Source: Candidatus Borrarchaeota archaeon (GTDB lineage: Archaea; Asgardarchaeota; Sifarchaeia; Borrarchaeales; Borrarchaeaceae). From it: 33,907 bases of DNA. Under the pieces are notes generated by a model, which worked only from the letters and a program-made list of their open reading frames with translations, made no database searches and was not told the DNA's origin. Where the stretch lies: positions 1 through 33,907 of the forward strand of contig JAEOSO010000007.1 of NCBI GenBank assembly GCA_016840315.1, read 5' to 3'. A program made the position numbers and the translations under genes. Shown one piece after another: positions 1-33,907 of the stretch (positions within the stretch are counted from its first letter, which is position 1; each line of letters starts with the position of its first letter).

Positions 1-175
1 TTACCCCTGTCACTATGCTGACTGGTCGCTTATGGGAGGATATACCTCCACCCCAGTCGGGGAATTGCGGGTGCGGATTACAGCACCATACCAAAAAGCA
101 ATAGCACCAAAAAATTATATAAAGCTAGCGGCTTTCATCCCCCACCTGTCGGAAGGGGACTTCCCGCCGCATAAG
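1..175 (+). mobile_element. Right end of a truncated IS200/IS605-type element
   Basis: The window opens inside an element whose left part is missing. At 128-170 there is a palindrome: outer stem GCGGC (128-132) with GCCGC (166-170), and an inner C-run (139-143) facing GGGG (155-158). This layout, an outer stem, a short spacer and an inner stem ending in GGxGxCTxCC, matches the palindrome that closes the element at 32395-32770. Upstream, base composition is richer in G and C than in the chromosomal genes. One reading frame is open from base 2 to the stop at 232, and another ends at a TAG at 102-104, so the tail of an element-encoded protein (TnpB or IscB/IsrB type) is possible but I could not recognise it. 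The subterminal palindrome is known for IS200/IS605 elements; assigning this end to that family is inference. Confidence 0.45.
128..170 (+). repeat. Imperfect palindrome, probable right-end hairpin
   Basis: The outer stem is GCGGC/GCCGC. The inner stem pairs the C-run at 139-143 with GGGG at 155-158. The palindrome lies just upstream of the Lrp gene's stop codon, so it could also end transcripts. The same two-level stem design occurs at 32723-32767. Confidence 0.6.
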
Positions 176-592
176 TTAAAACCAACTGCGCAAAACAAGG
201 CTGGTGTTTGTTCTAATAACACCATTAGTTAGCCGGATTTTCTCAAGCGTTTGATTGAGTTTTTCAATTGATGTGGTACTGAGAAAAGCAATGATATCGT
301 ATTCTCCAGTAGTTTCATACAAATGTGATACTCCATCGATCTTAATAAAATCCTGCGAGATACTAGGTGTATGGATTTGAGCTTGCGTGGTGATAAGTGC
401 AATAGCCTTTGTTTGCTGCTCTTCATCGACCTCAATAGTGAATCTTTTAATAACTTCGTGTTCCTGCAAATTTTTTATCCTTTTCCGAACAGCAGTTTCT
501 GAAAGTCCGACTGCTTCAGCGATTTTAACAAAGGAAGTTCGCGAATCCTTTCTTAAGATGGCAATAATTTTTTGGTCTATTTCATCCAACAC
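176..592 (-). CDS. Lrp/AsnC-family transcriptional regulator
   Basis: This is a DNA-binding regulator of the feast/famine type. It has an N-terminal helix-turn-helix (the first residues read LDEIDQKIIAIL, then LSETAVRKRIKNL) and a C-terminal ligand-binding/oligomerisation (RAM) domain with a YETTGEYDI stretch. I chose a GTG start at 592. It is preceded by GGGAGG (minus-strand reading of 601-606) with an 8-nt spacer, and it puts the protein in register with typical Lrp N-termini, giving about 138 residues. An in-frame ATG at 658 would add 22 residues with no SD site. However, a TATA-like CTATAATATAG at 708-718 would give that ATG a short leader, so the longer form is not excluded. The gene follows three membrane glycosyltransferase-like genes on the same strand. 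Its ligand and targets are not visible. Confidence 0.88.
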   Translation of the reverse strand: MLDEIDQKIIAILRKDSRTSFVKIAEAVGLSETAVRKRIKNLQEHEVIKRFTIEVDEEQQTKAIALITTQAQIHTPSISQDFIKIDGVSHLYETTGEYDIIAFLSTTSIEKLNQTLEKIRLTNGVIRTNTSLVLRSWF

Positions 593-678
593 ATGTGGAA
601 CCTCCCATTCAAATAATTGATTTCCAACCTTATAGAAATTATGGGATGAAAAATCCAAGAGAATAAGCTTACATCGCT

Positions 679-718
679 CTTTTTTTCAGAAAAAAGCGTA
701 AGGAAACTATATTATAGC
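679..718 (-). promoter_or_regulatory. Inverted repeat and TATA-like box upstream of the Lrp gene
   Basis: CTTTTTT (679-685) and AAAAAAG (690-696) form an inverted repeat around TCAG. A TATA-like CTATAATATAG on the minus strand (708-718) lies just upstream in transcription order. The repeat falls near the predicted transcription start, where an autoregulating Lrp could bind. The T-run could instead be the terminator of the membrane protein gene that ends at 724. The sequence alone does not decide. Confidence 0.3.
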
Positions 719-723
719 AGAGC

Positions 724-2160
724 CTATTTTAAGGAATTAATTGCATTAAGCACAACTTTTCTTAATTTAAGAAGGTAGGTTTGCCGTAGATTTACCAATA
801 GTATCAATAATGGCACTAAAATGATAGTGTATGGCGAGAAATATTTGAATAAAGCGCTATCCAAATTCCCTTCAATCAAAAGTGGCAGATTATACTCTAA
901 AAACGGATTTTGAATCCACAGATAAGGAACTGGGTCAGTAACAGCACCAGTCGCTATTGCAAATACACTATATGCCAAGGTGGCAAAGAAAAGAACTTTA
1001 AACCAACGGTTATTTGCAATATTGGGTGTATCCAAAAGTATCCCTATAGGAACGACAAGAAAAGGAATGACACTCAATAAAAGTCTAGGACCATAGGCCC
1101 CACCTCCGTGCCATACAACATACACGGAAAGCACAAATAGCATCATCAAAAAGGTTGACGCAAACCATATGGCCTCGTGTTTGTAGCGTCTAAAAAACAA
1201 TACAAATCCATAGGCTCCAAATAAAAGAAAAGGTGAAAGATAAAACAGCCCACGATAGGTGCTAAACAATAAACCGAAGAGACCGAGGTATATCGGGTAA
1301 GAGAATGCCTGAGTGCTCTGGACATCACCATAAGTGCCAGTATAATTGTAAGGTGTTGAGAACGGGCTACCAAAAGCAGCAAAATGATACCAAGCGAGTA
1401 AACTTAAGCAGGCAGTATATGAAACAAGAAACAGCAGTAATTTTCTGAAATCTCGCTTAAAAGCATAAAACGCGAGAATTGGTGGCAATGCAAGTACATT
1501 TTGATAATCGATACAGACAGAATATCCCAAGGCCAGACCAGCAAGGAATACCTTTTTACCATCTTCTCTTCCATTTTGAAAGTAATGAACTGTGAGATAT
1601 GCCGCTGAAATCAATAGAAATGCGGAAGTTCCATGTGCAAAAAAGGTTTTTCCATATACAAAGGCGATCGTACCAAAGGCGTAAGATAAAGCTGTTATGA
1701 GACTTGTCTTTTCACTAATTTTAAGCAATTTACAGAGTTCAAAAATCACTACAACACTGAGTGAGGTGAATATAGAACCGCATACAACTATAAAACTTGC
1801 CAGCGTTCCGTTAATTAACAAAGTATCTGAATACAATCTATATGCAATAAATTTGCCGATGAAATAGAAAGGAATTCCTAGAAAACTTAACCCTGGTCCT
1901 TTATCTGAGTAATAATTCCCACTCCCTGGAGGATATTCGCTGTAATCTATCCACCATGTCCATTCCATATAGTCATTAATTTTAAACGAATGTTGTTCTA
2001 CAATTGCCATAATTAAAGCAAGGCGAGTTCCTTCATTAGGAGAATTAAAGCCATTGATAAAGTACGCGTACACAATTAAAACACTAAGAAAAAGCCGTAC
2101 CCTTACGTCCCTAAACTGCTGGAAGACTCCTATGTCTTTAATACGAGTTTTTTCAAACAT
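724..2160 (-). CDS. Multi-spanning membrane protein, GT39/GT-C glycosyltransferase-like
   Basis: This 478-residue protein is hydrophobic almost throughout, with roughly ten or more membrane segments after a charged N-terminus. Two conserved-looking features fit the GT39/PMT-like GT-C group: an acidic residue in the first external loop (NSPNEGTRLA, E43) and the GNYYSDKGPGLSFLG stretch around residues 80-95, which resembles the loop before the next membrane segment in many prokaryotic PMT-like proteins. Such enzymes transfer sugars from lipid carriers on the outer face of the membrane; the donor and acceptor here are unknown. It is the last of three membrane genes on one strand (58-bp gap to the previous gene), so they are probably co-transcribed. 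The family call is by resemblance only. Confidence 0.7.
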   Translation of the reverse strand: MFEKTRIKDIGVFQQFRDVRVRLFLSVLIVYAYFINGFNSPNEGTRLALIMAIVEQHSFKINDYMEWTWWIDYSEYPPGSGNYYSDKGPGLSFLGIPFYFIGKFIAYRLYSDTLLINGTLASFIVVCGSIFTSLSVVVIFELCKLLKISEKTSLITALSYAFGTIAFVYGKTFFAHGTSAFLLISAAYLTVHYFQNGREDGKKVFLAGLALGYSVCIDYQNVLALPPILAFYAFKRDFRKLLLFLVSYTACLSLLAWYHFAAFGSPFSTPYNYTGTYGDVQSTQAFSYPIYLGLFGLLFSTYRGLFYLSPFLLFGAYGFVLFFRRYKHEAIWFASTFLMMLFVLSVYVVWHGGGAYGPRLLLSVIPFLVVPIGILLDTPNIANNRWFKVLFFATLAYSVFAIATGAVTDPVPYLWIQNPFLEYNLPLLIEGNLDSALFKYFSPYTIILVPLLILLVNLRQTYLLKLRKVVLNAINSLK

Positions 2161-2218
2161 TTATCGTCTCTCTTGAGTGGATGTTCTTATTTTTAAAAAT
2201 TGTAATGTCCGAATTTAA

Positions 2219-4225
2219 TTACTTAGGAACCTTAAGGATTTGCACTACATCATTTTCGTATACTTTTTCGAAGGGTGTCTTACTGAACTTGGCAAGACTA
2301 TTTGCAGGATATGATTCTTTTTCTATGAATCCGATATATACATAATCCACATCATAAGCTCTTAGTAACTCAAGGCATTGCTCTAGATCACTTGTAGTAT
2401 ACATTAAATCGATGTCCGCGGCCCGTTCTTCAACAAGGTATAAATATTGGCGCATATGACTTGTCCATCCCAAAACGACTCGTTTATGGGCGACTGTAGC
2501 TACGCGCGGATACCATTTATACGCGTGTGTATATTTTTCAAGAAAGATAGGGTTACCTGGGATATTTTCTCGAATCCACATTAGGGCTTCGTACTCTTCA
2601 GGATGATCTCTCTTAAATTCAACTAGGGCATCAAGCCCATTTTTCTCCCCTTCAAAGGGTGCAGCTACGTGTCTAGATATATGAAAAAAGGGTGTAAGTG
2701 TGTGAAGAGTTGTCAATGCCAACACAATGACTAAGCAAATTCCTATAAGCGAGTTTTTTGAAAACATGAATTCCTTTATTGTCATACCTCTAAAACGAGG
2801 AAGGGTGTATTGAAAAACTCTCTTAAACCCGATTCCAGCAAAGACAGAAAATGGTATCCATGTTTGAACCGTAATTTGATTGTAAGTATTCGGCCACGTG
2901 TGCAAATACCAAATATTAGCAAAAAACAAAGAAAAAGCAATCATAGAAAGAAGAAGTATACTTTGGGCTCTGAACTGGTGGTTTTTTGACCGGAGGGATG
3001 TATAGGCGCCAATAGTTCCAAGAAACAAGAAAATTCCAAAATAGGCAAGGTAGACCCATAAACCAAGTCTCGGCAATTTAGCATAAATCCAGAAATTAAA
3101 GCCTCTAATTCTACCGTAGTTTAGATATAAGTAAGGAAGATAAACTATCGCGCTTAACCCAACTGACAACAAAAGTTTAAACGCTTGATTTAATGCCTTC
3201 TTTCTCCAGACAATTACAAAAGTTAGAATAAACAAAAGAACGGTTCCAAGTAAAGTTAAATATTCGAAAGGATATGTAAGGAGAATATAACCCATCATAA
3301 AGCCGAGTAGAGCAGTAATAAACCAATTTTTTTCATATTGAATTGAGAGAATTAATAAATAGATCGTAAAAATGAAGAATGGCCATGAATAGGTAATAGG
3401 CTCAGTACTGAAAAAATACGAGATAAAAGACGCAGCAAAAGTGCCTGTGCGATACCAATGATCCCATAGATAGATTTGAGTCAAGGTATAGATATGATGA
3501 GACTGAGGTATGGGATTGCCTTGTAATACATAAATTAAGATATAAACCCCAGATAGATTTCCACAAAATAAAAACAAAGTAGAGAGTAACCCAATTTTTT
3601 TGCTTTTAGTAAATCTATAGGCAAGAGAATAGCCTCCAAGGGCTGTAAGTCCTGCAAAAAACGGAATTTCCACATTAAATACCACACTCACTTCTTCCTG
3701 GAATAAGATGCAGAAGATAGCAGTAAACAAATGAAAGAAATAGGGATATGTGACCTGACTGCCTGAATACCATGGATTCGGCGGAGGAATAGAGCGCGTT
3801 GTAATTATTTGTCCGACTACTGCAGCATGCCACCAAGTATCTCCAGCTAAGCCAATGGCAGGATTGAATATTCTAGGGAGCAATATCAATACAAAAGAAA
3901 TGAAAAAAAGGAGAACCGTGATTAATACTTCATCTTTATTGGCAAGAAGTTTCTGCTTCAAATCTTTTTTATTGATCGGATTTTGGAAATAGGGATAGAT
4001 GTTAAGTGCTCCCAGCAACCCTGTGACTAGTAAAATTACGCTTATATACAAAGAAAACCATATTGAAATCAACCAAATTAAGTAACTTAAGAAAGCAAAG
4101 GATAGAATTGAAGAAATGAATATCTTTTCAGGTATTGACAAACTTTGGAAGAGCGAATTGACAAGCGGAAAAAGCAAAAAACTAAAAGCCGTTAAGGCAA
4201 GAAAGATAACTACTTCTAAAGGCAT
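2219..4225 (-). CDS. Large membrane protein with soluble C-terminus, DUF2298/GT-C-like
   Basis: The protein has 668 residues. About 500 N-terminal residues are strongly hydrophobic, with many predicted membrane helices. The loop LAGDTWWHAAVVG, with D and H close together, resembles the first-loop acidic motif of GT-C enzymes. The last ~140 residues are soluble. They contain EYEALMWIRENIPGNP, a VVLGWTSHMRQ stretch and YDVDYVYIGFIE, which look like the C-terminal part of archaeal DUF2298/YYY-type membrane proteins. A role in building surface glycan or lipid-linked sugar is inferred from fold and neighbours. Its ATG overlaps the upstream gene's stop by one base (TAATG at 4223-4227 on the minus strand), which indicates translational coupling. 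Confidence 0.65.
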   Translation of the reverse strand: MPLEVVIFLALTAFSFLLFPLVNSLFQSLSIPEKIFISSILSFAFLSYLIWLISIWFSLYISVILLVTGLLGALNIYPYFQNPINKKDLKQKLLANKDEVLITVLLFFISFVLILLPRIFNPAIGLAGDTWWHAAVVGQIITTRSIPPPNPWYSGSQVTYPYFFHLFTAIFCILFQEEVSVVFNVEIPFFAGLTALGGYSLAYRFTKSKKIGLLSTLFLFCGNLSGVYILIYVLQGNPIPQSHHIYTLTQIYLWDHWYRTGTFAASFISYFFSTEPITYSWPFFIFTIYLLILSIQYEKNWFITALLGFMMGYILLTYPFEYLTLLGTVLLFILTFVIVWRKKALNQAFKLLLSVGLSAIVYLPYLYLNYGRIRGFNFWIYAKLPRLGLWVYLAYFGIFLFLGTIGAYTSLRSKNHQFRAQSILLLSMIAFSLFFANIWYLHTWPNTYNQITVQTWIPFSVFAGIGFKRVFQYTLPRFRGMTIKEFMFSKNSLIGICLVIVLALTTLHTLTPFFHISRHVAAPFEGEKNGLDALVEFKRDHPEEYEALMWIRENIPGNPIFLEKYTHAYKWYPRVATVAHKRVVLGWTSHMRQYLYLVEERAADIDLMYTTSDLEQCLELLRAYDVDYVYIGFIEKESYPANSLAKFSKTPFEKVYENDVVQILKVPK

Positions 4226-5946
4226 TACAGTGCACTCCGCAGAAAACCACCAATTTCTTTTTCTTTAACAAATATAGCAAGAACTATGAAAACCATTAGA
4301 CACAAAGGTATTATGTTCCAAAGAAGACCTTGTGGACCTCCAGTCAAAAGTTTTGCGGAATAAAGATCTGAGAGATGGAGTCCTGTTTCTTGAAATAGTT
4401 GTAGGTCTATAAAAGGAGTTTCAAATTCTTCAAATCGTGAAATGACTTTTCCGAAAATCCATCCTTCAATTCCTGAAAGAAAAAGCGGGAATACCTGAAA
4501 AAGGACAAGTTTATGATTCCATGCAGAAAATTTTTTTGCATAAAAGTGGAGTTCATTCGTAGCAAACATGATAAGAAGCGGCACGGTGGGTTGGAGTGTT
4601 TGCCTTACAAATCCTGCTTCTGGATATCCCCAGTATACGGCTGTTAAGAAAAATGGCAAGAAAACAAAAGATAATAACTTTAGTTCATTAGATATAATAC
4701 TCCTTGTTTTAGATAACCGTAACAATTTCATTATTACAAGTAAATACAGGAAAAGAGTTAGCGCTCCGGGGTAAGTATGATAAAAATGCCACAGCAAAAA
4801 ACGATAGTTTCCCGTTATCAGATACCCGACAACTTGAATAGGAATTAGTGAGCGGATGATGTTTAACAATCTATTTCGCACAGGAACAATGAGCGAAGTA
4901 TTGAAAAAACTTCTAATTAATGCATACGGGGTTGTGTACACCTCTGTATAATATTGCGTGGCAAAAGGATAATAAATAAGGCGTGAAGGCAGTAACGAAC
5001 CAAAAACTATCGTATTCCACACAAAGTAGGGAGTAAGAAGCAAAGCAAAGAGCAAGAGCCCATACAATAATTTTTTTTGGAAAAAACGGCTCTTTCTTGT
5101 TATTAAAAGGAAGAGCGTAGCAGAAGCTATATAAAATAAGGCATATGGGTGGCTAAGGAATGCAAATGCACTGAAAAATACTGAGAAGAGATAGTTTTTC
5201 TTACAGAATAGAAAATAGAACATTAACAAGACAAAGTAAGCTGTTAAATTCTTAGCCCATGTATAAAGGGCGTTTTCAATTAAGTATGGATTGACTATTA
5301 AAAGGAGGAAAGTGGTTACACCTACCTTTCTTCCAAAGAATTTTGATGCAATGGAATATGCAGGAAGCAGAAGTGCGCTATTTGCGAGACAGCTGAATAT
5401 CTGTGCTATCCAAAAGTTGTTACCGAACATCACGTAGAAAAAGGTAATTAAAAGATCGAAAAAAGGCGTTCGGTCTTGAGATGGAGTCCAGTTATGATCT
5501 AAATAATTTGAAGGATACACAATAGTATATCTGAACCAATCGGCGCCTAAAACAGGGTGGTTAAGGAGCGTTGCGAGAAAAACCTTGCTGATGAATTGAA
5601 CAAAAAAAAGTAGAAAAACTATTTTTAATTCAGGTACGTTTAATATGGCTATAAAAGAATGTTTGTCAGATTGGGATTGTTTCTTGATGCGAAGAAACGT
5701 GATAAATGTAATCAGACCAATGATGCATAATGTAAGTAGAGGAATCCATAGCCAAAACGCCAAATGAAAGATTGCAACTATACTTAATGGGATTATGAAG
5801 ATTGCAAATGAAAAACCTATACTCATCATAAATTTTTCAATTACGTTAAAAGAGGATGAAGAATAAACGAGTAGAAAACCCGGGATGATACAAAAGAAAT
5901 AAATTATTACGCTAGTCGCCCAATACGTTAAAATACCAAGTGACAT
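4225..5946 (-). CDS. Multi-spanning membrane protein, GT39/GT-C-like
   Basis: This 573-residue protein has many hydrophobic segments and no soluble domain of note. An external loop with GADWFRYTIVYPSNYL followed by SQDRTPFFDLL resembles archaeal PMT-like (GT39-type) sugar transferases, in which acidic residues of the first loop bind metal or activate the acceptor. It starts the membrane-protein run and lies 77 bp downstream of the methionine aminopeptidase gene. Its stop overlaps the start of the next gene. The three consecutive GT-C-like genes suggest a pathway that decorates a surface polymer or protein outside the membrane. The substrate cannot be read from the sequence. Confidence 0.65.
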   Translation of the reverse strand: MSLGILTYWATSVIIYFFCIIPGFLLVYSSSSFNVIEKFMMSIGFSFAIFIIPLSIVAIFHLAFWLWIPLLTLCIIGLITFITFLRIKKQSQSDKHSFIAILNVPELKIVFLLFFVQFISKVFLATLLNHPVLGADWFRYTIVYPSNYLDHNWTPSQDRTPFFDLLITFFYVMFGNNFWIAQIFSCLANSALLLPAYSIASKFFGRKVGVTTFLLLIVNPYLIENALYTWAKNLTAYFVLLMFYFLFCKKNYLFSVFFSAFAFLSHPYALFYIASATLFLLITRKSRFFQKKLLYGLLLFALLLTPYFVWNTIVFGSLLPSRLIYYPFATQYYTEVYTTPYALIRSFFNTSLIVPVRNRLLNIIRSLIPIQVVGYLITGNYRFLLWHFYHTYPGALTLFLYLLVIMKLLRLSKTRSIISNELKLLSFVFLPFFLTAVYWGYPEAGFVRQTLQPTVPLLIMFATNELHFYAKKFSAWNHKLVLFQVFPLFLSGIEGWIFGKVISRFEEFETPFIDLQLFQETGLHLSDLYSAKLLTGGPQGLLWNIIPLCLMVFIVLAIFVKEKEIGGFLRSAL

Positions 5947-6023
5947 TTCTTTTCACTAAGGGATGTAGCAGTGGTTTTTGTTTCATACGTTAAGGTCACA
6001 ATTTATTTGGGTTTTTAATACAT

Positions 6024-6950
6024 CTAATCTGATTCAATTGATGTTGTGATTTTAGGTCCATCTTTCGTAACAATCATCGTTTCTTCAGCTTGTGCGACCT
6101 TGCAACCTTTCTTATCTGAAAGTATTTTGTATCGATGGAAGACACCCTTCGTGATGAGTTCATTTAATGCCACTTTATAGGCTTTGACTTGCTTGGCGAT
6201 CCATCTCTCGCTGAAGGGTAACGTTTTATACTCCTTCAAAACAGCACTAATTATTTTTCGAGCACCCTTTGATCTAACTGGGGTTCGCACTGGCAGTAAA
6301 CGATAAATGTAGCCATAGGGTAGATCATGAACCGAACCTGTGCCTGTTGAAGAGAAGGTTTCAATTGCGTATACTTCACCCTCTTCGATCTTTGTCCCAT
6401 ATGGAATGCGAACATTAGGTATCGTCTTAGGACCATGCAAAGCATATTCTTCCAAAATATGTCCAGAAAGTTCTTTAATTGGCTTGAATTTGCCCTTTGA
6501 TTTAATAGTAGATTCAACTATTTTGCCAATATCTTTTGTATTAGTTCCAGGCAGCATTGCTTCAATTGCGGCATGGCAAGAAGCCACAGCAGCGTCAACC
6601 AATTTATCGAAATCTGGATCGAAGTTTACTGTAAATGCTGAGTCAGCAATAAAACCATCGACGTGTGCACCGATATCTACCTTTACGATATCGCCTTCTT
6701 TTATTACTGTTTTATCCCCAGGTGGCGATGAATAATGGGCGGCTATATGGTTAATTGAGACATTACAAGGAAATGCAAGTTTTCCTCCTTCTTTTATCAC
6801 AGATTGTTCAGTCTTTTCGCAGATATCAAGGAGTTTTGCACCAATTCTTACAAACGGTCGAACGTATTCTTTTGTCTTCGCAACAACTTGGCCTGCTTTT
6901 CTATATTTTTCAAACTTATCTTCCTTTGAACTTGATTTTTTGCGTGACAT
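6024..6950 (-). CDS. map: Type II methionine aminopeptidase
   Basis: This enzyme removes the initiator methionine from nascent proteins in the cytoplasm, using two metal ions. All metal ligands of the family are visible: D92 and D103 (VKVDIGAHVDG...D), H164 (SGHILEEYALHG), E197 (AIETFSS) and E289 (QAEETMIV). The catalytic His is H72 in AAHYSSP. The insert between the conserved blocks and the overall length of 308 residues fit the archaeal/eukaryotic type II enzyme. The usual proline in the AIEPF stretch is Thr here, and the usual E-H-T near the C-terminus is E-E-T; both are minor differences. The N-terminus carries a short Lys/Ser-rich tail. A GGAGAGG stretch lies about ten bases before the ATG. 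Confidence 0.95.
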   Translation of the reverse strand: MSRKKSSSKEDKFEKYRKAGQVVAKTKEYVRPFVRIGAKLLDICEKTEQSVIKEGGKLAFPCNVSINHIAAHYSSPPGDKTVIKEGDIVKVDIGAHVDGFIADSAFTVNFDPDFDKLVDAAVASCHAAIEAMLPGTNTKDIGKIVESTIKSKGKFKPIKELSGHILEEYALHGPKTIPNVRIPYGTKIEEGEVYAIETFSSTGTGSVHDLPYGYIYRLLPVRTPVRSKGARKIISAVLKEYKTLPFSERWIAKQVKAYKVALNELITKGVFHRYKILSDKKGCKVAQAEETMIVTKDGPKITTSIESD

Positions 6951-7094
6951 TCAAATCCGCCTCTCCGAAACGAATCGAGAAAATAATAACTAGGAAATTG
7001 GTTACCAATGTTTTTTTGTTTTGGTACCATGTTTAAATTAATCCTTGCATTACACTCTGTGAATAACAAGGCTTTGATTGGGATAATAGTTACT

Positions 7095-7103
7095 TTAAAT
7101 TTT
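7095..7103 (+). promoter_or_regulatory. TATA-like box of the DNA ligase gene
   Basis: TTTAAATTT lies about 22 bases before the GTG at 7117. With the usual archaeal spacing of about 25 bases, transcription would start close to the start codon, giving a leaderless or nearly leaderless mRNA. This agrees with the lack of an SD site. Confidence 0.4.
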
Positions 7104-7116
7104 GCTATAACGGTTC

Positions 7117-8892
7117 GTGAGTGAAGTGAAATATCAAGTCTTAGCAGGAATGTTGAGTAAGATAGAAGATACGTCAAAAAGAAAGGAGATGACGAATTAT
7201 TTAGTGGAGTTATTTAAAGCTACTCCTCCAGACCATATCCGAGTCGTTATTGGCCTTATAAGAGGCTCACCTTACCCTGATTATGAAGATTTCCAATACG
7301 GAATGGCTGAAAAAATGGTAATAAAATCTATTGCAAATGCTACTGGATTAACTACAGATCAAATTGTCGGAAAAATGAAAGAAAAAGGGGATCTAGGAAA
7401 AGCTGCGGAAGAAGAGTTAGCAACGAAAAAACAGACGACTTTGTTTACAAAGCCGCTTGATGCCAAATATATGTCAGCGACACTTGATAAGATAGGCAGA
7501 ACAAGTGGTAAGGGCTCAGTAGACATTAAAATTAAACTATTAGCAGGATTGCTGACAAATGCTACCCCTTTAGAAGCTAGGTACATAATCCGGACAATTT
7601 TGGGTCAAATGAGACTTGGTATGGCTGATATGACTATTATGGATGCACTTGCAATTGCCTATACTGATGATGCCACAAATAGACCAATAATAGAAAGAGC
7701 ATTTAATATTTCGTCAGATCTTGGCCTAATTGCAGAAAAATTAGTGAAAGAAGGAATAGCGTCTGTCAAAGACTTTAAGGTCACGATTCGACATCCAATT
7801 CGCATGATGATGGCACAAAGGTCTGGAGAGACGGAAGAAATATTTGAAAAGCTAAAAGGAACATTTATTGCTGAATTTAAGTACGATGGAGAACGTCTTC
7901 AGATTCACAAGGATGGCGAAACCATACTTCTTTTTTCAAGAAGGCTTGAAGAAATTAGCGAACAATATCCAGATGTATGTGAAATGGTTAGAACGCAGAT
8001 TCGTGCCAATAAGACAATTATAGAAGGTGAAGTTGTTGCATATAACATTGAAACAGGAGAATTGCGTCCTTTTCAGGAACTAATGCATCGGCGGAGAAAG
8101 TACGGGATAAAGGAAGCTATGAAAGCTATTCCAGTTAATCTTTTCCTATTTGACCTTTTATACCTTGAGGACAAAGATTTCACAAATAAAAACTATCCTC
8201 TTCGTAGAAAAGCGCTAGAGGGGATAGTAACCGAAACAGAACAACTTAGACTTGCTGCTCAAAAAGAAGTAATTAACGAAGATGAATTAGAAGAATTTTT
8301 CGAATTAGCTGTTGAAAAAGGATGCGAGGGAATTATGGCCAAATCCATTCAAGACTCTATTTATCAGGCTGGAGCAAGAGGCTGGCTCTGGATTAAATAT
8401 AAAAGAGATTACAAAAGCGAAATCGCTGATACTCTCGACTTGGTGGTGATTGGGGCATATATGGGATATGGTGCACGTACAGGTTATTATGGCTCGCTTC
8501 TGATGGCATGTTATGATCCGATCGAGAGCCAGTTTAAAAGCGTGTGCAGAATGGGAAGTGGATTTACAGATGAACACTTGGAGACTCTTCAAAAATTATT
8601 AAAACCATATCAAGTCTCAGACAAACCACCTCGAGTATTTATCAACGATTCAATTATACCAACAGTTGACGCATGGTTTAAGCCTGCAATTGTTCTAGAG
8701 GTTCAAGCTGCTGAACTAACACTTTCGCCCGTGCATACATGCGCTTTAGATAAGATAAGAAAGGGAAGCGGTCTAGCTATGCGTTTCCCACGGTTTACTG
8801 GACGTATAAGGGATGATAAGACTGCTGAACAAGCAACATCTCAACAGGAAATTATCGACCTTTTTAGAGGTCAGTTAAAGAGAATAAAATAA
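7117..8892 (+). CDS. lig: ATP-dependent DNA ligase, archaeal type
   Basis: This enzyme seals nicks in duplex DNA, joining Okazaki fragments and finishing repair. Motif I is AEFKYDGER, with the adenylated lysine at K255. Later nucleotidyltransferase motifs are visible (IIEGEVVAYN, FLFDLLYL, CEGIMAKS, WIKYKRDY). The N-terminal ~240 residues form the helical DNA-binding domain seen in archaeal and eukaryotic ligase I. The C-terminal OB domain ends with FPRFTGRIRDDKTAEQAT, characteristic of archaeal ligases. The length of 591 residues is normal. The start is a GTG at 7117 without an SD site; a second in-frame GTG lies at 7126. In archaea the ligase binds PCNA, which is encoded at 32828. Confidence 0.96.
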   Translation: MSEVKYQVLAGMLSKIEDTSKRKEMTNYLVELFKATPPDHIRVVIGLIRGSPYPDYEDFQYGMAEKMVIKSIANATGLTTDQIVGKMKEKGDLGKAAEEELATKKQTTLFTKPLDAKYMSATLDKIGRTSGKGSVDIKIKLLAGLLTNATPLEARYIIRTILGQMRLGMADMTIMDALAIAYTDDATNRPIIERAFNISSDLGLIAEKLVKEGIASVKDFKVTIRHPIRMMMAQRSGETEEIFEKLKGTFIAEFKYDGERLQIHKDGETILLFSRRLEEISEQYPDVCEMVRTQIRANKTIIEGEVVAYNIETGELRPFQELMHRRRKYGIKEAMKAIPVNLFLFDLLYLEDKDFTNKNYPLRRKALEGIVTETEQLRLAAQKEVINEDELEEFFELAVEKGCEGIMAKSIQDSIYQAGARGWLWIKYKRDYKSEIADTLDLVVIGAYMGYGARTGYYGSLLMACYDPIESQFKSVCRMGSGFTDEHLETLQKLLKPYQVSDKPPRVFINDSIIPTVDAWFKPAIVLEVQAAELTLSPVHTCALDKIRKGSGLAMRFPRFTGRIRDDKTAEQATSQQEIIDLFRGQLKRIK

Positions 8893-9017
8893 AATAGAAG
8901 AATGGAATATGTAAGGTAGGATATGTGCTTTGAGCCTATAATGTAATAAGAAAATCCATGATAAAGACAATTTTATCACTAGGAGATTGACAATTACCAA
9001 TATCTAAATTATACACG

Positions 9018-9611
9018 GTGGTTTTCAATTTGGTTTGGAAAAAAATCAAGAAAATGTCAAAAGACACTCTGCATAAGATTACGCTAAAGGGTGATTCAGA
9101 AGATAAATTTGCTGAAATTGATCCTGATAAACTACCAGATGATAAAAAGTATATTGATCTTGAAAGTAGGACTCGCGCAGACAAAATTGTGAGAGGAAGT
9201 TTAAAGACAGGATTAGTTTCGATAGGAGATGCATTAAAAGAAGCCCATGCAAAATTCATCGAGTTACAGCTTTTAAATTCATGGACACAAATGGATGAAA
9301 TAATTGATCGCTTGGACATATTTTATAACGAAGTAATCAATCCAGATTATGGATTCTCGACATATTTTGAAGTTAAGAAAATAGAAGATATTGATTTCAA
9401 ATTTGTTAGAGTTCTTGAATACAATATTCTTACCGAGCTGAACGCTTTAGAAGAGAGCGTAATATCCTTCAAAAATGAAGTTATAAGCGAGAATTTTGTA
9501 GGCGCCGGCATTGAAAATTTAAATTTATTCTCTGAGAAACTTTCAGAATTGCAGCAGTTCTATGAAGAACGTAGGAAACTAATATCCAGTTATGAAAAAC
9601 TTGCCGTTTAA
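9018..9611 (+). CDS. Unknown helical protein downstream of DNA ligase
   Basis: I do not recognise this 197-residue protein. It is acidic overall and reads as mostly helical, with possible coiled-coil stretches around residues 80-110 and at the C-terminus (FSEKLSELQQFYEERRKLI). It has no signal peptide, no clear membrane segment and no cysteines. The longest frame begins at a GTG at 9018. An ATG at 9054 (protein beginning MSKDTLHKI) removes a basic/hydrophobic dozen residues and may be the real start. A TATA-like AAATTATAC just upstream at about 9006 would fit a leaderless or short-leader mRNA. It lies 125 bp after the ligase gene, so a shared transcript is possible. Confidence 0.7.
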   Translation: MVFNLVWKKIKKMSKDTLHKITLKGDSEDKFAEIDPDKLPDDKKYIDLESRTRADKIVRGSLKTGLVSIGDALKEAHAKFIELQLLNSWTQMDEIIDRLDIFYNEVINPDYGFSTYFEVKKIEDIDFKFVRVLEYNILTELNALEESVISFKNEVISENFVGAGIENLNLFSEKLSELQQFYEERRKLISSYEKLAV

Positions 9612-9635
9612 CTATAAAAAGAAACGAGATAATCT

Positions 9636-11168
9636 CTAGGTGAGATCAGAGATTCTTTCAATGAGCATGCCTTCACACACTATTGGATTGTTTTTAAGTG
9701 CAATTGCATGTGCCTTTGAGAGCCGTGATTCACTATTAGAATAAATTTCAAGAAGTAAGTCACCCTCTTTCACTTTATAACCCACCTTCGCATGGAGTAA
9801 TATTCCAGCACCTTTATCACGAGGAGTTCCTGCTGCATTGCAAATTTTTACAATCTGACTGTTATCGACTCTTACGATATAGCCATCGCAGGATGAGTAC
9901 AACTCCGCCTTATAATTGCCTACAGCAACATCCTGTGATTTAACAGCAGGATTACCGCCTTGTGCTTCAATTATTTCTTTCATTTTGCTCAATGCTTTTC
10001 CTGAGTTCAAAATCTCCTCAGCAAGTTGTTTTCCTTGACCTTTCACTGCTTTGCCGCTCATTTCAAGAAGCACTCCAGCTAATGCACATGATTTCTCAAC
10101 TAGGCTGGCTGATGGTTTGAATCCCTCTAAAGCTTGAAGTGCTTCTCGTGCCTCTAGTGCCGGACCGATTGCATGTCCAACGGGCTGCCCTCCATAAGTT
10201 ATTGCAGCCTCAGTTTTTATCCCTATTCGATCACTAAGCTCTACGAATTGCCGGGCGAGAGTGTTTGCCTCATCAACGCTCCCAACCTTTGCACCTCTCT
10301 CATAATATCGGGTAAGCGTCGGAATGTCTAGAACAAGAAAATCCACTCCAGTTGCCAATTTTTTTGAGAAAATGCTCGCCATCATTTGAGGCAATGGATC
10401 TATACCTAGCCCATGCTCAACTCGGTGAATAAAGATATCATCAGAAGGTGCCAGATTAAGAGCGCCTCCCCAAGCAATCGTTCCTCTCACTTTTTGTGCT
10501 AATTCCTTGAGTTCATCTATAGTGAATTTCACATCTGCCAATACTTCAAAGGTATCTGCAGTTCCTGCGGGTGAAGTAATAGCCCGGCTTGAGGTTTTAG
10601 GGATGAGTAAACCGGCAGAAGCAATTATTGGGACGATAAGTAAGGTCACTTTGTTACCCGGGACACCTCCGATGGAGTGCTTATCGTAAACGGTTTCATC
10701 AAAATCGATCATTTGTCCGGTCTCTGCCATAGCTCTTGTTAAGTACCCAATTTCCTCCATATCTAACCCAATAAACTCCTCTGCCAGGATAAACGCCGCA
10801 AGTTCCAAATTAGAGAGGTTCCCTGCAACAGCATCTGCAACAATTGAGTATAATTTATCTTTTGATAGCGTCTTACCTTTCATTTTTTCTTTTATGAAGT
10901 AGAACGATTCAGGACGTCCTACAGCGGCAACCTCTACTCCCGTACTTAACTCAAATGGAAATTTCTCTAGTAGGTCCTTATAAATTCCAATTTCGCCCTC
11001 ATTTACAATAGTTTTGGTGGTTTCAATCATACCAACCGTAGATAGCTGACTTTGTCTTATCTTGAGTCGATCGCCGTTTTTAAACCCCATTTTTGTAGCA
11101 TCATCTTCATTCAAAATGACTTCATTCTTTCCAGAGGTAATATCAATCGGTTTGATAGTGAATTCCAA
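9636..11168 (-). CDS. deoA: AMP phosphorylase
   Basis: This enzyme phosphorolyses AMP to adenine and ribose 1,5-bisphosphate, the first step of the archaeal pathway that continues through R15P isomerase and form III RuBisCO. Neither of those two genes is in the window. The thymidine-phosphorylase fold motifs are clear: KHSIGGVPGNKVT, TSSRAITSPAGTADT and IAWGGALNLAPSDD. The N-terminal ~85-residue extra domain is the one that marks AMP phosphorylases against ordinary nucleoside phosphorylases. I place the start at a TTG at 11168, giving 510 residues. AGGATGTGA, one mismatch from the consensus AGGAGGTGA, sits four bases upstream, and the protein then begins close to where family members do. A longer frame from a TTG at 11249 adds 27 residues and has no SD site. 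Confidence 0.92.
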   Translation of the reverse strand: MEFTIKPIDITSGKNEVILNEDDATKMGFKNGDRLKIRQSQLSTVGMIETTKTIVNEGEIGIYKDLLEKFPFELSTGVEVAAVGRPESFYFIKEKMKGKTLSKDKLYSIVADAVAGNLSNLELAAFILAEEFIGLDMEEIGYLTRAMAETGQMIDFDETVYDKHSIGGVPGNKVTLLIVPIIASAGLLIPKTSSRAITSPAGTADTFEVLADVKFTIDELKELAQKVRGTIAWGGALNLAPSDDIFIHRVEHGLGIDPLPQMMASIFSKKLATGVDFLVLDIPTLTRYYERGAKVGSVDEANTLARQFVELSDRIGIKTEAAITYGGQPVGHAIGPALEAREALQALEGFKPSASLVEKSCALAGVLLEMSGKAVKGQGKQLAEEILNSGKALSKMKEIIEAQGGNPAVKSQDVAVGNYKAELYSSCDGYIVRVDNSQIVKICNAAGTPRDKGAGILLHAKVGYKVKEGDLLLEIYSNSESRLSKAHAIALKNNPIVCEGMLIERISDLT

Positions 11169-11457
11169 AAACTCACATCCTAAAAGAAGCCTCTGATTTA
11201 TTTTCTCGATCACATCAATTCTCACTGTGATTGAGAAAGATTTCCACAATTTAATTGTTGAATTACTGGTTCTTATAACTTTCCTGAGAGTTCGTCAATT
11301 ATCGATTTAGTGTCTGTTGGAAATCAAGGCTCACCGAATTCGAAATTAACGCATAGAAAAGACCAAAAACATTTACACAGCAACATCCCGAAATTATTAG
11401 ATCAAAAGTGTTACGAGAAATTTTTAAACTATGACGTATAGGCTTCTAATATAGGTG

Positions 11458-11466
11458 TATAAATAG
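11458..11466 (+). promoter_or_regulatory. TATA box of the winged-helix gene
   Basis: TATAAATAG is close to the archaeal TATA consensus and lies about 20 bases before the ATG at 11482. Transcription would begin at or near the start codon, in line with the absence of an SD site. Confidence 0.5.
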
Positions 11467-11481
11467 CGCTACGGGATTAGA

Positions 11482-11805
11482 ATGAGCGAACTTGCACAGA
11501 AAATAATTAAGTATACTACAATCAAAGGTCGCACAACTCTTGGTGATATCTGTGATCGTTTTGAAATACCTATAAAAAATTGCAAAGCGGTTCTCCTAGA
11601 ACTTTGGGAAAAAGGGGAATGGACGGGCGCAATTGATTGGCGCAATAAATTAATTCTTCCTCCCAAATCTCTCGAAACATTGCCTAAATGTCCTCAGTGC
11701 GGGAAAGATATTAAAACAACTCCTAATCTGGAGAATATTATTGAATGTGGATATTGTGGCTTGAAGATTTATTCTAAAAAAAGGGAAGAAGTTAAAGACA
11801 GCTAA
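11482..11805 (+). CDS. Small winged-helix and zinc-ribbon protein
   Basis: The protein has 107 residues in two parts. Residues 1-60 look like a winged helix-turn-helix (AQKIIKYTTIKGRTTLGDI, then a recognition-helix-like IKNCKAVLLELWEKGEW). Residues 68-95 form a zinc ribbon with ligands C70, C73, C89 and C92 (CPQC...CGYC). This combination is common in small archaeal transcription or nucleic-acid-binding factors, so a regulatory role is likely but the target is unknown. It runs convergently with the GG reductase-type gene and the two coding ends overlap by four bases (11802-11805). Confidence 0.8.
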   Translation: MSELAQKIIKYTTIKGRTTLGDICDRFEIPIKNCKAVLLELWEKGEWTGAIDWRNKLILPPKSLETLPKCPQCGKDIKTTPNLENIIECGYCGLKIYSKKREEVKDS

Positions 11806-12941
11806 AGATCGCCTTTAAGTTTATTCAGAAATATAATAAGTTTTTCAAAATCCATTGCTTTCAACATGGATATTTTTCGTTCCCAATCTTCATCGGAATA
11901 ACTCGCAAGTCTTTTTTGTATTTCTAACGCTATTTTAAAGTTTGTTTCTACTTGTGTTCTCCATTTATCTTCAAATTGCATAAGATAGTCCTCAGATGTA
12001 TCGCTATCAGCGATCGCATTAGCGGCGATCTCACCCGCAGCGTATCCAAGTTGTAATGCGTATCTGATTCCCTCACCAACTAATGGTGATCCATGCCCTG
12101 CGGCATCTCCAACACTGATAAATCTATTCAACACCGTTTTAGGAAGCGGCCCTTCACAAGGAAAGATTCCATGATGGTATTCGACAGGAACTGCATGTTT
12201 TAGGTATTTTGAGACATTTGGATGATGATGCATCACTGCTTTCAAATATTCGAATGGGTTTTTTCGGCTATCAGGTCGTATAATTCCGACACCAATTTTT
12301 GCACGATTTTTTCCTGTAGGAAAAATCCACGCATAACCTGCAGGTGCATATTTTTCTCCCAAAATAAAATCTACATGGTTTTCATCTGGAAGCGGCACAT
12401 ATGCCTCATATTCTGCACCAATACCATATCGCTGCCACTTGCCTTTTTTTAGACCTAATTTACGAGTGATAAGGGATGCACTACCTGAAGCATCTACAAC
12501 GATTTTTGAGTAGACTTTCTTAGGCGCTGAACCGAAAGACTTAATATTAACTCCAACGATCTCATCATCTTCCAGTATTGGTGAGATTACCTTCGTATTA
12601 GGTAGAATATTGGCGCCTTCTTCTGCTGCCTTCATTGCTAAAAACTGAATCGTCCCTCTTACATTAATTATACAACCATAAGGATCTTGATCATTAAAAC
12701 TAGCAGAAGCAGTTTCTCCTGAAGGAGAGTGAAAAGCAATGGAATTTATAGGGTGTACAAGGCTTTCATCAAGCCCAAGTTGGAGCATCTCATTATACCA
12801 ACTGCCTCCACTTGTATGAACTGGGTATCCCAATTCCTTCTCCTTCTCCGCCACTAAACAGTTTACATTGTTCTTTGACGCTGCTATAGCAGTTGCTAAT
12901 CCTGCAAAACCACCTCCAACAATTATGACATCATAGTCCAT
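11802..12941 (-). CDS. Geranylgeranyl reductase-family FAD protein
   Basis: This is a FAD-dependent oxidoreductase of about 379 residues. The N-terminal Rossmann dinucleotide motif is VGGGFAGLATA (GxGxxG at residues 9-14). A second FAD-contacting stretch, FISVGDAAGHGSPLVGEGI, near residue 285 is typical of the geranylgeranyl reductase / p-hydroxybenzoate hydroxylase fold. In archaea such enzymes saturate the isoprenoid chains of membrane ether lipids. The GGGP synthase gene lies directly upstream on the same strand with a 74-bp gap, which supports that role. I chose the ATG at 12941 because AGGTGG (minus reading of 12947-12952) sits five bases before it; a GTG three codons upstream lies inside that SD site. 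The precise substrate is unproven. Confidence 0.87.
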   Translation of the reverse strand: MDYDVIIVGGGFAGLATAIAASKNNVNCLVAEKEKELGYPVHTSGGSWYNEMLQLGLDESLVHPINSIAFHSPSGETASASFNDQDPYGCIINVRGTIQFLAMKAAEEGANILPNTKVISPILEDDEIVGVNIKSFGSAPKKVYSKIVVDASGSASLITRKLGLKKGKWQRYGIGAEYEAYVPLPDENHVDFILGEKYAPAGYAWIFPTGKNRAKIGVGIIRPDSRKNPFEYLKAVMHHHPNVSKYLKHAVPVEYHHGIFPCEGPLPKTVLNRFISVGDAAGHGSPLVGEGIRYALQLGYAAGEIAANAIADSDTSEDYLMQFEDKWRTQVETNFKIALEIQKRLASYSDEDWERKISMLKAMDFEKLIIFLNKLKGDL

Positions 12942-13015
12942 CAATACCACCTGACCTGGAGGAAGAAGAATGGAATGTATTTTAAAATAGTTTATATCAA
13001 GAGCGTAAAGACCAT

Positions 13016-13780
13016 TTACTTTTGTATCTTGTTAATGGCTTGGATTATTTCAGAAAGAGCTTTTCCATTATCGAGTGGGATAGTTTTTTCGACAAATGTA
13101 CCCTGAACAACTATATTTGCCCCTGCTTTAACACAATTTACAACTGCGTCAGCAGAATTTAAACCACCGCCGACGATAAAGGGAATATCGATTATCTGTG
13201 CAACAGCCTTAATCATATTCAAAGGAACCGCTGCATTGGCGCCAGATCCCGACTCTAGATAAACTAGTTTAAATCCTAGGTATTGTGATGCAAGGGCATA
13301 AGCTGCTGCAATTTTAGGTTTTTCTCTTGGAATTAGGTTTGCATCTCCAACAAATCCAGCAGTTGCACCAGGTTCTATGAGTAGATAAGCCATTGATATT
13401 GCCTCTAGACCCCAACTTTTGAGAATTGGTGCACTCATCGCCTGTGCTCCTGCGATCCAATAGGGATTTCGAGAATTCAGCAAACTCATGAAAAATACAG
13501 CATCTGCAAATTTACTGAGACCTGAGATATTTCCAGGGAATAAGATTACTGGGACATTTACTTTTCGTTTTATCTCTTTAACCGTTTCATCTAGAATTCC
13601 AAAAGCCGTTGACCCTCCAACCATAATTCCATTGCTTCCTGCCTCAACAGCAATTCTTGCGGTTTCTCCAGCATCTTTTGGAGATTGACGTAAAGGATCA
13701 GGATCAATGAGTGTTAGATGCACAGCATTACTTTCTTGCGCTTTATTACGTAGATAATCCCAGACAGGGTGTTTTGACAT
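13016..13780 (-). CDS. Geranylgeranylglyceryl phosphate synthase
   Basis: This prenyltransferase joins geranylgeranyl diphosphate to sn-glycerol-1-phosphate, forming the first ether bond of archaeal lipids. It is a TIM-barrel protein of 254 residues. Visible motifs are HLTLIDPD, GIMVGGSTAFG, ILFPGNISGLS, YLESGSGANAAVP and PFIVGGGLNSADA; the last two are the phosphate-binding loops. GGAGGA lies eight bases before the ATG. It forms a likely two-gene operon with the downstream GG reductase-type gene, putting ether-bond formation and chain saturation together. Confidence 0.95.
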   Translation of the reverse strand: MSKHPVWDYLRNKAQESNAVHLTLIDPDPLRQSPKDAGETARIAVEAGSNGIMVGGSTAFGILDETVKEIKRKVNVPVILFPGNISGLSKFADAVFFMSLLNSRNPYWIAGAQAMSAPILKSWGLEAISMAYLLIEPGATAGFVGDANLIPREKPKIAAAYALASQYLGFKLVYLESGSGANAAVPLNMIKAVAQIIDIPFIVGGGLNSADAVVNCVKAGANIVVQGTFVEKTIPLDNGKALSEIIQAINKIQK

Positions 13781-14011
13781 ATTTAGTGTCCTCCAATAAA
13801 GCTATTCGACCTTTAATCAAGAATAGTTACAATCGATGTTAGTGGATATCTGTTCATGTATTTTGGCTCATATAATTTTCTCGATTTCAAGTTTGCTATT
13901 AGCAATACCATAGTTCATTATAAAATGCAATATTAAATAATCATAAACGTAGTAATTTACAGAAACACTGTTATGTTTATTTAAACGGTCTGAGATATGG
14001 ACATGAAAAAA

Positions 14012-14692
14012 TTAATCGTTTTTCTTTAAAACAATGCCTATTTTTGGTTCGAGATTGAACGGAATATATTCAGGAGGGGTTTTTGTTCGGTGTAGTTTGG
14101 AGATTCGTAGATATCCATCATGTTCTTCTTTTTCAGAGGGTAAGAAGTCTATAACGCCATCAAAACTCGCCCTTATAGATACTTCCAGTGGTGTGGGAAT
14201 GCCACCTCGTGTATATACAGCTATGCCGACTGAATTCGATCTCCAGAATCGATCTCGCCAAATTTTTGTAGCTCCTAAAGTGTGGGCAGGAGGGCTAAGA
14301 TGTACAAGTGGTGTCATAACTATACAACATCTGTCTGGGGCTTTTAAATGCTCAAATTCGTCATAAATTAGTCTACTGGCAGCATTGAGGTCTGTTAGAA
14401 CAGTTTCAGGGATTTCAAGAAATTTAAAGTTTGGAAGGGTTTTTTTGAAATCCCAGAATTCCGACACCGATTTTCGGAAAACAAACTCTGTCTCTGTTGT
14501 AGCTACGTACAGAACTTTTTCGTTCCTTTCAAGTCCTTTAAAGGAGAATTGCTTAGAAAAAATTAACTCTGCATAACCATCAAAGCCCCAAACGCTGATA
14601 AAACTTCCTCTAGGGAAGCCTCCTTTAATCAGATCATCTAACCCGTCAATTCCAGAGGCAATACGATCTACATCGTCCTTTGATTGTGACAA
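14012..14692 (-). CDS. KaiC/RadA-like protein lacking both Walker motifs
   Basis: The 226-residue protein aligns by eye with the N-terminal pattern of the KaiC-like gene just upstream (SGIDGLDDLIKGGFPRG against TGIPGLDDILNGGVPEK). Where that neighbour has the P-loop GYAGTGKT, this one reads GFDGYAEL (residues 36-43), so the lysine and threonine that bind ATP are replaced by Glu and Leu. At the Walker B site the aspartate is replaced by Thr (CIVMTPL, T127), and the catalytic EE pair reads ETE. The rest keeps the family length and order, ending in KIGIVLKK. It is therefore most likely a pseudo-ATPase rather than a decayed gene, since the frame is intact. It starts 12 bp after the active paralogue, which suggests co-expression and perhaps a mixed complex. 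Its function is unknown. Confidence 0.82.
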   Translation of the reverse strand: MSQSKDDVDRIASGIDGLDDLIKGGFPRGSFISVWGFDGYAELIFSKQFSFKGLERNEKVLYVATTETEFVFRKSVSEFWDFKKTLPNFKFLEIPETVLTDLNAASRLIYDEFEHLKAPDRCCIVMTPLVHLSPPAHTLGATKIWRDRFWRSNSVGIAVYTRGGIPTPLEVSIRASFDGVIDFLPSEKEEHDGYLRISKLHRTKTPPEYIPFNLEPKIGIVLKKND

Positions 14693-14704
14693 ACTTTTTC
14701 TCCC

Positions 14705-15436
14705 CTACGCGCGCGGTTTTATTACAATCCCATGTCCTGTAATTTCAAAAGGATACACGCCAATTTTATGATGGACGCCTCGCATTTTTCTAACTTCAAT
14801 ATATCGTTCACGTGTCATTCCTTCTGGTCTAAAATATAACGAAATAAGTCCATCAGCAACGAATTCTTCAACACCATATCGACTTAGCACAGTAGAAGCT
14901 TGTTCAAAGGATACTTCAGGCACTTCGGAAATCATAAGAATTGTACAACCCATATGTTTTAGAATTGCACTCAGACGATGTAATTCACGGCGTACAACAT
15001 CTTTGCTTTTTAAAGCCATTAGAAGTGCCGTAACGGAATCTAACACAACTCTTTTTGCTTTATTTCTTTTTATTGCAAGTTTAATACGCTCAATAAGGGG
15101 TGTCAGATCGTCAACTTCCCTAACTATCCTTACTGACTCCTCACTGGCAAACACTTCTACAAAAATGAGTTTTTTTTCTTCTATCAAAGATTCAAGATTC
15201 CATCCAAATTTTTTAGTATTATCAATAATCTCTTGGGCGGTTTCCTCAAAAGTTACATATACGGCAGTTTGTTGGTTTTCGATGCCGCCAACCAAAAATT
15301 GTGTGCTGAATATCGTTTTTCCGGTGCCTGCATATCCGGTGAGCATAATTACCTTTTTTTCAGGGACGCCACCGTTAAGAATGTCGTCGAGACCAGGTAT
15401 TCCAGTCCGTATTTGTTTCATATATTTTTGCTCCAT
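14705..15436 (-). CDS. KaiC-like (RadA/RecA superfamily) ATPase
   Basis: This is a single-domain KaiC-type ATPase of 243 residues. Walker A is GYAGTGKT (34-41), the catalytic glutamates are E64-E65 in VTFEETAQE, and Walker B ends at D133 (RVVLDS). The C-terminal EVRKMRGVHH and GIVIKP stretches are usual for the archaeal KaiC-like group. Many archaea carry several such proteins. Roles in signalling, motility control and recombination have been proposed or shown for particular ones, so no role is assigned here. The gene is followed after 12 bp by an ATPase-dead paralogue and lies downstream of Orc1/Cdc6 on the same strand. A tandem TATA-bearing repeat and a palindrome precede it. Confidence 0.92.
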   Translation of the reverse strand: MEQKYMKQIRTGIPGLDDILNGGVPEKKVIMLTGYAGTGKTIFSTQFLVGGIENQQTAVYVTFEETAQEIIDNTKKFGWNLESLIEEKKLIFVEVFASEESVRIVREVDDLTPLIERIKLAIKRNKAKRVVLDSVTALLMALKSKDVVRRELHRLSAILKHMGCTILMISEVPEVSFEQASTVLSRYGVEEFVADGLISLYFRPEGMTRERYIEVRKMRGVHHKIGVYPFEITGHGIVIKPRA

Positions 15437-15506
15437 TACTCTATGTTATAATGCTTACTGTTTCTGAGGAAAACTTCAAGTTATAGAATCTCGATTTTCT
15501 GATTTG

Positions 15507-15520
15507 AATCAAATTTGATT
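15507..15520. promoter_or_regulatory. 14-bp perfect palindrome, candidate operator
   Basis: AATCAAATTTGATT is a perfect palindrome. On the minus strand it lies about 25-30 bases downstream of the TATA-like core at 15542-15550, where transcription of the KaiC-like pair should start. A dimeric regulator bound there would block initiation. The regulator is unknown. Confidence 0.4.
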
Positions 15521-15533
15521 GATTTTTATATTT

Positions 15534-15573
15534 CTTCTTTTATATAAAAATTGCTTCTTTTATATAAAAATTG
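15534..15573. repeat. Tandem duplicated 20-mer, each copy carrying a TATA box
   Basis: The 20-base unit CTTCTTTTATATAAAAATTG occurs twice in direct contact (15534-15553 and 15554-15573) with no mismatch, followed by a partial third start (CTTTT). Each unit holds TTTTATATAAAA, a self-complementary TATA-like sequence that could act in either direction. The repeat lies between the end of Orc1/Cdc6 (15603) and the start of the KaiC-like gene (15436). A promoter for the KaiC pair is the natural reading, with a leader of roughly 80 bases. Confidence 0.6.
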
Positions 15574-15602
15574 CTTTTACTATTCTCGATAGGAATTTTC
15601 TT

Positions 15603-16796
15603 TTATTTTTTATTATGCAACTCAAGAATTTTTAACACGCGCTCTTCTAAAACGGTTGCTGGGAGATCATACAGCGTAATACGCGCCCTTCGACCCCGCC
15701 TTCCCCTGCCGAGAGGTCCAACAGCCTTCCCGATTATGCCAACCGAATCAAGATGACTTACATATTTTCGAAATGCAGACATCGATTGAGCTTTAAAGCC
15801 CTTTTCTTCGCATGCGATCTGGTAGTATTTGTAAGCTTCATTAATAGTAGTAGCAGTTATTCCATGATGCTTTAATCGCCTTGCTAATCCAAGTGCTGTC
15901 AGGAGTTCATGATCATTTAAGTCGTCTAAAACGTCGGGACGTAATTCAGGATATACTCCAACTTTTGCCCTCCGTACATTTTCTGCGTTAATTTCACTAT
16001 TATGCTCGTAATCTGCCATTTTTCCGGCTCTCAATAAGATTTCTATTCCATGACGAGCGTTCTGGGTTTGACTAGCTATTTCGGCAACCATTTCAATAAT
16101 TTCCTCTGATATTACTCCTGGGTTGAAGGCTAACTGGGCGCGATATGTCAGTATGTCGACCAGCTCGTCCCTAGTATACCCGGGTATGTTAATTTGGTCA
16201 TGAATATGTCCAGAGAGAGGTGCGTTAAGTATAGCCCGCCATTCTGTACGTCTACAGATTATTATTGTGGAAATTCGGCTACGTCCTATACCAAAGACTT
16301 CACTGGCGTGAATTATCGACAAAATTTCGTCACTACCTAAAAGATTAGCTTCATCAAGTGTAATAATTAAACGCATGTCATCCTTTTCAAGTCGCTTAAC
16401 TAACATGCCCAAAATTTCCTCGTCAGAGAAGCCTCTTGCAGTGACATTGAAATGGTCAGTTAGGAGATTTCTTAAGATAGAAGTTTTTGTCCTAAAGGTG
16501 TGTGCGTTGTATAAAATGAATTTGATGGCAATTCCTTTTTTCTTAGCAGCATTCTTGATGTGTTTTCCACAATATCTAGCAACTGCCGTCTTTCCAACGC
16601 CAGCTGTTCCAGTAATAGCTATATTAATAGCAAAAGACCCTTTTTTCTGAATAAGTGGACGAAAGTCTGTTGCTAAACGAGAAATTTCTTCTTCACGTCT
16701 AGGAAGTTTTTGAGGTAAAAATTCAGGAAACAAAGATCTTTCATCTCTAAAGACAGACGCACCTAATAATATTTTTTCAACAAAGTCTTCTTCCAA
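15603..16796 (-). CDS. Orc1/Cdc6-type replication initiator ATPase
   Basis: The 397-residue AAA+ protein resembles archaeal Orc1/Cdc6, which binds origins and loads MCM. Walker A is GTAGVGKT (63-70) and Walker B is LIITLDEANL (D148-E149). An arginine-rich stretch (IIICRRTEW) follows, near the sensor 1 region. The winged-helix region at the C-terminus (about 300-390) contains the basic stretch GPLGRGRRGRRARI. Residues 17-40 (LFPEFLPQKLPRREEEI) match the family's N-terminal signature, a bulky acidic/proline segment followed by RREEEI. The start is a TTG at 16796, with GAGG about eleven bases before it. I saw no clear origin recognition box in the 253-bp gap upstream, so this may be a secondary paralogue. 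Confidence 0.88.
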   Translation of the reverse strand: MEEDFVEKILLGASVFRDERSLFPEFLPQKLPRREEEISRLATDFRPLIQKKGSFAINIAITGTAGVGKTAVARYCGKHIKNAAKKKGIAIKFILYNAHTFRTKTSILRNLLTDHFNVTARGFSDEEILGMLVKRLEKDDMRLIITLDEANLLGSDEILSIIHASEVFGIGRSRISTIIICRRTEWRAILNAPLSGHIHDQINIPGYTRDELVDILTYRAQLAFNPGVISEEIIEMVAEIASQTQNARHGIEILLRAGKMADYEHNSEINAENVRRAKVGVYPELRPDVLDDLNDHELLTALGLARRLKHHGITATTINEAYKYYQIACEEKGFKAQSMSAFRKYVSHLDSVGIIGKAVGPLGRGRRGRRARITLYDLPATVLEERVLKILELHNKK

Positions 16797-17049
16797 TGTG
16801 CATACATCCTCTAAAATAGATTTTCTGTGCTACGATGTGTTTTTTAATTCCGTGAGGACTCCACTTTTTCGCCGCTCCTAAGAGGGCTACATTCTTACTT
16901 GATGTTTTGTGAAGTTTTGTCGAGTTATCATATTCATTATATTGTGATGCTTTAATTTAAGTTTTAATTGTAGAAACCTTAACCCGTCTTAATTGAAGAA
17001 TATGCAGTTATCTATTCTCAAACACATTATTTAAAATTAGTGGGTGCAA

Positions 17050-18468
17050 CTACGAACTCTTCATAAGCCACTTCGGAGTTTTGATAAGATATTCAATGAA
17101 AAAGTCGAGAAATACTTGATTTTCGTTCAAAAGGGATTCGATCTCGGTATCCATGTAGATTTTTGCAGAGGGCATTTCCATTGCAACATATTTTCCAAGG
17201 CCTATCTCCTCCAAATCATTGGAAAATAAGTTTTTTGCAAGTAGATCTTCAGCTTTTGTGAAACTTCTTTTTGTTTCAACTATCCATTTTCCGTCTTCAT
17301 CTATATATGGACCAGAAAGCGTATTTTCGTTCTCAATATACTTACTAGTAAAGTTGGTCGTATGTTGTGGTAATGTTACAGGAGGACCCGATCGTTTAGT
17401 CACATAAGGAATAGTTTTGTGTTCCAATTCGAATATCATAACTACAAGAGTTTGTTCATCAGTCCACATATCTGTGCGGAAGACTTGAAAATCGTTACTT
17501 TCTAGTAATGTTCGAAGTGCTGAAACTGATTTATAGAGTTGACCCCATAGAATATCTGAAACAACAGATGGCGCTGGAAACGCTAAGAAAAGAAAATGGG
17601 TACCACGCGAGTTCATTTTTGAAAGAACTTCACTGATAGAGAGCATTGGTGTTGTTGGAGGGAAAAAGAAATGAAGATGCGGAGTCCTAAAGAACTCGCC
17701 TGCTGCGGCTATAAAAATCGAGAGATTTTTCAAAGTTAATGCTGATGCTACATTTCTTGAGTTATCAACAGGATCTACAACGATAAGAGGAGAATCAAAC
17801 AGTTTTCGTAATTCATAAGCGTTTTTGTAGTGAGTTTTTATATCAATTATATGACCATGTTTCCAAGAAGCTGCTTCCTGTAAAAGATTCAAAAAACCAT
17901 TATAAGCAAGGATTAAAAGTTCACAAAGGTACCCAGAAAAACCTCCAACCTTCAATTCAGCACCATAAACACCAATTCCATTGGTAAAACCCTTTAATAG
18001 GCGTACATCATCCCTTAATTGAGGAGTCAAATGTGTTTTAACATACTGCGTATGGAAAGGTGTTCTATCAACTGCTGATTTCAATTTTTTTAAATTGCGC
18101 ACTTTAAAACAAGGAACGACTTCTACTTTATATTCATTTATAGAAAACTCAAGAAACGGATGCTCTGCATATCTTTCAACCCAAGGAACACTAATCACTT
18201 GTTTTACGGCATTAATTACATCTTTAAGAAGTTTTCGGGGTGTTTCTAGGGGAAGGAGAATAAAAATATCGATTTCTCTATTATTGGAAAGCCATGTGTC
18301 CTTAGCGATCGACCCTTCTACTTGAACTTCAAAATCAGAAAACGATTTTTTGAGTCCAGTCGTTAATACATCAATTATCTTCTTAACTTGAAGTTGCATA
18401 TCTTGCCTTTCACTCTCTGTTGGCGTCAACTTACGCAATACATCTCGTAATACGCTTTTTACACTCAT
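17050..18468 (-). CDS. cca: Archaeal (class I) CCA-adding tRNA nucleotidyltransferase
   Basis: This enzyme adds or repairs the CCA 3' end of tRNAs without a nucleic acid template. Numbering here is from two residues upstream of the chosen start. The nucleotidyltransferase signature is VEGSIAKDTWL (G54-S55), followed by the catalytic pair in REIDIFILLP (E67, D69). The third acidic residue is in KVEVVPC at E118, where family members usually have Asp. The length of about 472 residues and the central KGFTNGIGVYGAELKVGGFSGYLCELLI stretch are typical. I use the ATG at 18468, with AAAGG eight bases upstream, rather than a TTG two codons earlier. The next gene upstream on the same strand encodes a 2',3'-cyclic phosphodiesterase, also an RNA-end enzyme. 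Confidence 0.95.
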   Translation of the reverse strand: MSVKSVLRDVLRKLTPTESERQDMQLQVKKIIDVLTTGLKKSFSDFEVQVEGSIAKDTWLSNNREIDIFILLPLETPRKLLKDVINAVKQVISVPWVERYAEHPFLEFSINEYKVEVVPCFKVRNLKKLKSAVDRTPFHTQYVKTHLTPQLRDDVRLLKGFTNGIGVYGAELKVGGFSGYLCELLILAYNGFLNLLQEAASWKHGHIIDIKTHYKNAYELRKLFDSPLIVVDPVDNSRNVASALTLKNLSIFIAAAGEFFRTPHLHFFFPPTTPMLSISEVLSKMNSRGTHFLFLAFPAPSVVSDILWGQLYKSVSALRTLLESNDFQVFRTDMWTDEQTLVVMIFELEHKTIPYVTKRSGPPVTLPQHTTNFTSKYIENENTLSGPYIDEDGKWIVETKRSFTKAEDLLAKNLFSNDLEEIGLGKYVAMEMPSAKIYMDTEIESLLNENQVFLDFFIEYLIKTPKWLMKSS

Positions 18469-18520
18469 CTTCAAAACCTTTGTAAATCAAACTCTGGCCA
18501 CTCATCGATAACAGTGTAGA

Positions 18521-19087
18521 TTATTCTGGAGATGAAAGATAGCGTGTTCTTAGATCCGTATAAATAGGTCCTCCAGGTCGCAATTCGCTTTTTTTTAGTT
18601 TAAATGAAGTAACCATCATTTCACCAATTTCTATATCTGAGAGTTCCTGAATTGATCTAGATAACTCACGAGTATTCCTCTTGCTCTTTACGCGGGCTAT
18701 CGTGGCGTGTGGTGTAAATTTTTTCTTCGTAATCTTAATACCCAGAGATTTTAGTTGCCTTTTTAAATCCTCGGCAATTGAGACAACCTTATCTCCACCT
18801 TTTCCTGCACCAATCCATACGACACGTATGAACTTTGTGCTCGGAAAAACTCCCAAACCCTTAACATCGAGACGAAAAGGATCGAGCATAATTGTCTGCA
18901 TTATTCTAAAAATCTCATCAACCATAGACGGATGAATATTTCCTAAAAATTCAAGCGTGATATGCACATTTTCAGGAGGCACCAGTTTTAAATCATCTTT
19001 AACTTGTAAGAGAGAATCTTGTAGATTTCTGATTTTATCAAATAGATGTTCATCTAAATCGATAGCTAGAAATGCACGTATACTCAT
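18521..19087 (-). CDS. thpR: RNA 2',3'-cyclic phosphodiesterase (LigT/ThpR family)
   Basis: This is a 2H-family phosphodiesterase of 188 residues that opens 2',3'-cyclic phosphates at RNA ends. Both HxT motifs are present: HITL at 42-45 and HATI at 127-130. The N-terminal MSIRAFLAIDL and the GLGVFPS segment are characteristic. It lies 52 bp upstream of the CCA-adding enzyme on the same strand, an arrangement I know from other archaea and one that fits a shared role in tRNA end maturation or repair. No strong SD site precedes the ATG. Confidence 0.94.
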   Translation of the reverse strand: MSIRAFLAIDLDEHLFDKIRNLQDSLLQVKDDLKLVPPENVHITLEFLGNIHPSMVDEIFRIMQTIMLDPFRLDVKGLGVFPSTKFIRVVWIGAGKGGDKVVSIAEDLKRQLKSLGIKITKKKFTPHATIARVKSKRNTRELSRSIQELSDIEIGEMMVTSFKLKKSELRPGGPIYTDLRTRYLSSPE

Positions 19088-19323
19088 ATTTCATACGCCC
19101 ATGAGAATTTTAAGTCGCACATGCGCGGTATCTTTAATAAATATTAAGGGAATTGTGCATTATATTTCTTAGGAAAAGACTCGATGATTCGCTAAGAAAG
19201 ATTAAGTATCTAACAATACATTGAAAAATAAGTTGTCGTATGTAGTCCTTGAATAGTTGGACGAATGTTTGAAATTTGCGCGCAGAAGCGAATACTACGT
19301 GGATAAAAAAGAGGCTTGACTAC

Positions 19324-20469
19324 ATGAAAAAAACAAAACTTTGGCATGTTTCATCATTGCCTACGGAAGATCTGCCAGATAAAAGGACAATAAAAGGAAA
19401 ACAAAAAACTCAACTTAGCATGATCCATATTCAACCAGTTGGCTATCCCTTACGACTAGCTGTTGAGGAAAAAAACCTAGAAGTTACTACAGACAATCCC
19501 AGGCTTTTTGAGGCATATGCAAAGGAACAGTGGGCAGGATTTCAAGTGAATGAAGGAGACTTTCTATTTGATCAGTTTATGTTTCCTGATTTTGCATTCG
19601 AAGTGAAGACATGTGAACCGAAGAAAGGTGGAGTAATTGGCGTTCAGACTGAGATTATATTAGACTCCAGGCCAAAGAAAACGCCATATATACATCATGA
19701 AATACCAAAAGTTGATTTTGATGAGATTATTGGTCATCAACAAGCGAAAGAAAAATGTAAGATAATCACAAATTATCTAAAAGATCCTGATTGTTTTTCA
19801 GAATGGGCTCCCCGGAGTGTCTTATTTTATGGAGTGCCAGGAACTGGTAAAACGATGACGGCAAGGGCACTAGCTTCTGAGACGAACTCCAGCATTTTTG
19901 CTATATCTTCAACTGAGCTTATAGGGATTCATGTAGGGGATGCCTCTCGAAGAATTTCCAATTTATTCAAAGAAGCAAGGACAAATGCCCCATGTATTAT
20001 ATTTCTAGATGAATTGGATGCAATAGGACTTGACAGAAGTTTTCAAAACATTCGAGGGGATGTTAGTGAAGTTGTAACCGCCCTTTTACAACAAATGGAT
20101 GGAATAACTGTTAATAAGGGTGTTGTGACTATCGGATCAACGAATGCTCCTAAACTCCTCGATCGCGCAATAAGAAGTCGATTTGAAGATGAGATTGAAT
20201 TCAAATTACCCACTTTAGAGGACCGAATTAAAATCTTGGAGATGTACATTGGCAAATTACCATTGCCAATTGATGTAAACATTCAAAAATTGGCTGTAGC
20301 CACGGAAGATTTCAGTGGCCGTGACTTAAAAGAGAAATTACTAAAAAGTGCACTTCATCAAACTTTAGTAAAATCTGCGGATCGCATAACGAGTAAACAA
20401 ATCTATGAGACCCTTTCTCTTATTAAAAAAGAAAACACGCATGAAACACTTAGAAAAATATTTTCTTGA
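19324..20469 (+). CDS. Single-ring AAA ATPase with uncharacterised N-domain
   Basis: The protein has 381 residues with one classical AAA module. Walker A is GVPGTGKT (170-177), Walker B is IIFLDELDAI (D229-E230), and the second region of homology contains GSTNAPKLLDRAIRSRF. The C-terminal helical lid includes DFSGRDLKEKLLKSA. The first ~130 residues are predicted to be globular and contain the stretches MIHIQPVGYPLRLAVEE and DNPRLFEAYAKEQWAGF. They match no substrate-adaptor domain I know by sequence. The AAA part is nearest to Cdc48/proteasome-activator/Vps4-type ATPases, which unfold or remodel proteins. I chose the ATG at 19324 because GAGG lies nine bases upstream; the frame extends to a TTG at 19276. 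Confidence 0.85.
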   Translation: MKKTKLWHVSSLPTEDLPDKRTIKGKQKTQLSMIHIQPVGYPLRLAVEEKNLEVTTDNPRLFEAYAKEQWAGFQVNEGDFLFDQFMFPDFAFEVKTCEPKKGGVIGVQTEIILDSRPKKTPYIHHEIPKVDFDEIIGHQQAKEKCKIITNYLKDPDCFSEWAPRSVLFYGVPGTGKTMTARALASETNSSIFAISSTELIGIHVGDASRRISNLFKEARTNAPCIIFLDELDAIGLDRSFQNIRGDVSEVVTALLQQMDGITVNKGVVTIGSTNAPKLLDRAIRSRFEDEIEFKLPTLEDRIKILEMYIGKLPLPIDVNIQKLAVATEDFSGRDLKEKLLKSALHQTLVKSADRITSKQIYETLSLIKKENTHETLRKIFS

Positions 20470-20548
20470 ACTCAGAGAATGGCAAACATTTACAATAGGA
20501 ATCCCTTTTTTATCGATTTCTTCATAGAATTTTTTTGAGAAGAGAAAA

Positions 20549-21103
20549 ATGAAAGTTATTGGAACCGTAGGAATGCCTGGAAGTGGAAAGAGCGTTGTGT
20601 CACAAATTTTTAGAGAACGATTAAACTCCTTTTATATTGTCATGGGGGATGTCATTCGAGAGGAAGTGATGAAGGAAGGGTTAGAGCCAACTCCGGATAA
20701 TGTGAGAAGGATTATGCTCACTATTCGTGAAAGAGAAGGAAACGACATAGTTGCCAGAAGATGTATAGAAAAACTAAAAGAAAATGATGAAAAATATGAA
20801 TGGGTTATTATAGAAGGACTGAGAGGGCTTGAGGAATTATTTACATTTAGAAAACATCTCTCAAATTTTTTTTTAGTCGCAATTCATGCATCGCCTTACA
20901 TACGCTTTAATAGGTTGAAAACAAGAGCTAGATCAGACGCTCCAAAAAACAGAGAAATGTTCGATAAGAGGGATCTAACAGAGTTAAAAGTGGGTATTGG
21001 ATCAGTAATTGCATTAGCAGATCATATACTAGCAAATGAGGGCACTAAAGACGATTTAAGAGGAAAAATTGATACATTTTTAAAGGACGTTTTTATAAGA
21101 TGA
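20549..21103 (+). CDS. UPF0200 family nucleotide-kinase-like protein
   Basis: A P-loop protein of 184 residues related to AMP/CMP kinases. The P-loop is GMPGSGKS (8-15). The stretch IVMGDVIREEV follows the position where nucleoside-monophosphate kinases bind their substrate, and IIEGLRGLEE replaces the usual Walker B region. RLKTRARSDAPKNREMF resembles a lid. It fits the archaeal UPF0200 family, whose substrate is not established to my knowledge. An AGAGAAAA stretch lies close before the ATG. Its last bases overlap the start of the UPF0201 gene (ATGA), so the two are translated together. Confidence 0.9.
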   Translation: MKVIGTVGMPGSGKSVVSQIFRERLNSFYIVMGDVIREEVMKEGLEPTPDNVRRIMLTIREREGNDIVARRCIEKLKENDEKYEWVIIEGLRGLEELFTFRKHLSNFFLVAIHASPYIRFNRLKTRARSDAPKNREMFDKRDLTELKVGIGSVIALADHILANEGTKDDLRGKIDTFLKDVFIR

Positions 21104-21534
21104 ACATAGAGGTCAAAGTGATCGCAAGAACTCCGCTTTTACCGACAGAAAGTGTTGATAAAGTAAAAATAGCACTTCTAAACATGGTAAATGTAGACGC
21201 CGAAAACGTCCATCTCGAAGAAACTGATGATCACTCAGAAATTATTGCGAGTGGAGAGGGACAAAATTCTCTGAAAAAATTACATATGCTCTTTCGAGAA
21301 AAGAGGATTTTAGGTGCAGCAAGGAGAAAACTCCGAAGAGGGATTAGAGGCAATGATCGAATCTATTTTTATTTAAATAAACAGGCTGCTTTTGTAGGCA
21401 ATGTCTCTTTTGTTGATGAGTTTACAAATGAATCACCACTTGGACCGATAGAAATAGAGATGAGCACGAATAATCCCGAAGAATTAATTGATTGGCTTGC
21501 ACCTCGTACAAAAAAGGGCAAAATAATTCCATAA
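21100..21534 (+). CDS. UPF0201 family protein
   Basis: A 144-residue archaeal conserved protein. It has mixed alpha/beta composition, with MNIEVKVIARTPLLPTES at the N-terminus, a basic middle (AARRKLRRGIRGNDRIYFYLNKQAAF) and SPLGPIEIEM toward the end, matching UPF0201. A nucleic-acid-binding role has been suggested for this family; the basic middle is compatible, but this is inference. Its ATG overlaps the stop of the UPF0200 gene by four bases, the same pairing seen in other archaea. Confidence 0.9.
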   Translation: MNIEVKVIARTPLLPTESVDKVKIALLNMVNVDAENVHLEETDDHSEIIASGEGQNSLKKLHMLFREKRILGAARRKLRRGIRGNDRIYFYLNKQAAFVGNVSFVDEFTNESPLGPIEIEMSTNNPEELIDWLAPRTKKGKIIP

Positions 21535-21771
21535 AAGAGTCTCTTCTTGGGATTATTAGAAAACTGCTTCTTAAGAGAAATACTCAATATAATAGTCTGC
21601 TGAATTATGTTCATTATTTTTAATGATTTCATTGATTTCGTAATGTACACCATTAAATCAATTAAGTTTTATTTGTTAGCATGAATGCTTTAGAAAAACA
21701 ATGCTGTAAGATGTTTTTATTAAATCTATCTGTAGAGGATGTGGCTTGAAAGGAAAAGTGACTTAAAAAAA

Positions 21772-24270
21772 TCATTTGTAGCGTAATAAACGCATCCCAT
21801 TCAGAATAACAAGAAGCGCACTTGCTTCATGTCCAAGAATCCCACTTGCTAGTTCAACAATTCCAAAGAGAGTTGCAATCAACAAGGCAAAGACTATAAC
21901 TAGCGCAAAGGCTATATTCTGACGTATAATTGCATTAGTTTTTTTAGATAAGCCGATTGCATAAGGAACTTTAGAGATATCATCGGACATTAGAGCTATG
22001 TCTGCTGTTTCAATTGCTACATCTGTACCGGCTGCACCCATAGCAATACCTATATCAGCTGCAGCAAGGGCAGGGGCATCATTGATTCCGTCACCGACCA
22101 TTCCAACTACATGACCTTCTTCACGTAGTTGTTTCACATATGAAACTTTATCCTCTGGCAGCAAGTTTGCTTTAAAAACATCTATTTCCATACATTTTGC
22201 GATTGTTTCTGCCGCTCTTTCGTTATCTCCTGTGAGCATGAAGATTTGTTTGATACCTACTTTCTTTAGTTTGCTAAGCGCCTCTGGTGCTTCAGGTTTC
22301 AACAGATCTGCAACAGAAATCGCACCGATAACGCGATCATCTACTCCAATTGGAATAACGGTATATCCTTTAATCTCCGCCTTTTGAAGGTACCTATCAA
22401 TCTCTTTTGAAAAAATAAGTCCATTATCTTCAAGTAGTTTCCTTTTGCCCATGATTATTCTTCTGCTATTATATTCAGCAATAACTCCGATGCCACTGAT
22501 TACAGATAATTTATCAGGAGCATCCTCGGGGATAATAATATTTTCTGCTTGGACATGCTCCACAATAGCTTTCCCAATTTGATGTTCTGCCATCTTCTCT
22601 CCGATACCCGCCCAGTATAAGACATCTTTTATGGGGACATCATCATGGAAGCTGTCAATTTCAAACACCTTAATTTTTCCTAAAGTAATGGTGCCTGTTT
22701 TATCGAACGCAATTGCTTCAAGTTTTCCCAGCGTTTCTAAAGAACGTCCTCCCTTGATTAAAACCCCCTTTCTTGCAGCATTACCAATTCCACTTACAAT
22801 AGCTACGGGTGTGGATATAACAAGGGCACATGGGCATGCTACAACTAATAACGTGAGTGTAACGAGAACATTTTGGGTGATCACGAAGTTAACTATGGCA
22901 ACTAAAATCACTGCTGGCACATAATATTTGTCAAATTTTTCCGCAAATGTTTGAAGTGGGGCTTTCTCGGTTTGTGCTTTTTCGACCATTTTGATAATTT
23001 TTGATAGCGTTGTATCTTCGCCTGTTTTTGTTGTTTCTATCTCAATATACCCATCAGTATTGATCGTGCCGCTAAAAACCTCATCGCCTACCGTTTTTTC
23101 AACAGGAATGGATTCACCAGTGACAGATGATTGATTAACTGCTGTAGAACCTTTAATAACTGCACCATCGACAGGAATCTTTTCTCCAGCCTTTACAATA
23201 ACAATTTCTCCTCTTTTTACCTCATCTGCGAAAACTTCGACTTCCGTCTCGTATCTGCGTACCCTAGCGACCTTTGGTTTGAGATCAATTAATTCACGGA
23301 TGGCATTACGCGTTTTCTCCATCGAATATGATTCGAGCAACGATCCAAACAGGAAGAGAAAAACAACTGCACTGGCTTCCCAATATTCCTGTATTATAAT
23401 CGCACCAATAATGGCTATTGTTACTAGTGTGTTAACATCTAAGACTTTCGATCGAAGACTATAGAAAGCCTTGAGTACAGTGGAATAACCTCCAATAACT
23501 ACTGCAGATAAAAGAAATACGATTGACGGTAAGAAGAAATATGTGGCGCCATACGTGTTAAAAATCCATCCAGTTGCCCAACCTACTGCGAAAAGTGTTC
23601 CGGAAATGATAGTCTGAAGCAACTTTATTTTTTGCTTAGAAATCTTCGCAGTTTTTTTCATACCTGAGATAGTTACGCCTAATTTTTGGATTTCTGCTTT
23701 AATTTTCGGTAAGTTAATTTCTGAAGGATTGTAGATGAGAGTAATAGTATTTTTTTCAAATGAAACAGCTACATAGAGAATACCTTTAATAGTGCCTAAT
23801 TCATGTTCTAACTTTTTTCCGAGCGATTTTGAAGATAAAGGTTCTATGTCAAGTATTACGCGTTCACCTTCGAGTTCGAATCCTAACTCCCTAATTTTTT
23901 TTTCTACACGTTCGAAGGTTTCTTTTTCTCCGTCAAATAATAAGTTTGTCGTCCTTGGACCAAAGCTAACAAGTGCCTTATTCACACCATCAACGTTACT
24001 TAAGGCTTTCTGCAAAGATAATGCGCAATTTGCGCAATCCATCCCACTCAAATTGAACGTCAATTTCTTCATACCTGAGGACCCAAACAACTCTTCAAAC
24101 TGCTCTTCTTCGTCAACTTCGCGCTCAAGGTCGTGCTCATGGGCGTGTTCACTACAGGAATCTTCATGTACATGATTATAGGAATCATCGCACGCTGTAT
24201 CATTGCAATCGCCGGATGAATTTTCATCCTTGCATTCATCTGCTTCAGAGGATTCATTTTGGTGGCTCAT
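21772..24270 (-). CDS. Heavy-metal-translocating P1B-type ATPase
   Basis: The 832-residue pump exports a soft or divalent metal ion. In order: a metal-binding tail (1-62) rich in Asp/Glu, with C13, C22, C27 and C39 and six His; a heavy-metal-associated domain with GMDCANC (76-82); and a second domain of the same size that lacks CxxC. Then come eight predicted membrane segments with C479-P480-C481, the phosphorylated D523 in DKTGT, the GDGIND hinge, and a last helix with H814-E815 in GHEASALLVI. CPC usually points to Cu, Zn or Cd, while HE in the last helix recalls the HEG motif of the Co/Fe/Zn group, so the metal is uncertain. The normally invariant HP dipeptide of the nucleotide domain is HQ (563-564). 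No metal sensor gene is adjacent. Confidence 0.93.
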   Translation of the reverse strand: MSHQNESSEADECKDENSSGDCNDTACDDSYNHVHEDSCSEHAHEHDLEREVDEEEQFEELFGSSGMKKLTFNLSGMDCANCALSLQKALSNVDGVNKALVSFGPRTTNLLFDGEKETFERVEKKIRELGFELEGERVILDIEPLSSKSLGKKLEHELGTIKGILYVAVSFEKNTITLIYNPSEINLPKIKAEIQKLGVTISGMKKTAKISKQKIKLLQTIISGTLFAVGWATGWIFNTYGATYFFLPSIVFLLSAVVIGGYSTVLKAFYSLRSKVLDVNTLVTIAIIGAIIIQEYWEASAVVFLFLFGSLLESYSMEKTRNAIRELIDLKPKVARVRRYETEVEVFADEVKRGEIVIVKAGEKIPVDGAVIKGSTAVNQSSVTGESIPVEKTVGDEVFSGTINTDGYIEIETTKTGEDTTLSKIIKMVEKAQTEKAPLQTFAEKFDKYYVPAVILVAIVNFVITQNVLVTLTLLVVACPCALVISTPVAIVSGIGNAARKGVLIKGGRSLETLGKLEAIAFDKTGTITLGKIKVFEIDSFHDDVPIKDVLYWAGIGEKMAEHQIGKAIVEHVQAENIIIPEDAPDKLSVISGIGVIAEYNSRRIIMGKRKLLEDNGLIFSKEIDRYLQKAEIKGYTVIPIGVDDRVIGAISVADLLKPEAPEALSKLKKVGIKQIFMLTGDNERAAETIAKCMEIDVFKANLLPEDKVSYVKQLREEGHVVGMVGDGINDAPALAAADIGIAMGAAGTDVAIETADIALMSDDISKVPYAIGLSKKTNAIIRQNIAFALVIVFALLIATLFGIVELASGILGHEASALLVILNGMRLLRYK

Positions 24271-24526
24271 TTGATTTTGAAACTCCGTTTGTTTAGCAGA
24301 ATTATGCTATCAATTGAACTATAGAATATTAGTTTAAGAAATTAATGCTAAAAGCAGAAGGCATAACAACATAAAAACTACTAAAAATACAGTGTGTTTT
24401 TAATAGTCACCATTAAAAACCAACCATCCCAATTTGTCGAGAGTTAGACTCAAAAGTATTTCACATTTAATGTAAAACTAAGAAGTTGCGATTACAGAAA
24501 GCGTTCAATTGCTGTGAGGATAAAGA

Positions 24527-26119
24527 ATGGAAATAATTGGCAGAGGTTCATGGATAGACAAACTTGCTGCGGATGCTTTAGCATATAAAGAGCGAATGGG
24601 GAAAAAAACAGAGATATTTCGTACTGAAAGCGGACTAGGCGCTTCTGGATTTCCTCATATAGGAAGTTTTTCCGATGCTGCTCGAGGTTTTGTTATAAAG
24701 CTGGCAGTTAAAGAGGCGGGATATAAATCTGAATTCATTGCGTATTCAGACGATATGGATGGGCTTCGCAAAGTTCCTGCTGGAATGAAAAACGCAGACG
24801 AACTGAAAAAATACATTGGTATACCTGTAACAGATATTCCTGACCCATTCAAATGCCATGACAGTTACGGAATTCACATGAGTTCTGAGTTGATTGATGC
24901 GTTGGACGAGTGTGGAATCGAATATACAGCTAAATCAGCGAGAGAGATGTACAAAAAAGGCGTATTTACAAAGCAAATTGAGTTGATATTAGCAAACGCA
25001 GTTAAAGTTGGTGATATTGTAAAAGAACTAACAGGTCAGGAGAAATATACCGAAGTCTTGCCCTATTATGCCGTTTGTGAGAATTGTGGCAAAATGTATA
25101 CTACAAAAGTTACCGAATTCCATCCGGAAACCCATAGTGTATTTTATACATGCACAGATACGGAAATCAGAGGTAAAATCATTAAAGGATGCAACTATCA
25201 AGGATTTGCGGACTATACAAAAGATAAAGGTAAATTAAACTGGAAAGTTGAGTTCGCTGCGCGTTGGGATGCATTGGGAATCGACTTTGAAGCCTATGGA
25301 AAAGATATTCATGATTCCGTTGTTGTAAATGATCAAATTCAGAGAGAAATCCTGCAAACCGCACCACCATATCATGAACGCTATGAAATGTTCCTTGATA
25401 AGGCGGGGACAAAAATTTCAAAGTCTTTAGGAAATGTCCTTACACCCAAAGTATGGTTTAAATATGGTACATGTAAATCTTTGATGTTATTAATGCTCAA
25501 GCGATTTCAAGGAACGAGATCGGTAGGCATTGAAGATCTTCCAAAACTCATGGATGAATACATTAATCTGGAAAAGATCTACTTTGAAGAGAGGAAAGTA
25601 AAAAACGAGGCTAAGAGAATAAAGAATCGTGCACTCTATGAGTATACAAATTCACTGGAAACATCAGAGAGTAGCTCAATACATGTCCCGTATCACTTAT
25701 CAGTGAATATTTTATCTGTTGCGCCCGAAACAAATCCCAAAGAGTTTTATATAACGAAATTAGAAGATTTAGGCTATCTAAAAGATGGAAATAGAAAAGG
25801 CCTAGACGAACTTTTTCAAAAAACGAAAAATTGGGTTGATGATTTCAAAGAAATTGAAGTTGAACCAGTGGAACTGTCACCTGATGAAAAAAATGCAATA
25901 AGAGATCTCATACCAGTACTTGATGAGAATGAGAGTGATGAAGTAATACAACAAGCCATTTTCGAGACGGCAAGGAACAACTCGTTGAAACCTCGGAATT
26001 TCTTTAGATTGCTTTATCGGCTTCTTCTTGGAACAGAAAGCGGTCCCAAACTTGGCCCATATATTGCAATAGCAGGTCCAAAAAAAGTCGCGGATCGTTT
26101 AAAAATATTATCGGCTTGA
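24527..26119 (+). CDS. lysS: Lysyl-tRNA synthetase, class I
   Basis: This enzyme charges tRNA-Lys. The archaeal class I form is recognised by the HIGH-like PHIG (43-46) in GFPHIGSFSD and the KMSKS-like KISKS (296-300), which bind ATP. A cysteine-rich zinc region (CENCGKMY, later TCTDTE and KGCNYQG) lies in the connective region, and WDALGIDFEAYGKD is typical. The length of 530 residues is normal. GTGAGG lies seven bases before the ATG. The gene stands alone on the plus strand, opposite the metal pump, with a 256-bp gap between them in which I saw no further gene. Confidence 0.96.
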   Translation: MEIIGRGSWIDKLAADALAYKERMGKKTEIFRTESGLGASGFPHIGSFSDAARGFVIKLAVKEAGYKSEFIAYSDDMDGLRKVPAGMKNADELKKYIGIPVTDIPDPFKCHDSYGIHMSSELIDALDECGIEYTAKSAREMYKKGVFTKQIELILANAVKVGDIVKELTGQEKYTEVLPYYAVCENCGKMYTTKVTEFHPETHSVFYTCTDTEIRGKIIKGCNYQGFADYTKDKGKLNWKVEFAARWDALGIDFEAYGKDIHDSVVVNDQIQREILQTAPPYHERYEMFLDKAGTKISKSLGNVLTPKVWFKYGTCKSLMLLMLKRFQGTRSVGIEDLPKLMDEYINLEKIYFEERKVKNEAKRIKNRALYEYTNSLETSESSSIHVPYHLSVNILSVAPETNPKEFYITKLEDLGYLKDGNRKGLDELFQKTKNWVDDFKEIEVEPVELSPDEKNAIRDLIPVLDENESDEVIQQAIFETARNNSLKPRNFFRLLYRLLLGTESGPKLGPYIAIAGPKKVADRLKILSA

Positions 26120-26277
26120 CTTGAACTGGAGTTCATACTTCTAATAGCAGAGATTAAGTTAATTTTTAGAATAGACTTTCATTCGGTTAGTTTTTTCTTT
26201 ATGCATTTCACTTTCAACAAAATGGGTTCGCGCCTTATTGCAAAAAAACGTGAGCGCATTGCCCCCTGTGGAAAACA

Positions 26278-26330
26278 TTTAAGTACTAATGTACTCACAA
26301 ACACATTAAGACTGTGAAATAAAGTCACAG
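26278..26330 (+). promoter_or_regulatory. Promoter and leader with two inverted repeats before the 92-aa gene
   Basis: A TATA-like TTTAAG begins at 26278. AGTAC (26282-26286) and GTACT (26291-26295) form an inverted repeat around TAAT immediately after it. CTGTGA (26312-26317) and TCACAG (26325-26330) form a second one in the presumed leader, ending just before the SD site GGGAG. The first could be an operator and the second could hold the ribosome site in a hairpin. Both readings are inference. Confidence 0.4.
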
Positions 26331-26342
26331 GGAGACAAAAAA

Positions 26343-26621
26343 ATGTCTGCCACACCGGAAGAAAAAATTTCAAAATGGGACTTTGTCTCATCGAAGTACG
26401 CCACTTCGTCTGAAATCGACGGTTTGATAGTAAGCGCAACGTTTAAAGACCCTGACATCGTTAATCTTCTTCGACGATACCGGGGAAAAACTTTGTCAGC
26501 ACAGTGCCGTGAGGATTTAGTCCAGATACAACAAAAATTTGCAAACGTCTTGTTAGATGAATGTTGTGATGATTTAAGAGAAGAACTTGAGAACCACTTC
26601 CAGAGTGAAAATGGCTCATAA
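26343..26621 (+). CDS. Small unknown acidic protein
   Basis: A 92-residue protein I do not recognise. It begins MSATPEEKISKWDFVSSKY and contains LIVSATFKDPDIVNLLRRYRGKT, followed by a helical C-terminal half with a Cys pair (DECCDDLREELE). There is no membrane segment or signal peptide. The start is firm: GGGAG lies eight bases before the ATG, and a promoter-like region precedes it. The strong ribosome site and dedicated promoter argue for a real, probably well-expressed gene. A six-T run at 26637-26642 may terminate it. Confidence 0.75.
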   Translation: MSATPEEKISKWDFVSSKYATSSEIDGLIVSATFKDPDIVNLLRRYRGKTLSAQCREDLVQIQQKFANVLLDECCDDLREELENHFQSENGS

Positions 26622-26660
26622 AGGCTTAACTAGACTTTTTTTGGAATTTTCGATAAAGAA

Positions 26661-27827
26661 TTAGAGGACAGACCGAAAGATAGAATGAAAGTTATCAATC
26701 ATCACATCTAAGGAAAAATCTGCTTTTACTAAGGTCCTTCCTTCTTTGCCCATTTTATGTCGTAGTTCTTCGTCTTTTATTAATGTGAGAAGGGCCTTCG
26801 AGAAGGCTACTGGGTCTCTAGGGTTTGATAAAAGACCAGTCTTTTTATGAATCACGGATTCAAGAGGACCTCCTTCATTTGAAGCGACTACGGGCGTTTC
26901 ACAAGCCATTGCTTCTATCGGAACTAAGCCCCATGGTTCCATAAGAGGAGGATATGCTACAATGTCAGCCATAGAATAGTAAATAGGCATTTCTTCATCT
27001 GGTACATTTTCAACAAAAAGAATAGCATGGTCTATGTGGAGTGCTTTACTCAACTCTATTAGGCTGTCTTTTTCTGGTCCGCTTCCGATGATAACTAATC
27101 TACAAGAAGGCACTTTTTTGTATGCATATTTAAAGGACCGGATTAACATAGAGATGTTCTTCACAGGCGATAACCGAGCCACTGTAAGAATCACAGCATC
27201 TACATTAGGGAAACGCTGTTCTCTATAGACTTGCCCCTCCTTACGGATACTAAATTTTTTTACATCTATTCCAGGGTATACTACATGTGCATTTTTAGCA
27301 TAAATTTCGTCAATTTTAGATTTTGTAAAGCCACTATTCGCTAAAACTAAATCTGCAGATTTTATTGCTTTTCGATCGGAAATCATGTAAAAGTGCCGAA
27401 TAAATCCGAAGAAGAATTTGAAAGACCAACTAGCCTCTCTGAAATAATTTCTGTCATAGAAAAATCGCGGAGGCTCATGAATATAACAAACGAGAGGTTT
27501 TTCTTGAGATTGAGTGTATTGGTGTCCTGCGATGTGGGAAGGAAAATTATGTGCATTGAGGATATCTAAATCAGTTGGAATTTGGTTTTTGAATTTCTTT
27601 ACAACATTATTGATAGAAAACCAGTATTTAATGCCTACAGGAGTTCCACCAATATCGTAAAAATGAATTCCTGCATGTGAAAACATTTTCTTGATATTTG
27701 GTTCAATATTCTGGGCGATCACAGTAATATCAAGACCTCTTTTTTTTAAACCCAGACATAAATCAATAACCATTTTTTCTGCGCCACGAGCTGTGTGAAG
27801 AGAGCGGTGGAGAATGCCTATCTTCAA
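26661..27827 (-). CDS. GT4-family glycosyltransferase
   Basis: A GT-B fold, retaining glycosyltransferase of 388 residues acting on the cytoplasmic face. The N-terminus MKIGILHRSLHTARGAEKMV has the glycine-containing acceptor-side loop. The C-terminal sugar-nucleotide domain contains VARLSPVKNISML, SGPEKDSL and the E-x7-E motif EPWGLVPIE (E297, E305), followed by PVVASNEGGPLESV. It probably adds a sugar to a lipid-linked precursor of a surface glycan. It follows the flippase gene after nine bases on the same strand, so the two are co-transcribed. The sugar and acceptor are not readable. Confidence 0.9.
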   Translation of the reverse strand: MKIGILHRSLHTARGAEKMVIDLCLGLKKRGLDITVIAQNIEPNIKKMFSHAGIHFYDIGGTPVGIKYWFSINNVVKKFKNQIPTDLDILNAHNFPSHIAGHQYTQSQEKPLVCYIHEPPRFFYDRNYFREASWSFKFFFGFIRHFYMISDRKAIKSADLVLANSGFTKSKIDEIYAKNAHVVYPGIDVKKFSIRKEGQVYREQRFPNVDAVILTVARLSPVKNISMLIRSFKYAYKKVPSCRLVIIGSGPEKDSLIELSKALHIDHAILFVENVPDEEMPIYYSMADIVAYPPLMEPWGLVPIEAMACETPVVASNEGGPLESVIHKKTGLLSNPRDPVAFSKALLTLIKDEELRHKMGKEGRTLVKADFSLDVMIDNFHSIFRSVL

Positions 27828-27836
27828 AGGAATTCC

Positions 27837-29423
27837 TCAGCGTTTAGTTAACGTCTTTTCTTTAAATCTAATAAGGACACATGCGAAATTATAGAAGAAC
27901 ATAAATGGTTTCTTAAGAAGAGGGAGTTTGTCTATAAATATCTTCAAACGATTTAAATCTTCGTTTTGGATACCGCCAAGAAAGATTACGGAGGGAATGT
28001 AGAGTACGATTCCCAATGTAAAGATGACGATAATAAGAATGAAATTAATGGTTAAAAACGAGGAGAGCGATCTTAAAACCCCATAGCACACTACAAAGAA
28101 TAGAATGCTTGCTAATAAATATTTAAAGATAGATGATGAAGGAAACGGAGTTTTAAGAAAAGATTTGGTTTTCGAGATACTATATAAAACGCCAACGCAA
28201 CTTCCAAGCGAAAACGCGATCGCTACTGCAATTTCTTGAAAGAAAGGAATTAAACCGAGCGCAATTACTGTGTTTATTAAAGTCATAAGACCGTAATATT
28301 TTGCAATCCAGTCAGGTCTTTCAATCGCGGCAAAAGTTGATCGCATACCAATTGTTACTGCACGTCCAACGTATCCAAAAGAGAGAATTATCAAAAAAAT
28401 GACTGCAGAAGAATAAGCGGGGGGATATAGCAGAGAGATCACTGAATCTGCAAGCAGAAATGTGAAGGCAATTATTGGAAGTGAAGCAAGAAAGGCATAT
28501 TTTGTACTCTCAAAATAAGTTTTCCCCAATTTCCCAAAACTTGCATTTTTCTTGTTTGCTACAAAAAAACTTGTTTGCATTGGTTCTAAGACTCTTCCTG
28601 AAACGTTAACATAACCGAGAATGCTATCAAGAGTGGCAGTTGCTATTTTGTAATAACTGACAGTGCTTAAGTCAAAGAAGTAAGTGAGGATTAAGAAATT
28701 AATGTTCATATAGAGATAAAATGTAATTGAGGAAATTACCATCCACTTAGAGTATTTAAGAATCCTACTATAATCAAGTTTGACTTTATCTGATTCGCCT
28801 TTTTTTTCAAATTTTCTAAAGATTAGAAATAGAAAGAGTACACCAACAATGAGCGGCGCTAAAGAAAATCCAAGTAGTGCACCAATAGCGCCAAGGCCAC
28901 TAATTATCACAAACAGAATAAAAAAGAGAATCAATGCGCTTCTTCTAAAGATCGTAAAGAATACTTCTTTTTTAAATTCTTGTAATCCTTCCAATACCGA
29001 CATTACAATATCGGTAAATGCTCCAAATAGAATACTAAGCGCAGCAATTCTCAATGCAAGCGCATATCCTGGATTCTGAAAGAAAATGGCAATATAATCT
29101 GCTAAAAGAATAAAGAAGACACAAAAAATCGTCGCTATTGCAAATCTAATTTTTAAAATAAATTTAAAACTCGCTCTGATTTTATTTTCTTCACCTAACG
29201 CACTAAATTCCGCAATATATCGCCTAAGAATCAAACCAAGACGTAAATCAGAGAATACTTGTCCAAATCCCACTGTAGAAATTGCAAAGGCAACTAAGCC
29301 TAACTGATCGGGTGTAAGAAACCAAGCAGTCAATAGCCAGTATGCAAAGCCTAGAATATAAAAAGCAAGATTATCCAAAGAAACGTATGAATAGCCCTTG
29401 ATCATTTTGCTTGTAGCAGCCAT
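27837..29423 (-). CDS. Polysaccharide/lipid-linked glycan flippase (Wzx/MOP-like)
   Basis: The 528-residue membrane protein has about 12-14 hydrophobic segments separated by short basic loops, matching the MOP-superfamily flippases that move lipid-linked oligosaccharides to the outside. The N-terminal MIKGYSYVSLDNLAFYILGF and following GLVAFAISTVGFGQVFSDL resemble the first helices of polysaccharide-export (PST/Wzx) proteins. It lies between GT4 genes on the same strand, which supports a role in exporting the glycan they build. No strong SD site is visible before the ATG. Confidence 0.85.
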   Translation of the reverse strand: MAATSKMIKGYSYVSLDNLAFYILGFAYWLLTAWFLTPDQLGLVAFAISTVGFGQVFSDLRLGLILRRYIAEFSALGEENKIRASFKFILKIRFAIATIFCVFFILLADYIAIFFQNPGYALALRIAALSILFGAFTDIVMSVLEGLQEFKKEVFFTIFRRSALILFFILFVIISGLGAIGALLGFSLAPLIVGVLFLFLIFRKFEKKGESDKVKLDYSRILKYSKWMVISSITFYLYMNINFLILTYFFDLSTVSYYKIATATLDSILGYVNVSGRVLEPMQTSFFVANKKNASFGKLGKTYFESTKYAFLASLPIIAFTFLLADSVISLLYPPAYSSAVIFLIILSFGYVGRAVTIGMRSTFAAIERPDWIAKYYGLMTLINTVIALGLIPFFQEIAVAIAFSLGSCVGVLYSISKTKSFLKTPFPSSSIFKYLLASILFFVVCYGVLRSLSSFLTINFILIIVIFTLGIVLYIPSVIFLGGIQNEDLNRLKIFIDKLPLLKKPFMFFYNFACVLIRFKEKTLTKR

Positions 29424-29539
29424 AAGATCTCACGCGCAATTAATGTCTGAACATGCTTCAAATTTTTTTCTAATCTTCAAGCGCAAAAGAATTGTGATAA
29501 TTAAAAATCTTCGTGTCAGATTCTCAGCAACCATAAAAT

Positions 29540-30847
29540 TCAGAATTTGCTAAGTACTCTATTGTATAGTGAGAGTATCTTGTCACAAATAATTGTTTCG
29601 TTGTACTGCTTCTCTACTGTTTTTTGTCCCTCCCATCCGATACGAGATCTAAGATCTGGATCATTTACTAATCTGTAAAGTGCATTTTCAATCTCAATGG
29701 GATCACCGGGTTTAATTAATATCCCATTTTTTTCATGAATAATGATTTCAGGGGTACCACCCGTGTTACTAGCGATAACTGGCCTTCCTAGCGCCATAGC
29801 CTCAATAATAACACGACTCAAAGGTTCTGGCCAAATCGATGGAGATACAACAATATCTGCCATTTGATAGAATTTTAGGACTTTATCATATGGCAAGAAA
29901 CCATAGTATCGTAATTGGTCGCTAATACCATTATTTATCTCTTTAATGTGATCTACTAACGGACCTTTTCCCAGAATGGCGAGTTTTATGGATGTGTTTT
30001 TTTGTAATAATCGCTTAGTTGCTTGAATAAGTGTAAGAATGCCTTTCCCATAAGTCAATTGTCCTGCATATAAAACGAGTATGTCGTTTTTATCAAACTT
30101 GTAACTATAACGCATTGTCAGCAATTCAGATTGTGTAAGGGTCTTTGGAGGTACAGGCATTATATTAGGAATCACAGAGATCTTTTGTGATAGCAAATGT
30201 AAAAAATATGGGTATCTATCAGTTGACTTTCTTGTTAAAAGATGCTTGCGCACTGCAGCACTTACTGCGATTATATGATCAGCCCGATTTAGCAGAAACT
30301 GTTTGATACTCAGATTTGCATAAATATACGGAATGACTATAGGCATAGAAAAAGAAGAAAGCATCCCTTCAAGATGGATACAGTTGATTAAATTATTAAA
30401 AGTACAACCAGTGCATACGTTGCCATTAGGTTGTATAAATGATCTTCTAAAACAGATAGGCCAATAATCACGAATAGTACCAATCACAGGCGTTTTTGTT
30501 TTTCGACCAGCAATAATAGAAGGAGGTATCGTGAGAATATTTTGCGCATGAATAAGATCAATTTTTTGATCTATTATAATCTTTTTAAGCTTTTGTGCTA
30601 TGTAAAAGTAAAATAACTCATTTTTTATAATATTTCTGACTAAAGGCACATCTGGTGCACGAAGATATTGAAGACGGATGATTTTGAACCATTTATGCTC
30701 TTCATATATAGTTTTTTGACCGAAATGCGGCATGACGACTAAAATATTATGTCCTCTTTTGGCGAGTCCTTTCGCTAAAAAATAAGTGCTTCGTTCACTA
30801 CCTCCTCCTTCGGGGGGAAATAAATCCGTAACTATACAAATATTCAT
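29540..30847 (-). CDS. GT4-family glycosyltransferase with Cys cluster (paralogue 1)
   Basis: A 435-residue GT-B enzyme. The N-terminal FPPEGGGSERSTYFLAKGL is the usual glycine-rich loop. The C-terminal domain shows VLYAGQLTYGKGILTLI, ILGKGP and the E-x7-E motif EPLSRVIIE (E341, E349) followed by GRPVIASNTGGTPEI. An insert after DYWPI carries four cysteines (C132, C145, C148, C156), which could hold zinc. It is a clear tandem duplicate of the next gene upstream: residue numbers of both motifs are identical, and similarity runs end to end. AAGG lies ten bases before the ATG. It is likely part of the surface-glycan cluster. Confidence 0.9.
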   Translation of the reverse strand: MNICIVTDLFPPEGGGSERSTYFLAKGLAKRGHNILVVMPHFGQKTIYEEHKWFKIIRLQYLRAPDVPLVRNIIKNELFYFYIAQKLKKIIIDQKIDLIHAQNILTIPPSIIAGRKTKTPVIGTIRDYWPICFRRSFIQPNGNVCTGCTFNNLINCIHLEGMLSSFSMPIVIPYIYANLSIKQFLLNRADHIIAVSAAVRKHLLTRKSTDRYPYFLHLLSQKISVIPNIMPVPPKTLTQSELLTMRYSYKFDKNDILVLYAGQLTYGKGILTLIQATKRLLQKNTSIKLAILGKGPLVDHIKEINNGISDQLRYYGFLPYDKVLKFYQMADIVVSPSIWPEPLSRVIIEAMALGRPVIASNTGGTPEIIIHEKNGILIKPGDPIEIENALYRLVNDPDLRSRIGWEGQKTVEKQYNETIICDKILSLYNRVLSKF

Positions 30848-30917
30848 TGCGGTACAGCCTTTCTTTGTAAATGTGATAACCTAGGAATTACACTTGATAA
30901 TATCTAATAAGAACTGT

Positions 30918-32231
30918 TTAGCCTCTGAAATTGTGAATAATCTTCTTATATAGAGAGATTGTCTGATCACAAATAATTGCTTCATTATATCGTTTCTCTA
31001 TTGTTTTTCTTGCTTCTAATCCTAGACGTGATCTGAGGTCTGAGTCGTTTATTAATCTATGAAGTGCACTTTCTATCTCATTAGGATCACCAGGTTCAAT
31101 TAATATGCCATCTTTTTCGTGAGTAATAATTTCAGGTATACCACCTACATTAGTCGCAATGACTGGCTTTCCTAGTGCCATAGCCTCAAGATTAACGCGA
31201 CCTAGCGCTTCAGGCCAAATTGAAGGAACTACAACGATATCAGCCATTTGATAGAATTTCAGGACTTCATTATACGGTAAAAATCCATAATATCGTAAGT
31301 GATCGCTAAAACGACTTTTAATTTTTTTAAGACGACTGGCTAATGGACCTTTTCCCAGAATAATGAGTTTTAATGAAGTATTCTTTAGCAATAATCGCTC
31401 AAATGCTTTAATAAGAATAAGAACGCCCTTCCCATAAGTCAATTGGCCTATATATAAAACAAGCATATCGTTTTCATCTAACTTGTAATTGTGACGCATT
31501 CCGAGTAATTCATGTTGTGTAAGTTTCTTTGAAGGTATTGACATAATATTTGGAATCGTAGAGATTTTCTGTGGAGACAACCGCGAGAAATATTTTAATA
31601 TAGCTATAGGCGGCCTTGTCAAAAGCAGTGCACGTACTGCCTCACTAATTGCAATTACATGATCCGCTCGGTTCAAAAGTGATTGTTTAAGACCCATATT
31701 AGCAAAAACATAAGGAATACTTACAGGCATGAAAAACGAGGAAAGTTGACCTTCTAGGCGAATACAGTTAATCAAATTTTTAGAATTACAACTGTCGCAA
31801 ACACTGCCATTAGGACGTACAAAAGATCTCCTAAAACAAATTGGCCAATAATCACGAATATGGGCTATTACGGGAATGTCAGTTTTTTTGGCAGCAATGA
31901 TCGATGGGGGAACTGTTAGGATATTTTGAGCGTGAACAAGTTCTATTTTGTAAGTTTTTATAATTTTTTTGAGCATCTGTGCCATATAAAGGTAAAGCAA
32001 CTCATTTTGTACAACATTTCTGAAAAAAGTTATATTTGGTGCATGAAGATATCGAAAACGGATAATTTTAAACCATTTGTGTTCTTCAAATATTGTTTTT
32101 TGACCAAAACGTGGCATGACGACAATAATATTATGCCCTCGTTTGGCGAGACCTTTAGCCAAAAAATAAGTGCTAAGCTCACTACCTCCTCCTTCCGGGG
32201 GGAATAAGTCCGTTGCTATACAAATATTCAT
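30918..32231 (-). CDS. GT4-family glycosyltransferase with Cys cluster (paralogue 2)
   Basis: A 437-residue GT-B enzyme closely related to its neighbour; by eye well over half of positions are identical, with no large gaps. It keeps the glycine-rich loop (FPPEGGGSELS), the four cysteines at the same residue numbers (C132, C145, C148, C156) and the E-x7-E motif EALGRVNLE (E341, E349). The leader sequence upstream of the ATG is similar too (AAGG at comparable spacing), so the duplication included the ribosome site. Differences concentrate in the acceptor-side domain, which suggests the two copies add sugars to different acceptors. It is the first gene of the minus-strand glycan run. Confidence 0.9.
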   Translation of the reverse strand: MNICIATDLFPPEGGGSELSTYFLAKGLAKRGHNIIVVMPRFGQKTIFEEHKWFKIIRFRYLHAPNITFFRNVVQNELLYLYMAQMLKKIIKTYKIELVHAQNILTVPPSIIAAKKTDIPVIAHIRDYWPICFRRSFVRPNGSVCDSCNSKNLINCIRLEGQLSSFFMPVSIPYVFANMGLKQSLLNRADHVIAISEAVRALLLTRPPIAILKYFSRLSPQKISTIPNIMSIPSKKLTQHELLGMRHNYKLDENDMLVLYIGQLTYGKGVLILIKAFERLLLKNTSLKLIILGKGPLASRLKKIKSRFSDHLRYYGFLPYNEVLKFYQMADIVVVPSIWPEALGRVNLEAMALGKPVIATNVGGIPEIITHEKDGILIEPGDPNEIESALHRLINDSDLRSRLGLEARKTIEKRYNEAIICDQTISLYKKIIHNFRG

Positions 32232-32394
32232 TGCTGTACAACCTTACACAAATATGCTTTACAGCTAAAGTTATTTACAACTATTTTTTTAAAGTACTAT
32301 TATATTCTATAATAACCAGACTAAAACAAATAGATCAACAGGTAAATAAACGGGCGCGTAATTAGCTATAAAATTTTTAAAGAGCGACTCTCAC
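32232..32394. other. AT-rich spacer upstream of the glycan cluster
   Basis: No gene is seen here. On the minus strand it should hold the promoter of the glycosyltransferase run. Together with the element at 32395-32770 it makes up the longest stretch of the window without a protein gene (32232-32827). The bases just before 32395 would serve as the guide region if the element encodes an IscB-type omega RNA. Confidence 0.5.
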
Positions 32395-32770
32395 GGTTCA
32401 AGTCAACTACTCCACCCTAAAGGGTAGGCTTTAAAAAGTCCCTTAGTTGATTAGGGGGCTCCCTTCTATGGGGAGCAGCAGTTGTGTGGGTTACGACACC
32501 CGTGGATTTTCCATTAGTCCCTTACTCTATCGTACGCTGATTAAAAGTCCTGATAGGTAGGGACGGTGTCACGGACGGGTAAGGCCTAACAACAACCTCG
32601 AAGTGGACCTACTCCCTGGTGTTGGGAGGACGGGACTTGCGAGTTCCCGTTATTAAAACACCATCCGATGGTGGGTACACCACCCTCTGTTCTCGCAGAA
32701 AGGGATATGTGAGCCCCACCCGACCTCAATGCCTCTCCGCCCTAAAGGGCTGGAGTCTCCTTGAGGTGTT
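32395..32770 (+). ncRNA. HEARO/omega-RNA-like structured element without a protein gene
   Basis: This non-coding stretch is much richer in G and C than its surroundings and dense in hairpins: ACCC/GGGT (32414-32425), GCTCCC/GGGAGC (32458-32476), CTCCC/GGGAG (32612-32628), ACGGGA/TCCCGT (32630-32650) and CACCAT/ATGGTG (32659-32673). It begins with a GTCAACTACTCC hairpin typical of IS200/IS605-type ends and closes with the palindrome at 32723-32767. Three ordered blocks are shared with 33661-33907: TTAGTTGATTAG (32443), TAGTCCCTTACTCT (32515) and CGAAG..ACCTACTCCCTG (32599). This resembles the HEARO RNAs that accompany IscB/IsrB nucleases, but no nuclease frame lies inside. The family name is from memory of such RNAs; the repeat relation and hairpins are read directly. 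Confidence 0.6.
32723..32767 (+). repeat. Right-end palindrome of the RNA element
   Basis: The outer stem pairs ACCTCAA (32723-32729) with TTGAGGT (32761-32767). The inner stem pairs CTCC+GCCC (32735-32742) with GGGC+GGAG (32747-32755) around TAAA. The design matches the palindrome at 128-170. It ends about 60 bases before the PCNA start codon. Confidence 0.7.
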
Positions 32771-32827
32771 TCAAATGAATAAGAGATTATAAGCAAATTT
32801 AAATTAATATTAATTGGAAGGATGAAG

Positions 32828-33592
32828 ATGGTTGTTAAAGGTATTTTTGAAGAAGCAAGTACTTGGAAGACAATAATCGAAGCTTTGTCAGCCCTTGTAA
32901 AGGAGATCTATTTTTCTGCAGACGAATCCGGTCTTCATGCGCGTGCCATTGACGAAGCGCATATTGCGATGGTCGATTTAAGTTTTCCTAAAGAAGCGTT
33001 TCAAGACTATACGTGCACAGGAGAAACAAAATTTGGAATTAGCCTTACTGAAATGATGCAAATCATGCGCAGAGCAGGGGGCTCAGATTCTTTAGAATTA
33101 ACCGTTGATGAAAACAAAAACAAACTGGAGATAAAATTAAAGTCAAATAAAGTTACACGTAATTTTAGCCTTTCTCTACTCGGAGATACAAGCGGAGAAG
33201 AGATACCAGTTCCCAAAATCGAATATAATACAGTAATTACGATAGTTGCAGGGATGTTTAAAGATGCGATTAAAGATGCTGAAGTCATAGGAGACTACAT
33301 ACTTCTGGAAACGACCCCAGATGTGCTTAAAGTGGCGGCAGAAGGAAATACAGGGAACGTTGAGGTAACTATTGACAAAGAAACCGACCAACTCTATAAA
33401 TATGAGGTAAGAGAAGATTCAAAGGCAATTTATGCTCTTAAGTATCTAAGTGATATGACTAAGGCGGTTAGCTCAACAGATACTCTAGAAATTGAATACT
33501 CAAGCGATATGCCCTTAAAAATAGGATTCGAAACTCTTGGAGGGGGGAAGTTAGAATATTATTTAGCCCCTCGAATTGAGGGTAGTGAATAA
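32828..33592 (+). CDS. pcn: DNA polymerase sliding clamp (PCNA)
   Basis: This ring-forming clamp tethers polymerase, ligase, FEN1 and other factors to DNA. About 254 residues form two similar halves. Visible marks are WKTIIEALSALVKEIYF, the loop LHARAIDEAHIAMVDL, the interdomain region, and YALKYLSDMTKAV with LEIEYSSDMPLKIGFE and LEYYLAPRIEG at the C-terminus. I use the ATG at 32828, with GGAAGG (32816-32821) six bases upstream; an ATG two codons earlier directly abuts that SD site. An AT-rich TATA-like stretch lies at about 32797-32810, between the mobile RNA element and the gene. RNA elements flank the gene on both sides. Confidence 0.96.
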   Translation: MVVKGIFEEASTWKTIIEALSALVKEIYFSADESGLHARAIDEAHIAMVDLSFPKEAFQDYTCTGETKFGISLTEMMQIMRRAGGSDSLELTVDENKNKLEIKLKSNKVTRNFSLSLLGDTSGEEIPVPKIEYNTVITIVAGMFKDAIKDAEVIGDYILLETTPDVLKVAAEGNTGNVEVTIDKETDQLYKYEVREDSKAIYALKYLSDMTKAVSSTDTLEIEYSSDMPLKIGFETLGGGKLEYYLAPRIEGSE

Positions 33593-33598
33593 GTGTTC

Positions 33599-33623
33599 TT
33601 TTTTTGAAGGATTCTTATTTTTT
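33599..33623 (+). terminator. T-run terminator after PCNA
   Basis: Seven T (33599-33605) and six T (33618-33623) follow the PCNA stop on the coding strand without a strong hairpin, the usual form of archaeal intrinsic termination. Confidence 0.5.
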
Positions 33624-33660
33624 GCTCAGTTGTGTAAAACCTCTTAAGAAGTAATTTACA

Positions 33661-33907
33661 ATGTCAATTACCCCCTACCAAGTGAGGGGGCTTGTTTCGT
33701 GAGGAGCAAGAGTAATTAGTTGATTAGCCTAAGAGAGGTCATATGGTATATGGCGGTATCTAAGTTATCAGGAGAGTTAAAGAACACACCAAGGGATGCT
33801 TCTCTAGTCCCTTGCTCTGTAAATGGTGGTTTAAACAGAGAGGAAACTCTCAGTGATCATCATAGAGTACTGACTGATAACCTTGGCGAAGAGAACCTAC
33901 TCCCTGT
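33661..33907 (+). ncRNA. Second HEARO/omega-RNA-like element, cut by the window end
   Basis: It begins ATGTCAATTACCCCCT with hairpin CCCCCT/AGGGGG (33671-33690), the counterpart of the hairpin at 32412. Then come TTAGTTGATTAG (33716-33727), TAGTCCCTTGCTCT (33805-33818) and CGAAG..ACCTACTCCCTG (33887-33906), in the same order and at similar spacing as in 32395-32770. Further hairpins are CTCTGT/ACAGAG (33815-33840) and GAGAG-GAAA-CTCTC (33838-33851) with a GNRA loop. The pairing differs in sequence between copies while the blocks are kept, which argues for a conserved RNA. In IscB elements the RNA precedes the nuclease gene, so such a gene may lie just beyond the window. The region holds no protein gene that I can support. 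Confidence 0.6.

Follow-up and report, generated by a model that had tools for sequence, protein, structure and literature searches.

OMEGA nucleases, among them the Cas9-like IscB, have been proposed to retain transposons by cutting the empty site, after which repair restores the element. In IscB systems, the 5′ end of the omegaRNA holds a 16-17-nt guide, and a TAM is required beside the target (PMC9640706); the TAM of DtIsrB is NTGA (PMC9581776). The element described here lies in a window of 33,907 nt (the whole stretch of DNA that was analysed). It is similar to the HEARO/IscB omegaRNA (RF02033) in passing the gathering score over the full model, in the 5′ position of its guide, and in its fold. 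It differs from that RNA in having no adjoining iscB or isrB, in carrying an extra 3′ pseudoknot and arm, and in the partial decay of the window copy.

An omegaRNA element without a protein gene

An Rfam scan of the whole 33.9-kb contig returned only two matches at E ≤ 1, both to HEARO, at 32402-32612 (83.4 bits against a gathering score of 83, E = 1.4e-15, full model) and at 33663-33900. In the same scan, the module 3′ of the first omegaRNA matched no other Rfam family, and its arm matched none. The element sits between a glycosyltransferase gene and pcna, which encodes the DNA clamp. Its GC content is 52%, compared with 29% and 19% in the two intergenic flanks, and the single-strand fold of the block is stronger than those of shuffled sequences (z = −2.7). 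The left hairpin and the right palindrome both contain CTCCxCCCTAAAGGG (repeat D10). No iscB or isrB was found inside the element or ahead of pcna, thus the locus is an omegaRNA element and not an IscB locus. Minus-strand tandem glycosyltransferase genes (29540-30847 and 30918-32231), about 72% identical over 300 nt, represent a local duplication.

An earlier note on this DNA had described a GC-rich, hairpin-dense block of about 375 nt at 32395-32770, with its own left hairpin and right palindrome and no reading frame. The block is borne out by the Rfam match, the composition and the fold; both end structures are present, with ends placed close to those noted by comparison with relatives, and the single 51-codon frame, at 32637, is not conserved. 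The sequence blocks that the note had seen in common with a copy 1.3 kb away reflect the homology of two HEARO RNAs of different subfamilies and not chance. None of the three outcomes that the note had named as refuting it was observed. The covariance-model search gave the HEARO match above the gathering score, related genomes contain further HEARO copies, and both the omegaRNA and the 3′ module show double-sided changes. The features are as follows.

32386..32401, plus strand: host-derived putative guide, 16 nt, directly 5′ of the omegaRNA (position according to IscB omegaRNA biology, PMC9640706)
32402..32774, plus strand: the entire element, 373 nt, without a protein gene (ends set by comparison with L054 of B. 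yapensis, where the site is empty, L053 of Sifarchaeum, which shares the insertion, and L055 of B. weybense, where another insertion is found)
32402..32612, plus strand: HEARO/omegaRNA scaffold, B-type, partly decayed (RF02033, 83.4 bits; 56 of 65 consensus pairs)
32410..32428, plus strand: left subterminal palindrome (matches, as reverse complement, the right end of L041, the TnpA-TnpB element of the genus)
32613..32662, plus strand: hairpin H1 and pseudoknot, in which the loop GGUGUU (32618-32623) pairs with AACACC (32657-32662) (pair counts in aligned copies)
32630-32651, plus strand: hairpin H2, a remnant of the iscB start, enclosed by the H1 pseudoknot
32667..32727, plus strand: arm specific to protein-free elements, with an inner motif of CUG-loop-CAG and AAA bulge (helices 4-6 of the pair count)
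32724..32766, plus strand: right-end palindrome of IS200/IS605 type (from the sequence, and from right-end-like matches of the covariance model R1 in other Asgard genomes)
32775..32778, plus strand: ATGA flanking motif, TAM-like, host DNA outside the element and already in the empty site (locus alignment; NTGA is the DtIsrB TAM, PMC9581776)
33663..33900, plus strand: second HEARO, A-type, cut by the contig end (Rfam, 130.5 bits, E = 4.6e-27)

Insertion sites and mobility

The window comes from an Asgard genome of the Borrarchaeum/Sifarchaeum group, assembled from a metagenome; its pcna is 88-89% identical to the genes of Ca. Sifarchaeum marinoarchaea, Ca. Borrarchaeum yapensis, and Ca. B. weybense. 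The DNA between the glycosyltransferase gene and pcna was aligned for all four genomes. The locus is empty in B. yapensis (..CTCACAGTTCAA ATGATAG..). One insertion is common to the window and Sifarchaeum (..CTCACGGTTCAA / GTCAACTACC...GAGGTGTTTCAA / ATGAAT..), and B. weybense carries a related element, inserted independently about 70 bp further from pcna (..CAGGTAA / GCCAACTACC...GGTATTTCT / ATGAACG..). The alignment thus defines the element as 32402-32774, inserting 5′ of a pre-existing ATGA with no target duplication. A conserved host RNA at pcna, a candidate raised by the occurrence of HEARO upstream of pcna in three genomes, was rejected because the alignment resolves into one shared insertion, one independent insertion, and an empty site. 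Downstream of pcna, where the window has its second HEARO, a solitary right-end remnant is present in B. weybense, and no HEARO was found at that place in Sifarchaeum.

For eight other protein-free copies (298-407 nt in length), the joined flanks were searched in the four genomes, and precise empty sites, continuous across the joint, were found in relatives for five. At the pcna locus and for these five copies, the insertion is precise, relatives retain the empty site, and no target sequence is duplicated, as expected for a non-autonomous IS200/IS605 (ISC) element. Among 88 copies, 87 distinct 16-mers are located 5′ of the omegaRNA; the sole shared one belongs to the insertion common to the window and Sifarchaeum. 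In 16 of 43 HEARO elements (genomes G000-G003), a long reading frame begins at the flanking ATGA or GTGA, compared with 18.6% for a random ATGA of the window, thus insertions are often directly before a start codon, the excess being modest. Across 31001-33592, identity to the Sifarchaeum locus is 96.9% upstream of the element, 88.8% within it, and 87.3% in pcna. This drop hints at recombination with a breakpoint near the left end of the element.

Constraint on the omegaRNA fold

For the B-type class, to which the window copy belongs, 17 protein-free and five coding copies were compared over 65 consensus pairs. The other protein-free omegaRNAs keep 61-64 pairs, the same as the coding copies, with double-sided changes at 19 of the 65 pairs among protein-free copies, and the window copy keeps 56 with nine broken, the most degraded of its class; these counts, like those given below for the 3′ module, are biased in favour of the structure, because the structures were partly derived from the same sequences. 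The Sifarchaeum counterpart of the same insertion scores 114.2 bits with the HEARO model. Judged by pairing, the omegaRNA fold is generally maintained in protein-free copies and is decaying in the window copy, which makes the window insertion probably a relic by now. In the omegaRNA tree, read for its topology alone, protein-free copies are found in several clades, two of which are purely protein-free and span several genomes, the others being mixed.

A structured RNA module 3′ of the scaffold

About 155 nt 3′ of the scaffold are common to the protein-free elements, and 24 copies were aligned. The structure whose pairs were counted comprises the H1-loop pseudoknot and H2, followed by a long arm (CUG-loop-CAG stem, AAA bulge) and by the palindrome of the right end. 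Pairing is observed in 93.1% of cells, compared with 39-49% when the partner is slid, and 14 pairs show double-sided change; the observed values were reached by 0-2 of 500 shuffles. H1, the pseudoknot, and H2 are paired in 97-100% of cells, with double-sided changes in the pseudoknot, and arm helices 4-6 in 91-99%, with double-sided change in seven pairs.

The same module was found with copies of four omegaRNA classes. The arm motif is present in most protein-free copies and at the same place in none of the coding copies. Against coding elements, R1 matches H1/H2 or the right end only, the exception being one coding locus at which it matches a neighbouring protein-free element. On these grounds, the arm as a normal part of iscB elements was rejected. 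Among 39 Asgard genomes, strong R1 matches are confined to four Borrarchaeaceae genomes, and the arm was found neither in the loci of other Asgard genomes nor in viral contigs. R1 matches of 27-29 bits in two genomes (G013 and G014) were rejected as arms, since they are ordinary right-end hairpins.

Copies, origins, and partner proteins

HEARO is present in 14 of 228 Asgard genomes, with about 39 matches in this genome and 36, 13, and 9 in three congeners. When the flanks were fetched in four related genomes, about 31 copies are followed by iscB, about 16 by isrB, and about 34 are protein-free (six here, 19 in B. weybense, and six and three in the other two); contig ends truncate two additional protein-free copies of this genome. 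Elsewhere among the Asgard genomes (e.g., in G172 and G004), there are protein-free copies whose right-hand parts are different, thus the protein-free state probably arose more than once. The protein-free HEARO elements of G172 (L180, L182, L184, L186) are its own, with a different structured right part of about 150 nt and without the arm. A plasmid search gave a single match, in Anoxybacillus (88 nt at 79%). A separate repeat of about 110 nt, ending in GTGAGGTAGTTCAC, has more than 40 copies in the four genomes and was found at the left flank of the element at G001 C7:413670 (positions 521-628 of the joined-flank query). It looks like a stand-alone omegaRNA/right end of TnpB elements, possibly a second protein-free OMEGA family.

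With the NCBIfam model guided_IscB (cut-off 175), the one iscB tested of the window copy's omegaRNA class reaches 371.9 bits, and it resembles solved IscB structures. Full-length Y1 TnpA is encoded in two congeners (G001 and G003), and TnpA was not found in this genome, a MAG that is 76.7% complete. The left end, reverse-complemented, was compared with the right end of the genus's tnpA-tnpB element (L041): 27 of 32 columns are identical for the cognate coding copy (G000_C180), and the window copy scores 30 against a shuffle maximum of 19. A-type left ends, which have a CCCCC palindrome, do not match the TnpA element end (G001_C4_1253092).

Discussion

With a probability of roughly 85%, we regard the element as a non-autonomous, MITE-like member of the ISC/IS200/IS605 group that bears an omegaRNA, is moved by TnpA, and is retained by IscB in trans, the window copy being now a relic. 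Both transposon ends and the omegaRNA would have been kept, and the iscB gene replaced by a structured RNA module of about 100 nt. We infer that Y1 TnpA, acting in trans, excises and inserts the element, the left end of which, when reverse-complemented, nearly matches the right end of the tnpA-tnpB element of the genus. The transcript, with a guide taken from the left flank, would then be loaded onto the IscB or IsrB of a related element. Since the empty site presents the left flank followed by ATGA, the borrowed nuclease would cut or nick it there (guide, then ATGA as the TAM), and repair would restore the element. Dozens of copies and the empty sites in relatives suggest that the element spreads with proteins borrowed from its full-length relatives. 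At the level of sequence comparison, the genomes show that elements of this type move within Borrarchaeaceae, enter precisely 5′ of ATGA with no duplication of the target, and maintain their omegaRNA folds in many copies. The window copy would be an old insertion shared with Sifarchaeum, probably a relic, at which, given its broken pairs, nuclease-aided retention is probably over.

Two readings had been offered in the earlier note. That of a compact non-autonomous element moved or acting in trans is supported by the empty sites, the independent insertion in the same intergenic region, the many protein-free copies, and the cognate iscB/isrB and tnpA in the genus, the use of the RNA by IscB in trans being the presumed part. 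The other, an omegaRNA retained for the host at pcna, for instance as an RNA-guided regulator of the pcna region, would fit the position between the glycosyltransferase gene and pcna, the insertion common to two species, and the independent arrival of a related element in the same intergenic region of a third. However, the locus is empty in B. yapensis, guides are different at every insertion, and the window copy is more degraded than any other in its class. It has diverged from its Sifarchaeum counterpart by about 11%, approximately as much as the pcna gene has and more than the upstream flank (3%). A domesticated host RNA is expected to show conserved position and purifying selection, whereas a congener is empty and the window copy is degraded. 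Given that the genus does not conserve the insertion and that base pairs are being lost from the window copy, host use is unsupported, and we consider it very unlikely.

Alternatively, every protein-free copy could have arisen recently from an iscB element by internal deletion and been inactive from the start. The first ~9 iscB codons indeed remain, and three loci (L009, L113, L107) resemble further deletion forms. Such an origin is nevertheless improbable, given that the same module recurs across four omegaRNA classes, purely protein-free clades extend through several genomes, the compact form has inserted precisely at empty sites, base pairs are maintained, and the arm is present in no coding element. 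That the element is not protein-free after all, its module coding for a small protein, has next to no probability. A 51-codon frame is open from TTG at 32637, but what the copies have in common is limited to its first ~9 codons, the iscB start (LRVPVIKTP), with frameshifts in the remainder; in other copies the frame runs for 6 to 78 codons and is interrupted at many sites, its ends diverging, while the pairs are kept. The small-ORF reading of the module was rejected on this lack of conservation.

Returning to the preferred reading, a non-autonomous element served in trans, its 3′ pseudoknot-and-arm domain may be an acquired functional RNA that replaces the cis-encoded IscB and marks a lasting class of elements that parasitise OMEGA systems with RNA alone. 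We put this forward tentatively, as an idea somewhat more doubtful than probable. If true, the arm domain could, e.g., stabilise the RNA or capture IscB or TnpA in trans, and guide RNA and nuclease would be separate genes, a natural parallel to the guide/Cas9 split in CRISPR. The insertion sites show that the guide RNA of an OMEGA system can be dispersed as a transposon's main cargo without its nuclease gene; such spread in Asgard archaea seems undescribed in the papers searched. As sources of guides acting in trans, the protein-free elements are obvious candidates, and they make it directly testable whether IscB serves its own element only or any element with a matching RNA.

Compared with the IscB/IsrB OMEGA elements (ISC group, IS200/IS605), the protein-free elements have similar ends, the same omegaRNA classes, and insertion 5′ of NTGA-like motifs, and they differ in having a non-coding module in place of the protein gene. 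With IS200/IS605 MITEs and non-autonomous derivatives they share both subterminal palindromes, the lack of a transposase, many copies, and no target duplication. Unlike those, they keep a full guide RNA and an added structured RNA, which could let them exploit both the nuclease and the transposase. OmegaRNA loci that stand alone, without an adjoining iscB, were reportedly described by Altae-Tran in 2021 in Ktedonobacter racemifer, in a genome that also has iscB. These are similar in having no gene beside the omegaRNA and different in being bacterial, and to our knowledge neither a dedicated 3′ arm nor empty-site evidence has been reported for them. The RNA family and the transposon group are already known. 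What seems to be new is the scale in an Asgard lineage, the empty-site evidence of movement, the purely protein-free clades, and the dedicated 3′ RNA module.
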